Assembly (NCBI GenBank): GCA_947627715.1
Contig: CANQXK010000002.1
Location: forward strand, 124,001-188,000
Length of the DNA stretch: 64,000 bases
Direction of reading: 5' to 3'
From: an uncultured Oscillospiraceae bacterium
GTDB taxonomy: Bacteria; Bacillota; Clostridia; Oscillospirales; Oscillospiraceae
Shown here in pieces: positions 1-64,000 of the stretch; positions within the stretch are counted from its first letter, which is position 1, and each line of letters starts with the position of its first letter. The notes under the pieces are model-generated. The model had not been told where the DNA came from, did not search any database, and saw only the letters and a program-made list of their open reading frames with translations. Both the position numbers and the translations under genes were made by a program.

Positions 1-1053
1 CTGTGCGGCGCTCTGCCCACCAGGGAGCAGGAGGCGCGGTTCGTGGAGATCCTCTCCGCCGCCAAGACGCTCCCGGAGGGCTTCTTTGAGAACGAGCTGA
101 TGAAGCGCCCCAGCCGCAACATCATGAACGCCATCTCGCGGGCGGTGCTCTCCATGTACGCCTACGACGACAACCCCGACGACACCTCGGTGGTCAACGT
201 CCTGCGCCAGTCCATCGAACTCATCGCCCGGATGCCCACCATCGTGGCCCAGACCTACGCCATGAAGCGGCACTACTACGACAACGCCTCCCTCTACATC
301 CACAACCCCAAGACGGAGCTGACCCTGGCGGAGAACTTCCTGCGGCTGGCCCGTCGGGACAAGAGCTACACCGACAAGGAGGCAAAGCTCTTGGACGCGC
401 TGATGATGCTCCACGCCGAGCACTCCGGCGGCAACAACTCCACCTTCGTCTGCCGGGCCGTGACCTCCACGGGCGCGGATACCTACGGGGCCATCGCCGC
501 CGCCATCAACTCCCTGAAGGGGCCTCTCCACGGCGGCGCCAACGAGGCGGTGATGCACATGGTGAGCGACATCCTTGAGCACGTCCGCGACCCGAAGGAC
601 GACGACGAGGTGGGCGCGTATCTGGACAAGCTCCTGGACGGTGAGGCGGGCGACCGCTCCGGGAAGCTCTACGGCCTGGGCCACGCGGTCTACACCGTCT
701 CCGACCCCCGCGCCGTCACCATCCGGGAGCTCATCGGCGAGATGGCCGAAGTGAAGGGCTACAGCGACGAATTTCTCATCGCCGAGCGGGTGGAGCGCCT
801 TGGGATCCCCAAGCTCATGGCGCGCAAGGGGAAGAGCGTGCCCATCCCCGCCAACGTGGACCTCTACTCCGGCATCGTCTACAAGATGCTGGGGATCCCG
901 GAGGACCTGTACACGCCCCTCTTCGCGGTCTCCCGCGTGTCCGGCTGGTGCGCCCACCGCCTGGAGGAACTCATCACCTCCGGCCGCATCATGCGCCCGG
1001 CCTACCGCTCGGCGGCCACCAGGAGATCCTACGTCCCCATGGAGGAGCGGTAA
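1..1053 (+). CDS. Citrate synthase, 5' end cut off by the window
   Basis: Condenses oxaloacetate and acetyl-CoA to citrate in the cytosol, here probably feeding 2-oxoglutarate and glutamate synthesis. The reading frame is open from base 1, so the true start lies outside; 350 codons are visible, against about 430-460 for the family. Seen: the GPLHGGANEAV histidine loop, the GLGHAVYTVSDPRA loop with the second active-site histidine, and the aspartate in NVDLYSG. This is the ordinary (Si-type) fold, not the unrelated Re-citrate synthase of some clostridia. A 2-methylcitrate synthase cannot be excluded from motifs alone. A clear terminator follows. Confidence 0.93.
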   Translation: MCGALPTREQEARFVEILSAAKTLPEGFFENELMKRPSRNIMNAISRAVLSMYAYDDNPDDTSVVNVLRQSIELIARMPTIVAQTYAMKRHYYDNASLYIHNPKTELTLAENFLRLARRDKSYTDKEAKLLDALMMLHAEHSGGNNSTFVCRAVTSTGADTYGAIAAAINSLKGPLHGGANEAVMHMVSDILEHVRDPKDDDEVGAYLDKLLDGEAGDRSGKLYGLGHAVYTVSDPRAVTIRELIGEMAEVKGYSDEFLIAERVERLGIPKLMARKGKSVPIPANVDLYSGIVYKMLGIPEDLYTPLFAVSRVSGWCAHRLEELITSGRIMRPAYRSAATRRSYVPMEER

Positions 1054-1082
1054 CGCCCGCCCCATAGAAAGGCATAAAATAT

Positions 1083-1114
1083 CCCTGAATTTCGTAAAAT
1101 TCAGGGATTTTTTT
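1083..1114 (+). terminator. Rho-independent terminator after citrate synthase
   Basis: A perfect 10-bp stem (CCCTGAATTT / AAATTCAGGG, loop CGTA) is followed by seven T. It lies between convergent genes and could also stop cinA transcripts weakly. The TGAATTT-CG-AAATTCA core resembles the second hairpin of the dispersed repeat described below. Confidence 0.88.
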
Positions 1115-1164
1115 CGTCTTTCGCGCCGGGGGAGGCTCTCACCCGTTTCCGGCAAGTCCCGCGC

Positions 1165-2433
1165 TCACTTCTCCCACTCCTCCACGGGGAGGTCCGTGAG
1201 GAAGCGGCGGACCATGTCCAGCGCGTGGTTGGCGGCGGCGACGCGGACGCGCTCCCGGTCGTGGCCCAGGTGGAGCTTCCGGGTGTAGACGGCCCGGTGG
1301 GTGGCCAGGGAGACAAAGACCGTCCCCACGGGGGTGCCGGCCTCGTCGGAGGCAGGCCCCGCGATGCCGGTGACGCCGATACCCAGGTCCGAGCCGAATT
1401 TCGCCCGGACGCCCTGGGCCATCGCCTGGGAGACCGAGGGGCTGACCACGCCGTCATGCTCAAGAAGATCGGCGCTGACGCCCAAAATGGCCGTCTTGGA
1501 GGCCGGGGCATAGGTCACCGCACCGCCCAAAAAGACTTCGGACGCGCCGGGCAGGTCCGTCAGGCGCTTGGAGATCAGGCCGCCGGTGCAGCTCTCGGCG
1601 GCGGCCAGGGTGACGCGCTTCTCCCGGAGGAGCAGAAAGACGGTGTTCTCCAGCGTGTCCGTGTCCACGCCGTAGATGCAGCTGCCGATCTTCTCCCGGA
1701 TCTCGGCGATGACCGGGGCCATCAGCGCCTCGGCCTCCGCGTCGGTTTTGGCCCGCGCCGTGACGCGAAGGCGGACCTCCCCGGCCTTGGCGTAAGGCGC
1801 GAGGGTGGGGTTCTCAAGCCGCAGCATGGCGTCCCGCAAGCGGTCCTCCACTAGGGATTCCCCCAGGCCGAAGATGTGGATGTTGTGGCTCACAAGCTCC
1901 AGGTCCGAAAGCCGTCTCAGGTACGGCATGGCGCACTGCCTGAACATGGGCACGCACTCCCTGGGCGGGCCGGGGAGCATGAGGACGTGGACGCCCTCCG
2001 CCTCAAAGGCGCACCCCGGCGCGGTGCCGCAGTCGTTGTGGAAGGGGACGCACCCCTCCGGCAGGTACGCCTGGCGGTAGTTGTTGTCCGTCATGCGGCT
2101 GCTGTGGAGGCGCGTGGCGAAGTAGTCCCGGATCTCCTGTGCCTCGTGCTCGTCAAAGACGAGCTTCCTGCCGAAGGCCTCCGCCAGGGTCTGCTTGGTG
2201 AGGTCGTCGCAGGTGGGGCCGAGGCCGCCGGTGGTGATGAGGATGTCCGCCCTCGCCTTGGCGACAGCCACGGCGGCCTTCAGCCGCTCCGGGTTGTCGC
2301 CCACCACGGTGTGATAATAGACGTTGATGCCCAGCTCCGAGAGCATCTGGGAGATGTCCTGGGCGTCCGTGTTGGCGATGTTGCCCAAAAGAAGCTCGGT
2401 GCCCACGGAAATGATCTCTGCGGTGTGTGTCAC
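1165..2433 (-). CDS. cinA: CinA family protein: MoCF-like domain plus nicotinamide-nucleotide amidohydrolase
   Basis: 422 residues, the usual two-domain size. The N-terminal half (about 1-170) is the molybdopterin-binding-like domain (EIISVGTELLLG, TTGGLGPTCDD); the last 160 residues are the PncC-type amidohydrolase (AAAESCTGGLISKRL, GVTGIAGP). The family deamidates NMN in pyridine nucleotide recycling and hydrolyses ADP-ribose. I place the start at the GTG at 2433 because GATGGAGGGG lies just upstream and the family N-terminus begins there; the frame stays open further upstream only by running antisense-free into the M28 gene. Follows that gene by about 30 bases, so probably cotranscribed. 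Confidence 0.92.
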   Translation of the reverse strand: MTHTAEIISVGTELLLGNIANTDAQDISQMLSELGINVYYHTVVGDNPERLKAAVAVAKARADILITTGGLGPTCDDLTKQTLAEAFGRKLVFDEHEAQEIRDYFATRLHSSRMTDNNYRQAYLPEGCVPFHNDCGTAPGCAFEAEGVHVLMLPGPPRECVPMFRQCAMPYLRRLSDLELVSHNIHIFGLGESLVEDRLRDAMLRLENPTLAPYAKAGEVRLRVTARAKTDAEAEALMAPVIAEIREKIGSCIYGVDTDTLENTVFLLLREKRVTLAAAESCTGGLISKRLTDLPGASEVFLGGAVTYAPASKTAILGVSADLLEHDGVVSPSVSQAMAQGVRAKFGSDLGIGVTGIAGPASDEAGTPVGTVFVSLATHRAVYTRKLHLGHDRERVRVAAANHALDMVRRFLTDLPVEEWEK

Positions 2434-2462
2434 AAATACCCCTCCATCAGAAAATGCCGGTC

Positions 2463-3743
2463 TCAGCGGGCTTTCGCCGGGTCCTGCGACGCCGACTTGT
2501 CCCGCTGGAAGTATTTGTCCAGCTGCTCCTTCATGCTGTCGGGCATCCCGGTTTTGACGGGCAGAAATTCGGAATTGGCCACCCTCCCGATGATGCCGCT
2601 GGAGAAGGTGAAGATGTCGCCCATGGCGGCCTCGCTCAGGGGGAAGAGCAGGTCCTGGTGGGTATGGATGTCCGCCGTGCCCGTGCGGCGGGTGATGCCC
2701 AGGGCCGGTACACCCCGGTCGGCGAAGGGGGCGGAGTCGGAGGAGTGGACCTTCTGGACGAAATTGGCCGGCCAGCCCACCTCCCTGGCGTACTGCTGGG
2801 CAAAGTCCCTGAGATCGTCGCCGCCGGTGACGTAGATCTCGTTGGGTCCCAGGACCGTGCCGCACATATCGAAGTTGAAGCAGAATTTCACGCTGTCCAT
2901 AAGCTCCCGGTGCTGTTCGATCCACGCCTTGGACCCCAGAAGCCCCTGCTCCTCGCTGCCGCACCAGATGAAGCGCATGGTGCGCTTGGCCGGGTGGGCG
3001 AGGAAGTGCTTATAGAGCGCCATCAGGTTCGCCGAACCCGTGGCGTTGTCCCAGGAGCCGGTGCCCACCAGGACGCTGTCGTAGTGGGCGGTGAGGACGA
3101 TGGACTCCCCCGGCTTCTCCGTGCCGGGGATGACGGCCAGCACGTCCCGTGAGGTGTTCTCCCGGTCGGTCTGCTCCAGCTCCAGCCGGAGGGTCCGCGC
3201 CCCGTCCCGCACAAGCTCCGTGGCGTCGCGGCCGGTGATCATGAAGCCGGGGATGCGCCCCACCTCCTGCATCTTGGGCCGGATGGAGCGGGAGTAGAGG
3301 TCCTGATCGCTCTCGTCGTCGTACCACTTGCCCTGGAGGACGATAAACGCGCTGGCTCCCCGCTCTTTAAGGAGCTTGTAGGCGTCGAAGGTCAGGGCGT
3401 TGAGCATCACCGCGTAGCCCTCCAGGGACTCTATCGCGCCGTAGTCCTCCTCCACCCCGCGGGGGGCATAGAGGAACTTCAGCTCCGCGCCCTGGGCGGG
3501 CAGAGACCCGGAGAGCCAGTAGGGCACGCACGTCACCTCCCGCTCAAAGGGGGCGGTCACCTTCATGGCGCACTTCTTCACGTCGGACGCGGGCACGGTG
3601 AAGTCCATAAGCTCGCCCGCGCCGCCGGCCGCCTGGATCTCCTCCAACAGCATATGGGCGGCGCGCAGCTCCTCCTCCGTCCCGCCGTAGCGGATAAAGC
3701 TGAGCTTCTCCACCAGGGAGAGCTGATATTTTCCTGTTTCCAT
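2463..3743 (-). CDS. M28 family zinc aminopeptidase-like protein
   Basis: 426 residues without a signal peptide, so probably cytosolic. Zinc-ligand blocks of the M28 fold are visible: LTAHYDSVLVGTGSWDNATG (His/Asp), WCGSEEQGLLGS (Glu-Glu), NFDMCGTVLG (Asp) and a late DIHTHQD. Residues about 100-190 look like a PA-type insert. Peptide substrate unknown. Start ATG has AGGAGGAATAAATC upstream. Lies in the cinA-thiI minus-strand run, 15 bases after thiI, so likely the same transcript. An aminopeptidase is the best guess; a carboxypeptidase-like M28 member is the alternative. Confidence 0.8.
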   Translation of the reverse strand: METGKYQLSLVEKLSFIRYGGTEEELRAAHMLLEEIQAAGGAGELMDFTVPASDVKKCAMKVTAPFEREVTCVPYWLSGSLPAQGAELKFLYAPRGVEEDYGAIESLEGYAVMLNALTFDAYKLLKERGASAFIVLQGKWYDDESDQDLYSRSIRPKMQEVGRIPGFMITGRDATELVRDGARTLRLELEQTDRENTSRDVLAVIPGTEKPGESIVLTAHYDSVLVGTGSWDNATGSANLMALYKHFLAHPAKRTMRFIWCGSEEQGLLGSKAWIEQHRELMDSVKFCFNFDMCGTVLGPNEIYVTGGDDLRDFAQQYAREVGWPANFVQKVHSSDSAPFADRGVPALGITRRTGTADIHTHQDLLFPLSEAAMGDIFTFSSGIIGRVANSEFLPVKTGMPDSMKEQLDKYFQRDKSASQDPAKAR

Positions 3744-3758
3744 GATTTATTCCTCCTG

Positions 3759-4931
3759 TTATTTGGAAATTAATACGCTTTCTGTCTGTCTGACGGCCTC
3801 CTCCACCAGGGCCTCCACGTCCAGGGGCTTTTCCGCCTCCAGGACCTCCTCAAGCCTGGGCTTTGTCCGGGGGTGGCGGGGGGTGAAGACCGTGCAGCAG
3901 TCCTCGTAGGGGAGGATGCTCGTCTCGAAAGTGCCTATTTTCCGCGCGATCTCAATGATCTCCCGCTTGTCCATGCAGATGAGGGGCCGCAGGACCGGGA
4001 GCTTCACCGGCTCCTGGGTCACGGCCAGGGCGTGCATGGTCTGGCTGGCCACCTGGCCCAGACTCTCGCCGGTGACGATGGCCCCGCAGCGGTTCTGAAG
4101 GGCGATGCGCTCGGCGATGCGGGTCATGAAGCGGCGCATGATGACGGTGAAGTACTCCTCCGGGCACTTGTCCCGGATCTCCTCCTGAATGTGGGTGAAG
4201 GGCACGATCTCCAGCGTCATCCGCCCGCACCAGGGGGCCAGGAGCCGGGCAAGGTCGATGACCTTCTGCTTGGCAAGCTCCGAGGTGTAGGGGAAGGAGA
4301 AGAAGTGGACGGGGATGATGTGGACGCCCCTTTTCGCCGTCATCCAGGTGCTCACCGGGCTGTCGATGCCGCCGGAGAGAAGGCTGACGGCGCTGCCGCA
4401 GGACCCCACCGGCATCCCGCCCGCGCCCAGGGCCGGCACGGAGTGGACGTAGGCGGCGTTCTCCCGGATCTCCACCCGGACCGTCAGCTCCGGGTCGTGG
4501 ACGTCCACCGCCACATCGGGGTAGGCGTCGGCCAGAAGGCCCCCCACGTACTGGCTCAGCTGGATGGAGGTCATGGGGTAGGACTTGTCCGACCGCTTGG
4601 TCTCGACCTTGAAGCTCCGGGCCGCGGCGAAATCCGCGGCCAGGTACTCCCGCGCCGTCTCAAAGACCGCGTCCGGGTCCTTGGGACACGCCGCGGCGCG
4701 GACCACGGCCACGAAGCCGAAGATCTGCCTGGCGGCCTCAAAGGCGGCCTCCATGTCGGCCCCGTCGTCCAGCGGCTCCACATAGACGGTGGACTGGGCG
4801 GCGTAGACGCGGAAATTCCCCACGTGCGCCATCCTCCGGCGGACGTTGGAAACAAGCTTGTCCTCAAAAACGCGCCGGTTCAAACCCTTCAGGACGATCT
4901 CGCCCTGCTTTAATAAAAGTATGTCGTTCAA
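3759..4931 (-). CDS. thiI: tRNA 4-thiouridine synthase ThiI, short form
   Basis: 390 residues. An N-terminal ferredoxin-like/THUMP region is followed by the PP-loop SLLSGGIDSPVS (about residue 180), which adenylates U8 of tRNA before sulfur transfer. The C-terminal rhodanese domain of the enterobacterial enzyme is absent, as in Bacillus and clostridia, where a dedicated cysteine desulfurase supplies sulfur; no such desulfurase gene is in this window. The start is TTG (complement of 4929-4931) with AGGGAG eight bases upstream. A large inverted-repeat element separates it from the preceding gene. Confidence 0.93.
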   Translation of the reverse strand: MNDILLLKQGEIVLKGLNRRVFEDKLVSNVRRRMAHVGNFRVYAAQSTVYVEPLDDGADMEAAFEAARQIFGFVAVVRAAACPKDPDAVFETAREYLAADFAAARSFKVETKRSDKSYPMTSIQLSQYVGGLLADAYPDVAVDVHDPELTVRVEIRENAAYVHSVPALGAGGMPVGSCGSAVSLLSGGIDSPVSTWMTAKRGVHIIPVHFFSFPYTSELAKQKVIDLARLLAPWCGRMTLEIVPFTHIQEEIRDKCPEEYFTVIMRRFMTRIAERIALQNRCGAIVTGESLGQVASQTMHALAVTQEPVKLPVLRPLICMDKREIIEIARKIGTFETSILPYEDCCTVFTPRHPRTKPRLEEVLEAEKPLDVEALVEEAVRQTESVLISK

Positions 4932-4969
4932 AATGTGTACTCCCTGATTCAGACTGTCAAATACTTAAA

Positions 4970-5156
4970 ATTCAATATTTTTTCCGGCGACCTGCGCGTC
5001 GGAAAAAATACCTTTTGTCACGCAAGCGTGCGGCCTTTCGGGCCGTGCGACGCAGCGTGACGGCAGGGAAATTTTTCTGAATTTCGCAGAATTCAGAAAA
5101 ATTTCCCGCACACAACCCCTTGGCATCGAAAGCCCATCAGGGCTTTCGAGCCAGTT
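4970..5156 (-). repeat. Modular hairpin repeat, copy 1 (after comM)
   Basis: Read on the minus strand, it begins at the comM stop. Hairpin 1 has a perfect 10-bp stem TCGAAAGCCC (5126-5149), hairpin 2 a perfect 18-bp stem (5066-5083 with 5090-5107, loop 6), a middle pairing carries a CGTCACGC/GCGTGACG pair, and hairpin 4 is an A/T-tailed stem near 4978-5010. Flanks ACTGGCT and TGCCA of hairpin 1 recur in the other copies. The gap to thiI holds nothing else. Confidence 0.85.
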
Positions 5157-6674
5157 TCATTTCTCCACCTTGAAGTCATAGGCCCTGTACTGGATGGCCT
5201 CCGCCAGGTGCGCCGGCTGGATGGTCTCGCTCCCGGCAAGGTCGGCGACGGTGCGGGCCACCCGCAGGATGCGGTCGTGGCTGCGGGCGGTGAGGCCCAG
5301 CCGGTCAAAGGCGCTCCTCATGAGCTTCTCCCCCTCCCCGTCCAGGCCGCAGTACTCCCGCAGCTCCTCCTGGCCCATCTGGGCGTTGGAGGCGGCGGGC
5401 TTATCCTTATACCGCGCAAGCTGTACGCGCCGGGCGGCGTTGACCCGCTCTCTGATGGCGGCGCTGGACTCCGCCGGGGCCATATCCCGCAGCTCCTCAA
5501 ACTCAAGGGCCGGGACCTCGATGTGGATGTCGATGCGGTCCAGCAGCGGGCCGGAGACCTTGGCGCGGTACGCCTCCACGCTCTGCCTTGAGCAGGTACA
5601 TCTGCCCGACGGGTGGCCGAACCAGCCGCACTTGCAGGGGTTCATGGCGCACACCAGCATGAATTTGGAGGGGTAGGTGGCCGTCCCGGCGGAGCGGGAG
5701 ATGGTGACGCGCCCGTCCTCGATGGGCTGGCGCAGGGCCTCGATGACGTCCCGGTGAAATTCGGGAAGCTCGTCCAGAAAGAGCACGCCGTTGTGGGCCA
5801 GGGAGATCTCTCCGGGCTGAAGCTGCGCGCCACCGGCCATGGCCGCGTGGGACATGGTGTGGTGGGGCGAGCGGAAAGGGCGCTCGGTCATGATGTGCCT
5901 GCGGCCCACGGTCTTCCCCGCGGCGGAATAGATGGCGGTGGTCTCAAGCTGCTCGCGCCTGGACATATCCGGCAGGATGGTGGGCAGGCGCTTTGCCAGC
6001 ATGGATTTTCCCGCTCCCGGCGGGCCGATGAGCAGGATGTTGTGTCCCCCGGCGGCGGCCACCTCCAGGGCGCGCTTTACGTTCTCCTGTCCCTTGACCT
6101 CGGAGAAATCCACGTTGTACGAAGGCCGGGGGACGGCCTCCGGCTTCGGGGCCGGGGCGATGGGGGCGCGGCCCTCCAGGTGGTCGATAAGCTCCAGCGC
6201 GTGGGACACCGGGTAGACGGTGACGCCCCCGGCGAAGCTGGCCTCTTCGGCGTTGCCCGCCGGGACGTACAGCTCCTTCACCCCGCACCGGGCGGCCCGC
6301 ATGGCCATACTGAGCACGCCGTTCACCGGGCGCACCTGCCCGCTCAGGGCAAGCTCCCCCACAAAGGCCATGGTGGGCGGAACCGGGTGGATGGCCCCGG
6401 TTGCCACCAGGACGCTGAGCAGGATGGGCAGGTCGTACATGGAGCCGGATTTCTTTGTGTCGGCGGGGGCCAGATTCACGGTCACGTGGGAGAAGGGGAA
6501 CCTGAAGCCGCAGCTTTTCACGGCGGAGGGGACCCGCTCCCGCGCCTCCTTGACGGCGGCGTCGGGAAGGCCGCCGATCTCAAATTTAGCCAGCCCCTGG
6601 GAGACGGCGCACTCCACGGACACGTCAAAGCCGTCGATGCCGTAGATGCCAAGGGAGCGTATCTCGCTGCCCAT
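5157..6674 (-). CDS. YifB/ComM family magnesium-chelatase-like AAA+ ATPase
   Basis: 505 residues, normal length. N-terminal ChlI-like domain (GLPDAAVKEARERV), then AAA+ core with Walker A GPPGAGKSMLAKRL near residue 215, Walker B LFLDELPEF, and a C-terminal Mg-chelatase domain; a four-cysteine stretch CKCGWFGHPSGRCTC lies between. In transformable bacteria ComM drives branch migration of recombination intermediates; in clostridia the role is inferred only. ATG start with AAGGGTGA upstream. Sits 24 bases downstream of the FNT transporter gene and is followed by the repeat. Confidence 0.9.
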   Translation of the reverse strand: MGSEIRSLGIYGIDGFDVSVECAVSQGLAKFEIGGLPDAAVKEARERVPSAVKSCGFRFPFSHVTVNLAPADTKKSGSMYDLPILLSVLVATGAIHPVPPTMAFVGELALSGQVRPVNGVLSMAMRAARCGVKELYVPAGNAEEASFAGGVTVYPVSHALELIDHLEGRAPIAPAPKPEAVPRPSYNVDFSEVKGQENVKRALEVAAAGGHNILLIGPPGAGKSMLAKRLPTILPDMSRREQLETTAIYSAAGKTVGRRHIMTERPFRSPHHTMSHAAMAGGAQLQPGEISLAHNGVLFLDELPEFHRDVIEALRQPIEDGRVTISRSAGTATYPSKFMLVCAMNPCKCGWFGHPSGRCTCSRQSVEAYRAKVSGPLLDRIDIHIEVPALEFEELRDMAPAESSAAIRERVNAARRVQLARYKDKPAASNAQMGQEELREYCGLDGEGEKLMRSAFDRLGLTARSHDRILRVARTVADLAGSETIQPAHLAEAIQYRAYDFKVEK

Positions 6675-6698
6675 GAAATCACCCTTTCCGAAAAAGTC

Positions 6699-7460
6699 CT
6701 ATTTCCTCTGGCACAGCCAGTAGGGCACGGCCACGAACAGCGCCCCGCCCAGGATGTTGCCCAGGGTCACGACGCCGATATTGAGCACATAGGGCCAGAA
6801 CCGGGCCTGCCCCGTCAGCAGCGCCACGGCCAGGGTGGACATATTGGCCACCGAGTGCTCAAAGCCGCAGACCATAAAGACGAGGATGCACCAGAAGATC
6901 ATGATGAGCTTGCCGGATTCGGACTTCAGCTTGAAGCCGCACCACACGGCAAGGCAGACCAGCATATTGCACAGGATCGCCCGGACGAACATCTCCGGCA
7001 CAGGCAGGGAGAGCTTTGTCTCCGCTACGGAGGCGATGTACTGCGCCGTGGAGCCGTTCACAAGGCCGGTGGCGCAGTAAAGCCCCGCCGCCAGCCAGGA
7101 GCCGGCGAAATTGGCAAGCCAGCAGAAAAGCCACAGCTTCATGGCGTCCACCGCCTTCACCCGCCGGGAAAGGACGCCCGCCGTCATCACCATGTTGTTG
7201 CCGGTAAAAAGCTCGCTCCCGGCCATAAGCACAAGGCTCAGGGCGGAGGCGAAGGTGAAGGCCGCGGCGAGCCTTGTCCACGGGCTGCCCGCCGCCTGAA
7301 GGGCGCCTCCCGCCGTGGCGGAGACGAAGCCGCCGAAGGCCACGAACATCCCCGCCAGGACCCCGGCGGCAAAATATCCCACGCCGCTTCTTCTCATAAA
7401 CGCAAGCTTGGCCTCCGAGGCCCTGCACACCGACTCAAACTCCTCTCGGAACACGCCCAT
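6699..7460 (-). CDS. Formate/nitrite transporter (FNT) family channel
   Basis: 253 residues with about six hydrophobic segments, as expected for the pentameric FocA/NirC/HSC family. The family motif region around GSELFTGNNMVM and the GNILGG loop near the end are visible. In a fermenter with PFOR close by, formate export is the simplest reading; nitrite or hydrosulfide are alternatives. ATG at 7458-7460 has a purine-rich AAAGGGGGA directly against it, so the in-frame GTG at 7452-7454, six bases further on, may be the real start. A near-consensus promoter lies upstream. Confidence 0.86.
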   Translation of the reverse strand: MGVFREEFESVCRASEAKLAFMRRSGVGYFAAGVLAGMFVAFGGFVSATAGGALQAAGSPWTRLAAAFTFASALSLVLMAGSELFTGNNMVMTAGVLSRRVKAVDAMKLWLFCWLANFAGSWLAAGLYCATGLVNGSTAQYIASVAETKLSLPVPEMFVRAILCNMLVCLAVWCGFKLKSESGKLIMIFWCILVFMVCGFEHSVANMSTLAVALLTGQARFWPYVLNIGVVTLGNILGGALFVAVPYWLCQRK

Positions 7461-7520
7461 TCCCCCTTTAAGGCGGCGGGAGACGGACCCGCGCCGCCTT
7501 TATTTAAATGATTTGCGTCC

Positions 7521-7549
7521 ATTATACACCCTGCCTCAAAAAATGTCAT
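7521..7549 (-). promoter_or_regulatory. Sigma-A type promoter of the FNT gene
   Basis: On the minus strand: -35 ATGACA (7544-7549), 17-bp spacer, -10 TATAAT (7521-7526). It points at the FNT start about 60 bases on. Confidence 0.75.
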
Positions 7550-7661
7550 TCTTTTTTCCAAATTTCTTTTCTCTTTTGTCCAAGGGGCCGCCGCGCAGGC
7601 CAAATTCGGCAGGATATTTGTTACATATCCTAAATTTACACGTGAAAAGCGGAAATTTCTA

Positions 7662-7690
7662 TTTACATTGAAGAGTAAACGTGATAAAAT
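7662..7690 (+). promoter_or_regulatory. Promoter of nifJ
   Basis: -35 TTTACA (7662-7667), 17-bp spacer, -10 TAAAAT (7685-7690), about 70 bases before the nifJ start. The -10 is covered by a palindrome described separately. The rest of the 299-base gap between FNT and nifJ is AT-rich with no other clear signal. Confidence 0.75.
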
Positions 7691-7696
7691 TCACAA
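7679..7696 (+). promoter_or_regulatory. Candidate Rex-type operator over the nifJ -10
   Basis: The sequence ACGTGA-TAAAAT-TCACAA matches the Rex consensus TTGTGA-N6-TCACAA at 10 of 12 fixed positions and overlaps the -10 box. Rex represses fermentative and redox genes when NADH is low relative to NAD. A CRP/FNR-type site has the same spacing and cannot be told apart by eye. No rex gene lies in the window. Confidence 0.45.
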
Positions 7697-7759
7697 TGTA
7701 TGGGCCACCGCGCCCATGAAGCCTTCGTTTTGAAATTTTTAATATAAGGAGAGAAGAAC

Positions 7760-11293
<3,534 letters not shown>

Positions 11294-11340
11294 TCGGCCC
11301 CCGGCGTGAGGCTTCTTCGGAAGCCGTCCCCATAAAAACC

Positions 11341-11371
11341 GTCGCCGCCCCGGCACTGCCGGGGCGGCGAC
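11341..11371 (+). terminator. GC-rich hairpin after nifJ
   Basis: A perfect 14-bp stem GTCGCCGCCCCGGC with loop ACT starts 47 bases after the nifJ stop. No T-run follows on the plus strand, while AAAAA precedes it, so it may stop nifJ only weakly or act mainly as a 3'-end stabiliser. Confidence 0.55.
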
Positions 11372-11373
11372 TT

Positions 11374-11660
11374 ACACTGTCGGGAAAAGGCCGTGGGCCT
11401 TTCCCCGACATAGGGGAACGTGCGGAAGGCCCCGCGTGAATTTTGCGAAGTTCACGCGGGGCCTTCCTGCTGTCGCCCTGCGCGCCTCGTCGTCGCAGAT
11501 GCCGCTTAACCTCGCCTTCGCGCAAGCGCAAAGGTTCAGGCGCGGGCATCGCTCCTCCTCTCCCCACGCAATCTCCGATTGCGCGGGGACCCCATCGAGG
11601 CACACTGGGGCGGCAAAAGGTATTTTTTCCGACGTACGTGCCGCCGGGAAAAATACTACG
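11374..11660 (+). repeat. Modular hairpin repeat, copy 2 (after nifJ), carrying a nested second repeat
   Basis: Begins with the ACTG flank and hairpin 1 (15-bp stem with one mismatch, 11378-11410), then hairpin 2 with a perfect 17-bp stem (11424-11440 with 11451-11467; loop TTTTGCGAAG), then the CCTGCTGTCGC junction. The middle module of other copies is replaced here by the second structured repeat (11486-11595). It ends with hairpin 4 (ATTTTTTCCGACG ... CGCCGGGAAAAAT). Together with the hairpin before it and the terminator after it, this fills the 434-base gap between nifJ and the DUF308 gene; no gene is present. Confidence 0.8.
11486..11595 (+). repeat. Structured repeat B, copy 1 (nested)
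   Basis: About 110 bases that align end to end with 42128-42238. Blocks shared almost unchanged include CGTCGTCGC, CTCAGGCG-like and CGCTCCTCCTCTCCCCA. Its last stem is CCCC-a-CGCAATC-tcc-GATTGCG-c-GGGG (11562-11588). In the other copy the inner seven pairs are all different but still pair perfectly. Confidence 0.8.
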
Positions 11661-11682
11661 TTAAATTGTTTTTGAACGCACA

Positions 11683-11709
11683 AACCCTCCCTGAAATTCA
11701 GGGAGGGTT
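11683..11709 (-). terminator. Hairpin downstream of the DUF308 gene
   Basis: A perfect 13-bp inverted repeat AACCCTCCCTGAA / TTCAGGGAGGGTT lies 19 bases after the DUF308 stop. The T-tract is weak on either strand, so its strength as a terminator is uncertain. Confidence 0.55.
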
Positions 11710-11727
11710 CCGGCTTTATTAGGAGGA

Positions 11728-12285
11728 TCAGCCCTCTTTGGAGGCGGAGCGGTCCATCTGGCTCAGGACGGCGGAGACGCCGTCCACAACGCCCAGGACG
11801 ATGAGGGCGATGGCGGTGAAGGTCCAGAGCGTGTCCCGGACCCTGAAGGGGCTGGCGAACACGATGGCAGCGAGGATGAGGCTCAGCGCGGAGGCCACCG
11901 CCGTGGTCTGCCACATCCCCCGGCGGAGCCGGAGCATATCCACCGTCCACTGGAGCTTCACGATGCCGGTGAGCAGGGCCGCGACGCCGTAAAAGAGGGT
12001 GACGGGCATAAAGGAGTTCACGATCCAGTCCGCCTTGTACACCAGCAAAACGCCCAGGCACAGGGCCACCAGGCCGTGGATCAGCTGCTGGCTCATGGCG
12101 GCCTCCTCCGGGTCGGTGCGGAAGTAATTCACCGCCGAGAACGCCCCCAAGATGCAGAAGAGAATGCCCGCCGCCGTCACCACGAGCTTGGTGAAGCTCT
12201 CAGGCTCCGTGAGCAGGACGATCCCCACCGCCAGCTCGCAGGCGCACAGGATCAGCTTTCCGCTCATAGCTTTCAGTTTTCCCAT
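11728..12285 (-). CDS. DUF308 (HdeD-like) small membrane protein
   Basis: 185 residues with about six hydrophobic helices in three similar pairs (LILCACELAVGIVLL, LIHGLVALCLGVLLV, ASALSLILAAIVFAS), the DUF308 pattern. Function unknown; the family includes HdeD, linked to acid tolerance in enterobacteria, but that role should not be carried over. The start at 12285 is chosen because AAGGAGGAAAAACT precedes it; a longer in-frame extension of 29 residues has no ribosome site. Transcribed from its own promoter, back to back with the next gene. Confidence 0.72.
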   Translation of the reverse strand: MGKLKAMSGKLILCACELAVGIVLLTEPESFTKLVVTAAGILFCILGAFSAVNYFRTDPEEAAMSQQLIHGLVALCLGVLLVYKADWIVNSFMPVTLFYGVAALLTGIVKLQWTVDMLRLRRGMWQTTAVASALSLILAAIVFASPFRVRDTLWTFTAIALIVLGVVDGVSAVLSQMDRSASKEG

Positions 12286-12331
12286 AGTTTTTCCTCCTTG
12301 CAAGAGTTTTCTTTTTTCCTGTCCCATACCA

Positions 12332-12360
12332 ATCATATACCAGTTCCGCGGATATTTCAA
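12332..12360 (-). promoter_or_regulatory. Promoter of the DUF308 gene
   Basis: Minus strand: -35 TTGAAA (12355-12360), 17-bp spacer, -10 TATGAT (12332-12337). Confidence 0.7.
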
Positions 12361-12373
12361 GCGGCAATTCATA

Positions 12374-12402
12374 TTGACAATTTTCCTTTACCGATGTACA
12401 AT
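12374..12402 (+). promoter_or_regulatory. Promoter of the zinc-ribbon membrane protein gene
   Basis: -35 TTGACA (12374-12379), 17-bp spacer, -10 TACAAT (12397-12402). Its -35 is 13 bases from the -35 of the divergent DUF308 promoter, so both could share one regulator. Confidence 0.8.
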
Positions 12403-12455
12403 ATTGCCGTCATTTTCCGTGAGAAACGGACTATACATTGGATGGGGGGATCCTT

Positions 12456-13472
12456 TTGGACAAAGCGGAATTTAAAACGATGTGCGAGTCCCACGGACTC
12501 AGGATGGTGTCGGCGACTAAGGCCGCCGGCATGGAGCGGGGCTATCTCATCTCCGTCACCCTGGCGGGCAAAAAGAGCGTCTCCGTCAGCCTTCCCGTGC
12601 AGAAGGGCGACAGCAAGACCTACTCCAAGGAGCTGAAAGCGAAGCTCAAGGAGGCGTTCGGCAGGAACGTCAGCGCGGCGTGGGCGGAGGACAACTACGT
12701 GGTCCTGTACTTCGATACCGTCCGCATACCCGACGTCTACTGTCAGGGCGTCACCGCCGCCCTGGATATTCTGAAAAACCTGGGCTTCACCGTGCCCGAC
12801 CGCTGCAGCGTCTGCGGCCAGTCCGGCTGCGACCGCGCCGTCCCCAAGGGGGCCGCCTATGCGCCCGTCCACCGCTCCTGCCTTGAGAAGGCCGTGACCG
12901 GCGCCAAGGTGAAGGCGGAGCAGAACACGCAGCACGGCAGCTACCTTCTGGGCATCGTAGGCGCGTTTCTCGGAGCCGTGGTGGGCGTCCTGCCCTCCGC
13001 CCTGACCATCCTGCTGGTGGAGCGGATCTACGTCCTCCTCTTCATGCTCATCCCCATCTGCTCCTACGCCGGGTACAGGCTGTGCAAGGGCCGGATGAAC
13101 TACACGGCTCTTGTGGTGACCATCCTGTTCTCCGCCCTGGGGGTGTACATCCTCAACTTCGGCGTCCAGCTCTACTACATCGCCAGGGAGTACTCCCTGG
13201 CCCCCGGCATCGCCCTCAGCCTCCTGCCGGCCATGGTGCGCGACCCGGACGTGTGGCTTGAGGTCTCCAAGGACGCGGACTTCATCAAGTGCGCCGTCTT
13301 TGCGCTGATCGGCATCGCCCTGGCTTGGGGGCAGATCTCCCGGACCTCGAAGAGCGACATCAAAGACGCCTCCGCCGTGGCGGAAAGCGCCATCCCCTAT
13401 GGCGACCCGATCATGCGCGACCTCTCCTCCGAAACCGCCCAGGACCCCTCCGGCGGGGAGGACGCCCAATAA
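12456..13472 (+). CDS. Membrane protein with a four-cysteine zinc-ribbon-like segment, function unknown
   Basis: 338 residues from a TTG start at 12456, chosen because GGGGGGAT lies six bases upstream; the in-frame ATG at 12438 has no ribosome site. Residues 1-110 form a soluble domain rich in Lys. Next comes a likely metal knuckle, CSVCGQSGC with a following HRSC. From about residue 160 there are four to five hydrophobic helices, then a charged tail. I do not recognise the family beyond resemblance to hypothetical proteins of related gut clostridia. Followed 34 bases later by the antiporter gene, so probably cotranscribed with it. Confidence 0.6.
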   Translation: MDKAEFKTMCESHGLRMVSATKAAGMERGYLISVTLAGKKSVSVSLPVQKGDSKTYSKELKAKLKEAFGRNVSAAWAEDNYVVLYFDTVRIPDVYCQGVTAALDILKNLGFTVPDRCSVCGQSGCDRAVPKGAAYAPVHRSCLEKAVTGAKVKAEQNTQHGSYLLGIVGAFLGAVVGVLPSALTILLVERIYVLLFMLIPICSYAGYRLCKGRMNYTALVVTILFSALGVYILNFGVQLYYIAREYSLAPGIALSLLPAMVRDPDVWLEVSKDADFIKCAVFALIGIALAWGQISRTSKSDIKDASAVAESAIPYGDPIMRDLSSETAQDPSGGEDAQ

Positions 13473-13506
13473 CCCAACCCTGCGTACACGTTTGGAGGAA
13501 TCTTAA

Positions 13507-14487
13507 ATGTTGAAAGCTGTTCTCCTGTTCGCCCTGGGCCTTGTGGCCCTTATCAAGGGCGGCGACTGGTTTGTTGACGGCGCCACCGGCATCGCCCGGC
13601 GCTTCCATCTGCCGGAGCTTCTCATCGGCGCCACCGTTGTCTCCATCGGCACCACCCTGCCGGAGGTGATGGTCTCCGCCACCGCAGCCCTGGAGGGGTC
13701 AAGCTCCATCGCCTACGGGAACGCCATCGGCTCGGTCATCTGCAACACCTCCCTCATCGCCGCCATCACCGTGGCCGTCAAGCCCGGAAAGGTGGACCGA
13801 AAGGCCCTGCGCACGCCTGTGTTCTTCTTCTTCCTGGCCTCCGTCTTTTACGCGGCGGTGGCCTACACCACGGGCTTCTTCTCCCGCGCTGTCGGCGTCA
13901 TCCTGCTGGCGGGCTTTGTGGTCTACATGGTGGTCACCGTCCTCCAGATGAAGGGTTCCCCCGCCGCCTCCGAGGCCGGGGACGACTCCGGCGAGAAGGA
14001 GCGGCCCGTGTGGCTGAACCTGGTGATGCTGGTGGTGGGCGCGGCGCTCATCGCCATCGGCGCAAGGCTCCTCGTGGACAACGGCACCCTCATCGCCCGC
14101 GCCCTGGGCGTGCCTGAGACGGTGATCGCCCTCACCTTTGTGGCCCTGGGCACCTCCCTGCCGGAGCTGGTCACCGCCATCACCTCCCTTGCGAAGGGCC
14201 ACGGGGCGCTCTCCCTGGGCAACGTCATCGGCGCGAACCTCTTCAACCTGGTGCTGGTCTCCGGCATGGCCATCACCGTGACCCCCTTCCAGATCCCGGA
14301 GGGCGTCCAGCTTATGGGCCACAACGCCAGCCTCGTCATGGACATCCCCGTGATGTTCATAGTCATGCTGCTGCTGACCGTCCCGGCGCTCATCAAGGGC
14401 AAGCTCTCCCGCTGGCAGGGCGTCACCCTCCTTGCCATCTACGCCGCCTTCTGCGGCCTCCAGTTCGTGATCCCCATGCTGGGGTAA
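13507..14487 (+). CDS. Calcium/sodium antiporter, CaCA/YrbG family
   Basis: 326 residues, ten or so hydrophobic helices in two inverted halves. Each half carries the alpha-repeat signature: GATVVSIGTTLPEVMVS near residue 40 and TFVALGTSLPELVTAI near 215, with the acidic residues that bind the cation, plus GNAIGSVICN and GNVIGANLFN. The family exchanges Ca for Na or H across the cytoplasmic membrane. TTGGAGGAAT precedes the ATG. A bidirectional terminator follows. Confidence 0.9.
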   Translation: MLKAVLLFALGLVALIKGGDWFVDGATGIARRFHLPELLIGATVVSIGTTLPEVMVSATAALEGSSSIAYGNAIGSVICNTSLIAAITVAVKPGKVDRKALRTPVFFFFLASVFYAAVAYTTGFFSRAVGVILLAGFVVYMVVTVLQMKGSPAASEAGDDSGEKERPVWLNLVMLVVGAALIAIGARLLVDNGTLIARALGVPETVIALTFVALGTSLPELVTAITSLAKGHGALSLGNVIGANLFNLVLVSGMAITVTPFQIPEGVQLMGHNASLVMDIPVMFIVMLLLTVPALIKGKLSRWQGVTLLAIYAAFCGLQFVIPMLG

Positions 14488-14502
14488 GATCCCGTTTACG
14501 CG

Positions 14503-14538
14503 AAAAGCCGGTGCGGCATTTGCCGCACCGGCTTTTTT
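14503..14538 (+). terminator. Bidirectional terminator between antiporter and GH32 genes
   Basis: AAAAGCCGGTGCGGCA pairs with TGCCGCACCGGCTTTT around a TT loop, with six T after the stem on the plus strand and four A before it. It serves both convergent genes. Confidence 0.9.
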
Positions 14539-14556
14539 CAGGTCTTTTAGTTTATT

Positions 14557-16917
14557 TCAGTCGAAGATGGACCCCATTCGCGCCACGTAAAGCTCCTCCA
14601 CCGTGACCTTGCCGGAGGCAAACAGGTCGATGCCGTGGGAGTCCGGCTCGTCGGTATAGGCGCGGATGCTGACGGACTTGTAGTCGTTGAAGAAGCCCTC
14701 CACCAGGGAGCGGTCGATGTAGATCTCCATGGTGAGCTTGCCGTCCTCATTGGGCAGCGCCCCGGAGACGGTGCTGGCCTTGCACCCCTCGCCCTTATTC
14801 TCGGTGTGGCCGGAGATGGTCTCCTTCCCCACGTCGTAGGTGAAGGTGGTGCAGTCCCACTTGCCGCCCTGCTTCATGTTGATGCCGAACTCCTGCGCCC
14901 CCGTCAAATCGGCGGTGAGCCGGATGTAGAGCATATCCTCGTCAACGCCCGCCAGGGCGGCGTTGGCATCCTCAAGGCTCACGCCCTTCAAGTCCACAAG
15001 AGTCTCCTCCTCCAGCTCGTGGAGCGTGTCGATGGGGGCCATCATTAGGTCGCTGCCGTCGTCGGCAAGCCAGATCCTTCTGGCCAGCCCCACGGTGTGC
15101 GCCCAGCCGGACGCCCCCTGCTCCCCCGCGCCCCGCTGATCCTGCATGATGGAGAACATATAGATGTCCCCGCTCACCGGGTCCACAAGGCAGCTGGGCC
15201 CCGTAAACACGTTGGCCCCGTAGTCCAAAAGGTGCGGGTCCCCCTCAAAGGCCGGGTCGGGGGTGAATTTGCCGCTCTCCGGGTCAAAGTCCCCCAGCCA
15301 GTAGTAGACCTTGTTGTCGGCGCTGGAGGCGGGGGCGGGAGAGACGGAGAGGAAGTACTTGGTGACCGTCCCGGCCTCGTTGGAGACAGGCAGGAGGATG
15401 GGCAGCTCCCAGGAGGTCCCGTAGAGGGAGGACTGGTTGGGCATCTCGTAGACAGGCCCCCTGTAGACCCAGTTCTGCTCCACGGCCCCGTCCTCCTTCA
15501 GCTCCAGCGTATCGGAGGTATAGAGGAGCGCGGACCCGCCGTTGGTGGCAGCGGAGCCGGAGCAGATGAGCATATACCAGCTGTCGCCCTCCTTCCAGAC
15601 GGAGGGGTCCCGGAACTCTCCGGCGCGCCCCTGCCCCTGCTGCTGGATGACCGCCAGCTCGTCGCAGACCACCCAGTCGGTAAGCTCCGGGTCGCTGAGG
15701 TCGGCGGGGTACGCCACGCCGATGTTCTGATTGGAGATAAGCCCCGGAGTGTCCCGGAATGCGTCGTTTCCTGCGGTGAAGAAGAGGAGCGGCACGCCGT
15801 TTTTATCCAGCGCCGCGCCGCCGGACCACACCCCGTCGGGGACCACGGACCCCTCGGTGGGGGTGATGGCCTCGCGGATGGGCCTCCAGTTCACCATGTC
15901 CTCGCTGACCAGGTGTCCCCAGCAGATGTTGCGCCAGTAGGCCCCCGTCATGTTGGCTTGATAGAAGAGGTGGTACACGCCGTTATAGTAGACCGGCGCG
16001 TGAGGCTCGTTCATCCAGAACTGGTAAGGCCCGGCGTGGAACTGGGGGCGGGTGTAGTCGCCGGTGAGGATGTTCTGGAGCCAGATCTGGGAAAATTCGA
16101 TGTCGGGGACGGTGACGCTGTCGTAATACTCTTTGATCTCATCAGCGGAGAGGGCGGCGGACCAAATCTTCACCTCGTCCAGATACCCGCTGGCGCTGTT
16201 GACGCTGCCGGCCACCAGGTTCTCCACGGGGTTTTGGTTGCGGCCCACGGTGAGGCCCTTGTTCGAGGCCCCCTGGATGTCGCCGCCGGTGAAGCCGGAC
16301 CCCACCAGCTCCCCGTTTAAGTAGAGGCACATCTTCCCCGCGTCCTCGTCGTAGGTGGCGGTGACCAGGTTCCACTCGTATTTTTCAAGGTTGGCGTCCT
16401 CGGACCACAGGGACAGCCACTCGTAGCCCGTGCCCACCTGGAAGCTGAGCCGTCCGAACCGCTCATAGCCCAGGATGAAGCCCTTTTTGGCCTCCTTGTC
16501 AAACTGGCAGACGATGCCGGTCAGAGAGTCGGTGCCGTTCTCGGCGGCGTGGGGGTCGTCCCACTCGAACATCCGGGGGGCGATCCACGCCTGGACGGTG
16601 AGGGCCGGCCCCTCCACCGTGACGTCGTTGCGCTTGTAGCCGACGTAGGTGCTGGTGCCGTCTAAGAGGATGCACCCGCCGCTGACGCCCTCGCTCCTCC
16701 ACTGGGGTTCCTGGTCGTCCATATACGCGGCGTGGGCAAAGTTGTAGTTAAGCTCCGTATCCGGCAGCTTGCCGGAGGCGTCCTTGACGGTGACGCCCTG
16801 GCCCTCGTCAAAGGTCAGGTGCAAAAGCAGCTCCTTGCTGTGCCTGTCGCCTCCACAGGAGGCGAGGGTGAGCAGAAGGCAGAGAGTAAGCGCCAATAGG
16901 GCGATGATTTTCTTCAC
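14557..16917 (-). CDS. Extracellular GH32 lipoprotein with N-terminal LamG-like domain (fructan hydrolase)
   Basis: 786 residues. A lipoprotein signal ends at the lipobox LASC (Cys21). Residues about 30-265 look like a LamG/concanavalin-like beta-sandwich; the GH32 five-blade propeller starts near 300, and a beta-sandwich end domain closes the protein. Active-site blocks: WMNEPHAP (301-308) in place of the usual WMNDPNG, FRDP (435-438) and WELP with Glu504 as likely acid/base. The putative nucleophile is therefore Glu304, not Asp; fungal endo-inulinases also carry Glu here. Likely cuts inulin or levan at the cell surface. GTG start after AGGAAGGAG. Lies 97 bases after the binding lipoprotein gene, beyond a hairpin. 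Confidence 0.82.
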   Translation of the reverse strand: MKKIIALLALTLCLLLTLASCGGDRHSKELLLHLTFDEGQGVTVKDASGKLPDTELNYNFAHAAYMDDQEPQWRSEGVSGGCILLDGTSTYVGYKRNDVTVEGPALTVQAWIAPRMFEWDDPHAAENGTDSLTGIVCQFDKEAKKGFILGYERFGRLSFQVGTGYEWLSLWSEDANLEKYEWNLVTATYDEDAGKMCLYLNGELVGSGFTGGDIQGASNKGLTVGRNQNPVENLVAGSVNSASGYLDEVKIWSAALSADEIKEYYDSVTVPDIEFSQIWLQNILTGDYTRPQFHAGPYQFWMNEPHAPVYYNGVYHLFYQANMTGAYWRNICWGHLVSEDMVNWRPIREAITPTEGSVVPDGVWSGGAALDKNGVPLLFFTAGNDAFRDTPGLISNQNIGVAYPADLSDPELTDWVVCDELAVIQQQGQGRAGEFRDPSVWKEGDSWYMLICSGSAATNGGSALLYTSDTLELKEDGAVEQNWVYRGPVYEMPNQSSLYGTSWELPILLPVSNEAGTVTKYFLSVSPAPASSADNKVYYWLGDFDPESGKFTPDPAFEGDPHLLDYGANVFTGPSCLVDPVSGDIYMFSIMQDQRGAGEQGASGWAHTVGLARRIWLADDGSDLMMAPIDTLHELEEETLVDLKGVSLEDANAALAGVDEDMLYIRLTADLTGAQEFGINMKQGGKWDCTTFTYDVGKETISGHTENKGEGCKASTVSGALPNEDGKLTMEIYIDRSLVEGFFNDYKSVSIRAYTDEPDSHGIDLFASGKVTVEELYVARMGSIFD

Positions 16918-16954
16918 GTGAATACTCCTTCCTGCGGAAGCTTTTTTGAAAGCG

Positions 16955-16979
16955 GCCGGGAGCCTTGATGGCTCCCGGC
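16955..16979 (-). terminator. Hairpin between the binding lipoprotein and the GH32 gene
   Basis: A 10-bp stem GCCGGGAGCC / GGCTCCCGGC without a clean T-run. It could attenuate read-through so that the upstream binding lipoprotein is made in excess of the enzyme. Confidence 0.5.
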
Positions 16980-17014
16980 TGAGGGGGGAGGAAAAGAGGT
17001 GAGGTCCTCTTGGA

Positions 17015-19213
17015 TCAATCCAGGTTCACAGCCAGCTGCCAGGGGATCTGGATCTCGGCGGGCTGTTCGTCGGCGGTATGGCCGTCCATGACGGTGTCGG
17101 CCATGCTCGCGACGTCGGGGGCCGTCTCGTAATAGGTCACGACCTCGTCAAAGAACCCGTTGGCCCAGGGGGTGGTGACTTCCTCGTCGCAAAGGACGAT
17201 GTAGAGCTCCTCGCCGATATGGCCGGAGAGGTCCATGACGTAGGTGGCCATGTCGCCCCAGGCGCCGCCCTGTCCCACGTGGGGGAAGCCTGTGTCGTTG
17301 AAGCGGTTCTGCTTGTAATAGCCGATCTCGGTGCCGTCGGCCTTGTAGACGCGCACCGCCGAGGCGGAGCCGCCCATGCGCACGCTGATGAAGCCGGAGC
17401 CGGCCAGGGTGAAGTTGGTGGACCGAATCTGCCAGGTTCCGGCCTCCTCGATGCCGGTGTTGAAGCCGTCCAGATGGTAATTGCCCGCCTGGTTGTAGGG
17501 CATCTCCTCGCCCCAGTAGGTGGCGGCGCTGATGACGCCGGTGGGTTCGCCGTCCACGATGCTCCAGCCGTCGGTGAGGACCGTCCACCCGGCCAGGTTG
17601 CCGGACTCAAAGCCGCCGTTGGCCACGCTGTTGTGGTCGGCCATGGCGATGACGGTGAAGGAGGACTCCAGGCTCTTGTCCTCGTAGGACACGCCGTAGG
17701 TCACCTCGTAAGCGCCGGGGGCGCTCATGTCCACCGCGTCAAAGGGGCCGGCGATCTCGCTCCCGTCGGGGGCGGTCACCTTCGTCACGGCAATGCCGGA
17801 GACCGTCTCGCTGCCGAAGGAGGCAGCGGCATCAGAGAGGAACGCGGTGACATCCACAGCGCCGCAGTCCACCACCTGATTTTCCGCGTAGGCGGTGAAG
17901 GTCAGGGACTTGAGGGGCACGGGATAGGGGTAGTTCGCGTAATAGTTGCGCAGGGAGGTCAGGTCGTCGTAGGAGGCGGAGGTGTAGGTCTCGTTCTGGA
18001 TCTTCTCCATCTGCTCCACCTCCAGCTCCGCCACCTCTTCGGCGGTGAGGGAGACCCGGAAGTCGTCCACGTTGATGAAGGCAAAGCCGCCCTTGGAGCC
18101 GTCGTTGGCGTCCACCACCTTGAGGTAGACGACCTTCCCTATATACTGGCTGGCGTCCATGTACATCCGCAGGAGCGTCAGGGCCAGAGCCGGGTCGGAG
18201 AAGTAGGTGTTCTCCACCTTGATAAGCTCCTCGTCCGTCTCCCCGTCGCACAGGGCCACGTAGGAGCCGCCGTTGCCGGAACCCATCATGAAGGTGATGT
18301 AGCCGTCGCCGCCCAGGGTGAACTTCTGGGAACGGATAGCGCCGGTGAGGTTCTCGGCGGTAGCGCCGTTGTTGGAGCCGTCCAGATAGTAATCCCCGTC
18401 GCCGTAGACGGCCCTGTCATCCCAGTAGTACTGGCTTGTGGGCACCACGTTGGCCACCGTCAGCGCAGAGCCGTCCAGGAGCTTCCAGCCGGTGAGAATG
18501 CCGTTCTCCAGGTCGCACTCCTCGAAGCCGCCGTTTACGATGGTGGTGGCTGTCTCGTCCTCCTCGAAGGGCTTCTCGCCGTACTTTTCGATCTGCGCCT
18601 CGTACTCGGCCTCGGCGGCGGCCACCTCCGCGTCGTCCTCACAGACCTTGAAGGCGTCGAAGTTGAGATAGGCGTAATCGCTTCCGTCGTCGTTGTCGGT
18701 GATTTTTATGTAGATGTTCTTGCCCACGTACGCCGAGAGGTCCACGACCTTTGTGAGCAGGTGGTCCTTGATATACATACCGTCGCAGTCGGTGTTGCCC
18801 ACCTTGGCAAGGACGGTGTCGGAGCCGGATTCAATAAACTCCACATAGCACTTCTCGGGGTCCTTCCCCGCGCCCAGCTTGAAGGTGATGAACCCGTTCC
18901 CGCCCAGCTTGAAAACGTCGGAGGTCAGGGTCCCCCGCATCACGGGGTTGCCGCCCTTCGCGCCGGAGAAATAGTAGTCGCCGGACTTCTCCATGGGTAC
19001 GCCGTTCACCTTCTCATCGCTGACCACGCCCCGGAAATTGAAGGCCGCGTCCTCGCGCGTCCAGCCGGTCCACGCGCCGGCCGATACGTCCTCCAGGTCC
19101 CCGTTCACAATGTCTTCCGCCGCGCCTCCGGCCTTTTCGCCGCAGGCGGCGAGAGCCAGGACCATGGCCAGCGCAAGAGCGAGAGCCAGGAGCTTTTTCA
19201 GTTTCATTTTCAT
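17015..19213 (-). CDS. Secreted lipoprotein with three carbohydrate-binding-like modules, no catalytic domain
   Basis: 732 residues. Lipobox LAAC at Cys24. Three diverged copies of a jelly-roll-like module are visible, each opening with NGDLE/NGGFE...GW and carrying an F-L-G-G-x-G-F/Y-I-T/S-F/V core: about 36-212, 243-408 and 533-705. A helical linker (EEVAELEVEQMEK) and an Ig-like stretch lie between modules 2 and 3. Modules of this kind occur appended to GH32 enzymes in Firmicutes; here they stand alone. A role in holding fructan at the surface for the neighbouring GH32 is inferred from context. It has its own consensus promoter and operator-like site. The exact CBM family is not assigned. 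Confidence 0.68.
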   Translation of the reverse strand: MKMKLKKLLALALALAMVLALAACGEKAGGAAEDIVNGDLEDVSAGAWTGWTREDAAFNFRGVVSDEKVNGVPMEKSGDYYFSGAKGGNPVMRGTLTSDVFKLGGNGFITFKLGAGKDPEKCYVEFIESGSDTVLAKVGNTDCDGMYIKDHLLTKVVDLSAYVGKNIYIKITDNDDGSDYAYLNFDAFKVCEDDAEVAAAEAEYEAQIEKYGEKPFEEDETATTIVNGGFEECDLENGILTGWKLLDGSALTVANVVPTSQYYWDDRAVYGDGDYYLDGSNNGATAENLTGAIRSQKFTLGGDGYITFMMGSGNGGSYVALCDGETDEELIKVENTYFSDPALALTLLRMYMDASQYIGKVVYLKVVDANDGSKGGFAFINVDDFRVSLTAEEVAELEVEQMEKIQNETYTSASYDDLTSLRNYYANYPYPVPLKSLTFTAYAENQVVDCGAVDVTAFLSDAAASFGSETVSGIAVTKVTAPDGSEIAGPFDAVDMSAPGAYEVTYGVSYEDKSLESSFTVIAMADHNSVANGGFESGNLAGWTVLTDGWSIVDGEPTGVISAATYWGEEMPYNQAGNYHLDGFNTGIEEAGTWQIRSTNFTLAGSGFISVRMGGSASAVRVYKADGTEIGYYKQNRFNDTGFPHVGQGGAWGDMATYVMDLSGHIGEELYIVLCDEEVTTPWANGFFDEVVTYYETAPDVASMADTVMDGHTADEQPAEIQIPWQLAVNLD

Positions 19214-19274
19214 GTCAGTCCCTCTTGATCTAAGATTTCAGTCGGGCTTGGCAGGCCCGGCCGGCGGGGATAAT

Positions 19275-19298
19275 GTCCATAAAATAACGTTTCACGTC
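19275..19298 (-). promoter_or_regulatory. Putative LacI-family operator in front of the binding lipoprotein
   Basis: A 24-bp stretch containing GTGAAACGTTAT (minus strand) starts 13 bases after the -10 box. It differs at one base from 23727-23750, which sits at the same place in front of the permease genes. Position and conservation fit repression by the adjacent LacI protein. Confidence 0.72.
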
Positions 19299-19311
19299 TA
19301 AGAACGATTGA

Positions 19312-19340
19312 ATTATACTTCACCCCAGGAGGTTTGTCAA
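19312..19340 (-). promoter_or_regulatory. Perfect-consensus promoter of the binding lipoprotein gene
   Basis: Minus strand: -35 TTGACA (19335-19340), 17-bp spacer, -10 TATAAT (19312-19317). Upstream, CACGGCATA (19377-19385) and TATGCCGTG (19408-19416) form a 9-bp inverted repeat with a 22-base loop, and the second arm runs into another GTGAAACGATTA half site. A promoter this strong needs tight control, which fits the operator just downstream. Confidence 0.9.
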
Positions 19341-19448
19341 TAAACATTTTCATTTCCTGCGAAACATCTAAAAAATCACGGCATAATTTATGCAATATGC
19401 ACTAAACTATGCCGTGAAACGATTATAAGATACTGTCGGAAAGGCCCG

Positions 19449-20390
19449 TCACACCTCCAGCTCCTCCAGGCGGGGCATGGCGGGGATGGCCCCGTGGCGG
19501 GAGGTGGTGGCGGAGGCGGCGCGGTTGGCGAAGGCCACCGTCCGCTCCAGCTCCGGGACGGTCAGGCTGTCCAGGGAGGGGAGCTTTGCCAGGCGCGAGA
19601 GGGCCGCGCCGAAAAAGGTGTCCCCCGCGCCGTTGGTGTCCGCCACCCGGCAGGGGACGCCGGGGACCGTCCCGGTGCGTCCGCCGAAGCGGTAGAACGC
19701 CCCCCTGGGGCCGAGGGTGACCAGGATGAGCCGGATGCCGTATGTACGTTCAAGCTCCGCGCTCCCGCTTTCAAGGTCCGCCGTCCCCGTGAGGAGGGGA
19801 AGCTCCTCGTCGGAGGCCTTCAGCACGTCCACCAGGGGCAGGGGCCTGCGCATCTGCTCCACGGCCGCGCTCTCGCTGCTCCAAAGGGAGGCGCGGTAGT
19901 TGGGGTCGTAGCTGATGAAAGCCCCCAGCTCCCTGGCCCTGGAGGCGGCGTGAAGCGTAGCGCCCCGCGCAGGCTCGGCGGTAAGGCTGACGCTCCCAAA
20001 GTGGAGGAAGCGGGTGTTCCGAAGCTGTTCCTCGCCGATCTCCTCCGCCCGAAGATTCACGTCGGCGCTGGGGTCGCGGTAGAAGCTGAAGCTGCGCTCC
20101 CCCGTCTTATCCACGCTCACCACGGCCAGGGTGGTGTGCTGGACGGGGTCCGTCACAAGGCCGGAGACGTCCACGCCGTTTTCCCTCAGGGTGGCCCTCA
20201 AAAGCTCCCCGAAGCTGTCCCGCCCCACCTTGCCGATGAAGGCCGTCCTGGCCCCCAGCCGAGAGGCCGCCACCGCCAGGTTGGCGGGAGCGCCGCCGGG
20301 GTTCGCGTCAAATTGGGGGATCCCCTGCCCGTTTACGCCGCTCTGGGTGAGGTCGATCAGGATCTCCCCGACGGCAAGAATATCTGTCAT
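19449..20390 (-). CDS. PfkB-family carbohydrate kinase, probably fructokinase
   Basis: 313 residues, ribokinase fold. Seen: N-terminal GGAPANLAVAASRLGARTAF, the mid-protein SYDPNYRASLW block typical of fructokinases, and the C-terminal ATP/anion-hole signature DTNGAGDTFFGAAL with the catalytic Asp. It would phosphorylate fructose released by the cytosolic GH32 enzyme. Its ATG overlaps the stop of the preceding membrane-protein gene by four bases, so it is translated as the last gene of the lacI operon. Confidence 0.88.
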   Translation of the reverse strand: MTDILAVGEILIDLTQSGVNGQGIPQFDANPGGAPANLAVAASRLGARTAFIGKVGRDSFGELLRATLRENGVDVSGLVTDPVQHTTLAVVSVDKTGERSFSFYRDPSADVNLRAEEIGEEQLRNTRFLHFGSVSLTAEPARGATLHAASRARELGAFISYDPNYRASLWSSESAAVEQMRRPLPLVDVLKASDEELPLLTGTADLESGSAELERTYGIRLILVTLGPRGAFYRFGGRTGTVPGVPCRVADTNGAGDTFFGAALSRLAKLPSLDSLTVPELERTVAFANRAASATTSRHGAIPAMPRLEELEV

Positions 20391-21163
20391 ACGTTTTCAC
20401 TCCCCGTTTCGTTTTCCTTTTTCGCGTTGATCTGTTCCTCGATCCTGAACGCGCCGTTGAGGGCGTCATATTTCATGCTCAGCGATACGAAGAGGATGTA
20501 CCATATCCCCAAAAAGGGCACCAAAAATGCCGTCCAGGGCATGAAGAGGAAGGTCACGGCCCACCAGGCCGTCTGGAGCGCCGCCCCGCCCAGCACCCGC
20601 CAGGGGTTTTGCAGGATGAAGAGGGCGCAGTTCTTCAGCTTCGCCACAGGCCCCAGCTCAAAAAGCACCACCTGGGGCCACAGGATGTCAAAGACCATGG
20701 TGAACACCACGGCGGCCACGGAGAAGAGGGCCACGTTGGCCGGGGTGATCCCCCCGGTGCGGAGCATCACAAGCCCCGAAAAGATGAGAAGCCCCACGAA
20801 AAGCCCCTCCACCGCCCCCGGCAGGAGGGCCGCCCGCCAGTTCTGCCGCAGGGACCGCCTGAACGCCGGCCCCACGGCCATAAGGTCGTCCCTGGCCCTG
20901 CGCAGGAGGAAATCCACCATGGCGGCGACGCCCTGGCCCGCGATTATCCCGCCGATCACCGAAAAGGGGACCAGCAGAAGGGAGCTTTCCGCCAGCACCG
21001 CCCAGGCCACCCCCAGCCCGTAGGGGATGAAGGTGACAAGGGCGATGAAATCCATCAGGAAATACGCCTTCCAGTCCCGCTCCAAAAGCTGACGGTACCG
21101 GGCAAAGCCGCGCCGCCGGCCCTCAGGGCGGTTCTCGTCGTCCATGGGAAAGAAAAGGCCCAT
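20387..21163 (-). CDS. YesL/DUF624-like integral membrane protein
   Basis: 258 residues with a soluble N-terminus of about 35 residues and about six hydrophobic helices; the central RRSLRQNWRAALLPGAVEG and the amphipathic C-terminal tail recall YesL (DUF624) proteins, which often accompany LplB/YtcP-type sugar importers. Function unknown. Its ATG directly abuts the TAG of the lipoprotein gene, and its stop overlaps the kinase start, so translation is coupled on both sides. The family call is tentative. Confidence 0.6.
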   Translation of the reverse strand: MGLFFPMDDENRPEGRRRGFARYRQLLERDWKAYFLMDFIALVTFIPYGLGVAWAVLAESSLLLVPFSVIGGIIAGQGVAAMVDFLLRRARDDLMAVGPAFRRSLRQNWRAALLPGAVEGLFVGLLIFSGLVMLRTGGITPANVALFSVAAVVFTMVFDILWPQVVLFELGPVAKLKNCALFILQNPWRVLGGAALQTAWWAVTFLFMPWTAFLVPFLGIWYILFVSLSMKYDALNGAFRIEEQINAKKENETGSENV

Positions 21164-21766
21164 CTATTCCGCCTCCCCGTCGTCGAAGTGGTAGTGGAGA
21201 CCCGCCAGGAAATCCTCAAGCAGCGTCTCGGCGTCCCCCTGGTACTCCTCCCGGCACAGAAGCTCCAGGCAGACCCCGAATTTTCCGTGGGTCCCGAAGG
21301 CCGCCGCGCCATGGGAATAGGGGTTGTCTTCCGCCGCCGTCAACAGGGGGACGATCTCATAGCTCACCCCGCCGTACTCCCTGGTCCGGGTCTCCCCGCA
21401 GCTGTACTGGTCGCGCTCCAGCTTCTTCCACGTCTCCATCTCCGGCGCGACCTTGGACTCGCTTTTAAATTCCTGTATGACCATATAGAGCTGCGCGTCG
21501 TAGATCTCGGCGCGCTGGCCCTCGCTGTTCTCCCGGACCTCCATCTCCCCGGCGGTCCAGGTGGCGTACCAAAGCCCCGCGGCGGACATGACGTCCAGGT
21601 TCTGCCCCGGCTCGAAGCCCTCCAGAGGCTCTGCGGCCACCACGTCGCCCACCGCCGTCCAGTTCTCCTCCCAGCCCAGCGCCGCCCGGTCCAGCTCCTG
21701 CGCCTGGCAGGCGGTAAGGGCAAGGCACATAAGGAGCGCCAAAGGCGCCGATCGCTTCAACTTCAT
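21164..21766 (-). CDS. Small lipoprotein, function unknown
   Basis: 200 residues from the ATG at 21766, whose ATGA overlaps the stop of the preceding gene; an in-frame start 12 codons earlier would lie inside that gene and lacks support. Signal peptide MKLKRSAPLALLMCLALTAC with lipobox LTAC (Cys20). The mature part is acidic with one likely disulfide region near the C-terminus (GVCLELLC). I do not recognise a family. Its neighbours, both membrane proteins, suggest the three act together at the cell envelope. Confidence 0.6.
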   Translation of the reverse strand: MKLKRSAPLALLMCLALTACQAQELDRAALGWEENWTAVGDVVAAEPLEGFEPGQNLDVMSAAGLWYATWTAGEMEVRENSEGQRAEIYDAQLYMVIQEFKSESKVAPEMETWKKLERDQYSCGETRTREYGGVSYEIVPLLTAAEDNPYSHGAAAFGTHGKFGVCLELLCREEYQGDAETLLEDFLAGLHYHFDDGEAE

Positions 21767-22503
21767 GGGTATCCAGCAGCCCCCTTCGTGAGAATCGTCC
21801 ACAGTTTTTCGTTTGCTTCCCGGTTTTTCTCCTGTTCCGGGTCAAAAAAGCCCCGGCGGCCAATATACATCTGCGCCATCAGCGCCCCGGAGTCCCCGGT
21901 GACCTGGGCGTTCAGCATATCCTGGGCGTAGTCCCCCAGGGCAAGGGCGGCGAGGACGGGGCAGTCGCCCCACAAAAGCGCCCTCCCCTCCCAGCCGTAC
22001 TCGTCCTCGGCGGGCAGGCTCCCGTCAGGCCCGGCGAGGATCTGATACCTCAGCTGGAGCGCCGCAGGGTCGTCGGTGATGAAAAATACGCTCTCGCCGC
22101 GGGTGATGTCCGCCGTGAGCGTCACCGCGGCGGCGGCCCCGAAGCCGGCGGCGGTCTCCTGGTCGCCGCCCCCGGAGACGTAGGAGCGCAGCTCCACCGC
22201 CGTCTCGCCGTCCCCGTTCACGTCCTCCCCCAGCGCCGCAAGCTCCCGCTGAAGGGCCTGGACAGTGTCCTCCGGCAGGGCGTTTTTGCCCACGTAGGCG
22301 AAGATGTAGTCCGGCCTCGTCCGGCCGATGCCCAGGGCGTTCCAGATCATCGTCCCCGCCACGGCCAGCACCACGGCCGCCGCGGCCAGGTATATGGCGT
22401 GGTAGTAGAGCCAGTTTTTTACCTTCTCCCAGCCCGTCAGAGGCGGGGGCGGCTCGTCGGGCTTCACGTCCCGGTATTTCCATCTCAGATACTCGCCGGC
22501 CAT
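21763..22503 (-). CDS. Single-span membrane protein with extracellular domain, function unknown
   Basis: 246 residues. Begins MAGEYLRWKYRDVKPDEP, a proline-rich cytosolic tail, then one hydrophobic helix (about 38-58), then an outside domain holding PDYIFAYVGKNALPEDTV. Similar proteins are common but uncharacterised in gut clostridia, as far as I recall. The start is three bases after the lacI stop, with the ribosome site inside lacI, so the two are coupled. Could be a sensor or scaffold for the transporter; nothing in the sequence proves it. Confidence 0.58.
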   Translation of the reverse strand: MAGEYLRWKYRDVKPDEPPPPLTGWEKVKNWLYYHAIYLAAAAVVLAVAGTMIWNALGIGRTRPDYIFAYVGKNALPEDTVQALQRELAALGEDVNGDGETAVELRSYVSGGGDQETAAGFGAAAAVTLTADITRGESVFFITDDPAALQLRYQILAGPDGSLPAEDEYGWEGRALLWGDCPVLAALALGDYAQDMLNAQVTGDSGALMAQMYIGRRGFFDPEQEKNREANEKLWTILTKGAAGYP

Positions 22504-22506
22504 CGC

Positions 22507-23496
22507 TTACCCCTTTGTGGTGCCGCCGTAGGCGTACACGACAGGCAGGCACACCAGCGACGGGGCCTTGGACAGCTCCTTCTCCAGGATCATGTCCACG
22601 CACGTCTCCGCGATCTCAGGGAGCGGCTGGACGATGGTGGAGCAGAAATAGTCCTGGTCCCCGAAGTACTGCGTCCCGTCAAAGCCGATGATCTGCACGT
22701 CCTCCGGCACCCTGACGCCCATGGCCCGCAGGGACCGCACCGTCTGATACGCCAGGGCGTCCGTGACGCAGAAGATGCCGTCAAAGTCCAGTTTGCCATT
22801 GTGGAGATGCTCCCGCAGGAAGTTCCAGAACTCCTCGTAGGGGGTGTAGTCGTCCACTATTTTCAGCGTATAGGGGACGCCCAGCGCCTCGCAGGCGGCG
22901 ATGAAGCCGTCCTTCCTTTTATTCGGCTCGTTTGTGAGCTTGGAGCCGATGCGCATGAACGCCAGATTCCGGCAACCGTTGGCGTAGAGCTTCTCCGCCG
23001 CCATGCGGCCCCCGCCGTAGTTGTCCGAGCTTACGCAGGGGATCTGCCCGCCGAAATAGCGGTCGATGGACACCAGCGGCACGTTCTCGCTGACCTTCAG
23101 CTCCGGGTTGTAGCTGAGGCAGATGATGCCGTCCACCTTCTGTTGCTCGGCCAAGATCACATACTCCTGCTCCTGGGCCGGGTCGTAGTCCGTGGCGAAG
23201 AGGAGCATCCTGTGCTTCCTCCGGGTCAGAGAGCGGTTGAGGCAGTTCACCAGCTTCGCGAAAAAGGGACTCACTAAGTTGGGCACCAGCACCGCCACGG
23301 TGTAGGTCTTGTTGGTCTTGAGGCCCTTGGCGTAGGAGTTCACCCGGTAGTTGAGCTTCGCCACCGCCTCCTCCACCCGCCGGCGGTAGCTCTCCCCCAC
23401 GGGGATGCCGTTCATCACCTTCGACACGGTCCCCAGCGCCACGCCCGCTTCACGGGCCACGTCCTTCATGGTGGGGGCGGAAGTCGTTTCTGACAT
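22507..23496 (-). CDS. LacI-family transcriptional regulator of the fructan locus
   Basis: 329 residues from the ATG at 23496, six bases after GAGGTG; further upstream in-frame codons run into the promoter. Helix-turn-helix TMKDVAREAGVALGTVSKVMNG at the N-terminus, then the periplasmic-binding-protein-like effector domain (DGIICLSY, SIDRYFGGQIPCVSSDNYGGG, GFDGTQYF). Effector probably fructose or a fructo-oligosaccharide or phosphate, by context. It heads a five-gene operon ending in fructokinase and faces the importer genes. GTGAAACG half sites occur at its own start, in its leader and at both structural promoters, so self-regulation is likely. Confidence 0.88.
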   Translation of the reverse strand: MSETTSAPTMKDVAREAGVALGTVSKVMNGIPVGESYRRRVEEAVAKLNYRVNSYAKGLKTNKTYTVAVLVPNLVSPFFAKLVNCLNRSLTRRKHRMLLFATDYDPAQEQEYVILAEQQKVDGIICLSYNPELKVSENVPLVSIDRYFGGQIPCVSSDNYGGGRMAAEKLYANGCRNLAFMRIGSKLTNEPNKRKDGFIAACEALGVPYTLKIVDDYTPYEEFWNFLREHLHNGKLDFDGIFCVTDALAYQTVRSLRAMGVRVPEDVQIIGFDGTQYFGDQDYFCSTIVQPLPEIAETCVDMILEKELSKAPSLVCLPVVYAYGGTTKG

Positions 23497-23515
23497 ACGT
23501 TTCACCTCATTTGCA

Positions 23516-23542
23516 TCATGAAATGCGCCGTTGATTTCATGA
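23516..23542 (-). promoter_or_regulatory. Perfect 9-bp inverted repeat in the lacI leader
   Basis: TCATGAAAT and ATTTCATGA are separated by exactly nine bases and lie between the lacI -10 box and its start codon. May be an autoregulatory operator or an mRNA hairpin close to the ribosome site. Confidence 0.5.
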
Positions 23543-23545
23543 ACA

Positions 23546-23574
23546 ATCATACCACATCCCTCCCGCTTTGTAAA
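23546..23574 (-). promoter_or_regulatory. Promoter of the lacI operon
   Basis: Minus strand: -35 TTTACA (23569-23574), 17-bp spacer, -10 TATGAT (23546-23551), 50 bases before the start codon. Confidence 0.78.
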
Positions 23575-23593
23575 GAGGTTTCCAAAGTTTTTA

Positions 23594-23606
23594 TGAAACG
23601 ATTTCA
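23594..23606. promoter_or_regulatory. Second LacI-type site between the divergent promoters
   Basis: TGAAACGATTTCA is a palindrome with 5-bp arms and matches the general LacI-family form TGAAA-CG-TTTCA apart from one extra central base. It lies 20 bases upstream of the lacI -35. Another half site, CGTGAAACC, follows at about 23618. Confidence 0.5.
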
Positions 23607-23690
23607 CGCCTCTTTTTCGTGAAACCGCACAATTCTTTTCGGCTGTTTTTGTATAACCCTCACAAAACGTAAATATTCTGTAAAAAACTA

Positions 23691-23750
23691 TTGACGTTTC
23701 GCCGTTTTCGGTGGTATTCTTATACCGTCCATAAAATATCGTTTCACGTC
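23691..23750 (+). promoter_or_regulatory. Promoter and operator of the permease genes
   Basis: -35 TTGACG (23691-23696), 18-bp spacer, -10 TATTCT (23715-23720). Six bases on, at 23727-23750, lies the 24-bp element that matches 19275-19298 at 23 positions and contains CGTTTCACG. A repressor bound here would cover the transcription start. About 130 bases of leader without a gene follow before permease 1. Confidence 0.72.
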
Positions 23751-23879
23751 AAATGTCAGCCTTTTGGCAGGGAGCCGGCGACTCCGGCCGGAAAAACTGG
23801 CGAAATTCGGAGGGTTTTGTTCAAGAAACCTTTCACAGCGATCTCAACAACACCTTATTATAAGGAGGGAGACCACAGC

Positions 23880-24815
23880 GTGAGCAATCCTAACACGGCG
23901 GCAAAGCAGATCAAGCCTCACGGGAAATCCCTTGGGCGGCGGATCGCGGAGTCCTGGCAGCTCTACGTTCTGCTGATCATACCTGTCGTCATCACGGTCA
24001 TCTACAAATACATACCGATGTACGGCATCCAGATCGCCTTCCGTGACTACAAGCCCGGCAAGGGCTTCTTCGGAAGCAAGTGGGTCGGCTGGGAGTGGTT
24101 CCAGCGTTTCTTCACCGCCCCCAACTTCAAGCGCATGATCGTCAACACCGTAAAGCTGAGCCTTTACGGACTTCTCTGGAGCTTCCCCATTCCCATCATC
24201 CTGGCGCTGGGCATCAACCAGCTGCGCTTCAAGCGTTTCAAGCGGGTGGTGCAGACCGTCCTCTACGCGCCGCACTTCATCTCCATCATGGTGGTCTGCG
24301 GTATGATCCGCATTTTCCTCTCCCCTTACGGCGGCCTCATCAACCTGCTCATCGGCAAGCAGATCGACTTCATGACCGTCCCAGGGGCGTTCCGCACCAT
24401 CTACATCGCCTCCGGCATCTGGCAGGACGCCGGCTGGGGGACCATCATTTACCTGGCGACCCTGTCCGCCGTGGACCCCGGCCTCTACGAGGCGGCGAAA
24501 ATCGACGGCGCCAGTATGTTCCAGCGCATCCTCAACATCGACATCCCTGAGCTTATCCCCCAGATCGTCCTTCAGCTCATCATGGCGGCCGGCGGCATCA
24601 TGAGCGTGGGCTTCGAGAAGGTGTTCCTGCTCCAGACCCAGCTCAACAAGGCGACCTCCGACGTCATCGCGGTCTACGTTTACGAACAGGGTATCGTGGA
24701 CCACCAATACAGCTATTCCACGGCCATCGGCCTCTTCAACACGATCATCAACATCTGCCTGCTGATCATCGTCAACAAGATTGCCAAGAAGGCCGCGGAC
24801 GTAAGCTTCGTTTGA
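23880..24815 (+). CDS. Sugar ABC transporter permease, LplB type
   Basis: 311 residues from the GTG at 23880, placed there by TAAGGAGGGAGA eight bases upstream. About six hydrophobic helices; the EAA loop EAAKIDGASMFQRILNIDIP near residue 205 contacts the ATPase. LplB-type permeases pair with an LplC/YtcP partner and a large binding protein to import oligosaccharides. First gene of the importer operon. Confidence 0.9.
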   Translation: MSNPNTAAKQIKPHGKSLGRRIAESWQLYVLLIIPVVITVIYKYIPMYGIQIAFRDYKPGKGFFGSKWVGWEWFQRFFTAPNFKRMIVNTVKLSLYGLLWSFPIPIILALGINQLRFKRFKRVVQTVLYAPHFISIMVVCGMIRIFLSPYGGLINLLIGKQIDFMTVPGAFRTIYIASGIWQDAGWGTIIYLATLSAVDPGLYEAAKIDGASMFQRILNIDIPELIPQIVLQLIMAAGGIMSVGFEKVFLLQTQLNKATSDVIAVYVYEQGIVDHQYSYSTAIGLFNTIINICLLIIVNKIAKKAADVSFV

Positions 24816-24828
24816 TGGAGGGTTGAAC

Positions 24829-25719
24829 ATGGAAACGAAAACAAGATCCCACGGCCTCTCCGACAAGGTCAGCGACATCATCCTGGTGAGCCTTTGCGTG
24901 CTCATCCTGATCATCGTGGCCTACCCCCTCTACTACGTACTGGTGGCCTCGGTGTCCGACCCCTATGACGTCTACGGCGGCAAGACCTTCCTGCTGCCCA
25001 GCCAATTCACCCTGGAGGGCTACACCGCGGTCTTTGCCAATCAGAATCTCTTCCGGGGCTTTGGCAACTCCGTGCTCTACACCGTAGTGGGCACGCTCTT
25101 CTCCGTGGTCATAATCTACATCGTGGCCTTCCCGCTCTCCCGCAAGAACCTCCCCGGCAGGACTGCCATCTCCATCTTCTTCATCATCACCATGTACTTC
25201 GGCGGCGGACTGATCCCCACGTACCTGGTGGTCCGGGACACGGGCCTTCTGGAAAATATGTGGGCCCTCTTCCTGCCCGGCGGCGTGGCGGTGGGCAACG
25301 TCATCATCGTGCGCAACTTCTTCGAGCACAACATCCCCTCGGAGCTTATGGAGGCGGCGGCCATCGACGGAGCGGACGACTTCACCGTCTTCTTCCGCGT
25401 CGTGGTGCCCCTCTCCCGTCCCATTATGGCGGTCATGGTGGTCTTCTCCATGGTGGCCTTCTGGAACGACTGGTTCACCGCCCTTATCTATCTCAACAAG
25501 ACCCAGTACCCCTTCCCCCTGGTCCTCCGGGGCATCCTCATCACCACCGAGGCCATGAAGGATATGTGGAGCGGCATGAGCTACGCCGACGCCAACCGCA
25601 TAGCGGAGCTGGTGAAGTTCGCCGCGATGATCGTGGCGGCGGTTCCCATGCTGGTCATCTACCCCTTCGTCCAGAAATACTTCGAGCAGGGCTTCATGAC
25701 CGGCGCAGTCAAAGGGTAA
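24829..25719 (+). CDS. Sugar ABC transporter permease, LplC/YtcP type
   Basis: 296 residues; ATG at 24829 with GGAGGG six bases before (a TTG two codons earlier would touch that site). About six helices, EAA loop MEAAAIDGADDFTVFFRVVV near residue 180. Partner of the preceding permease, 13 bases downstream. Immediately after the stop comes a copy of the modular hairpin repeat, which separates it from the binding-protein gene. Confidence 0.9.
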   Translation: METKTRSHGLSDKVSDIILVSLCVLILIIVAYPLYYVLVASVSDPYDVYGGKTFLLPSQFTLEGYTAVFANQNLFRGFGNSVLYTVVGTLFSVVIIYIVAFPLSRKNLPGRTAISIFFIITMYFGGGLIPTYLVVRDTGLLENMWALFLPGGVAVGNVIIVRNFFEHNIPSELMEAAAIDGADDFTVFFRVVVPLSRPIMAVMVVFSMVAFWNDWFTALIYLNKTQYPFPLVLRGILITTEAMKDMWSGMSYADANRIAELVKFAAMIVAAVPMLVIYPFVQKYFEQGFMTGAVKG

Positions 25720-25722
25720 GAA

Positions 25723-25905
25723 AACTGGCTCGAGACCCCGTTGGGGTCTCGATGCCAACGAGACGCGTGCGGAAGCATTTTTTGAATCGGAATTCAAAAA
25801 ATGTTTCCTGCTGTCACGCCGCGCGCGCCGCGAAGCGGCACACTTGCGTGACGAAAGGGTAATTTTTCGACGTACCTGCCGCCGAAAAATTAATTTGAAA
25901 ATCTT
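25723..25905 (+). repeat. Modular hairpin repeat, copy 3 (between permease 2 and the binding protein)
   Basis: Starts four bases after the permease stop. Hairpin 1: TCGAGACCCC / GGGGTCTCGA (25730-25752) between ACTGGC and TGCCA flanks. Hairpin 2: an AT-rich stem CATTTTTTGAAT / ATTCAAAAAATG (about 25775-25803). Then CCTGCTGTCACG, a middle pairing, and hairpin 4, TAATTTTTCGACG / CGCCGAAAAATTA. It sits inside an operon and fills the 225-base gap. Confidence 0.85.
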
Positions 25906-25944
25906 GGCGCCTGCGGGCGCGAATGTGAAAAAAGGAGAATTTTC

Positions 25945-27600
25945 ATGAGACACTCATTAAAAAAGGTCCTCTGCGTTGTTCTGGCGCTGATGATGCTTAC
26001 GGCGCTTCTGGCCTCCTGCAACAAGGGGACGCAGAAGAGCGCGGATCAGACGGACTTCACCATCATGGGCGGTATGTCCACCCTCAGCTCCGGCTACGAC
26101 TCCAACCCCGTGATGGAGAAGCTGGCGGAGGACGCCGGCATCACCATCGAGTGGGACCTGATGACGGACTCTCTGGGTGAGATCGTCGGCACCCGCATCG
26201 GCGGCGGCCAGCTGCCCGACGCCTTCATCGCCGTGAACTTCAGCCAGAGCGACATCGCCGAGTACGGCGACGACGAGACCTTCATCGACCTGACCCCCTA
26301 CATCACCCCGGAGATCATGCCCAACCTCTCCGCCATCTTGGATGAGTACCCGGAGGTCCGCTCCGCCATCACCATGGCCGACGGGAAGATCTACGGCCTG
26401 CCCTCCGCCGAGATGATGGGCACCGCCCAGATCGGCGCGGAGGACAACTACGGCATCTTCTCCATCCCGGAGTTTATGTACATCAACAAGACCTGGCTTG
26501 ACGAGCTGGGCCTCGATATGCCCACCAACCTCACCGAGCTTCACGACGTGCTTGTGGCCTTCAAGGAAAACGACATGGCCACCCGCAACGGCAACAGCGC
26601 CGGCATGACCATCCCCTTCTCCTCCGGCTACGACCAGTGGTGCTGGGGCCAGGAGATGCTGTACGCGGGCTTTGGCTTCACCAACTTCACCAACGACGTG
26701 TGCGCGGACCTGATGGTGGATGAGAGCGGCCATGTCTACTTCGCCTCCACCCAGGAAAATTACCGGGACGCCGTGAGCTACATCCACGACTGGTTCGCCG
26801 AGGGCCTGATGGACCTGGAGATGTTCTCCCAGTCCCAGAGCCAGTTCATCGCCAAGGGCAACGCCGGGCGCATGGGCGTGCTGACCTACTGGGAGGCCCC
26901 GGAGATTTTGGGCAAGTACGCCGACGACTACGTGTTCCTGCCGCCCCTCAAGGGTCCTGAAGGCACCAAGTACGCCGACACCTGCGAGGTGAACATCCGC
27001 GCCAACCCCGCTGTCACCTCCGGGAACCTGAACATCACCTCCGCCTGCGGCAACCCGGAGCTTCTGTGCCGCTACTTCGACCAGTGGTACGACGGCGAGG
27101 TGGTCATGCAGCTCCAGTACGGACCCATCGGCATCTACTTCTCCGAGGAGAAGGACGAGAACGGCGTCTGGGTCCCCATCAACGACGACGAGGCCCGGGA
27201 ACGCTTCGGCAAGAGCTCCGGCGAGCTTAAGCAGCAATACGAGGTTTACGGTCCCAAGCTCATACTCCCTGAGTATTACAACCACATCTTCTACAACGAG
27301 GATCGTGCCACCCAGCGCCTGGAGTACCTGGAAAACGACTGGCTGCCCTACTCCCACAACAAGAACTACTACCCCCTGGACGTGACCTTCACCGCTGAAG
27401 AGCTGGACGTTATCGACCGCTACAAGGCCAACTTTGTCAGCCAGGTCTCCGAGGCCGAGGGCCGCTGGATCAAGGACGGCGGACCCACCGATCAGGAGTG
27501 GAGCGACTATCTCACCGTCCTGAAGGACAACTGCGGCATGGAGAAGCTTCTCTCCGTCTATCAGGACGCCTACGACCGCTTCGTCTCCGCCGGAAAATAA
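25945..27600 (+). CDS. Extracellular solute-binding lipoprotein of the sugar importer
   Basis: 551 residues. Lipobox LASC (about Cys26) after a hydrophobic signal, then a family-1 solute-binding fold of the large LipO/YtcQ type (long C-terminal half with aromatic residues). Captures oligosaccharides at the outer face of the membrane for the two permeases; fructo-oligosaccharides are the likely ligand by context. AAAGGAG precedes the ATG. No ATPase gene follows, so a shared MsmK-type ATPase encoded elsewhere is probably used. Confidence 0.88.
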   Translation: MRHSLKKVLCVVLALMMLTALLASCNKGTQKSADQTDFTIMGGMSTLSSGYDSNPVMEKLAEDAGITIEWDLMTDSLGEIVGTRIGGGQLPDAFIAVNFSQSDIAEYGDDETFIDLTPYITPEIMPNLSAILDEYPEVRSAITMADGKIYGLPSAEMMGTAQIGAEDNYGIFSIPEFMYINKTWLDELGLDMPTNLTELHDVLVAFKENDMATRNGNSAGMTIPFSSGYDQWCWGQEMLYAGFGFTNFTNDVCADLMVDESGHVYFASTQENYRDAVSYIHDWFAEGLMDLEMFSQSQSQFIAKGNAGRMGVLTYWEAPEILGKYADDYVFLPPLKGPEGTKYADTCEVNIRANPAVTSGNLNITSACGNPELLCRYFDQWYDGEVVMQLQYGPIGIYFSEEKDENGVWVPINDDEARERFGKSSGELKQQYEVYGPKLILPEYYNHIFYNEDRATQRLEYLENDWLPYSHNKNYYPLDVTFTAEELDVIDRYKANFVSQVSEAEGRWIKDGGPTDQEWSDYLTVLKDNCGMEKLLSVYQDAYDRFVSAGK

Positions 27601-27625
27601 GCCGGCCTCCCTCTGCGCAGAATAT

Positions 27626-27651
27626 GGAGCCGCCCTAAATGGGGCGGCTCC
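27626..27651 (+). terminator. Hairpin between the binding protein and the cytosolic GH32
   Basis: GGAGCCGCCC / GGGCGGCTCC, a perfect 10-bp stem with no T-run; partial attenuation or mRNA stabilisation is more likely than full termination, since the GH32 gene follows after 60 bases. Confidence 0.5.
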
Positions 27652-27710
27652 TGCTTAAACCCCCTTTCGCGCATCGCCGCGAAGGCTATCTTTACCTGGA
27701 GGATACAGTC

Positions 27711-29198
27711 ATGACAAGCGCGCTTCTCCAAAAAGCACGGGAATACGAAGAACGCTACGGCGCGTACATCGCAAACGAGGCCCGGCCCGCCTTCCATCTG
27801 AGTCCGAGGGTGGGCTGGATGAACGACCCCAACGGCTTCTGCTTCTACAAGGGGCAATACCACCTTTTTTACCAATACCACCCCTACTCCACCAAATGGG
27901 GACCCATGCACTGGGGCCACGCGGTGAGCCGCGACCTTCTGCGCTGGGAGTACCTGCCCGCCGCCCTGGCCCCCGACCAGGCGTATGACGACGCCGGGTG
28001 CTTCTCCGGCTCCGCCCTGGAGCTTCCCGATGGCCGGCACCTCCTGATGTACACCGGGGTGCGCAGCCATATGGACGAGGACGGCGTGCGGCGGGACCTT
28101 CAGACCCAGTGTCTGGCGGTGGGGGACGGCCTCAACTACGAAAAGCTCCCCTCCAACCCCGTGATCGCCGGCGACGGCATCCCGGAGGGCTTCAGCGTCC
28201 ACGACTTCCGGGACCCCAAGATGTTTCGGAACGCCGACGGCTCCTACGGCTGTGTGGTGGGCTGCCGCACGGAGGACGGCAGCGGGGGGATCCTGCTTTT
28301 TGAGAGTGAAAACGCCTTTGACTGGCGCTTCGTCACCGTGCTGGACCGATGCTGGAACGAGTACGGACGTATGTGGGAGTGCCCGGACTTTTTTGAGCTG
28401 GACGGAAAGCAGGTCCTGATGACCAGCCCCCAGGACATGAGCGCCGTGGGGCTGGAGTTCCACAACGGCGACTGCACCATGTTCCTCCTGGGCGACTACG
28501 ACCCGGCGGCCCACGTCTTTGACCGGCAGACCGTCCAGGCGGTGGACTACGGGCTGGACTTCTACGCCCCCCAGACGCTCCTGGCCCCGGACGGGCGGCG
28601 GATCGTGGCCGGGTGGATGCAAAACTGGGACACCTGCGTGTCCGGGCCGGAGGACAAGTGGTTCGGGCAGGTGACCCTGCCCCGGGAGCTGGCCATCCGG
28701 GACGGGCGCGTCGTCCAGAACCCGGTGCGGGAGCTGGACGCGCTCCACGGCCGCCGGGTGAGCTATTCCGACATCCCCGTCCAGGAGGAGCTGACGCTCC
28801 GGGGCGTCTACGGACGCACCATCGACATGACCGTCACCGTCCGGCCGCGCAGCGAGTGCGGGTACACCAATTTCCGCATGAAGGTGGCCGCCGGGAGCCA
28901 GCACTACACCTCCATCACCTACACGCCCCTCACCAGCACCCTGCGCGTCAGCCGCGACCACTCCGGCACCAACCGGGACTTCGTCCACGTGCGGGAGTGC
29001 TTCGTCCGGGACCGGGGGGGCGAGATCAAGCTGCGGGTCATCCTGGACCGCTTCTCCGCCGAGATCTTCGTCAACGACGGCGAGCAGGCCGTGACCCTCA
29101 CCTTCCACACGCCCCTCTCCGCCGACGGCATCAGCTTCCAGTCCCAGGGCAAGACGGTGATCAACGTGGAAAAATACGACATCGTGACGGTGAAATGA
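27711..29198 (+). CDS. Cytosolic GH32 beta-fructosidase (sucrose-6-phosphate hydrolase/levanase-like)
   Basis: 495 residues without signal peptide, from the ATG at 27711 preceded by CTGGAGGATACAG. Canonical active site: WMNDPNG near residue 37 (nucleophile Asp), FRDP near 168, WECPDFF near 222 (acid/base Glu). Propeller followed by the usual beta-sandwich. SacA-like proteins of this kind split terminal fructose from imported sucrose or fructo-oligosaccharides, phosphorylated or not. Last gene of the importer operon; its fructose product would feed the fructokinase on the other strand. Confidence 0.9.
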   Translation: MTSALLQKAREYEERYGAYIANEARPAFHLSPRVGWMNDPNGFCFYKGQYHLFYQYHPYSTKWGPMHWGHAVSRDLLRWEYLPAALAPDQAYDDAGCFSGSALELPDGRHLLMYTGVRSHMDEDGVRRDLQTQCLAVGDGLNYEKLPSNPVIAGDGIPEGFSVHDFRDPKMFRNADGSYGCVVGCRTEDGSGGILLFESENAFDWRFVTVLDRCWNEYGRMWECPDFFELDGKQVLMTSPQDMSAVGLEFHNGDCTMFLLGDYDPAAHVFDRQTVQAVDYGLDFYAPQTLLAPDGRRIVAGWMQNWDTCVSGPEDKWFGQVTLPRELAIRDGRVVQNPVRELDALHGRRVSYSDIPVQEELTLRGVYGRTIDMTVTVRPRSECGYTNFRMKVAAGSQHYTSITYTPLTSTLRVSRDHSGTNRDFVHVRECFVRDRGGEIKLRVILDRFSAEIFVNDGEQAVTLTFHTPLSADGISFQSQGKTVINVEKYDIVTVK

Positions 29199-29237
29199 CC
29201 CCCTCCCCCGCCGTGCGCGGTTTTTCCCATTTTCCTC

Positions 29238-29266
29238 TTGACAACCCGCCCTCCCTCCGTTACAAT
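29238..29266 (+). promoter_or_regulatory. Promoter of rubrerythrin
   Basis: -35 TTGACA (29238-29243), 17-bp spacer, -10 TACAAT (29261-29266). Confidence 0.85.
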
Positions 29267-29316
29267 ATAAACAGTAATCATTCCTGTTAAGGAAACTACG
29301 GAAGGAGATATTCAAC

Positions 29317-29853
29317 ATGAGCAAATATGCCGGAACACAGACCGAGAAGAACCTCTGGGCCGCCTTTGCCGGGGAGTCCCAGGCGCGCAACAAGTACACC
29401 TACTTCGCCTCCAAGGCCAAGAAGGAGGGCTATGAGCAGATCGCGGCCCTCTTCCTCAAGACCGCGGACAACGAGAAGGAGCACGCCAAGCTGTGGTTTA
29501 AGGAGTTGGAGGGCATCGGTGACACCGCCCAGAACCTCCAGGAGGCCGCAAACGGCGAGAACTACGAGTGGACCGATATGTACGCGGGCTTTGCCAAGAC
29601 CGCCGAGGAGGAGGGCTTCCCGGAGCTGGCCGCCCGTTTCCGCCTGGTGGCCGAGATCGAGCGGCACCACGAGGAGCGTTACCGCGCCCTTTTGAAGAAC
29701 GTGGAGACCGCCAAGGTCTTTGAAAAGAGCGAGGTCAAGGTCTGGGAGTGCCGCAACTGCGGCCACATCGTGGTGGGCACCAAGGCCCCCGATGTCTGCC
29801 CCACCTGCAATCACCCCCAGAGCTACTTCGAGGTCCACGCGGAGAACTATTAA
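29317..29853 (+). CDS. Rubrerythrin
   Basis: 178 residues. Reduces hydrogen peroxide in the cytosol of anaerobes with electrons from NADH through rubredoxin-type carriers. N-terminal four-helix diiron domain with Glu ligands ([30 protein letters not shown]), then a rubredoxin-like domain with two Cys pairs, CRNCGH and CPTCNH. GGAAGGAGATATT precedes the ATG. Single-gene unit with its own promoter and terminator. Confidence 0.96.
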
Positions 29854-29854
29854 G

Positions 29855-29893
29855 ACTGGCTTTGAAGGCCGCCCCATGGGGCGGCCTTTCAGT
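29855..29893 (+). terminator. Terminator of rubrerythrin, resembling hairpin 1 of the modular repeat
   Basis: AAGGCCGCCCC / GGGGCGGCCTT (29865-29888) with a T-rich tail. It begins with ACTGGCTTTGAA one base after the stop, the same opening as hairpin 1 of the repeat copies, so it may be a one-hairpin copy working as a terminator. Confidence 0.7.
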
Positions 29894-29894
29894 T

Positions 29895-30060
29895 TATAAA
29901 AGAAGCTGACGATTTTTTTGTACGCCGCAAAAATCCCCTCCTGTTTTGCGGAGTGTGCGCTGAAGCAGAAAAAAATTTCGGAAATGTCCGCGGACATTTC
30001 CGAAACTTTTTTCGCACGTTTCCCCCTGGCATCGAACTGCCAAAGGCATTTCGAGCCGGT
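29895..30060 (-). repeat. Modular hairpin repeat, copy 4 (after rplL)
   Basis: Read on the minus strand from the rplL stop: ACCGGCTCGAAATGCC / GGCAGTTCGATGCCA forms hairpin 1; hairpin 2 is a palindrome around GGAAATGTCCGCGGACATTTCC-like sequence (arms 29968-30005); a degenerate hairpin 4 with ATTTTTGCGGCG / AAAAAAT follows. It is the only feature in the gap between the convergent rubrerythrin and rplL genes. Confidence 0.75.
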
Positions 30061-30441
30061 TTACTTCAGCTCGACCTTGGCGCCGGCTTCCTCAAGCTTC
30101 TTCTTGAGTTCCTCGGCCTCGTCCTTGGAGCAGGCTTCCTTGATGGTCTTGGGAGCGCCCTCAACAGTGGCCTTCGCCTCGGCAAGGCCCTGGTTGGTGA
30201 TCTCACGGACGGCCTTGATGACCTTGATCTTGGAAGCAGCGTCGAAGCTGGCCAGGACAACGTCAAACTCGGTCTTCTCCTCGGCGGCGGGAGCGGCAGC
30301 GGCGGCGCCGGCAGCGGGAGCGGCCATGGCGGCGGCGGAAACGCCGAACTCCTCCTCAAGGGAATGTACCAGCTCAGAGAGCTCAAGAACGGTAAGAGCC
30401 TTGATCTCTTCGATCAGGGCGGTGACTTTTTCAGCAGCCAT
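30061..30441 (-). CDS. rplL: Ribosomal protein L7/L12
   Basis: 126 residues, normal length. N-terminal dimerisation domain ([25 protein letters not shown]), alanine-rich flexible hinge (about 37-55), and C-terminal factor-binding domain ending GAKVELK. Forms the ribosomal stalk with L10. AGGAGGATAATTAAA precedes the ATG. Second gene of the rplJ-rplL pair; no rpoB follows, since a convergent rubrerythrin gene occupies that place. Confidence 0.97.
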
Positions 30442-30490
30442 TTTAATTATCCTCCTGTAATTTTTTAATTGGTGGTTTGTTCGGTTGGGT

Positions 30491-31024
30491 TCACTCCGCG
30501 GGGGCAGGTTCGGGTTCGGCGGCAGGTGCGCCGGCCTTTTCGGCGATGGCCTTCAGCACACAGGCAAGGCTTGAAATGGGGGCCAGCATGGTGCCGAGAA
30601 CCTGGGCGCGCAGAACGGGCAGCGGGGGGATCTTGGCAAGGGCTTTGATCTCATCAACGGAAATGACCTTCCCGTCCATGAAGCCGCCCTTGATCTCGAA
30701 GCAGTTTTGAAGCTTCTCGGCGTACTCCGCGACGACTCTGGCGGGGGCCAGGGCGTCCTCATGGGAGATGGCCAGAGACGTGGTGCCGTGGAGCAGGGAG
30801 TCAAGCTCGCCGTACCCGGCGTCGTCGATGGCAAAGCGGACCAGGGTGTTCTTGACGACGGCGTAGTCCACCTTCTCCTCGCGCATCTTGCGGCGAAGAG
30901 CCGTGTCGTCAGCCACCGAAATGCCGGAGTAGTCCACCAGCACGCCGGCAGCGGCGCCCTTGAGCTTCTCCTTCAGCTCGGCGACCACCGCCTGCTTCTC
31001 GCTCAGGACCTTTGCATTGGGCAT
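30491..31024 (-). CDS. rplJ: Ribosomal protein L10
   Basis: 177 residues from the ATG at 31024 (GGAGGTGAAAACAAAA upstream). Begins [23 protein letters not shown]-binding domain [21 protein letters not shown]-terminal helix for L12 dimers. Binds 23S rRNA at the stalk base and normally represses its own mRNA through the leader upstream. In-frame sequence further 5' is the leader, not protein. Confidence 0.97.
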
Positions 31025-31034
31025 TTTTGTTTTC

Positions 31035-31165
31035 ACCTCCATAAGGTTGATGGCGTCCACAGAAAATGCCCCGACGCGCAAAGCATCAGGGCACGAAATC
31101 AGCAAAAACAATTTGCCGCCCTCGGCAGGATTTATGGCCTCACGCCACCTGCTGTCTTTGGAACG
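31035..31165 (-). ncRNA. Ribosomal protein L10 leader
   Basis: Minus-strand transcript between the promoter and rplJ contains the conserved blocks CCAAAGACAGCAGGTGGCGT and AAATCCTGCCGAGG typical of Firmicute L10 leaders, which L10/L12 bind to shut down expression. A GCCCTGATGCTTTGCGCGTCGGGGC hairpin follows nearer the start. Ends are approximate. Confidence 0.82.
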
Positions 31166-31172
31166 CCTAAGT

Positions 31173-31201
31173 AGTGTAGCACGAACAGGGCGGGATGTCA
31201 A
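31173..31201 (-). promoter_or_regulatory. Promoter of rplJL
   Basis: Minus strand: -35 TTGACA (31196-31201), 17-bp spacer, -10 TACACT (31173-31178), immediately before the L10 leader. Confidence 0.88.
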
Positions 31202-31267
31202 GTAGAAAAAGAAAATTTTTTATCGTATTGAAAAGCCTTCCTCAAATGGGCGCGCTTCATGAACGTT

Positions 31268-31296
31268 TTGACATTTGCGCGGGTTTATGCTATACT
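31268..31296 (+). promoter_or_regulatory. Promoter of the nnrD-alr genes
   Basis: -35 TTGACA (31268-31273), 17-bp spacer, -10 TATACT (31291-31296), 50 bases before the nnrD start. Confidence 0.85.
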
Positions 31297-31346
31297 GTCG
31301 GTATACTCATTTGAATGGGCGCAGACTGTGATCTCAGGAGGCGGGT

Positions 31347-32192
31347 ATGGAACAAATCAGCGGCAACACCTGGGAGGTCTCCGTCTCCGACGCCGTGCTT
31401 CCCCCGCGGGCGGAGGACGCCCACAAGGGGTGCTTCGGGCGGGTGCTGATCGTGGCGGGGTCCGTGGGGTATACCGGCGCGCCCGCCTTCGCCGCCAGGG
31501 CGGCGGTGCGCAGCGGCGCGGGGCTGGTGTTCCTTGGGGTCCCGCAGGACATCTACGCGATCGAGGCCGTGAAGAACGACGAGGCCATGGTCTTTCCCCT
31601 GCCGGAGTCTGTCCCCGGCGCGCTCTCCGCGCTTCTGCCGCGCCTGGCCAAATGCGACGCGGCGCTGGTGGGGCCTGGGCTGGGGCTTTCTCCGTGGGCG
31701 CGGGAGGTCACATACGCGATCCTGGAAAACGCAACGGTCCCCGTGATCGTGGACGCGGACGGCATAACGGCGGTTTCCCGGCATATAGATGTACTGGATA
31801 AGCTGTCATGTCCCGTGATCCTCACGCCCCACGAGGGGGAATTTGCCCGTCTCTCGGATGGACTTTCCCGGCTCGACCGGGCCGGGGCGGCGCGGGAGTT
31901 TGCCGTAAAGCACGGCGTCACCGTGCTCCTCAAGGGACACCGCACCGTCACGGCGCAGCCTGACGGGACCTTGTATGTCAACACCACCGGCAATCCCGGC
32001 ATGGCCACCGGCGGCTCCGGGGACGTGCTGGCGGGGATGATCCTGGCCCTTCTGGGGCAGAAGATCCCCGGCGCTGTGTGGAAGGCGGCGGTCCTCCACG
32101 GGGCGGCGGGCGACCTGTGCGCCGAAAAGTACGGCCAGTACGCCATGACCCCCACGGACATGACAGACTTTCTCAAATTTATCATGAGGTGA
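31347..32192 (+). CDS. nnrD: ADP-dependent (S)-NAD(P)H-hydrate dehydratase
   Basis: 281 residues, the stand-alone C-terminal half of YjeF. Repairs hydrated NADH/NADPH in the cytosol. Ribokinase-like fold: KGCFGRVLIVAGSVGYTGAP near the start, VGPGLGLSPW, ILTPHEGEFARL, and NTTGNPGMATGGSGDVLAG with the ATP/ADP-binding glycines. AGGAGGCGGGT precedes the ATG. The epimerase half (NnrE) is not in the window. First gene of the nnrD-lipoprotein-alr-mazF group seen in many clostridia. Confidence 0.92.
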   Translation: MEQISGNTWEVSVSDAVLPPRAEDAHKGCFGRVLIVAGSVGYTGAPAFAARAAVRSGAGLVFLGVPQDIYAIEAVKNDEAMVFPLPESVPGALSALLPRLAKCDAALVGPGLGLSPWAREVTYAILENATVPVIVDADGITAVSRHIDVLDKLSCPVILTPHEGEFARLSDGLSRLDRAGAAREFAVKHGVTVLLKGHRTVTAQPDGTLYVNTTGNPGMATGGSGDVLAGMILALLGQKIPGAVWKAAVLHGAAGDLCAEKYGQYAMTPTDMTDFLKFIMR

Positions 32193-32198
32193 GCTGTC

Positions 32199-32771
32199 TT
32201 GCGTCCTGTCCGGGTCATATCCATGGTTTTGTCTGTTTTTCTGCTTCTTTGTCTTTGCTCCTGCTCCGGCTCCGGGGAGGAGGACAGGATGAGGGAGATC
32301 CAGCAGTCGTTTCTTGACGCTGAGGGGGTCTCCTTTGCCGCCGGCCTCACCGCCGACTACGGCGACCGGGTGATGGATTTCGGCATCGACTTCACGGGCC
32401 GCGCTGACAGCGGGGTCCTGACGGTGACCAGCCCGGAGCTGATAGCGGGCGCTCAGGTGAAGCTGGGCGACGGCGGCGCGGCGCTGAGCTACTCCGGCGC
32501 GGAGGTCTACACCGGGGAGCTTTTGCCCGACGGCCTCTCCCCTGTGGACGCGGTGCCGGTGATGGTGTCCGCCTGGGGCGAGGGACTGGTCACGGAGACC
32601 GTGAAGGAGAAGTGGGAGGGCGTGAGCTGTCTTGCGGCGCTCTTTCGCATCGACGACGACGTGAATCTGCGCACCTGGTTCGACGAGGCGGGGCTTCCCC
32701 TCCACGCGGAATTTACCTTTGACGGATACACCGTAATTTCGGCGGATTTTTACGATATGAAAGTCGAGTGA
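32199..32771 (+). CDS. Small lipoprotein between nnrD and alr
   Basis: 190 residues from a TTG at 32199 that follows GAGGTGAG; starting there keeps two arginines before the hydrophobic stretch, as a signal peptide needs, whereas the ATG at 32223 would remove them. Lipobox near LCSC. Mature part is all-beta in appearance (TADYGDRVMDFGIDFTG). Function unknown; it resembles outer lipoproteins of LolA-like shape only loosely. Position suggests an envelope role near cell-wall alanine supply. Confidence 0.6.
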   Translation: MRPVRVISMVLSVFLLLCLCSCSGSGEEDRMREIQQSFLDAEGVSFAAGLTADYGDRVMDFGIDFTGRADSGVLTVTSPELIAGAQVKLGDGGAALSYSGAEVYTGELLPDGLSPVDAVPVMVSAWGEGLVTETVKEKWEGVSCLAALFRIDDDVNLRTWFDEAGLPLHAEFTFDGYTVISADFYDMKVE

Positions 32772-32777
32772 ACCAAA

Positions 32778-33899
32778 ATGGATCTACGTAAGCGCACCTG
32801 GGCGGAGATCAGCCTTGACAACATCGAGCACAACTACCGGGCGATACGGGCCGCTCTGCCGGAGGGCTGCAAGTTCCTGGGCGTGGTGAAGGCGGACGCC
32901 TACGGCCACGGCGCGGTGGAGGTGTCGCGGCGGCTGGAGGCCGCCGGGGCGGACTATCTGGCCGTCTCCTGTCTCGACGAGGCGGCGGAGTTGAGGGCCG
33001 CCGGGATCGGGACGCCCATTCTGATCTTAGGCCACACGCCGCGTGAATACGTCAAGGAGCTTATTGACCTGGACCTCACTCAGACCGTCACCTGTGAGGC
33101 GAAGGCCATCGAATACTCCCGCGAGGCCGCCGCTCTGGGCCGGACGCTGCGCATCCACATCAAGGTCGATACAGGTATGTCGCGGCTGGGGTTTCTCACC
33201 GCCGCCGGACATTTTGAACAGGGCATCGAGAACATTGTCAGCGCGTGCCGGCAGAAAAATCTCGACCCGGAGGGCATCTACACCCACTTCGCCGTCTCGG
33301 ACGAGCCTGGGGAGGACGCGCAGACCTTCACCCGTGGGCAGTTTGCGCTGTTTCTGCGGGTCATCGATGCTGTGAGCCGCGCCGGCATCTCCTTCAGGAT
33401 CCGCCATTGCGCAAATTCGGGAGCTGTGGTAAACTACCCTGAGACGGCCCTGGACATGGCAAGGCCGGGCATCCTGCTCTACGGCTTCGGGGACGGCGGG
33501 AAGCTGGGCCTTCGGCCCTGCATGAGGCTGATGACCCACGTGTCCACCATCAAGTACATCGACGCGGGTCTCCCCGTGAGCTACGGCGGCACCTTCCTGA
33601 CCCCGCGCCGCACGCGCATGGGGGTCATCCCCATCGGCTACGCGGACGGGCTTTTCCGTTCCCTTTCCAACAAATGCTCCTTTGTCACCGAGAGCGGGCC
33701 TGCGCCCCAGCGGGGCCGGATCTGCATGGATATGTGCATGATCGACCTCACCGAGCTTCCCGGCGTGAACCTGGAGAGCCTCATTGAGATTTTTGGCGAG
33801 AAGCAGTCCGCCGAGGCGCTGGCCGGGAAGGCCGGGACCATCTCCTATGAGCTTCTTTGCTCCGTCAGCAAGCGCGTACCCAGGGTCTACGTGGACTGA
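32778..33899 (+). CDS. alr: Alanine racemase
   Basis: 373 residues. Makes D-alanine for peptidoglycan. PLP lysine in FLGVVKADAYGHGA near residue 38; the second catalytic base is the Tyr of LPVSYGGTF near 265; GRICMDMCMIDLT is the conserved C-terminal block. TIM barrel plus beta domain, normal length. Starts six bases after the lipoprotein stop, so cotranscribed and probably coupled. Confidence 0.96.
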   Translation: MDLRKRTWAEISLDNIEHNYRAIRAALPEGCKFLGVVKADAYGHGAVEVSRRLEAAGADYLAVSCLDEAAELRAAGIGTPILILGHTPREYVKELIDLDLTQTVTCEAKAIEYSREAAALGRTLRIHIKVDTGMSRLGFLTAAGHFEQGIENIVSACRQKNLDPEGIYTHFAVSDEPGEDAQTFTRGQFALFLRVIDAVSRAGISFRIRHCANSGAVVNYPETALDMARPGILLYGFGDGGKLGLRPCMRLMTHVSTIKYIDAGLPVSYGGTFLTPRRTRMGVIPIGYADGLFRSLSNKCSFVTESGPAPQRGRICMDMCMIDLTELPGVNLESLIEIFGEKQSAEALAGKAGTISYELLCSVSKRVPRVYVD

Positions 33900-34045
33900 C
33901 CCCGCGCCCTCCCGCCCCGCGCTGCCTCCGGCGGCGCTCCAGACACTCCGCGCCCCCGGCGCATACAATAGGAATGGGCGGCCAATTCCCTCCGGGTAAT
34001 TTGCGCCGCGCTGTATAAATTCCTCTGCTTTGTGAGAGAATTATA

Positions 34046-34064
34046 TCGTCCGAACATCGGACGA
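34046..34064. promoter_or_regulatory. Perfect palindrome upstream of mazF
   Basis: TCGTCCGA-ACA-TCGGACGA, an 8-bp inverted repeat with a 3-base centre, followed by a third arm copy, TCGTCGGA (34073-34080), that runs into the mazF ribosome site. Likely an operator or a hairpin limiting mazF translation. The surrounding 190-base gap holds no antitoxin-sized reading frame. Confidence 0.6.
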
Positions 34065-34091
34065 CTATTAATTCGTCGGAGAGTGAAGAGA

Positions 34092-34445
34092 GTGGCAAGC
34101 GGAGTCAAAAGAGGAGACATCTACTACGCCGATCTCAGTCCCGTCGTGGGCTCTGAACAAGGCGGCATGAGGCCTGTACTTATTGTCCAGAACGATACCG
34201 GCAACAAGCACAGCCCGACGGTTATCGCCGCGGCGATAACCTCACAGATAGGCAAGGCGAGATTGCCCACCCACATAGAGCTGGAGGCCAGGTCCTTCGG
34301 ACTGACCCGCGATTCGGTGGTGCTGCTGGAACAGATCCGCACCATCGACAAACGGAGGCTCCGTGAACGGATGGGCAGAGTGGACGATGAGCTGATGAAC
34401 AAGGTGGACGACGCCATCGCCGTCAGCTTCGGACTTCACGGATAA
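34092..34445 (+). CDS. mazF: MazF/EndoA-type mRNA endoribonuclease (PemK family)
   Basis: 117 residues from the GTG at 34092, preceded by GGAGAG; the family N-terminus [21 protein letters not shown] begins four codons in. [19 protein letters not shown] and [13 protein letters not shown] are the other signature blocks. The Bacillus homologue cleaves mRNA at UACAU and is held by EndoAI, encoded directly upstream of it. Here no antitoxin frame exists between alr and mazF. Specificity of this copy is not predictable. Confidence 0.93.
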
Positions 34446-34450
34446 ACGGT

Positions 34451-34475
34451 CCGGGGAGGGGTCCCCCCTCCCCGG
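34451..34475 (+). terminator. GC-rich hairpin after mazF
   Basis: CCGGGGAGGGG / CCCCTCCCCGG, a perfect 11-bp stem with loop TCC, no T-run. Six bases after the mazF stop; possible mRNA-end structure. Confidence 0.45.
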
Positions 34476-34544
34476 CGCGAAGACCCCGCGCACCGTCCGG
34501 CAGGGACAGCGCGCGCGGGCGTCAGCTTCAAGGAGGTACATACG

Positions 34545-35075
34545 ATGAGTAAAGGGAAGAAGATCCTGATCGCGGCGGCGGTCCTTGTGCTTGTGGCGCT
34601 GGTCTCCGGGCTTACCACCATGGCCGTCACCAGCTACGGGTCAAGGAACGACCCGCTGGTGACGCTCAGCTACCTGAACGACACGCTCACCCCGGAGCTG
34701 GAAAAGGCCTTCAACCAGGCCCTTGAGGAGAAGACGGCGGAGATGACCGAGAAATTTCAGGAGATCGTGGACGCCTCCGGCGGCGGGTCCCACGGCTCGG
34801 CCCAGCCCTCCGGCTTTTCGGTGGTGACCCTCAACAACGGCCAGACCGTCACCTGCGGCGTGGGGACCGAGATCATGCTCCGCCTGGGCACCGCCGTCTC
34901 AGCCGGCCCCGACACGCCCCGCCTCATCGACGAGACGGGCGGCCAGAGCGTGGCGGACGCGGGGACGGCCCTCACCGTCAACCATATGTACATGGTGACC
35001 ATCAAGGGCAACGGGATCAAGGCCACCAGGGACAACACCAAGATCCTCATTCGCGGCGAATACACCGTCGGCTGA
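34545..35075 (+). CDS. Membrane-anchored extracellular protein, function unknown
   Basis: 176 residues. One N-terminal hydrophobic helix (ILIAAAVLVLVALVSGL), no lipobox, then a helical stretch with Glu/Lys (LEKAFNQALEEKTAEM), a Gly/Ser linker and a beta-rich C-terminal domain (VTLNNGQTVTCGVGTEIMLRLG, ILIRGEYTVG). AAGGAGGT precedes the ATG. A terminator follows, so it ends the alr-mazF transcript or forms its own unit. No family recognised. Confidence 0.6.
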   Translation: MSKGKKILIAAAVLVLVALVSGLTTMAVTSYGSRNDPLVTLSYLNDTLTPELEKAFNQALEEKTAEMTEKFQEIVDASGGGSHGSAQPSGFSVVTLNNGQTVTCGVGTEIMLRLGTAVSAGPDTPRLIDETGGQSVADAGTALTVNHMYMVTIKGNGIKATRDNTKILIRGEYTVG

Positions 35076-35106
35076 GGCGCTTCCCCAAAGAAGAATATTC
35101 CTCCCG

Positions 35107-35142
35107 GCCCGGACGTATACTTTTGCGTCCGGGCATTTTTTG
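35107..35142 (+). terminator. Rho-independent terminator
   Basis: GCCCGGACG / CGTCCGGGC with an A/T-rich loop and six T shortly after. Confidence 0.85.
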
Positions 35143-35168
35143 CCCAAAACGGTTTGGGAGGACTGCTC

Positions 35169-35915
35169 ATGTCTTATGACGTATTCACAAAGGACGGAAA
35201 GCCCGCCGGGACGCTGACGGCGGCGCGCAGGGGTTCCAGGACGGTTTTTGAGTTCCAGTCGGACACGGACCCCGGCGTCTCCCGGCTGGTGCTGATCACG
35301 GACGCCGCCCCCCTCTCCCTGGGGATCCCATGCCAGCGGGCGGGAGGGCTGTACCTTCAGAGGACCATGACAAGGCTGGAGCTGGGCGGCGCGGAGCTTT
35401 CCGACGGCCTCACCGCCCTGCTGATCCCCGCCGGAGAGGACTACTCCGCCCTCACCGGCCCCGCCGCGCCGGAGGTCTCTCCCTCCCCCGCCCCGGACGC
35501 GGCGGACGCTTCGCCGGAAAACCGGGAGGAGTGCCGGGAGGCGGCCCCCTCCGCCCCGGAGGAGAATACAGCGGAGGCGTGTGCCCCGGAGGCGCCTCCC
35601 TCTGACCCCCAGCCGCCCACGCAGACGCAGGAGAAGGCCCCCGCGCCGGGGGACGGGCGCGCCGGGGAGCCGGGGGACGGCTGGCGGCGGGAGCCGGATC
35701 CGGGGCGGTATTTCAACAACGCTGAGCTTCGCCGGTCCGCCTCCCGCTGTCAGGACGCGCTGGTGCGGGACACGGAGGACGGCGTGATCCTGGCCTTCCC
35801 CTGGACGGCAGACGCCCCCTTCCCCATGCTGGAGATCTTCCGGCTCTGCTCGTCGGCGACGATCCGTGGGGCGGAATACATCTGCTACCGGCTCAAGGGC
35901 GGCGATCCCGTCTGA
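35169..35915 (+). CDS. Uncharacterised protein with a long Pro/Ala/Glu-rich linker
   Basis: 248 residues from the ATG at 35169 (GGGAGG upstream). No signal peptide or membrane segment. Residues 1-95 form a beta-rich domain (YDVFTKDGKPAGTLTAARRG), about 95-175 is a low-complexity Pro/Glu/Ala linker, and the last 70 residues form a second small domain (DALVRDTEDGVILAFPWT, ISYR-like end). No family recognised. Stands alone between two terminator/promoter boundaries. Confidence 0.55.
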   Translation: MSYDVFTKDGKPAGTLTAARRGSRTVFEFQSDTDPGVSRLVLITDAAPLSLGIPCQRAGGLYLQRTMTRLELGGAELSDGLTALLIPAGEDYSALTGPAAPEVSPSPAPDAADASPENREECREAAPSAPEENTAEACAPEAPPSDPQPPTQTQEKAPAPGDGRAGEPGDGWRREPDPGRYFNNAELRRSASRCQDALVRDTEDGVILAFPWTADAPFPMLEIFRLCSSATIRGAEYICYRLKGGDPV

Positions 35916-35965
35916 GGAAAATGCAAAATGTTACAGAAATGTAATAAAAAAAGTCAGATTGATTC

Positions 35966-35993
35966 TTTACATCCGCCATTTTTTTGATATAAT
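35966..35993 (+). promoter_or_regulatory. Promoter of ireB
   Basis: -35 TTTACA (35966-35971), 16-bp spacer, -10 TATAAT (35988-35993). Confidence 0.8.
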
Positions 35994-36035
35994 TGATGTA
36001 TCTGCAAATCATAGAGACAAGGAGGGACTACGGAC

Positions 36036-36287
36036 ATGGATGATCTTGAGTTCACAAGGAAGTTCAACGTCGCGGATAAAAGGATAGGTACGCGGGAGAT
36101 ATTGGCCTCGGTGTACGACTCACTCAAGCTGAAGGGCTACAACCCCATCAATCAGATCGTGGGGTACATTCTGTCCGAGGACCCCACCTACATCACCAAT
36201 TACAACAACGCCCGCTCCCTGATCTGCCGCATCGACAGAGACGAGCTTTTGCAGGAGCTGGTGGAAAGCTATCTGGAAAAGGGCTGA
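36036..36287 (+). CDS. IreB family regulatory phosphoprotein (UPF0297)
   Basis: 83 residues, the exact family size. Conserved DIFTRKFN-like start ([20 protein letters not shown]) and [20 protein letters not shown] core. In Enterococcus IreB is phosphorylated by the PASTA kinase IreK on N-terminal threonines and affects cephalosporin resistance; Thr residues are present near the N-terminus here (Thr7, Thr19). Usually followed by ruvX and a DUF1292 gene; here a terminator ends the unit after ireB. Confidence 0.9.
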
Positions 36288-36302
36288 TCCGTGAAAAAAA
36301 TG

Positions 36303-36333
36303 AGGCGAGCCGTAAAGGCTCGCCTTTTTCTTT
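36303..36333 (+). terminator. Terminator of ireB
   Basis: AGGCGAGCC / GGCTCGCCT, loop GTAAA, then five or more T. Convergent ridA lies just beyond. Confidence 0.9.
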
Positions 36334-36358
36334 CCATGTGAATATACAATTATTGGTA

Positions 36359-36733
36359 TTATACCTCGGCGATGACCTCCACCTCCACCAGGACGCCCTT
36401 GGGCAGGTCGCGGACCGCCACGCAGGAGCGGGCGGGCCGGGAGGTGAAGTACTTGCCGTAGACGGCGTTGAAGGCGGCAAAGTCCGCGATGTGCGCCAAA
36501 AAGCAGGTGGTCTTGACGGCCTTATCGAAGCCGGAGCCGGCGGCCTTCAGGACCTCCCCCAGGTTGCGCATCACCTGCTCGGTCTGGGCCTCGATGCCGT
36601 CCACCTCCACATTCCCTGTGGCGGGGTCGATGGGGATCTGCCCGGAGGTGAACACCAGGTTCCCGGTGACCACGGCCTGGGAATAGGGGCCGATGGCGGC
36701 GGGGGCGGTATCGGTATGTACGGTCTTGCTCAT
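36359..36733 (-). CDS. ridA: RidA family enamine/imine deaminase
   Basis: 124 residues. Hydrolyses reactive 2-aminoacrylate and 2-aminocrotonate released by PLP dehydratases. Conserved AAIGPYSQAVVTGNLVFTSGQ at the start, and the active-site Arg in SRPARSCVAVRDLP. Directly downstream of the threonine dehydratase gene (13 bases), the very enzyme whose product it clears. AGGAGGAAACGAAA precedes the ATG. Confidence 0.94.
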   Translation of the reverse strand: MSKTVHTDTAPAAIGPYSQAVVTGNLVFTSGQIPIDPATGNVEVDGIEAQTEQVMRNLGEVLKAAGSGFDKAVKTTCFLAHIADFAAFNAVYGKYFTSRPARSCVAVRDLPKGVLVEVEVIAEV

Positions 36734-36746
36734 TTTCGTTTCCTCC

Positions 36747-37946
36747 TTATTCGTCGATCAGTTTGAAGCCCTGCGCCTTCAGGCTCTGGCGGATGGACTT
36801 GATATGCGCGAAGTTTCTGGTCTCCAGCTCCAGGCGCAGATAGCAGCCGTTGATGTCCGAGCCTTCGTTGGCGTGCTCGTAGTGGACGGAGACCACGTTG
36901 CCGCCCTCCCGGGCAATGTAGCCGGCGACCTTTTCCAGCTGGCCCGGCTTGTCCACCAGCTCTATGGTGAGCTGGCAGCGGCGGCCCGACATGAGAAGGC
37001 CCCGGTCGATAACGCGGGAAAGGATGCTCACGTCCACATTGCCGCCGGACAGGAGGCACACCACCTTCTTGCCCTTCACGGGGACCTTGCCCCACATGGC
37101 GGCGGCCACGGAGATGGCCCCGGCGCCCTCGGTGACCAGCTTCTGCTGCTCCATAAGGGCCAGGATGGCGGCGGCGATCTCGTCGTCGGTGACGGTGACC
37201 ACCTCGTCCACGTACTGGCTGGTGAGGGCGAAGGTGTTCTCCCCCGGCGTCTTGACGGCGATGCCGTCGGCGATGGTGGAGACGGAGGGCAGGTGAACGA
37301 TCTCCTTTTCGCGGAGGGAGCTGACCATGCTGGGCGCGCCGGCGGCCTGGACGCCGTAGACCTTCACGTCGGGGTTCAGAGCCTTGATGGCGAAGGCGAC
37401 GCCGGAGATGAGGCCGCCGCCCCCCACGGGGACGATCACCGCGTCCATGTCCGGGATCTGCTCCATAAGCTCCAGGCCGATAGTGCCCTGGCCCTCGATG
37501 ACCAGCTCGTCGTCAAAGGGGTGGATGAAGGTGTAGCCGCGCTCGTCCCGGAGCTGGAGCGCCCGCTCGTAGGCGTCGTCGTAAACGCCCTCCACCAGCA
37601 CCACCTCCGCCCCGTAGGACTTGGTGGCCTCCACCTTGGAGATGGGCGCGCCGTCGGGCAGACAGATGACCGCGTGGATGCCGGCCTTCTGGGCGGCCAA
37701 GGCGACCCCCTGGGCGTGGTTCCCGGCGGAGCAGGCGATGACGCCGCGCTTCTTCTCCTCGTCGGAGAGCTGGCTTATCTTGTAGTACGCCCCGCGCACC
37801 TTGAAGGAGCCGGTGATCTGAAGGTTCTCGGTCTTTAAGTAGATCTGCGCGTCCGGGTTGATGTGGGGCGCGTAGATGACGTCGGTGTCCCGGATGACCT
37901 CCTTGAGGACATAGCGGGCGTGATAGATCTTGTCAAGTGAAATCAA
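36747..37946 (-). CDS. ilvA: Threonine ammonia-lyase with C-terminal ACT domain
   Basis: 399 residues. Converts threonine to 2-oxobutanoate, the entry to isoleucine. PLP lysine in TGSFKVRGAYYKI near residue 50; glycine loop PVGGGGLISGVAF; C-terminal ACT domain from about 325 (QLTIELVDKPGQLEKVAGYI). This is the short single-ACT form, which may be biosynthetic or catabolic; the surrounding ilv/leu genes favour biosynthetic. TTG start with GGAGGGAGAAG upstream, overlapping the DUF815 stop by four bases. Confidence 0.92.
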   Translation of the reverse strand: MISLDKIYHARYVLKEVIRDTDVIYAPHINPDAQIYLKTENLQITGSFKVRGAYYKISQLSDEEKKRGVIACSAGNHAQGVALAAQKAGIHAVICLPDGAPISKVEATKSYGAEVVLVEGVYDDAYERALQLRDERGYTFIHPFDDELVIEGQGTIGLELMEQIPDMDAVIVPVGGGGLISGVAFAIKALNPDVKVYGVQAAGAPSMVSSLREKEIVHLPSVSTIADGIAVKTPGENTFALTSQYVDEVVTVTDDEIAAAILALMEQQKLVTEGAGAISVAAAMWGKVPVKGKKVVCLLSGGNVDVSILSRVIDRGLLMSGRRCQLTIELVDKPGQLEKVAGYIAREGGNVVSVHYEHANEGSDINGCYLRLELETRNFAHIKSIRQSLKAQGFKLIDE

Positions 37947-39148
37947 TTTTCTTCTCCCTCCCCAGGCTTATTTGCCAGAATGCTGTCGGTGAACTGTTCG
38001 GCGGCCCGCGGCGTCATGCCGCCCCGCCGCAGCGCGAAGGCGCACGCCCTGACGTCGAGGCCGTCGGTCCAGGCGATGCCCTTGGCCTCCGCCAGCTCAC
38101 GGACGATGCGAAGATAAAGCTCCTTATTGGGCCGTGTGAACAGGATGGTAAGCCCAAACCGGTCGCTGAGGGCGACGGTGTCCTGGATGGTGTCGCCCCG
38201 GTGTATGTCGTCCCCCTCCCGGTCGGAGAAGGACTCCTTCACCAGGTGGCGGCGGTTGGACGTGGCGTAGATGACCGTATTGGGGGCCTTGACGGAGACG
38301 GACCCCTCCAAAATGGCCTTCATGGCCGAGAAAGCGTCATCGTTTTTCTCAAAGCTCAAATCGTCGATGAAGAGCACGAATTTCAGGGGGTTGTCCCGCA
38401 GATGTTCCATCACGGAGGGGATGGAGAAGAGTTCCGCCTTGGGCACCTCGATGAGCCGGAGGCCCTGGGGGGCCAGCAGATTGGCCACCGCCTTCACGGA
38501 GCTGGATTTTCCCGTCCCGGCGTCGCCGATGAGCAGCGCGTTGGCCGCCGGGAGGCCCCGCAGAAGAGCCTGGGTGTTGTCCAGAAGCTCCTGCCGCTCC
38601 CGCTCGTAGCCGATGAGCTGGGCGACGTCCGTCCTGTCCGGGGTGCGGACCGGGATCACCGCCCCGTTCACCACCCGGAACATAGTGTGCCGGGCGTACT
38701 GGCCGTAGCCTGTGACGCTCAGCCGCTCCATGCGCTTTTCAAACTCCGCGGCGAAGTCCAGCTTCTCCGATTCAAAGCCGGGGAGATACCCGTCAAAGCC
38801 AATGAGGCGTTTGAAGCCGTCCGCCGTGAGGTCGGAGATCTCCTGAAGCACCTCCAGCTCCCCCCTGACGGCCTCCTCCAGCACCGGCGGCACCTGCTCC
38901 CCCCGCGCTCTCAGGACCACGTAGGGGTTCTCGTCCTCCGAGGCGCCGTCCAGCAGGCAGCGGCTCAGGTTGTAGCCCCGCTCATAGAGGGCGGCCACGA
39001 AATCGGCGTACTTTTCCACCCGCTGGGACTCGTCCCCCTCGCACTCGAAAAAGGCGCGGAGGGCGCGAAGCACCGGGGCTTCCTTCAGGCCGCGAAAAAC
39101 CACCAGGGAGGCCAGGCGCGCGGCGGCAATGGGCAAACTATCCAGCAT
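37943..39148 (-). CDS. DUF815-family P-loop ATPase
   Basis: 401 residues. N-terminal 180 residues helical and uncharacterised; AAA-like core with Walker A LIGDAGTGKSSSVKA near 215 and Walker B FVLFIDDLSFE near 265, then YATSNRRHLVKE, the DUF815 signature. Biological role unknown. It sits between leuB (one base away) and ilvA (four-base overlap), so it is translated within the branched-chain operon although it has no known link to that pathway. Confidence 0.82.
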   Translation of the reverse strand: MLDSLPIAAARLASLVVFRGLKEAPVLRALRAFFECEGDESQRVEKYADFVAALYERGYNLSRCLLDGASEDENPYVVLRARGEQVPPVLEEAVRGELEVLQEISDLTADGFKRLIGFDGYLPGFESEKLDFAAEFEKRMERLSVTGYGQYARHTMFRVVNGAVIPVRTPDRTDVAQLIGYERERQELLDNTQALLRGLPAANALLIGDAGTGKSSSVKAVANLLAPQGLRLIEVPKAELFSIPSVMEHLRDNPLKFVLFIDDLSFEKNDDAFSAMKAILEGSVSVKAPNTVIYATSNRRHLVKESFSDREGDDIHRGDTIQDTVALSDRFGLTILFTRPNKELYLRIVRELAEAKGIAWTDGLDVRACAFALRRGGMTPRAAEQFTDSILANKPGEGEEN

Positions 39149-39149
39149 A

Positions 39150-40226
39150 TCAGAGCCTCGCTATGATCTCGTCCGTGATCTCCGCCGTGCCCAGGGGCGT
39201 CCTGCCGGAGGCCCCCACGATGTCCGCCGTGCGAAGGCCGTCGTTCAGCACGCCGTCCACCGCCGCCTCGATGGCGTCCGCCTCGGCCGCCAGGTCGAAG
39301 GAGTAACGCAGCATCATGGCCCCTGAGAGGATGGTGGCGATGGGGTTGGCGATGCCGCGCCCGGCGATGTCGGGGGCGGAGCCGTGGATAGGCTCGTACA
39401 TACCGCGCGTCGTCTCGTTGAGGCTGGCGGAGGGCAGCATCCCGATGGAGCCGGTGATCTGGCTGGCCTCGTCGGAGAGGATGTCGCCGAACATATTGCT
39501 GGTGACGATCACGTCGAACTGGGCGGGGTTTTTGACAAGCTGCATGGCGGCGTTGTCCACCAGCACGTCCTGGAGCGCCACGTCGGGATAGTCCCGCTCC
39601 CCGATCTCGTGGACGGTCTTGCGCCAAAGCCTACTCGTCTCCAGGACGTTGGCCTTGTCGATGGAGCTGACCTTGCCCCGGCGCTTACGGGCCGTCTCAA
39701 AGGCCACGCGGGCGATGCGCTCGATCTCAAAGCGGGAGTAGCACTCGGTGTCGAAGGCCTCTTCGCCGTACTTACCCTGCCGGTAACCCCGGTCGCCGAA
39801 GTAGATGCCGCCGGTGAGTTCCCGGACGATCATGATGTCGAAGCCGTCCCGCACGATGTCAGGCCGCAGGGGGCAGTCCCCGGAGAGGGCCGGATAGAGC
39901 TTGGCAGGGCGCAGATTGGTGAAGAGGCCCAGCGCCGCTCGGATGCCCAGCAGCGCCTTCTCCGGGCGGAGATCGCCGGGCAGGGTGTCCCACTTGGGGC
40001 CGCCCACGGCCCCCAGAAGCACACTGTCGGAGGCGAGGCACCCGTCCACCGTCTCCTGCGGCAGGGGCGCGCCGGTGGCGTCAATGGCCGCGCCGCCGAT
40101 GAGGTAAGGCGTGAAGTTGAAGGTGTGGCCGTATTTGGCCCCCACGGCTTCCAGGACGCGCACGGCGCTGTCCACGATCTCCGGGCCGATGCCGTCTCCC
40201 CGGAGCAGAGCGATGTTATATGTCAT
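39150..40226 (-). CDS. leuB: 3-isopropylmalate dehydrogenase
   Basis: 358 residues. Oxidises and decarboxylates 3-isopropylmalate with NAD in leucine synthesis. Seen: [13 protein letters not shown] at the N-terminus, [14 protein letters not shown], the substrate/metal block [11 protein letters not shown], and the NAD-binding [15 protein letters not shown] near the end. Normal length. Confidence 0.96.
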
Positions 40227-40279
40227 AATATTCCCCTTTTTGCCGTGAGACGCACGGCAAGTGTATTTTTCCGAAAGTC

Positions 40280-40774
40280 TCAGGCGATGATGCCGCTTTT
40301 GGCGGCGTTGACAAGTCCCCCGGCGGAGATGATGTTCTGAATAAATGCCGGGAAGGGCTCGGTTTTGAAGCTTTTGCCCGTGGTGAGGTCCGTGATGACC
40401 CCCTCGTCCAAGTCGGCGCTGACCTCATGGCCCTCCTCGATGGCCTGGGCGGCCTCCGAGCACTCCACGATGGCAAGACCGATGTTAATGGCGTTGCGGT
40501 AGAAGATACGGGCGAAGGATTTGGCAATGACGAGGCTGATGCCGCTGGCCTTTATGGCGATGGGGGCGTGCTCGCGGGAGGAGCCGCAGCCGAAGTTCTC
40601 GCCGCCCACCATGATGTCGCCCTCGGCGATCTTACTGTGGAAGGACTTGTCGATGTCCTCCATGCAGTGGGCCGCCAGCTCCCTGGGGTCGCTGGTGTTC
40701 AGGTAGCGGGCGGGGATGATGACGTCGGTGTCCACGTTGTCGCCGTACTTGACGGCCTTTCCTTTACATTTCAT
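40280..40774 (-). CDS. leuD: 3-isopropylmalate dehydratase small subunit
   Basis: 164 residues, the short archaeal/clostridial type. Start at 40774 with GGAGGTTATGAG upstream, in ATGA overlap with the leuC stop. Blocks [16 protein letters not shown] and [13 protein letters not shown] are diagnostic. Pairs with LeuC to isomerise 2- to 3-isopropylmalate. Confidence 0.95.
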
Positions 40775-42036
40775 CTCATAACCTCCTGGGCGGAAGCGAT
40801 ACGCCCCAGCACGGCGCTGGCGGCGGCGGTGGCGGGGCTGGCTAAATAGACCTCGCTCTGGACGTGGCCCATGCGGCCCACGAAGTTGCGGTTGGTGGTG
40901 GAGACACACCTCTCCCCCTCGGCCAGGATGCCCATGTACCCGCCCAGGCACGGCCCGCAGGTGGGGGTGGAGACGACGCAGCCGGCCTCGATGAAGTCCC
41001 GGATGAACCCGGCCTCCAGGCATTTGAGATAGATGTCCTGGGTGGCGGGGATGATGATGGCCCGGACGTTTTTCGCCACCTTCCGGCCCTTCAAGATCTC
41101 GTCGGCATCATGCATATCCTTGAAAAGGCCGTTGGTGCAGGAGCCAATGACTACCTGGTCGATTTTGACGTCGCCGCACTCGTCGATGGTCTTTGTGTTT
41201 TCAGGAAGATGCGGGAAGGCCACGGTGGGGCGAAGCTTGGAAAGGTCGATCTCGTAGACGGCGTCGTACTCCGCGTCCTCGTCGGCCTTGAAGACGCGGA
41301 TCTCCCGCTTGGCGTGCTCCTTTTCATAGGCCAGGGTCACGTCGTCCACCTCGAAGATGCCGTTTTTCGCCCCGGCCTCGATGGCCATGTTGCAGACGGT
41401 GAGACGGTCCGGCATGGAGAGGCTGTGCGCGCCGGGGCCGGTGAACTCCATGGACTTGTAGCGCGCCCCGTCCACGCCGATCATACCGATGATATGTAAG
41501 ATCAGGTCCTTCCCGGAGACGTATTTGGGAAGCGCGCCGGTGAGGACGAATTTGAGGGCGGAGGGGACCTTGAACCACGCCTTGCCGGTGGCCATGCCGA
41601 AGGCCATGTCCGTGGAGCCGACGCCGGTGGAGAAGGCCCCCAGCGCCCCGTAGGTGCAGGTGTGGGAGTCCGCGCCGATGGCGACGTCCCCCGTGACCAC
41701 AAGCCCCTCCTCCGGGATGAGGGCGTGCTCGATACCCATACGGCCCACATCGTAGAAGCTCTCCAGCTCCTGCTCGTTGGCGAACTCCCGACAGCACTTG
41801 CACTGCTGGGCGGCCTTAATGTCCTTGTTGGGGACGAAGTGGTCCATGATGAGGGTGACATTTTGGGGGTTTGCCACTTTTTCAAACCCCATCTTCTTAA
41901 ATTCCCGGATAGCCACCGGGGAGGTGATGTCGTTTCCGTGAATACGGTCTAACTTGCATAAGATCAGCTGTCCCGCCTCTACGGACTCCAGCCCCGCGTG
42001 GGCGGCCAGGATCTTCTGGGACATGGTCATGGGCAT
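40771..42036 (-). CDS. leuC: 3-isopropylmalate dehydratase large subunit
   Basis: 421 residues, homoaconitase-like clostridial type. 4Fe-4S ligands in [12 protein letters not shown] and [36 protein letters not shown] is the substrate loop. Start ATG at 42036 with AAGGA ten bases before; a second ATG two codons on is equally close. In-frame sequence further upstream reads through repeat DNA and is not protein. Confidence 0.95.
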
Positions 42037-42127
42037 ATTATTCACATCCTTGCGTTGATGATGGCCGCCTCTCCCGGCGGCACGGCTTGGGCGATGAGTT
42101 TGAGGGGGGTCCCACCTCATCCGTCGC

Positions 42128-42238
42128 CACGTCGTCGCGGAACCCGCTTGACCTCGCGTCCCCGCAGAGCGGGAACGCTCAGGCGCAGGGTTCGCTCCTC
42201 CTCTCCCCAGCGGGCCAAGGCCCGCCGGGGACCCCTCT
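42128..42238 (+). repeat. Structured repeat B, copy 2
   Basis: Aligns with 11486-11595 over about 110 bases. Its terminal stem is CCCC-a-GCGGGCC-aa-GGCCCGC-c-GGGG (42205-42230): the same outer CCCC/GGGG pairs and the same a/c bulge as the first copy, but a wholly different inner stem. An upstream small hairpin changes likewise (CCCGC/GCGGG here, TTCGC/GCGCAA there). Confidence 0.8.
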
Positions 42239-42468
42239 TTTTCCACCTTCCCCGCCCTGCGGGGAAGGCTTTTCCCCTGTCGGGTACATTGCGCGCTCCA
42301 AACGCCTTCCCCACTTGTGGGGAAGGTGACCCCCGAAGGGGGTCGGATGAGGCCGTTAAGCGCCAGGCTCCCCTCCGGCCCTCCGGGCCACCTCCCCTCA
42401 GAGAGGGGAGGCTTTTCCCACCTTATCTGTCGCCTCCGGCGACACCTTCCCCACCGCCGGAGGCTTTA
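42239..42468. repeat. Cluster of short palindromes of the CTTCCCC...GGGGAAGG type
   Basis: The rest of the 432-base leuC-ilvD gap is packed with short hairpins: CCTTCCCCGCCCTGCGGGGAAGG, CCTTCCCCAC/GTGGGGAAGG followed by GACCCCC/GGGGGTC and CGGATGAGG, CTCCCC/GGGGAG pairs, and GCCTCCGGCGAC near ilvD. The CTTCCCC-GGATGAGG unit is a dispersed palindrome I know from other gut clostridia. No gene is seen. Confidence 0.7.
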
Positions 42469-44130
42469 TCACTTATTGATGATCGCGCCCTTGTCGGCGG
42501 AACTGACAGTGGCGGCGTAACGCTTTAAGTAGCCGGTGATGTCGTCCTTCACCCGCGGCTTTTCCGCGGCCTTGCGTCGGGCGATCTCCTCCTCACTCAC
42601 CTTCAGGGTGATGGTGTGGTTGGGGATGTCGATGGAGATGGTGTCCCCCTCGTGGACATAGGCGATGAGGCCGCCGGAGGCCGCCTCCGGGCTTATGTGG
42701 CCGATGGCCGCGCCCCTTGTCGCGCCGGAGAAGCGCCCGTCGGTGATGAGGGCCACCTCCTTGTCCAGTCCCGCACCCGCGATGGCGGAGGTGGGGTTGA
42801 GCATCTCCCGCATACCGGGGCCGCCGGCGGGTCCCTCGTAGCGGATGACCACCACGTCGCCGGGGTGGATGCCGCGGCCGTGGATGACCTTTATGGCCTC
42901 CTCCTCGCTGTTGAACACCCTGGCGGGTCCCTCGTGGACCAGCATCTCAGGGGCGACGGCGCTTCTCTTCACCACGCAGCCGTTCTCCGCCAGATTCCCG
43001 AAGAGGACGGCGATGCCGCCGGTTTGGGAGTAGGGGTTGTCGATGGGGCGGATGACCTCCGGGTTTAAATTCTCGGCGCTCTCGATGTTCTCCCCCAATG
43101 TCCTGCCGGTGCAGGTCATGACGGAGGTGTCGATGAGGCCGCGCTTGGAAAGCTCCTTCAGCACCGCGTACACGCCGCCCGCCTCGTTCAGGTCCTCCAT
43201 GTAGGTGGGGCCGGCGGGAGCCAGGTGGCAGAGGTTGGGCGTTTTGGCGCTGATCTCGTTCGCCATATTGAGGTTGAAGTCCACCCCGCACTCGTTGGCG
43301 ATGGCCGGCAGGTGCAGCATGGAGTTGGTGGAGCAGCCCAGGGCCATATCGGCGGTGAGGGCGTTGCGGATGGCGGCCTCGGTCATGATGTCACGGGCGC
43401 GGATGTTCTTCCGCACAAGCTCCATCACCTGCATCCCGGCCCGCTTGGCCAGGGAGATGCGCGCCGAGTAGGCCGCCGGGATGGTGCCGTTGCCCTGCAA
43501 GCCCATGCCCAGCACCTCGGTGAGGCAGTTCATGGAGTTGGCGGTGTACATCCCGGAGCAGGAACCGCAGGAGGGGCAGGTCTTGCACTCGTACTCCCGG
43601 AGCTTCGCCTCGTCGATCTTCCCCGCCGAGTACGCGCCCACGGCCTCAAACATACTGGAAAGGCTGGTCTTGTGGCCGTCCACGCGGCCGGCCAGCATGG
43701 GGCCGCCGGAGACGAACACGGTGGGCAAATTGAGCCGCGCCGCCGCCATCAGAAGGCCGGGGACGTTCTTGTCGCAGTTGGGGATCATCACAAGCCCGTC
43801 AAACCCGTGGGCCATCACCATGCACTCGGTGGAGTCGGCGATGAGGTCGCGGGTGACGAGGGAGTACTTCATCCCCACGTGGCCCATGGCGATGCCGTCG
43901 CAGACGGCGATGGCGGGGAAGACGATAGGGGTGCCGCCGGCCATGGCGACGCCGGTCTTCACGGCCTCGGTGATCTTATCTAAGTTCATGTGGCCGGGGA
44001 CGATCTCGTTATAGGAGCTGACGATGCCGATGAGGGGCCGGGAAAGCTCCTCGTCCGTAAGCCCCAGGGCGTAGTAAAGCGACCTGTGAGGGGCGTTCTC
44101 GTAGCCGCCCACGATAGTGTCTTTTACCAT
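42469..44130 (-). CDS. ilvD: Dihydroxy-acid dehydratase
   Basis: 553 residues from the ATG at 44130. Dehydrates dihydroxy-isovalerate and -methylvalerate in valine and isoleucine synthesis. Fe-S and substrate cysteines: [17 protein letters not shown] and [20 protein letters not shown]-terminal [19 protein letters not shown]. In-frame codons further upstream belong to the repeat between ilvC and ilvD. Confidence 0.96.
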
Positions 44131-44154
44131 TTCGGTTTTTCCTTTCTTAAAGCT

Positions 44155-44364
44155 TGGGCGGGTTCGCCAAAATCTCTTTTTCAAATGTTTTTCGCAAGGA
44201 CAAGCGCCTTGCGAAAAACCCCTTTTGTTTTGCGCAGTGTGCGGCAAGGCCGTGCGCGGAGCAAAACGGCAGGAAAAATTTCATGAATTTCGCAAAATTC
44301 ATGAAATTTTTCCACACGTTCCCTTATGGCATTGAAAGGCCGCTTCGCGGCCTTTCAAGCCAGT
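44155..44364 (-). repeat. Modular hairpin repeat, copy 5 (between ilvC and ilvD)
   Basis: The clearest copy. Read on the minus strand from the ilvC stop: hairpin 1 TTGAAAGGCCGC / GCGGCCTTTCAA (12 bp, 44332-44358) with ACTGGC and TGCCA flanks; hairpin 2, a perfect 19-bp stem (44272-44290 with 44295-44313, four-base loop); a middle part with TTTTGC-rich pairing; hairpin 4 GTTTTTCGCAAGG / CCTTGCGAAAAAC. Lies inside the branched-chain operon. Confidence 0.87.
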
Positions 44365-45396
<1,032 letters not shown>

Positions 45397-45456
45397 TTAA
45401 AAATGTATTGTTGATGTATTTTTTGCGGCGTGAGCCGTAGGAAGCCGTGGAGGGGG

Positions 45457-45981
45457 TCAGTTTACGTCGTCGGACTCCATGATGGAGCCGCCGCCCTTCT
45501 GGAGGGCCACGACGCCGGTGCGGCACAGCTCGATGATCCCCAGGGGCTTGATCATCTCGATGAGGGCGTCGATCTTGTCCGGGGTGCCGGTGACCTCGAT
45601 GCACAGGGCCTCCACGGAGTAGTTGATGATCTTGGCCTTGAAGATGTCCAGGGCCGCCAGGACACGCTGGTGCTTATCCGGGTCGTTGCGTATTTTCACC
45701 AGCACCAGCTCCCGCTCGATGGCGTCCGTCTCCTCCAAAAGCTCCACCTTCTTGACGTTGAAGAGCTTCCGAAGCTGGTTGAGCATCTGCGCCCTGGCGT
45801 ATCCGTCGCCGGACATGGTGATGGTGATGCGGGAATACTCCGGCGACTCGGTGACGCCCACGGTCAGAGAGTCGATGTTGAAGCCGCGGCGGGTGAACAT
45901 ACTGGTGACGCGGGTGAGAACGCCAAACTTGTTCTCCACGTACACGGCGATAACGAATTTGTTGCCCTTATTTTCCGCCAC
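45457..45981 (-). CDS. ilvN: Acetolactate synthase small (regulatory) subunit
   Basis: 174 residues. N-terminal ACT domain (VIAVYVENKFGVLTRVTSMFTRRGFNI) that binds valine, then the C-terminal IlvH domain (KIINYSVEALCIEVTGTPDKIDAL). Starts three bases after the ilvB stop. Confidence 0.94.
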   Translation of the reverse strand: MAENKGNKFVIAVYVENKFGVLTRVTSMFTRRGFNIDSLTVGVTESPEYSRITITMSGDGYARAQMLNQLRKLFNVKKVELLEETDAIERELVLVKIRNDPDKHQRVLAALDIFKAKIINYSVEALCIEVTGTPDKIDALIEMIKPLGIIELCRTGVVALQKGGGSIMESDDVN

Positions 45982-45984
45982 GGT

Positions 45985-47664
45985 TCACACCCCCTTCTTT
46001 TTGACCGTGATGATGTCGTCGATGGCGCCGCCGGGAGGCAGCATCGGGAGGACGAACTCGTCCTTGTCGATGCGGCAGTCGATAACGGTGACCTCATCGG
46101 AGCGGATGGCCTTTTCAAAGGCGTCCTCGAACTCTTCGGGCGTCTCGGCCCGGACGCCCACCGCCCCGAACGCCTCGGCCAGCTTCACAAAGTCGGTCCT
46201 GCGCACGTCCAGATTGGTGTCCGCGTAATGGTGGTTGAAGAAGAGCGTCTGCCACTGGCGGACCATGCCCAAAGTTTTATTGTTGATGAGGACGACGGTG
46301 ACGGGGACATGGTAGGTGACGGCGGTAGCCAGCTCGTTGAGGTTCATGCCGAAGCTCCCGTCGCCTGTGATGAGGACGGTGTGTTCCCCTGTCCCCACGG
46401 CGGCCCCGATGGCGGCCCCCAGGCCGAAGCCCATGGTGCCCAGTCCCCCGGAGGAGATCATCTTTCTGGGCTTCTGGAAGCGGATATACTGGGCGGCCCA
46501 CATCTGGTGCTGGCCCACGTCGGTGGCTACGGGGGTGTCCGGGGTCTTGTACTGATTGACGGTCTCCATGACCTTCAGGGGCGTCAGCACTCCCGGCTCA
46601 TCGACAAGGAAAGAAAGCTCCTTGTCCCGAAGGTCCTCGATGTGATCCATCCAGTCCATGTGGTTGGCCTCGTGGACAGAGTCGATAAGCTCCCGGAGGG
46701 CGATGGAGATGTCGCCGCAGATGCCGATGTCGGCGGTGATGTTCTTGCTTATCTCCGCAAAGTCCGCGTCGATGTGGATGATCCGGGAGTTTTTGGCGAA
46801 TTTCGCCTTGTTGCCCGTGGCCCGGTCGGAGAAGCGGGTGCCGATGGCGATGATGAGGTCCGCGTCGTTGGAGGCCATGGAGGAGGCGTAGTGGCCGTGC
46901 ATCCCCTGCATCCCCAAAAAGCGCGGGTGGTCGGTGGGTACTGCGGACAGGCCCATGAGGGAACAGCCGATAACGGCGTCGATCTTGTCGGCAAGCTCGG
47001 TCACCAAATCCCAGGTGCGCGAGCCGATAACGCCGCCGCCGATGTGGATGAAGGGGCGGGATTTGGCGTCAATAAGCGCGGCGGCCTGGGCGATGCGCGT
47101 CCTGGAGGGGTCGCGCTGGGGGAAGGGCGGGTCCACGGGCTTCGGCTCGTACTCCCCCACGGCGGTCTGGATGTCCTTGGGGATGTCGATGAGCACGGGG
47201 CCGGGGCGGCCGGAGCGGGCGATGCGGAACGCCTCGCGGATCTTGTCCGCCAGCTTGTTCACGTCGTGGATGAAGTAGTTGTGCTTGGTGATGGGCAGGG
47301 TGATGCCGGTGATGTCGATCTCCTGGAAGGAGTCCCGGCCGATGAGGTCCTGGGGCACGTTGCCGGTAATGGCCACCATGGGGACGGAGTCCAGCATGGC
47401 GGTGGCGATGCCGGTGACCAGGTTCGTGGCCCCCGGGCCGGAGGTGGCGATGACCACGCCCACCTTGCCCGTGGCGCGGGAGTACCCGTCCGCGGCGTGG
47501 GAGGCCCCCTGCTCGTGGGCGGTGAGGATATGGTGGAGGCGGTCCCCCGCCTCGTATATGGCGTCGTAGAGGTTCAGCACCTGCCCGCCGGGGTATCCGA
47601 ACACGTCGGTGACGCCCAACTCGATCAGTGTCTCAACGACGATCTGCGCTCCTGTAAGTTTCAT
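45985..47664 (-). CDS. ilvB: Acetolactate synthase large subunit
   Basis: 559 residues. TPP enzyme that joins two pyruvates, or pyruvate and 2-oxobutanoate. Catalytic Glu region AHEQGASHAADGYSRATG near 50; TPP/Mg motif ITGDGSFGMNLNEL ... NNKTLGMV near 440-470. Biosynthetic type, given the adjacent regulatory subunit. GGAGAGACGT precedes the ATG. Confidence 0.96.
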   Translation of the reverse strand: MKLTGAQIVVETLIELGVTDVFGYPGGQVLNLYDAIYEAGDRLHHILTAHEQGASHAADGYSRATGKVGVVIATSGPGATNLVTGIATAMLDSVPMVAITGNVPQDLIGRDSFQEIDITGITLPITKHNYFIHDVNKLADKIREAFRIARSGRPGPVLIDIPKDIQTAVGEYEPKPVDPPFPQRDPSRTRIAQAAALIDAKSRPFIHIGGGVIGSRTWDLVTELADKIDAVIGCSLMGLSAVPTDHPRFLGMQGMHGHYASSMASNDADLIIAIGTRFSDRATGNKAKFAKNSRIIHIDADFAEISKNITADIGICGDISIALRELIDSVHEANHMDWMDHIEDLRDKELSFLVDEPGVLTPLKVMETVNQYKTPDTPVATDVGQHQMWAAQYIRFQKPRKMISSGGLGTMGFGLGAAIGAAVGTGEHTVLITGDGSFGMNLNELATAVTYHVPVTVVLINNKTLGMVRQWQTLFFNHHYADTNLDVRRTDFVKLAEAFGAVGVRAETPEEFEDAFEKAIRSDEVTVIDCRIDKDEFVLPMLPPGGAIDDIITVKKKGV

Positions 47665-47716
47665 ACGTCTCTCCTAATCCATGAATGATTGCTGTACGCG
47701 CAAAGCTTAGGGCCGC

Positions 47717-49384
47717 TCATCTTTTCTCCAGCAGCCGGTTGACGGCGGAGACCAGCGCCTTGATGGAGCTGACGATGATGTCGCGGCTCACGCCGGCGCC
47801 CCAGAACATCTCCCCGGACGCCGATTTGATGCCCACGTAGGAGGCCGCCTTGGAGGTGGACCCCTCGTCCAGGGCGTGCTGGGTATAGACCTCCAGCGTG
47901 TAGGCCTGATCCACCACCATCTTCACGGCGTTGCTGACGGCGTCCAGCCGCCCGTTGCCGAAGGCGGTGACCTTCTGCTTGACGCCCTTGTAGAGGACGG
48001 TGACCGTGGCGGTGATGCCGTCCGGCTCCTGCACGTAGTGGGCCTCCGGGACGTTCATCACGGACTTTACGTTGACATAGCTGTTGGTGAAAATATCGAA
48101 GATCTCCTGGGGCAGAAGCTCCCGGTGCTCGTGGTCGGAGATGCCCTTGATGTGGTAGCCGAAGGCCTCCCGCATCTTGGGGGGCAGGTTGTACTTGAAC
48201 TGCGTCTCCAGAATATACCCGATGCCGCCCTTGCCGGACTGGGAGTTGATGCGGATGACGTCCGCCTCGTAGACCCGCCCCAGGTCCGTGGGGTCGATGG
48301 GCAGGTACGGGACCGTCCACGGCTCCTCCGGGTGGGCCTCCCGCCAGTGCATCCCCTTGGCGATGGCGTCCTGATGGGAGCCGGAGAAGGCGGCGAATAC
48401 CAGCGCCCCGGAGTAGGGCTGGCGCTCATAGACGTGCATCCGGGTGACCTTCTCATAGGTCCTGGTGATGGAGGGCAGGTCGTGGAAGTCCAGTTCCGGG
48501 TCCACGCCCTGGGAGTACATATTGAGGGCCAGGGTGATGACGTCCACGTTGCCGGTGCGCTCGCCGTTGCCGAAAAGCGTCCCCTCGACCCTCTGCGCCC
48601 CGGCGAGGATGCCCATTTCGGTGTCCGCCACGGCGCAGCCCCGGTCGTTGTGGGGGTGGAGGGAGACGATGATGTTGTCCCTGTAGTTGAGGTTTTTGCA
48701 CATATACTCGATCTGGCTGGCGTACACGTGGGGCATGGAGTGGGAAACCGTCACAGGCAGGTTGTAGATGACCTTGTCGTCCTCCGAGGGCTTCCAGACC
48801 TCGGAGACGGCGTTGCAGATCGCCAGGGCGAACTCCGGCTCCGTGCCGGTGAAGCTCTCCGGGGAGTACTCGAAGCGGAAATGGCCGGGGGTCTTTTCTC
48901 TGTATTCTTTGCAGAGCTGCGCCCCAAATACGGCGATGTCGATGATCTCCTGCTTCGACTTTTTGAACACCTGCTGCCGCTGGGCCACGGAGGTGGAGTT
49001 ATAGAGGTGTACGATGGCGTTCTTGCAGCCGCTGACGGCCTCGAAGGTCTTTTTGATGATGTGTTCCCTGGACTGAGTCAGCACCTGGATGGTCACGTCG
49101 TCCGGGATGAGGTCCTGCTCGATGAGGGTGCGGCAAAACTCGTACTCCGTCTCCGACGCCGCGGGGAAGCCCACCTCGATCTCCTTAAAGCCGATCTTGA
49201 CCAAAAGGTCGAAAAACTCTAATTTCTCCTCCAGGCTCATGGGGATGATGAGGGACTGGTTGCCGTCCCGCAGGTCCACGCTGCACCACGTGGGGGCCTT
49301 CTCGATGTGGTCCTTTTTCATCCAGCCGGTGTAGTCGCCCTCCGGGATGAAATACTGCCGGGTGTACTTTTCAAAACCTTTCAT
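47717..49384 (-). CDS. leuA: 2-isopropylmalate synthase
   Basis: 555 residues, the LeuA form of actinobacterial/proteobacterial type with the KYTRQYFIPE start and TIM-barrel motif WCSVDLRDGNQSL. His pair in VSLHPHNDRGCAVA; C-terminal leucine-binding regulatory domain from about 420. First committed step of leucine synthesis. The ATG at 49384 follows the T-box terminator; earlier in-frame codons lie in that leader. First gene of the operon. Confidence 0.94.
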   Translation of the reverse strand: MKGFEKYTRQYFIPEGDYTGWMKKDHIEKAPTWCSVDLRDGNQSLIIPMSLEEKLEFFDLLVKIGFKEIEVGFPAASETEYEFCRTLIEQDLIPDDVTIQVLTQSREHIIKKTFEAVSGCKNAIVHLYNSTSVAQRQQVFKKSKQEIIDIAVFGAQLCKEYREKTPGHFRFEYSPESFTGTEPEFALAICNAVSEVWKPSEDDKVIYNLPVTVSHSMPHVYASQIEYMCKNLNYRDNIIVSLHPHNDRGCAVADTEMGILAGAQRVEGTLFGNGERTGNVDVITLALNMYSQGVDPELDFHDLPSITRTYEKVTRMHVYERQPYSGALVFAAFSGSHQDAIAKGMHWREAHPEEPWTVPYLPIDPTDLGRVYEADVIRINSQSGKGGIGYILETQFKYNLPPKMREAFGYHIKGISDHEHRELLPQEIFDIFTNSYVNVKSVMNVPEAHYVQEPDGITATVTVLYKGVKQKVTAFGNGRLDAVSNAVKMVVDQAYTLEVYTQHALDEGSTSKAASYVGIKSASGEMFWGAGVSRDIIVSSIKALVSAVNRLLEKR

Positions 49385-49409
49385 ACGATTCCCTTTCCGG
49401 TATTTTTGG

Positions 49410-49695
49410 GTACAAAAAAAGCCTCTTTTACCCAAAATACGCAAAATATTTTTGGATAAAGAGACGAAAGCAACTTCCGCGGTACCACTCTTCTTGGCGA
49501 TAAACGCCCGCTCAACCCGCGTCTGACAACGCGGCCTCTCGGTAACGGGAGAACCCGGTCATATCTACTGGCGGGGCGTCGCCCCGCGTTCGGATGACGG
49601 CTCAGGGATGAGTATAGCCTACGCCGGGTACCGCCTCGCACCAGCCGGCGGCTCTCTGAACTCCGGGACGAACGCCTTTCTTCCCATCACAGCCT
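49410..49695 (-). ncRNA. T-box leader of the branched-chain amino acid operon
   Basis: Minus strand: stem I with AGAGAGCCGCCGGCTGGTG distal part, a candidate Leu specifier CTC at 49610-49612, the T-box core AAGAGTGGTACCGCGGAAG (49474-49492), and a terminator with arms TCTTTATCCAAAAATA / TATTTTGGGTAAAAGA followed by seven T (49414-49463). Uncharged tRNA-Leu would favour the antiterminator. The specifier is read by eye from position, so the amino acid is inferred mainly from leuA. Confidence 0.9.
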
Positions 49696-49711
49696 TTTTC
49701 TATTGGTCATT

Positions 49712-49740
49712 ATCATACAACCAGTTTTCCCGAATGTCAA
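49712..49740 (-). promoter_or_regulatory. Promoter of the branched-chain operon
   Basis: Minus strand: -35 TTGACA (49735-49740), 17-bp spacer, -10 TATGAT (49712-49717). Confidence 0.88.
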
Positions 49741-49832
49741 GAGCCGATTTCTGTTTTTACGTTTTAGCGAATCCGGCGCTTTAAAACATCAAATTTTCAG
49801 GCATTTTAGCGACATTGACGGCAGTTTTCGCC

Positions 49833-49860
49833 TTGCAAATCGGAAAAATCAGTGTATAAT
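49833..49860 (+). promoter_or_regulatory. Promoter of the thrH-like gene
   Basis: -35 TTGCAA (49833-49838), 16-bp spacer, -10 TATAAT (49855-49860). Confidence 0.78.
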
Positions 49861-49896
49861 GGTAACGTTTATCAACGTATGAAGCGAGGGATTGTT

Positions 49897-50502
49897 ATGA
49901 ATATCGTCTGTCTCGACCTGGAGGGCGTGCTGGTCCCGGAGATCTGGATCGCCTTTTCGGAGGTCTCCGGCATCCCGGAGCTGCGCCGCACCACCCGCGA
50001 CGAGCCGGATTACGCCAAGCTCATGGCCTTCCGCATCGCCATTTTGAAGGAGCACGGGCTGGGCCTCCCCCAGATCCAGGAGGTCATCTCCCAAATCGAC
50101 CCCCTGCCCGGCGCGGTGGACTTTTTAGACGCGCTCCGCGAGGAGACCCAGGCGGTGATCCTCTCCGACACCTTCACCCAGTTTGCCGCCCCCCTGATGC
50201 GCAAGCTCAAGTGGCCGGCGCTCTTCTGCAACGAGCTTACCGTGGCCCCCTCCGGCGAGATCACCGGGTTCAAAATGCGCTGTGAGCAGTCCAAGCTCAC
50301 CACCGTCAGGGCCTTGCAGTCCTGCGGCTTTGACACCGTCGCCGCCGGGGACAGCTACAACGACCTTGCCATGATCCGGGCGTCCAGGGCGGGCTTCCTC
50401 TTCAGGAGCACGGACCAAATCAAGGCGGATAACCCCGATCTGCCCGCCTATGAGACCTTCGACGAGCTTCTGGCGGGTATCCGCGCCGCCATAAGGGGCT
50501 GA
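49897..50502 (+). CDS. ThrH-like phosphoserine phosphatase/homoserine phosphotransferase
   Basis: 201 residues. HAD-family: VCLDLEGVLVPEIWIAF at the N-terminus holds the nucleophile Asp in the ThrH-specific DLEGVL form, VILSDTFTQFAAPLMR is motif II, and AAGDSYNDLAMIRAS motif III. Pseudomonas ThrH removes phosphate from phosphoserine and can pass it to homoserine; either activity would serve serine or threonine synthesis. Start ATG at 49897 with GCGAGGG upstream. Two bases before mntP, so cotranscribed. Confidence 0.85.
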   Translation: MNIVCLDLEGVLVPEIWIAFSEVSGIPELRRTTRDEPDYAKLMAFRIAILKEHGLGLPQIQEVISQIDPLPGAVDFLDALREETQAVILSDTFTQFAAPLMRKLKWPALFCNELTVAPSGEITGFKMRCEQSKLTTVRALQSCGFDTVAAGDSYNDLAMIRASRAGFLFRSTDQIKADNPDLPAYETFDELLAGIRAAIRG

Positions 50503-50504
50503 CC

Positions 50505-51071
50505 ATGGGCTTTTTTGAACTTCTGCTGACGGGCGTGGCCCTCTCCATGGACGCCTTTGCCGTCTCGGTGTGCAAGGGCCTGTCCGCCCGGCGGCTCCGC
50601 CCGGCGGACGCCGTGAAGACCGGCCTTTTCTTCGGGGGCTTTCAGGCGCTGATGCCCCTCCTGGGCTGGCTCCTGGGCCGTCAGTTTGAGTCGTACATCA
50701 CCGAGATCGACCACTGGATCGCCTTCGTCCTCCTGGCCTTTATCGGGGGGAAGATGGTGTGGGAGGCCCTCCACGGCGGCGACGAGGAGGACTCCGGCTC
50801 CTTCGCCGTGAAGGAGCTTCTCCTGCTGGCCATCGCCACAAGCATCGACGCTCTGGCCGTGGGGGTCACCTTCGCCTTCCTCTCCGTCAACATCTGGTCG
50901 TCCATCGCCGTCATCGGCGTCACCACCTTCGCCTTCTCCTTCGGCGGGGTATACCTGGGCAACCGGGTGGGGGGCCGGTTCCACGAGAAGGCCGAGCTTG
51001 CCGGGGGCGTGGTCCTGGTGCTCATCGGGCTGAAGATCCTTTTGGAGCATCTTGGCGTGATAAATTTTTAA
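50505..51071 (+). CDS. mntP: Manganese efflux pump MntP
   Basis: 188 residues, about six hydrophobic helices. Two inverted-repeat halves each with the acidic motif: SMDAFAVSVCKGL near residue 14 and ATSIDALAVGVTFAF near 108. Exports Mn across the membrane. No yybP-ykoY Mn riboswitch is seen upstream; the gene follows the thrH-like gene directly. Confidence 0.92.
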   Translation: MGFFELLLTGVALSMDAFAVSVCKGLSARRLRPADAVKTGLFFGGFQALMPLLGWLLGRQFESYITEIDHWIAFVLLAFIGGKMVWEALHGGDEEDSGSFAVKELLLLAIATSIDALAVGVTFAFLSVNIWSSIAVIGVTTFAFSFGGVYLGNRVGGRFHEKAELAGGVVLVLIGLKILLEHLGVINF

Positions 51072-51173
51072 AATTTTGTAACAAAATGTCCCTGAGAAGG
51101 ACTATAATAGAAATAATAAAAAAGCCCGCGTTGAATGCCGCGGGCTTGAAGTTTGGAAGGAAGTAACAAAAGA

Positions 51174-53081
51174 ATGGCAAAAAAGCAGTTCAAGGCCGAG
51201 TCCAAGCGTCTTCTCGACCTGATGATCAACTCCATCTACACCCACCGGGAGATCTTCCTCCGGGAGATCATCTCCAACGCCTCCGACGCCATTGACAAGC
51301 TGAGCTATCTCTCCCTGACGGATCAGAACGTGGGCCTCTCCCGCGACGATTTCCGCATCCGGGTCACCCTTGACAAGGATGCGCGGACCATCACCGTCAG
51401 CGACAACGGCATCGGCATGGACAGGGAGGCCATGGAGGAGAACCTGGGCGTTATCGCCCACTCCGGCTCCTTCAAGTTCAAGTCCGAAATGGACAAGGCG
51501 GAGGATGTGGACATCATCGGCCAGTTCGGCGTGGGCTTCTACTCCGCGTTCATGGTCTCCGACAAGGTGACCGTCGTCTCCCGCGCCTACGGCGCCGACA
51601 CGGCCTGGAAGTGGGAGAGCTCCGGCGCGGACGGCTACACCGTCACCGAAGCGGACAAGCCCGATGTGGGCACGGACGTCATCATGCACATCAAGCCCGA
51701 CACCGAGGAGGAGCGGTACAGCGAGTTCCTGGAGACCTGGCGCGTCAAGGAGCTTATCAAGAAGTACTCCGACTACGTGCGCTTCCCCATCCGCATGGAC
51801 GTGGAGCACACCGAGTATGTGGAGACGGAGGAGCTTGACGAGGACGGCCACAAGAAGACCGAGCCTGTGACCCACACCGAGGAGGAGACCGTCAACTCCA
51901 TGGTCCCCATCTGGCAGCGGTCCAAGGCCGAGGCCACGGATGAGGCGTGCATCGCGTTCTACAAGGAGCGGTTCCACGACTCCGAGGACCCCGTCGCCGT
52001 CATCCGCGTCAACGCCGAGGGCCTGACAAGCTACCGCGCCCTCCTCTTTATCCCCGCCAAGGCCCCCTACGACTTCTACAGCCGCGACTATAAGCCCGGC
52101 CTTGCGCTCTACTCCTCCGGCGTCATGATCATGGAGTCCTGCGCCGACCTTCTGCCGGAGTGCTTCCGCTTCGTGCGCGGCGTGGTGGACTCCCCGGACC
52201 TGTCCCTGAACATCTCCCGCGAGATCCTTCAGCACGACCGCCAGCTCAAGGTCATTGCCGGGAACTTGGAGAACAAGGTCAAGGCCGAGCTTTTGAAGCT
52301 CATGACCGACGCCCCCGACAAGTACGATGCCTTCTGGGCCGCCTTCGGCCGTCAGATCAAGTACGGCATGGTGGGCGAGTACGGCATGAAGCGCGACCTT
52401 CTGAAGGACCTTCTCAAGTTCTACTCCTCCCACGAGGAGAAGCTCACCTCCCTCAAGGACTACGTCTCCCGGATGCCTGAGAGCCAGAAATACATCTACT
52501 ACGCCGCCGCGGACTCCCTGCGCACCGCCGCCGGCCTTCCCCAGAACGAGCAGGTGAAGGCCAAGGGCTACGAGATCCTCTACCTCATCGAGGACATCGA
52601 CGAGTTTGCCGTCCAGATGCTCTACAACTACGAGGGCAAGGAGCTTAAAAGCGTCGCCGCCGGGGATCTGGGGCTTGAATCCGACGAGGAGAAGCGCGAG
52701 CAGGAGGAGACCGCCGGGAAGTCTAAGGAGCTTTTGGACTTCATGAAGGAGACTTTGAAGGACGACGTGGTGGACGTGAAGCTGTCCTCCGCGCTTGTCA
52801 ACTCCGCCGCCTGTATGTCCTACGAGGGGGAGATCACCCTGGAGATGGAGCGGTATTTCCGTCAGATGCCCGGCGAGGCCGGGGAGAAGATCAAGGCCCG
52901 CCGCGTCCTGGAGCTCAACCCCGCGCACCCGGTATTCGCCTCCCTGACCGCCGCCTTTGAAAGCGACCGGGACAGGGCCGGGAAGATCGCCCTGGTGCTC
53001 TGCGCCCAGGCCAAGCTCCTGGCCGGCCTTCCCGTGGAGGATATGGCCGCCTACGCCGAGGCCGTCTGCGCCCTGATCTGA
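51174..53081 (+). CDS. htpG: Chaperone HtpG (bacterial Hsp90)
   Basis: 635 residues. GHKL ATP site: SNASDAIDKL, VSDNGIGMDREAM, FGVGFYSAFMVSDKV; middle domain with the catalytic Arg region LNISREILQHDRQLKVI; C-terminal dimerisation domain. Start ATG at 51174 after GGAAGGAAG. Upstream lie a TATAAT (51103-51108) without a good -35 and a 10-bp GC hairpin around 51127-51149; no CIRCE element is present. Confidence 0.96.
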   Translation: MAKKQFKAESKRLLDLMINSIYTHREIFLREIISNASDAIDKLSYLSLTDQNVGLSRDDFRIRVTLDKDARTITVSDNGIGMDREAMEENLGVIAHSGSFKFKSEMDKAEDVDIIGQFGVGFYSAFMVSDKVTVVSRAYGADTAWKWESSGADGYTVTEADKPDVGTDVIMHIKPDTEEERYSEFLETWRVKELIKKYSDYVRFPIRMDVEHTEYVETEELDEDGHKKTEPVTHTEEETVNSMVPIWQRSKAEATDEACIAFYKERFHDSEDPVAVIRVNAEGLTSYRALLFIPAKAPYDFYSRDYKPGLALYSSGVMIMESCADLLPECFRFVRGVVDSPDLSLNISREILQHDRQLKVIAGNLENKVKAELLKLMTDAPDKYDAFWAAFGRQIKYGMVGEYGMKRDLLKDLLKFYSSHEEKLTSLKDYVSRMPESQKYIYYAAADSLRTAAGLPQNEQVKAKGYEILYLIEDIDEFAVQMLYNYEGKELKSVAAGDLGLESDEEKREQEETAGKSKELLDFMKETLKDDVVDVKLSSALVNSAACMSYEGEITLEMERYFRQMPGEAGEKIKARRVLELNPAHPVFASLTAAFESDRDRAGKIALVLCAQAKLLAGLPVEDMAAYAEAVCALI

Positions 53082-53098
53082 GAAACCGCAAAAAATTC

Positions 53099-53128
53099 CC
53101 GCCGAGGCACAGCCTCGGCGGTTTTTTT
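53099..53128 (+). terminator. Terminator of htpG
   Basis: CCGCCGAGGC / GCCTCGGCGG, loop ACA, then seven T. Confidence 0.92.
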
Positions 53129-53138
53129 ATTTTTGCGG

Positions 53139-54995
53139 TCACTGGCCCACGCCGTCCACCTTCATGGCGCGAAGGGCGTTCAAAATCGCGATCATGGCAA
53201 CGCCCACGTCCGCGAACACGGCCAGCCACATATTGGCATAGCCCGCCGCGCCCAGCACAAGGATCGTGAGCTTCACCGCAAGGGCAAAGACGATGTTCTG
53301 ATAGACGATCCTCATAGTGCGCTTTGAGATGGCGATGGCCTCGGCGACGCGGGAGGGCCGGTCGTCCATCAGCACCATATCCGCGGCCTCGATGGCGGCG
53401 TCGGACCCCATGGCCCCCATAGCGAGGCCCACGTCCGCCCGCGTCAGCACCGGCGCGTCGTTGATGCCGTCCCCCACGAAGGCCACGGCCCCGCCCGTCT
53501 TTTCCATGAGCGATTCCAGGGCCGATACCTTATCCTGGGGCATGAGGTCGGAGAGGACCTCGTCCATCTGAAGCTCCCTGGCCACGGCCTGGGCGGAGAC
53601 CCGGCGGTCGCCGGTGAGCATCACGGCCTTGACGCCCATGCGGTGCAGCCGCGCGATGGTGGGCGCGGCGTCCTCCTTCACCTGGTCGGTGATGACGACA
53701 AAGCCCGCGTATGTACCGTCCACCGCCACGTGGACCACGGTTCCGTCCCCTTCGCCGCCCTGCGCGGCGATGTGCTCCGCCTCCATGAGGCGGCTGTTGC
53801 CGGCCAGGACCCTCCGGCCCCCGATGTTGGCCCGGACGCCCAGGCCCGCAAGCTCCTCCACGGTGTCGGCGGGGTTTTCCTCCGTCTCGGCGGGCGCGGC
53901 GGCGGCGATGGCGCGGGCAACGGGGTGGGTGGAATATTTTTCGGCTTTGGCGGCCAGGGCAAGTAGCTCCTCGCCGCTCATGCCCACGGGATGTACGGCG
54001 CTCACGTGAAATTCGCCCTTGGTGAGCGTCCCCGTCTTGTCAAAGACCACCGCGGCGGCCTTGGAAAGCGTCTCCAGATAGTTGGAACCTTTGACCAGCA
54101 CACCCCGCCTGGAGGCCCCGCCGATGCCCCCGAAGAAGCTCAGCGGCACGGAGATGACAAGGGCGCACGGGCAGGAGACCACCAGGAACACCAGCGCCCG
54201 GTGGATCCACGTGGCCCACGGCTGGCCCAGGGCCAGCGGCGGGATGAGGGCCAGCGCCAGGGCCGCGAAAACCACCGCCGGGGTGTAGACCCTGGCAAAG
54301 CGTGTGATGAAGTTCTCCGTCCTCGCCTTGCGCTCGGAGGAGTTCTCCACCAGGTCCAGAACGCGGGCCACGGTGGAATCGGCGTAGATATTGGTCACCT
54401 GCGCCCGCAAAACGGCGTTCATGTTGATGGTGCCGGAGACAAGCGCGTCCCCCACCGTCACGTCCCGTGGGACGGACTCCCCGGTGATGGCGGCGGTGTT
54501 GACGCTGCCGGACCCCTCGGTCACCACGCAGTCCAGGGGGATGCGCTCCCCCGGCTTCAGGACGATGATCTCCCCCACCGCCACGTCCTCCGGGTCCACC
54601 TCCACGCTCTCGCCGTCCCGCAGAACGTTGGCGTATTCAGGCCGGATGTCCATGAGCGCGGCGATGGATTTCCTGCTCTTGCCCACGGCGACGGACTGAA
54701 AAAGCTCGCCCACCTGATAGAAGAGCATCACCGCCACGCCCTCGGCGTACTCCCCCGTACACATGGCCCCGATGGTGGCCACGGACATGAGGAAATTTTC
54801 ATCGAACACCTGTCCGTGGGCGATGTTCTGCAGCGAGCGCCAGAGGACGTCCCAGCCCACCAGGAAGTAGGGGACCAGGAAGGCGCAGAGCTTCCAGATC
54901 CCCGGAAGCGGGATAAGCTCCGCGGCGATGAACAGCGCAAAAGCGATCAGGATGCGCGCCAGGGTCAGCTTATGGCGACGGGTCAATTCAACCAC
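53139..54995 (-). CDS. Heavy-metal P1B-type ATPase (Zn/Cd/Co class), lacking the N-terminal metal domain
   Basis: 618 residues, about eight membrane helices. TGES actuator loop, VVSCPCALVISVPL with the membrane CPC site, phosphorylation motif DKTGTLTKGEF, HPVARAIA (the HP locus) and GDGINDAPVLTRADVG. The CPC followed by SVPLSFFGGIGG fits the Zn/Cd branch rather than copper. It has no N-terminal HMA or Cys-rich domain; instead a separate HMA protein is encoded just upstream. Exports metal from the cytosol. Confidence 0.92.
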   Translation of the reverse strand: MVELTRRHKLTLARILIAFALFIAAELIPLPGIWKLCAFLVPYFLVGWDVLWRSLQNIAHGQVFDENFLMSVATIGAMCTGEYAEGVAVMLFYQVGELFQSVAVGKSRKSIAALMDIRPEYANVLRDGESVEVDPEDVAVGEIIVLKPGERIPLDCVVTEGSGSVNTAAITGESVPRDVTVGDALVSGTINMNAVLRAQVTNIYADSTVARVLDLVENSSERKARTENFITRFARVYTPAVVFAALALALIPPLALGQPWATWIHRALVFLVVSCPCALVISVPLSFFGGIGGASRRGVLVKGSNYLETLSKAAAVVFDKTGTLTKGEFHVSAVHPVGMSGEELLALAAKAEKYSTHPVARAIAAAAPAETEENPADTVEELAGLGVRANIGGRRVLAGNSRLMEAEHIAAQGGEGDGTVVHVAVDGTYAGFVVITDQVKEDAAPTIARLHRMGVKAVMLTGDRRVSAQAVARELQMDEVLSDLMPQDKVSALESLMEKTGGAVAFVGDGINDAPVLTRADVGLAMGAMGSDAAIEAADMVLMDDRPSRVAEAIAISKRTMRIVYQNIVFALAVKLTILVLGAAGYANMWLAVFADVGVAMIAILNALRAMKVDGVGQ

Positions 54996-55009
54996 CTCTT
55001 ATTCCTTTT

Positions 55010-55072
55010 ATATTTTTCGTAAGGACACGCGCCCCTGCGAAAAATCCCTTATGCCGCGCGAGTGTGCGGCCT
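55010..55072 (-). repeat. Truncated modular hairpin repeat (after the HMA gene)
   Basis: Only the 3' part is present: GGCCGCACACTCGCG, then AAGGGATTTTTCGCAGGGG / TCCTTACGAAAAAT, which matches the end of copy 5. It starts at the HMA stop and fills the gap to the ATPase gene. Confidence 0.65.
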
Positions 55073-55291
55073 TTATCTGCAAATCACGCAGTCCGGCTCC
55101 ACCTTGCGGCAGAGCTTGACCACCTCGTCCATGATCTCCTCGAACCGGGACTCCTCCGCGTCCACGGTCATCTTCTGGGTGAGGAAGTTGACGGAGGCGT
55201 CGTTCACCCCGTCCAGCTTCCTGATGGAACGCTCCATTTTCGCGGCGCAGTTGGCGCAGTCCAGGTCCTTGAGACGATAGACCTTTTTCAT
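55073..55291 (-). CDS. Stand-alone HMA-domain metal-binding protein
   Basis: 72 residues: MKKVYRLKDLDCANCAAKME with the CxxC metal site, typical beta-alpha-beta fold, and an extra C-terminal Cys pair (CVICR). Likely hands metal to, or senses metal for, the ATPase encoded next. AGGAGGAATTACAT precedes the ATG. In many relatives this domain is fused to the ATPase N-terminus; here it is split off. Confidence 0.88.
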   Translation of the reverse strand: MKKVYRLKDLDCANCAAKMERSIRKLDGVNDASVNFLTQKMTVDAEESRFEEIMDEVVKLCRKVEPDCVICR

Positions 55292-55357
55292 ATGTAATTC
55301 CTCCTTATGATTTATTCCATGATGCCGGCGCGGACCTGCCCGCCCCGGCCGCTTTCA

Positions 55358-55717
55358 TCACTCCAGGACGTGGGAAAGGCCCTGGGCGATGATGCTCTTC
55401 ACGTGGTCGTCGGCGAGGAAGCAGATGATGTTCTTTCCCTCCCGGCGGCTGGAGATGAGCTTGGACTGCTTGAGTATGCGCAGCTGGTGGGAGATCGCCG
55501 ACTGGCTGATCCCCAAAAGCTCCGCGATGTCGCAGACGCACATCTCCGACTCCATCAGAACAAACAGAATCTTCATCCGGGTGGAATCGCCGAACATCTT
55601 GAAGAGGTCCGCCAGCTCATAGAGGGTGTCGTCGTCCGGGAGAACGTCCCGGACCTTGCCCACAACGTCCTCGTGGGCGCAGGGTTCGTCGCACATCAGC
55701 TCGTTTTTCTCATCCAC
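55358..55717 (-). CDS. ArsR/SmtB-family metal-responsive repressor (CadC/CzrA-like)
   Basis: 119 residues, winged helix. N-terminal CDEPCAHED holds a Cys/Cys/His cluster and ESEMCVCDIAELLGISQSAISHQLRIL is the DNA-recognition region with a CVC motif as in CadC, so thiol-rich metal sensing (Cd, Pb, Zn) is likely. Heads the three-gene metal-export operon and should bind the palindrome over its own promoter region. Confidence 0.92.
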   Translation of the reverse strand: MDEKNELMCDEPCAHEDVVGKVRDVLPDDDTLYELADLFKMFGDSTRMKILFVLMESEMCVCDIAELLGISQSAISHQLRILKQSKLISSRREGKNIICFLADDHVKSIIAQGLSHVLE

Positions 55718-55733
55718 GTTGGCTCATCCTTTC

Positions 55734-55753
55734 ATATGAACAGATGTTCATGT
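55734..55753. promoter_or_regulatory. ArsR/SmtB-type operator
   Basis: ATATGAACA-GA-TGTTCATGT contains a perfect 7-2-7 palindrome ATGAACA-GA-TGTTCAT (55736-55751), matching the form used by CadC/CzrA-type repressors. It lies between the promoter and the repressor start. Confidence 0.85.
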
Positions 55754-55765
55754 GTTTATGCTCAA

Positions 55766-55794
55766 AGTATACCACCCCCGCGCTGCGGCGTCAA
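55766..55794 (-). promoter_or_regulatory. Promoter of the metal-efflux operon
   Basis: Minus strand: -35 TTGACG (55789-55794), 17-bp spacer, -10 TATACT (55766-55771). The operator covers the first transcribed bases. Confidence 0.8.
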
Positions 55795-55985
55795 GAGGCA
55801 ATGGCAACAAAAAAGTTACAGTTTTGTAACCATTTACAAAAGAAAAATTTTTTCACCCGCCCGCTCCCCCGGTCCCCGAAAAGGCGTCCCGAAACAACAT
55901 ATGGCCCGCGCAGCCGCTGAAAACCGGGAATATGTTGTGGTTTTCCCGTCAAACGGGGGCGATGGAACAATTTTCGGGCCAGGTG

Positions 55986-56014
55986 TTGACAAACAGGAAA
56001 CAATGTGTTACAAT
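55986..56014 (+). promoter_or_regulatory. Promoter of the 98-residue protein and NlpC/P60 genes
   Basis: -35 TTGACA (55986-55991), 17-bp spacer, -10 TACAAT (56009-56014). In the rest of the 328-base gap, a small inverted repeat GTTACA/TGTAAC (55815-55830) is the only other structure seen. Confidence 0.88.
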
Positions 56015-56045
56015 TCGGTTACGATGTTCCTCAGGAGGTTATGGA

Positions 56046-56342
56046 ATGGCAAATACAGCTGCTGATCAAATGCTTGAATATCGCGGACGGCCCCTCCGGC
56101 GGAAGGACAACATCCTCTATTACGGCAGTATGTCGGACAAGTACATCATCATGATGCAGATCACCGACTCCAAGAAGGTGGACGACATGGACGTGGCGAC
56201 CCGCGTCTCGGTGCAGCTCCAGCTCACCGACCCCGACCTTCGTTCCCGTGACAGGGTGGTAAAGAAGACAGAGAAGGGCGGGCTTTACGCCGCCATGGAC
56301 GTTGCGGCCGTCTGGCTCGAGAGAGCGCTCGCCGCAAAGTGA
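56046..56342 (+). CDS. Uncharacterised 98-residue protein upstream of the cell-wall hydrolase
   Basis: Begins MANTAADQMLEYRGRPLRRKD with AGGAGGTTATGGA upstream. Soluble, no signal or membrane helix; a beta-rich middle (ILYYGSMSDKYIIMMQI, VSVQLQLTD) and a C-terminal helix. I do not recognise a named family. It is 14 bases from the NlpC/P60 gene and shares its promoter, so a link to cell-wall work is possible but unproven. Confidence 0.65.
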   Translation: MANTAADQMLEYRGRPLRRKDNILYYGSMSDKYIIMMQITDSKKVDDMDVATRVSVQLQLTDPDLRSRDRVVKKTEKGGLYAAMDVAAVWLERALAAK

Positions 56343-56356
56343 GGAAAGGAAGTACC

Positions 56357-57265
56357 ATGAAAGCCTTTAAGAAGTTTGTGATCGCCGCTCTTGTACTGAG
56401 CCTGTCCCTGACCTTCTTCGTATGCGGGGCCAGCGCCGACGAGACCGAGATGGCCTGGGGCGCTGCCACCGTGGACGCCACGAGCCTCAACATCCGCTCC
56501 GGCCCCGGCACCGAGTACGACCGGGTCACCGTGGTCTCCGGCGGCACCATCGTCGTCGTCATGGAGCAGACAAACGACCAGTGGTACAAGGTCAATTACA
56601 ACGGCACCGAGGGCTACGCCTCCACCGAGTACCTCACCGAAATTCTTCGGGCGGAGAATTTCAAGGCCACCGGCACCATCACCGGCGACGGCGTGCGGAT
56701 GCGCAAGGGCCACTCCACCAGCGACGAGGTGATCACCTCCTACGACACCGGCAAGACCGTGGCCATCATCGGCATCAACGAGGGCTGGTACAAGGTGGCT
56801 GAGGCCGAGGGGACCGGGTACATACGTTCCGACTACGTGAAGCTCACCGGCGGCGCTCCCAGCTACACCTCCGACCCCGCCGAGAGTTCGGATCTGGGCA
56901 CCCAGATTGCCAATTACGCGCTCCAGTTTGTGGGTTATTCCTACGTCTACGGCGAGGAATCCCCCTCCCGCGGCTTTGACTGCTCCGGCCTTACCTACTA
57001 CGTGTACAGCCAGTTCGGCTACAAGCTTGAGCGCCGCGCCTCCATGCAGTACAAATACAACGGCCGCAGCATCAGCAAGAGCGAGCTCCAGAAGGGCGAT
57101 CTGGTGTTCTTCTCCTCCAGCGGCACGGGCGTTACCCACGTGGGTATATACATAGGCAACGGGCAGTTTGTCCACGCCTCCACCTCCAAAACCGGCGTCA
57201 TCATTTCCGACCTGGGCAGCAGCTACTACACCAGGGTCTACTGGGGCGCCAAGCGCATCATCTGA
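56357..57265 (+). CDS. Secreted NlpC/P60 peptidoglycan hydrolase with two SH3b domains
   Basis: 302 residues. Signal peptide ends near ASADET. Two bacterial SH3 domains follow (about 40-95, LNIRSGPGTEYDRV; about 105-165, VRMRKGHSTSDEV), then the NlpC/P60 domain with catalytic Cys in GFDCSGLTYYVYSQFG, His in VTHVGIYIG and a third His in FVHAS. Cleaves peptide stems of peptidoglycan, usually gamma-D-Glu to diamino acid. ATG at 56357 after GGAAAGGAAG. Confidence 0.93.
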   Translation: MKAFKKFVIAALVLSLSLTFFVCGASADETEMAWGAATVDATSLNIRSGPGTEYDRVTVVSGGTIVVVMEQTNDQWYKVNYNGTEGYASTEYLTEILRAENFKATGTITGDGVRMRKGHSTSDEVITSYDTGKTVAIIGINEGWYKVAEAEGTGYIRSDYVKLTGGAPSYTSDPAESSDLGTQIANYALQFVGYSYVYGEESPSRGFDCSGLTYYVYSQFGYKLERRASMQYKYNGRSISKSELQKGDLVFFSSSGTGVTHVGIYIGNGQFVHASTSKTGVIISDLGSSYYTRVYWGAKRII

Positions 57266-57295
57266 CACCGGCGCACACTTACATAACGAGGACTG

Positions 57296-57325
57296 ATCCC
57301 GGCTCCCTGCGAGCCGGGATTTTTC
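57296..57325 (+). terminator. Terminator after the NlpC/P60 gene
   Basis: ATCCCGGCTC / GAGCCGGGAT, loop CCTGC, then five T. Confidence 0.9.
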
Positions 57326-57383
57326 CGTAGGCGGCGTTTTCCAAAAAATTTCCCGGTTTTGGGGTCGTTCACAAAGTTTTCAC

Positions 57384-57412
57384 TTGCAAGACGGGGCGCT
57401 TTCATGTATAAT
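57384..57412 (+). promoter_or_regulatory. Promoter of the foldase gene
   Basis: -35 TTGCAA (57384-57389), 17-bp spacer, -10 TATAAT (57407-57412). Confidence 0.82.
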
Positions 57413-57480
57413 AGTCGTCTGGACGCCTCTGACGTTCAAAAAGCGCATGAATGAATACAGTATAAGAAGGAATGATTCAA

Positions 57481-59046
57481 ATGAGTGAATACGTCTCCGC
57501 CAAGGCCGCGCGCCGCGCCGAGGAGGAAAAGGCCCGGAAAGAGCGCAAAAAATACAACGCCATCGTGGGCGCGGTGGCGGGAGTGATCGTCCTGATGATC
57601 CTCTTTGTGGCGCTGTTTGGTTCCAACCTCTTTTATAACGGCACCGCCGCTCTTGAGATCGGCGGCACAAAGTTCACGGTGGCCGATTTTAACTACAACT
57701 ACTTCTCCTCCTACAACAGCTATTATAACAGCGTCTACTCCTACTCCGGGACCATCGGCGACCCCAGCGCCATGCTCCCCAGCACGGAAGAGCCTCTGCG
57801 GACGCAGGCGTATCTCGGCAGCGAGGATATGACCTGGGCGGACTTCTTTGAAAACTCCGCCATCGAGCGCATGAAGAGCGTCGCCATGCTCACCAGCGCG
57901 GCCGAGGAGGAGGGCTACACCCTCTCCGACGAGGAAAAGGCCTCGGTGGAAGAGACCATCACCGGCCTCGCCGCCTCCGCCGTCTCCAACGGGTACAAGG
58001 ACCTGGACGCCTACCTCACCATCAACTACGGCAAGGGCATGACGGAGAAGGTGTTCCGTGAAAACCTGCTCCGCGACGCGCTGGCCTCCTCCTACTCCCA
58101 GCACAAGTTGGACAGCAGCACCTTCACCCAGGAGGAGCTGACCGCCTATTACGCCGAGCACGCCGATGAAAACGACTACTTCAAATTCCGTATCTACTCC
58201 TTCTCCGGCGCTGCCGTGACCGACGACGCCGACACCGAGGAGGACGAGACCCTCAGCGCCGAGGACGCCGCCGCCAAGGCACAGGCGGACGCCGACGCTT
58301 TCCTCGCCGCCGTCACCGACGAGCAGTCCTTCATCGACTACGCCGCCTCCCTGAACGAGGACACGGAGGACTACGACGCCGATTCCACCACGCTCCGCAC
58401 CAGCCAGGGCAGCTCTATCACCGAAGTCGTCAGGACGTGGCTTGTGGAGGACGGCCGGAAGGCCGGCGACAAGGCCGTCGTCAGGAGCGCCGAGGACGCC
58501 GCCATCCCCTACTATTATGTGGTCTACTACCTGGACCGTGACAACAACGCCTACAACGCCTTCAGCGGCTATTACGGCCTTGTCTCCGCCGCTCCCACGG
58601 TGGAGGGCGGGGGCGACCCGGACGCCGCCTCCCTTAAGACGTACCGCGAGGGCAACGCCAAGATGGTGCTGGACTCCTACATCGAAGCCGACGGGAAGGG
58701 CCTTGACACATTCAGCGAAGTTATCAACAACGCCACCGACCTTATTTCCGGCAGCGGCGCGCTCACCACAACGGGCATCTACGACGTTCCCCAGGTCCTG
58801 GCCGACTGGTTCTCGGACCCCGCCCGGCAGGAGGGCGACACCGAGATCCTCTACGATGAGGATTACGGCGCGTTTGTGGTCTACTTCTCCCAGATCGACG
58901 GCGTGTACGCCGACCTGCTGTCTGAGGCCAAGCTCAAGTCCGACGCCTACGACGCCTGGGAGGAAGCCCAGATGGCCAATTATGAGACCGTCACCAGGCA
59001 CTGGCAGATGGGCCTCTCCAAGAAGCTCGCCTCCATGGGCGGCTGA
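57481..59046 (+). CDS. Membrane-anchored PrsA/SurA-like foldase
   Basis: 521 residues from the ATG at 57481; the ATG three codons earlier touches the AAGGA ribosome site. A charged cytosolic head (KAARRAEEEKARKERKK), one membrane helix (about 28-50), then an outside part with SurA_N-like helices (EKVFRENLLRDALASSYS) and a region that may hold a diverged parvulin domain. Acidic and Tyr-rich. Likely helps exported proteins fold outside the membrane. No clear PPIase active-site motif is visible, so enzyme activity is doubtful. Confidence 0.72.
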   Translation: MSEYVSAKAARRAEEEKARKERKKYNAIVGAVAGVIVLMILFVALFGSNLFYNGTAALEIGGTKFTVADFNYNYFSSYNSYYNSVYSYSGTIGDPSAMLPSTEEPLRTQAYLGSEDMTWADFFENSAIERMKSVAMLTSAAEEEGYTLSDEEKASVEETITGLAASAVSNGYKDLDAYLTINYGKGMTEKVFRENLLRDALASSYSQHKLDSSTFTQEELTAYYAEHADENDYFKFRIYSFSGAAVTDDADTEEDETLSAEDAAAKAQADADAFLAAVTDEQSFIDYAASLNEDTEDYDADSTTLRTSQGSSITEVVRTWLVEDGRKAGDKAVVRSAEDAAIPYYYVVYYLDRDNNAYNAFSGYYGLVSAAPTVEGGGDPDAASLKTYREGNAKMVLDSYIEADGKGLDTFSEVINNATDLISGSGALTTTGIYDVPQVLADWFSDPARQEGDTEILYDEDYGAFVVYFSQIDGVYADLLSEAKLKSDAYDAWEEAQMANYETVTRHWQMGLSKKLASMGG

Positions 59047-59101
59047 GCGCGTCATCGCGGAAGGCGCAAGCCTCCTTTGCCTTGCATTAACTTATTCATC
59101 C

Positions 59102-59198
59102 AGTCTTTTTCCCAGGGACCTGTGCCTTGGGAAAAAGACTTTGTAGAAAAAGGGCTTTGCCCTTTTTCTACGATCTGAAGCGGCTCTATGAGCCGCTT
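59102..59198 (+). terminator. Three consecutive strong hairpins after the foldase gene
   Basis: Hairpin one: AGTCTTTTTCCC... pairs with ...GGGAAAAAGACT (59102-59140, one mismatch in 16). Hairpin two: GTAGAAAAAGGGC / GCCCTTTTTCTAC (59143-59171, perfect 13 bp). Hairpin three: AAGCGGCTC / GAGCCGCTT (59178-59198), followed by a T-rich run. Together they fill most of the 170-base gap before the decarboxylase gene. Confidence 0.65.
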
Positions 59199-59216
59199 TG
59201 CTTTTCAGGTGATGGT

Positions 59217-60599
59217 ATGACGCTTTATGAAAAACTGGAGCAAAACGCCGGGGCCGGGCGTCTGGCGATGCATATGCCGGGACACAAGCGGAACGCCGGG
59301 GCCTTCCCGTGGCTCAAGGGGCTTTGTGAACGGGACGTCACGGAGATAGAGGGCTTTGACGACCTCAACGACCCGGAGGGGCTTTTCCTCGCTCTGGAAG
59401 GGCGCATCGCGCGGCTCTGGGGCGCTTATGACAGCGTGGCGCTGGTGGGTGGGAGCACCTTGGGGATCCTGGCCTCGGTCCTCGGCGTCTTGGAGGGCGG
59501 CGGGGAGCTTCTGATGTGCCGCGCCTCCCACCGCAGCGTCTACCACGCCGCCGAGCTTGCGGACGTTCAGACCCGGTATCTCACGCCGGAGACGGACCCG
59601 GAGCTGGGCGTCCCCCTCTCCACAACGCCGGGGGAGGTCGCCGAGGCGCTGGACGCCCGGCCCGGCGTGGGGCTTGTGTGTGTCACCTCCCCCACCTACG
59701 AGGGGGTGATCAGCGACATCGCCGCCATCGCGCACGTCTGTCACGAAAGGGGGGTCCCCCTCCTTGTGGACGAGGCCCACGGGGCGCATCTCGGCTTCGG
59801 CCCCTTCCCGGCCTCCGCCGTGGCCGCCGGGGCGGACCTGGTGGTGCAGAGCCTTCATAAGACGCTGCCCGCCCTCACCCAGACCGCCGTTCTCCACATA
59901 CGCCCCGGCCTTGTGGACCCCGCGAAGATCCGCCGCCGGGTGGGGATGCTTCAGACCTCCTCCCCCTCCTATCTGCTGTCCGGCTCCATCGACGCCTGCA
60001 CAGCGTGGCTGGAAGCCAACGGGGACAGCGCCGCGAAGAGCTGGTATGCCGCGCTGTGCGAGTTCCGGGAGGGTGCGAAGGCTCTTGGGCATATCCGGCT
60101 GTGGGAGGGCCGCCGGGGGGTCCACGCCCTCGACCCCTCCAAGCTCCTGCTGGCAAGCGCCCCCGCCCTGGGGCCGGGGCTTCGCGCCAGTGGCATCGAG
60201 CCGGAGTACGTCCGGGGCGGCCTCACCCTGTGCATGACCGGCATGGGGGACACGCGGGAGAGTCTCGGCAGGCTTTTGGACGCCCTGCTCTCCCTGGACC
60301 GGGACCTCCCGTCCCCCCGGAGCGCGGCGCGCGCCACCGCCCCCCTGCCCCGTCAGGTCATGACGCTGCGCCGGGCCATGTCCGCGCCGGGCCGCCTCCT
60401 GCCCCTCTCCGCCGCCGTGGGACACGTCTCCGGCGAGTACGCCTGGGCCTATCCCCCCGGCGTCCCGCGCCTTGTGCCGGGGGAGATCATCGACGAGGGC
60501 GTCGCGGAGGCGCTGAAAGCCTCGGACAGTCTTCATTTCACCCACAAACACGGCCCGGATTCAATTTTTTGTGTTGACCTTCCGGGAAAAATAGTGTAA
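59217..60599 (+). CDS. Orn/Lys/Arg decarboxylase-family PLP protein (YaaO-like)
   Basis: 460 residues from the ATG at 59217 (AGGTGATGGT upstream). Fold-type I aminotransferase-like core: HMPGHKRNAGAF start, VTSPTYEGVISDI, VDEAHGAHLGFG and the PLP lysine in VQSLHKTLPALTQTA near residue 225. A short C-terminal domain is retained (PPGVPRLVPGE). Could decarboxylate lysine, arginine or ornithine; the substrate is not readable from sequence. The SCIFF promoter overlaps its 3' end. Confidence 0.85.
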   Translation: MTLYEKLEQNAGAGRLAMHMPGHKRNAGAFPWLKGLCERDVTEIEGFDDLNDPEGLFLALEGRIARLWGAYDSVALVGGSTLGILASVLGVLEGGGELLMCRASHRSVYHAAELADVQTRYLTPETDPELGVPLSTTPGEVAEALDARPGVGLVCVTSPTYEGVISDIAAIAHVCHERGVPLLVDEAHGAHLGFGPFPASAVAAGADLVVQSLHKTLPALTQTAVLHIRPGLVDPAKIRRRVGMLQTSSPSYLLSGSIDACTAWLEANGDSAAKSWYAALCEFREGAKALGHIRLWEGRRGVHALDPSKLLLASAPALGPGLRASGIEPEYVRGGLTLCMTGMGDTRESLGRLLDALLSLDRDLPSPRSAARATAPLPRQVMTLRRAMSAPGRLLPLSAAVGHVSGEYAWAYPPGVPRLVPGEIIDEGVAEALKASDSLHFTHKHGPDSIFCVDLPGKIV

Positions 60600-60602
60600 T
60601 AT
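60574..60602 (+). promoter_or_regulatory. Promoter of the SCIFF gene
   Basis: -35 TTGACC (60574-60579), 17-bp spacer, -10 TAATAT (60597-60602). It overlaps the end of the decarboxylase gene. Confidence 0.72.
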
Positions 60603-60637
60603 AGACACATAAGTATTCGGGAAAGGGGGATATACCC

Positions 60638-60784
60638 ATGAAAAGGATCAAGACCGTTGAGACCCGTGACCTGAAGGCCAGCGTCCAGACCGGCGGCTGC
60701 GGCGAGTGCCAGACCTCCTGCCAGTCCGCCTGCAAGACCTCCTGCGGCGTCGCCAACCAGCTGTGCGAGAAGAAGAGCAAGTAA
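60638..60784 (+). CDS. SCIFF ranthipeptide precursor (six cysteines in forty-five)
   Basis: 48 residues: starts MKRIKTVETRDLKASVQTGG, then six cysteines at 21, 24, 28, 32, 36 and 43 in a C-x2-C-x3-C-x3-C-x3-C-x6-C pattern, ending EKKSK. This is the SCIFF family found in nearly all clostridia. A radical SAM enzyme installs thioether cross-links from Cys to neighbouring residues; the mature product is linked to quorum-type signalling in Clostridium. GAAAGGGGGATAT precedes the ATG. The maturase follows after a terminator. Confidence 0.95.
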   Translation: MKRIKTVETRDLKASVQTGGCGECQTSCQSACKTSCGVANQLCEKKSK

Positions 60785-60798
60785 AAGATTGGCAAACC

Positions 60799-60834
60799 AA
60801 TACCGCTTGCGCCACAACGCAAGCGGTATTTTTT
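60799..60834 (+). terminator. Terminator/attenuator between SCIFF and its maturase
   Basis: AATACCGCTTGCG / CGCAAGCGGTATT, a perfect 13-bp stem with loop CCACAA, then four or five T. Placed 15 bases after the SCIFF stop and 12 before the maturase start, so most transcripts would carry only the peptide gene. Confidence 0.9.
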
Positions 60835-60845
60835 AGGGTGATTGT

Positions 60846-62225
60846 ATGATACATCAATATAAACTCAACGGCTTCAACATCGTTCTGGACGTGTACTCCG
60901 GCTCGGTCCACGCGGTGGACGAGGTGGCCTATGACATGATTGCCATGTACGAGACGCACACCGGGGACGAGATCGTGGACGCCATGCTCAAAAAATACGG
61001 GGACAAGCCCGACGTCACCGAGGCCGACCTCCGGGAGTGCCTGGAGGACATCCAGTCCCTCAAGGACGCGGGAAAGCTCTTCACTGAGGACGAGTACGCC
61101 GGGATGGCCTTCGATTTCAAGCGCCGCTCCAACGAGGTGAAGGCCCTGTGCCTCCACGTGGCCCACACCTGCAACCTCAACTGCTCCTACTGCTTCGCCT
61201 CCCAGGGCAAGTACCACGGGGACCGGGCGCTGATGAGCTTCGAGGTGGGCAAGCGTGCCCTGGACTTCCTCATCGAGAACTCCGGCAGCCGCCGGAATCT
61301 TGAGGTGGACTTCTTCGGCGGCGAGCCTTTGATGAACTGGCAGGTGGTGAAGGACCTGGTGGCCTACGCCCGGTCCGTTGAGGAGGAGAAGCACAAGAAA
61401 TTCCGCTTCACCCTCACCACCAACGGCGTTCTCGTGGACGACGACGTGATCGAGTTTGCCAACCGCGAGATGCACAACGTGGTCATGTCCATCGACGGCC
61501 GGCCGGAGGTCCACGACCGCTTCCGAGTGGACTACGCAGGGCGGGGAAGCTATGAGAAGGTCGTCCCCAAATTCCTGGACTTCGCCAAAAAGCGGGGCGG
61601 CCGCAGCTACTACGTCCGGGGGACCTACACCCACTACAACACCGACTTCACCAAGGACATCCTGCACCTGGCGGACCTGGGCTTCACGGAGCTTTCCATG
61701 GAGCCGGTGGTCTGCGCCCCGGACGACCCCTGCGCCCTCACAGAGGACGACCTGCCGGTGCTCTTTGAGCAGTACGAGATTTTGGCGAAGGAGATGCTGA
61801 AACGGGAGAAGGAGGGCCGCCCCTTCACCTTCTACCACTATATGATCGACCTTCAGCACGGCCCCTGCATCTACAAGCGCATCTCCGGCTGCGGCTCAGG
61901 CACGGAGTACATGGCCGTGACGCCCTGGGGGGACCTCTACCCCTGCCACCAGTTTGTGGGCGACGAAAAATACCTCATGGGCAACATCTGGGACGGCGTG
62001 ACCAACACCGCCCTCCGGGACGAATTTAAGCAGTGCAACGTCTACGCCCGGCCTGAGTGCGACAACTGTTGGGCGCGTCTCTACTGCTCCGGCGGCTGCG
62101 CCGCCAACGCCTATCACGCCGCCGGCTCCATCCGGGGCGTCTACGACTACGGCTGCCGGCTCTTCCGCAAGCGGATGGAGTGCGCCATCATGATGAAGGC
62201 GGCCAAGGCCCTGGACGGGGAGTAA
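60846..62225 (+). CDS. SCIFF thioether maturase (radical SAM/SPASM, CteB-like)
   Basis: 459 residues. N-terminal RiPP-recognition part (about 1-95), radical SAM motif CNLNCSYC (Cys109, 113, 116; CX3CX2C), FFGGEPLMNW, and a C-terminal SPASM/twitch region with many cysteines (CGSGTEYMAVTPWGDLYPCH, CDNCWARLYCSGGCAANAY) for two more 4Fe-4S clusters. It makes sactionine/ranthionine-type thioether bonds in the SCIFF peptide. No dedicated exporter or protease lies in the window. Confidence 0.94.
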   Translation: MIHQYKLNGFNIVLDVYSGSVHAVDEVAYDMIAMYETHTGDEIVDAMLKKYGDKPDVTEADLRECLEDIQSLKDAGKLFTEDEYAGMAFDFKRRSNEVKALCLHVAHTCNLNCSYCFASQGKYHGDRALMSFEVGKRALDFLIENSGSRRNLEVDFFGGEPLMNWQVVKDLVAYARSVEEEKHKKFRFTLTTNGVLVDDDVIEFANREMHNVVMSIDGRPEVHDRFRVDYAGRGSYEKVVPKFLDFAKKRGGRSYYVRGTYTHYNTDFTKDILHLADLGFTELSMEPVVCAPDDPCALTEDDLPVLFEQYEILAKEMLKREKEGRPFTFYHYMIDLQHGPCIYKRISGCGSGTEYMAVTPWGDLYPCHQFVGDEKYLMGNIWDGVTNTALRDEFKQCNVYARPECDNCWARLYCSGGCAANAYHAAGSIRGVYDYGCRLFRKRMECAIMMKAAKALDGE

Positions 62226-62316
62226 GCCGCGCGCCTGGGGCGCTTTTTCCCGCGTTTTTGTAGTCCACCCGGTTAAACTATGCTGTAACAGACCATTTGA
62301 CAAAGGAACGAAAGCA

Positions 62317-63597
62317 TTGGAACGAAACGACATTGAGCGCGCCATCCTTGTGGGGCTGGCCGCCGACAGCATGGACCAGCGCGAACGCTCCTCGGAGCTG
62401 TCCCTTGACGAGCTGGAGGCCCTTTTGGAGACCGCCGGGGGCGTCTGCTGCGGAAAGGTCCTCCAGAACAAGCGCGCCCCGGACCCGCGCAGCTTCATCG
62501 GCGAGGGCAAGGTCCGGGAGGTCAAGGAGCTTTTGGAGGCCAACGACTGCACGCTGACCGTCTTTGACAACGAGCTGTCCCCCTCCCAACTGCGGGCGCT
62601 GGAGGAGGACCTGGGCGTCCACGTCCTGGACCGCTCCCAGCTCATCCTGGACATCTTCGCCGCCCGCGCCCAGACGCGGGAGGGGCGGCTCCAGGTGGAG
62701 CTTGCCCAGTATAACTACCTCCTGCCCCGGCTCACAGGTATGTGGACGCATCTTGTGCGCCAGACGGCCTCCGGCGGCAAAAGCCCCATCGGCACCCGCG
62801 GCCCCGGCGAGACCCAGCTGGAGACCGACCGCCGGCACATAAGGCGGAAGATTCAGAAGTTGGAGGAGGAGCTGGAGTCCGTCCGGCGGGTGCGGGGCAC
62901 CCAGCGGCGGCAGCGGGAGAAAAACGGCGTGCCGGTCATCGCCCTGGTGGGCTACACCAACGCCGGGAAGTCCACCCTGTTGAACCGCCTCACCGACGCG
63001 GGCATCGCGGCCAACGACCGGCTCTTCGACACGCTGGACACCACCACCCGCAAGCTCGTCCTCGCCCCCGGCTCGGAGGCCCTGCTCTCCGACACCGTGG
63101 GCTTCATCCGCAAGCTCCCCCACCACCTGGTGGAGGCCTTCAAGGCCACCCTGGAGGAGCTGTGCTACGCCGACGTGCTCATCCACGTGATCGACGCCTC
63201 CTCCGGCGAGCGGGACGCGCAGATCGACGTGGTGCGCCGCCTGATCGTGGAGCTGGGTGCGGAGAGCACCCCCTGCATTGACGCTTACAACAAGGCCGAC
63301 CTCTGCCCGGACCCTGCGGGCATCCCCCGGTACGAGGGCGCGGTGGCCATCTCCGCAAAATCCGGCGAGGGTACGGACCGGCTCCTGGAGATGATCGCGG
63401 AGATCCTCTCCCGCGGCAAAAAGCGCGTCACCCTCACCCTCCCCTACTCCTCCGGCGGGCTTCTCGACCTTCTCCACCGGGAGGCGGAGGTACACGGGAT
63501 CGACTACTCCGACACCGGGATCGAGGTGGACGTGACCGTCAAGCCGGAACTGTGGGGCGCTGTGCGGGAATATGTGAGGTCTGACAGCCATGGATGA
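62317..63597 (+). CDS. hflX: Ribosome-associated GTPase HflX
   Basis: 426 residues from a TTG at 62317 preceded by AAAGGAACG. N-terminal HflX domain (CGKVLQNKRAPDPRSFIGEGK), Gly-rich GPGETQLETDRRHI, G-domain with GYTNAGKSTLLNRLT (G1), DTVGFIRKLPHHLVEAF (G3) and YNKADL (G4). Splits or rescues stalled ribosomes under stress. Its stop overlaps the next gene by eight bases. Confidence 0.95.
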   Translation: MERNDIERAILVGLAADSMDQRERSSELSLDELEALLETAGGVCCGKVLQNKRAPDPRSFIGEGKVREVKELLEANDCTLTVFDNELSPSQLRALEEDLGVHVLDRSQLILDIFAARAQTREGRLQVELAQYNYLLPRLTGMWTHLVRQTASGGKSPIGTRGPGETQLETDRRHIRRKIQKLEEELESVRRVRGTQRRQREKNGVPVIALVGYTNAGKSTLLNRLTDAGIAANDRLFDTLDTTTRKLVLAPGSEALLSDTVGFIRKLPHHLVEAFKATLEELCYADVLIHVIDASSGERDAQIDVVRRLIVELGAESTPCIDAYNKADLCPDPAGIPRYEGAVAISAKSGEGTDRLLEMIAEILSRGKKRVTLTLPYSSGGLLDLLHREAEVHGIDYSDTGIEVDVTVKPELWGAVREYVRSDSHG

Positions 63598-64000
63598 CTA
63601 TTTGATCCCCGCCGGCTTTGGTGAAATCGAATATGTGGAGAAGCGTTCCCGCTTCATCGGCCGGGTATGGCCGGCCTCGTCGGAGGCCGAGGCCCTGGGC
63701 CTTTTGAACGGGGTCCGGGAGAAGCACTGGGACGCCAGCCACAACGTATACGCCTACTCGATCCGAGCCTCCGGCGTCACCCGCTTCTCCGACGACGGGG
63801 AGCCCTCCGGCACCTCCGGGATGCCGGTGCTGGACGTGTTCCGCAAGGCCGGGGTCCAGGACTTCTGCTGCGTGGTGACCCGCTACTTCGGCGGCATCCT
63901 CCTGGGGGCGGGGGGTCTTGTGCGGGCCTACTCCAAGGCCGCCGCCATGGCCCTGGACGCCGCCGGGCGGGCGCGGATGACGCGGCTTTTCGACGTGTCG
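63590..64000 (+). CDS. YigZ/IMPACT family protein, 3' end cut off by the window
   Basis: 137 codons visible of about 210. ATG at 63590 (GAGGTC upstream) overlaps the hflX end by eight bases. Conserved IMPACT blocks: SRFIGRVWPASSEAEAL, HNVYAYSIR, RFSDDGEPSGTSGMPVLD and TRYFGGILLGAGGLVRAYS. The family shares a fold with eukaryotic IMPACT and may act on translation; its bacterial role is unclear. The rest, probably a DUF1949 domain, lies outside. Confidence 0.9.
   Translation, partial: MDDYLIPAGFGEIEYVEKRSRFIGRVWPASSEAEALGLLNGVREKHWDASHNVYAYSIRASGVTRFSDDGEPSGTSGMPVLDVFRKAGVQDFCCVVTRYFGGILLGAGGLVRAYSKAAAMALDAAGRARMTRLFDVS

Follow-up and report, generated by a model that had tools for sequence, protein, structure and literature searches.

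A repeat built from a string of hairpins, which stands behind ilvC and several other genes of an uncultured Oscillospiraceae bacterium, is very probably a palindrome-targeting family of non-autonomous transposable elements (MITEs), a reading that includes an IS1182-type driver and the upkeep of the stems at the level of DNA. The hallmarks of a MITE are present: a small size (about 200 bp in most forms) with CAG..CTG terminal inverted repeats, duplications of the target site, and an autonomous partner with matching ends in sister species.

In the window, the whole 64,000-nucleotide stretch analyzed here, the five copies named in the original prediction, behind comM, nifJ, a permease gene, rplL and ilvC, were all found, and they fold into the hairpins that had been claimed. 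The ilvC copy (44155..44364, minus strand; covariance model match 44184-44364) belongs to subfamily A, whose members start with TGGC, and comprises the whole element with a decayed right end. Along the minus strand, the stop codon TAA is followed by ACTGGC, hairpin 1 (44327..44364), which by its fold wraps the left terminal repeat, the link GTGTGG, hairpin 2 (44272..44313), folded as a 19 bp stem with the loop TGCG, and CCTGC; next come the middle pairing, or hairpin 3 (44227..44267), formed by GTTTTGC..GCAAAAC around an inner GC-rich pairing, and hairpin 4 (44187..44219), whose A/T stem is terminator-like on the opposite strand only. An intrinsic-terminator test (a GC stem followed by a T run), applied to the ilvC copy only, returned no terminator on the sense strand and one antisense match, with shuffles averaging 0.8. 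The covariance model also matched subfamily A copies behind comM (4950..5155, minus strand), which has a recognizable right end TATTTGACAGTCTG, the permease gene (25724..25895, plus strand) and rplL (29908..30060, minus strand), the last with a degraded 3' half. The nifJ copy (11376..11657, plus strand) belongs to subfamily B, whose members start with TGTC; its hairpin 3 is expanded, and it stands behind a GC-rich hairpin. A sixth copy that had escaped the original prediction, a weak match of 26.5 bits at about 55009-55072 (minus strand), is truncated, retaining hairpin 4 and one half of hairpin 3, and directly adjoins a TAA stop.

Two isolated hairpins in the window resemble modules of the element: a lone hairpin-1-like structure, recognized by eye past the stop of a convergent gene (29855..29893, plus strand), and a lone hairpin-2-like structure with a T run at 1076-1113 (CCCTGAATTTCGTAAAATTCAGGG), which is possibly an ordinary terminator. 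At the gathering score, Rfam matched nothing in the window except the ribosomal L10 leader (RF00557, 31053-31179, minus strand), which served as an RNA control, and at a loose threshold the ilvC copy drew 14 matches, mostly to miRNA models and all far below gathering. Among the 20 direct-repeat families examined, of at least 60 in the window, the element did not appear.

The element is about 200 bp long, reaching about 290 bp with an expanded hairpin 3. Its module order was originally described as fixed; genome-wide, the set of modules varies, with loci L007 and L012 retaining hairpins 1 and 4 only and L008 lacking hairpin 2. Beyond hairpin 4 the element extends to a right end, GAGTTTTTTGACAAACTG, which is intact in many copies, and the terminal inverted repeats read CAGnYTGTCRAAAAA..TTTTTTGACAnnCTG. 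The right end of subfamily B, TTTTTTGACAAACTG, is the inverse of its start. The expanded hairpin 3 of the copy at 11376-11657 and those of L009 and L146 hold a similar long GC-rich insertion, possibly a nested repeat.

A strict hairpin-1 pattern matched the 2.64-Mb source assembly 12 times, with no match for the reversed control. A covariance model, R1, was built from eight aligned and folded full copies, whose seed fold has a double change in 32 of its 61 pairs; it gave 96 matches in the source genome at E of 0.1 or less, both strands of palindromes being counted. The 52 source-genome loci tabulated divide into 26 with scores of 100 bits or more, 13 between 40 and 100, and 13 lower. Within the genus, R1 matched 32 of 34 genomes at E of 0.01 or less, with strong copies (best E-value below 1e-37) in 22 of them, namely the source genome (G000) and G013-G033, and with 0-7 weaker matches in each of the remaining 12; among scored candidates, 150 of 150 in G018 and 135 of 150 in G032 passed 1e-15. 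At the rank of the taxonomic family, R1 matched 112 of 250 genomes at 1e-6, and these represent 64 of 106 genera. Twenty out-of-genus matches from 18 genomes were inspected, ten as alignments; they share mostly hairpins 3 and 4 (L097 is without hairpin 3), 12 of the 20 run on into another hairpin and CTCTGCGAGG, and an end resembling TTTTTTGACAAACTG is seen in L093 and L105. In a scan of named records for the hairpin-4 pattern, from which records close to the source genome may be missing, the matches listed (at least 80) comprised 79 Oscillospiraceae MAGs and one Ruminiclostridium. Since a MITE requires its ends alone, the recurring core of hairpins 3 and 4 demands an additional function, and transposition by itself leaves its recurrence in other genera unaccounted for.

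Mobility is evident from filled and empty sites, duplications and nesting. Downstream of ilvC, where 26 of 30 loci were readable (by eye, over 290 bases), 10 sites are filled and 16 are empty; at the rplL site, 11 of 30 loci were readable. Left and right flanks share at least 12 bp in 36 of the 71 copies with both ends located, and at least 15 bp in 33, compared with 3 of 1388 sharing 12 bp and none sharing 15 bp when left flanks were paired with the right flanks of other copies; the other 35 copies have no 12-bp flank match. The shared stretches are mostly an entire hairpin, the others being a single arm, part of a hairpin or unfolded, and 26 of the 36 fold on themselves to -9 kcal/mol or lower. 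Folding is likewise pronounced in flanking 40-mers, which fall below -15 kcal/mol in 61 of 71 right flanks, 49 of 71 left flanks and 25 of 133 distant controls, with median energies of -23.2, -21.4 and -10.4, respectively. Additionally, elements have landed in one another: at L128 a subfamily B element lies within hairpin 1 of a subfamily A element, and at L179 an element is placed between two hairpin-2-like hairpins. At L221:167 (plus strand), the loops of the duplicated hairpins are mutual reverse complements, as if one copy were inverted.

The autonomous partner emerged from a search of the genus with PF13751, which matched 14 of 34 genomes, with no match in the source genome or G018. Among the 30 PF13751 loci, L231, L233, L234, L235 and L242 carry CAGnnTGTCAAAAAA at both ends; these five insertion sequences, of 1496-1511 bp and all in sister species, match the MITE at about 13-15 of 15 bases at both ends. 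Two further loci (L230:1369-3016 and L241:343-1990) hold a 1648 bp insertion sequence with related ends, CAGACTGTAGACAAA and CAGTCTGTCGACAAA, and a transposase ORF of 520 aa that is 37-40% identical to the first group, forming a second IS1182-like group; at the remaining loci, several of them cut by contig ends, both ends were not found. All seven insertion sequences with both ends located lie between exact duplicates, which measure 21, 23, 23, 23, 25, 31 and 31 bp; in the IS1182 family, duplications can reach tens of bases. The seven duplications are palindromic, with at least nine symmetric outer pairs in six of the seven, the palindrome of L234 being offset by one base. The family assignment comes from the L233 transposase, which passes the NCBIfam model NF033551.1 for IS1182 (380.7 bits, cut-off 270).

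Relatives of the L233 transposase were found at 1e-5 in 15 of 34 genus genomes, with none in the source genome or G018; close, long matches occur in G014, G022, G023, G028, G030 and G031, many of those in G031 lying at contig ends. Multi-copy insertion sequences are often missing from draft assemblies, so the missing partner in the source genome is weak evidence, and the driver there may be gone, or another enzyme may act. Right-end matches in an unusual context, sought in G018, G000 and G032, numbered 24, with none in G000; around four of them (L204, L206, L208 and L220), no insertion sequence was recognized by eye in the roughly 900 preceding and 200 following bases. If a different transposase mobilized the element, its resemblance to IS1182 ends would be convergent, as the failure to find an IS1182 gene in G000 or G018 might suggest; this is improbable, however, given the near-complete match at both ends in five insertion sequences and the habit, common to MITE and insertion sequence, of duplicating hairpins.

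The position of the copies relative to genes was read from 103 copies (104 model matches in 100 loci), with genes called by a simple program that had been trained on the window sequence. Among the 52 copies of subfamily A, the upstream gene lies on the same strand in 49, on the opposite strand in two, and is uncalled in one; of the 49, 34 have the called stop at a distance of -1 to +5 nt, 11 have it deeper within the element, and four have it farther away (+9, +9, +53 and +162). The downstream gene is on the same strand in 39 of 48. Among the 35 copies of subfamily B, the upstream gene is on the same strand in 25, opposite in eight and uncalled in two; 21 of the 25 same-strand copies stand 19-158 nt past the stop, and 20 of 33 downstream genes are on the opposite strand. 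The 16 copies outside both labels have 14 upstream genes on the same strand, one opposite and one uncalled. The predicted bias in orientation and toward stop codons is therefore real, with same- to opposite-strand ratios of 49:2 in subfamily A and 25:8 in subfamily B (p 0.005). A symmetric palindrome target does not predict an orientation bias, which may reflect selection or a recognition linked to transcription.

The original prediction had also offered, as one of two readings, a non-autonomous mobile unit with a preference for stop codons. Its first half stands on the shared ends, duplications, empty sites and nesting; for its second half the outcome is mixed. A mobile element that targets the stop codon itself would fit the 34 same-strand subfamily A copies that hug their stops, but most same-strand subfamily B copies lie well past the stop, many of them behind a hairpin, the partner insertion sequences duplicate palindromes, and the two nested insertions sit at hairpins of other copies. 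Such a target is rejected for subfamily B and the insertion sequences, on distance from stops and duplicated palindromes, and not for subfamily A; as an account of the family we hold it unlikely. Because palindromes are duplicated at MITE and insertion sequence copies alike, the target appears to be not the stop codon itself but the palindrome, often a hairpin just past a gene. To judge by their sequences, the duplicated and flanking hairpins would be terminators. In subfamily A, most copies checked for ends, including that of ilvC, are without evident target duplication; duplicated hairpins were seen only at L046 and L175 among those checked. The tightness of subfamily A to stops, mostly without duplication, is unexplained by a hairpin target. 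Some copies of the family, L200, L207 and L209 among them, have a stop codon at the left, a hairpin at the right and no duplication.

The stems are paired to a degree normally associated with functional RNA. Of the 6196 cells in 103 distinct rows, 97.6% are paired, a figure inflated by an alignment fitted to the model (sliding controls drop to 42-55%), and double changes occur in 49 of 61 pairs (1087 cells). The covariation check proposed with the original prediction, run with the covariance model, thus lies far above shuffles, none of 500 reaching the observed value. Covariation of this kind is also a point in favor of the other original reading, a selected 3'-end RNA element that protects or processes mRNA in operons and whose pairing would be maintained by transcript-level selection. 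Two further observations point the same way: where an upstream gene was called for subfamily A (51 copies), it is on the same strand in 49, and the hairpin 3-4 core returns in other genera.

RNA selection accepts G-U and rejects A-C, whereas a DNA palindrome treats both equally. When counting is confined to pairs whose cells are Watson-Crick in 95% or more (54 of the 61), 5489 cells contain 32 G-U, 34 A-C and 22 other mismatches (39 G-U and 100 A-C in all 61 pairs, 6196 cells), and a second set of 74 further rows with 50 pairs gave 17 G-U and 22 A-C in 3561 cells (25 and 96 in all pairs, 4337 cells). By contrast, the L10 leader, taken from 20 loci of this genus (19 of them distinct) and counted over 33 pairs without a Watson-Crick filter, has 56 G-U, two A-C and 11 other in 626 cells, which differs sharply from the 32:34 of the element (Fisher p 6e-10); two mostly-G-U pairs supply 36 of 58 G-U cells (all 20 rows) of the leader, and the ratio without them is 22:2. 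As RNA selection favors G-U, and G-U is no commoner than A-C here, the palindromes seem to be kept at the level of DNA. In this element, covariation above shuffles does not imply RNA function.

Comparisons of copies at the same site in different species are dominated by double changes (537), beside single changes of 28 G-U, 40 A-C and 18 other, plus 21 broken doubles; these sums cover about 45 of 64 comparisons, chosen for having over 50 intact pairs that could be compared, which overlap one another and may in some cases join separate insertions at one site. The comparisons left out of the sums involve the truncated L113 and L119, and in most comparisons that include L113 there are two to four single changes of the G-U kind, which counts against the MITE reading. 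In the pair L126/L127, whose two flanks are both well matched, 19 double changes and one single change affect the 61 stem pairs, and the loops differ at 9 of 57 positions. Both stem arms thus change together, and the double changes in the same-site comparisons examined are scattered over several helices. On the G-U/A-C test, RNA protection is rejected as the primary cause and the selected RNA structure is not supported as the source of the covariation; with the evidence of mobility added, transcript selection becomes an improbable explanation, and a secondary RNA role is possible.

Under the preferred reading, a palindrome-targeting MITE, an IS1182-type transposase would act in trans and would recognize an extruded hairpin or cruciform, commonly terminator-like, just behind a gene. 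Each strand would be cut at one base of the palindrome, and repair would duplicate the entire hairpin. As hairpins come after stop codons, copies would accumulate at gene ends; such landing pads account for the position behind stops in part only. The stems might be rewritten in both arms by template-switch correction, by conversion between copies or by selection for extrudable DNA hairpins. In most copies of subfamily A, flanking hairpins would have disappeared or never been present, and the subfamily would persist directly past stops in operons, where transcription would pass, at least at ilvC, through a copy with no sense-strand terminator. A bolder scheme, which we advance tentatively and consider somewhat doubtful, is that transposition is guided by DNA shape: the IS1182-type transposase would read an extruded hairpin of any sequence, the palindrome would set the duplication length, an element that is itself a chain of hairpins, and whose core recurs across Oscillospiraceae, would rewrite both arms at the DNA level, RNA-grade covariation would arise without RNA selection, and one subfamily would have been adopted as an operon joint between a stop and the next gene.

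Insertion that duplicates an entire hairpin links the hairpin targeting of IS1182 to an abundant small element, and the element suggests a way in which the ends of genes and the joints of operons may be rewritten throughout a genus. It also carries a warning that mobile palindromic DNA can give rise to strong covariation, the usual argument for a functional RNA; counts of G-U versus A-C with a matched RNA control offer a simple discriminator.

Among the open-licence papers listed by literature searches, and judged by titles and the opening lines of abstracts, no such Oscillospiraceae element and no IS1182-driven MITE was recognized. REP and REPIN sequences are dispersed extragenic palindromes near gene ends; unlike them, the element does not consist of single 20-40 bp palindromes. 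Among the pneumococcal repeats BOX, RUP and SPRITE, BOX is described in the portion of PMC3049150 drawn on here as modular, often near 3' ends, and supplying a stop codon in 36 cases; the likeness, by description only and in a different host, lies in modular repeats near gene 3' ends. For YPAL/RU-2 of Yersinia, the part of PMC2229807 considered reports an intergenic, structured element of about 168 bp with variable duplications of 3-26 bp, targets that contain dyad symmetry or lie next to it, sites both filled and empty, and a proposed effect on upstream RNA. The present element resembles it by behavior only, being small and structured with variable duplications, symmetric targets and empty and filled sites; it differs in that the inverted repeats are internal in YPAL and here terminal, matching the IS1182 partner, and in its duplication of a whole hairpin of up to 40 bp and its core of four to five hairpins. 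IS1272/TnSha1, of the IS1182 family, targets hairpins, some of them terminators, with no primary sequence consensus, and makes a blunt deletion of the stem with no duplication, according to the sections of PMC4923244 used, which refer to a 2015 review on the point that this family targets palindromes. The partner insertion sequence shares with IS1272 its hairpin targets and, by NF033551, its family, but duplicates the palindrome exactly and has ends in common with the MITE. Within the portions of these sources considered, Yersinia YPAL, IS1272 and pneumococcal BOX are the nearest precedents.
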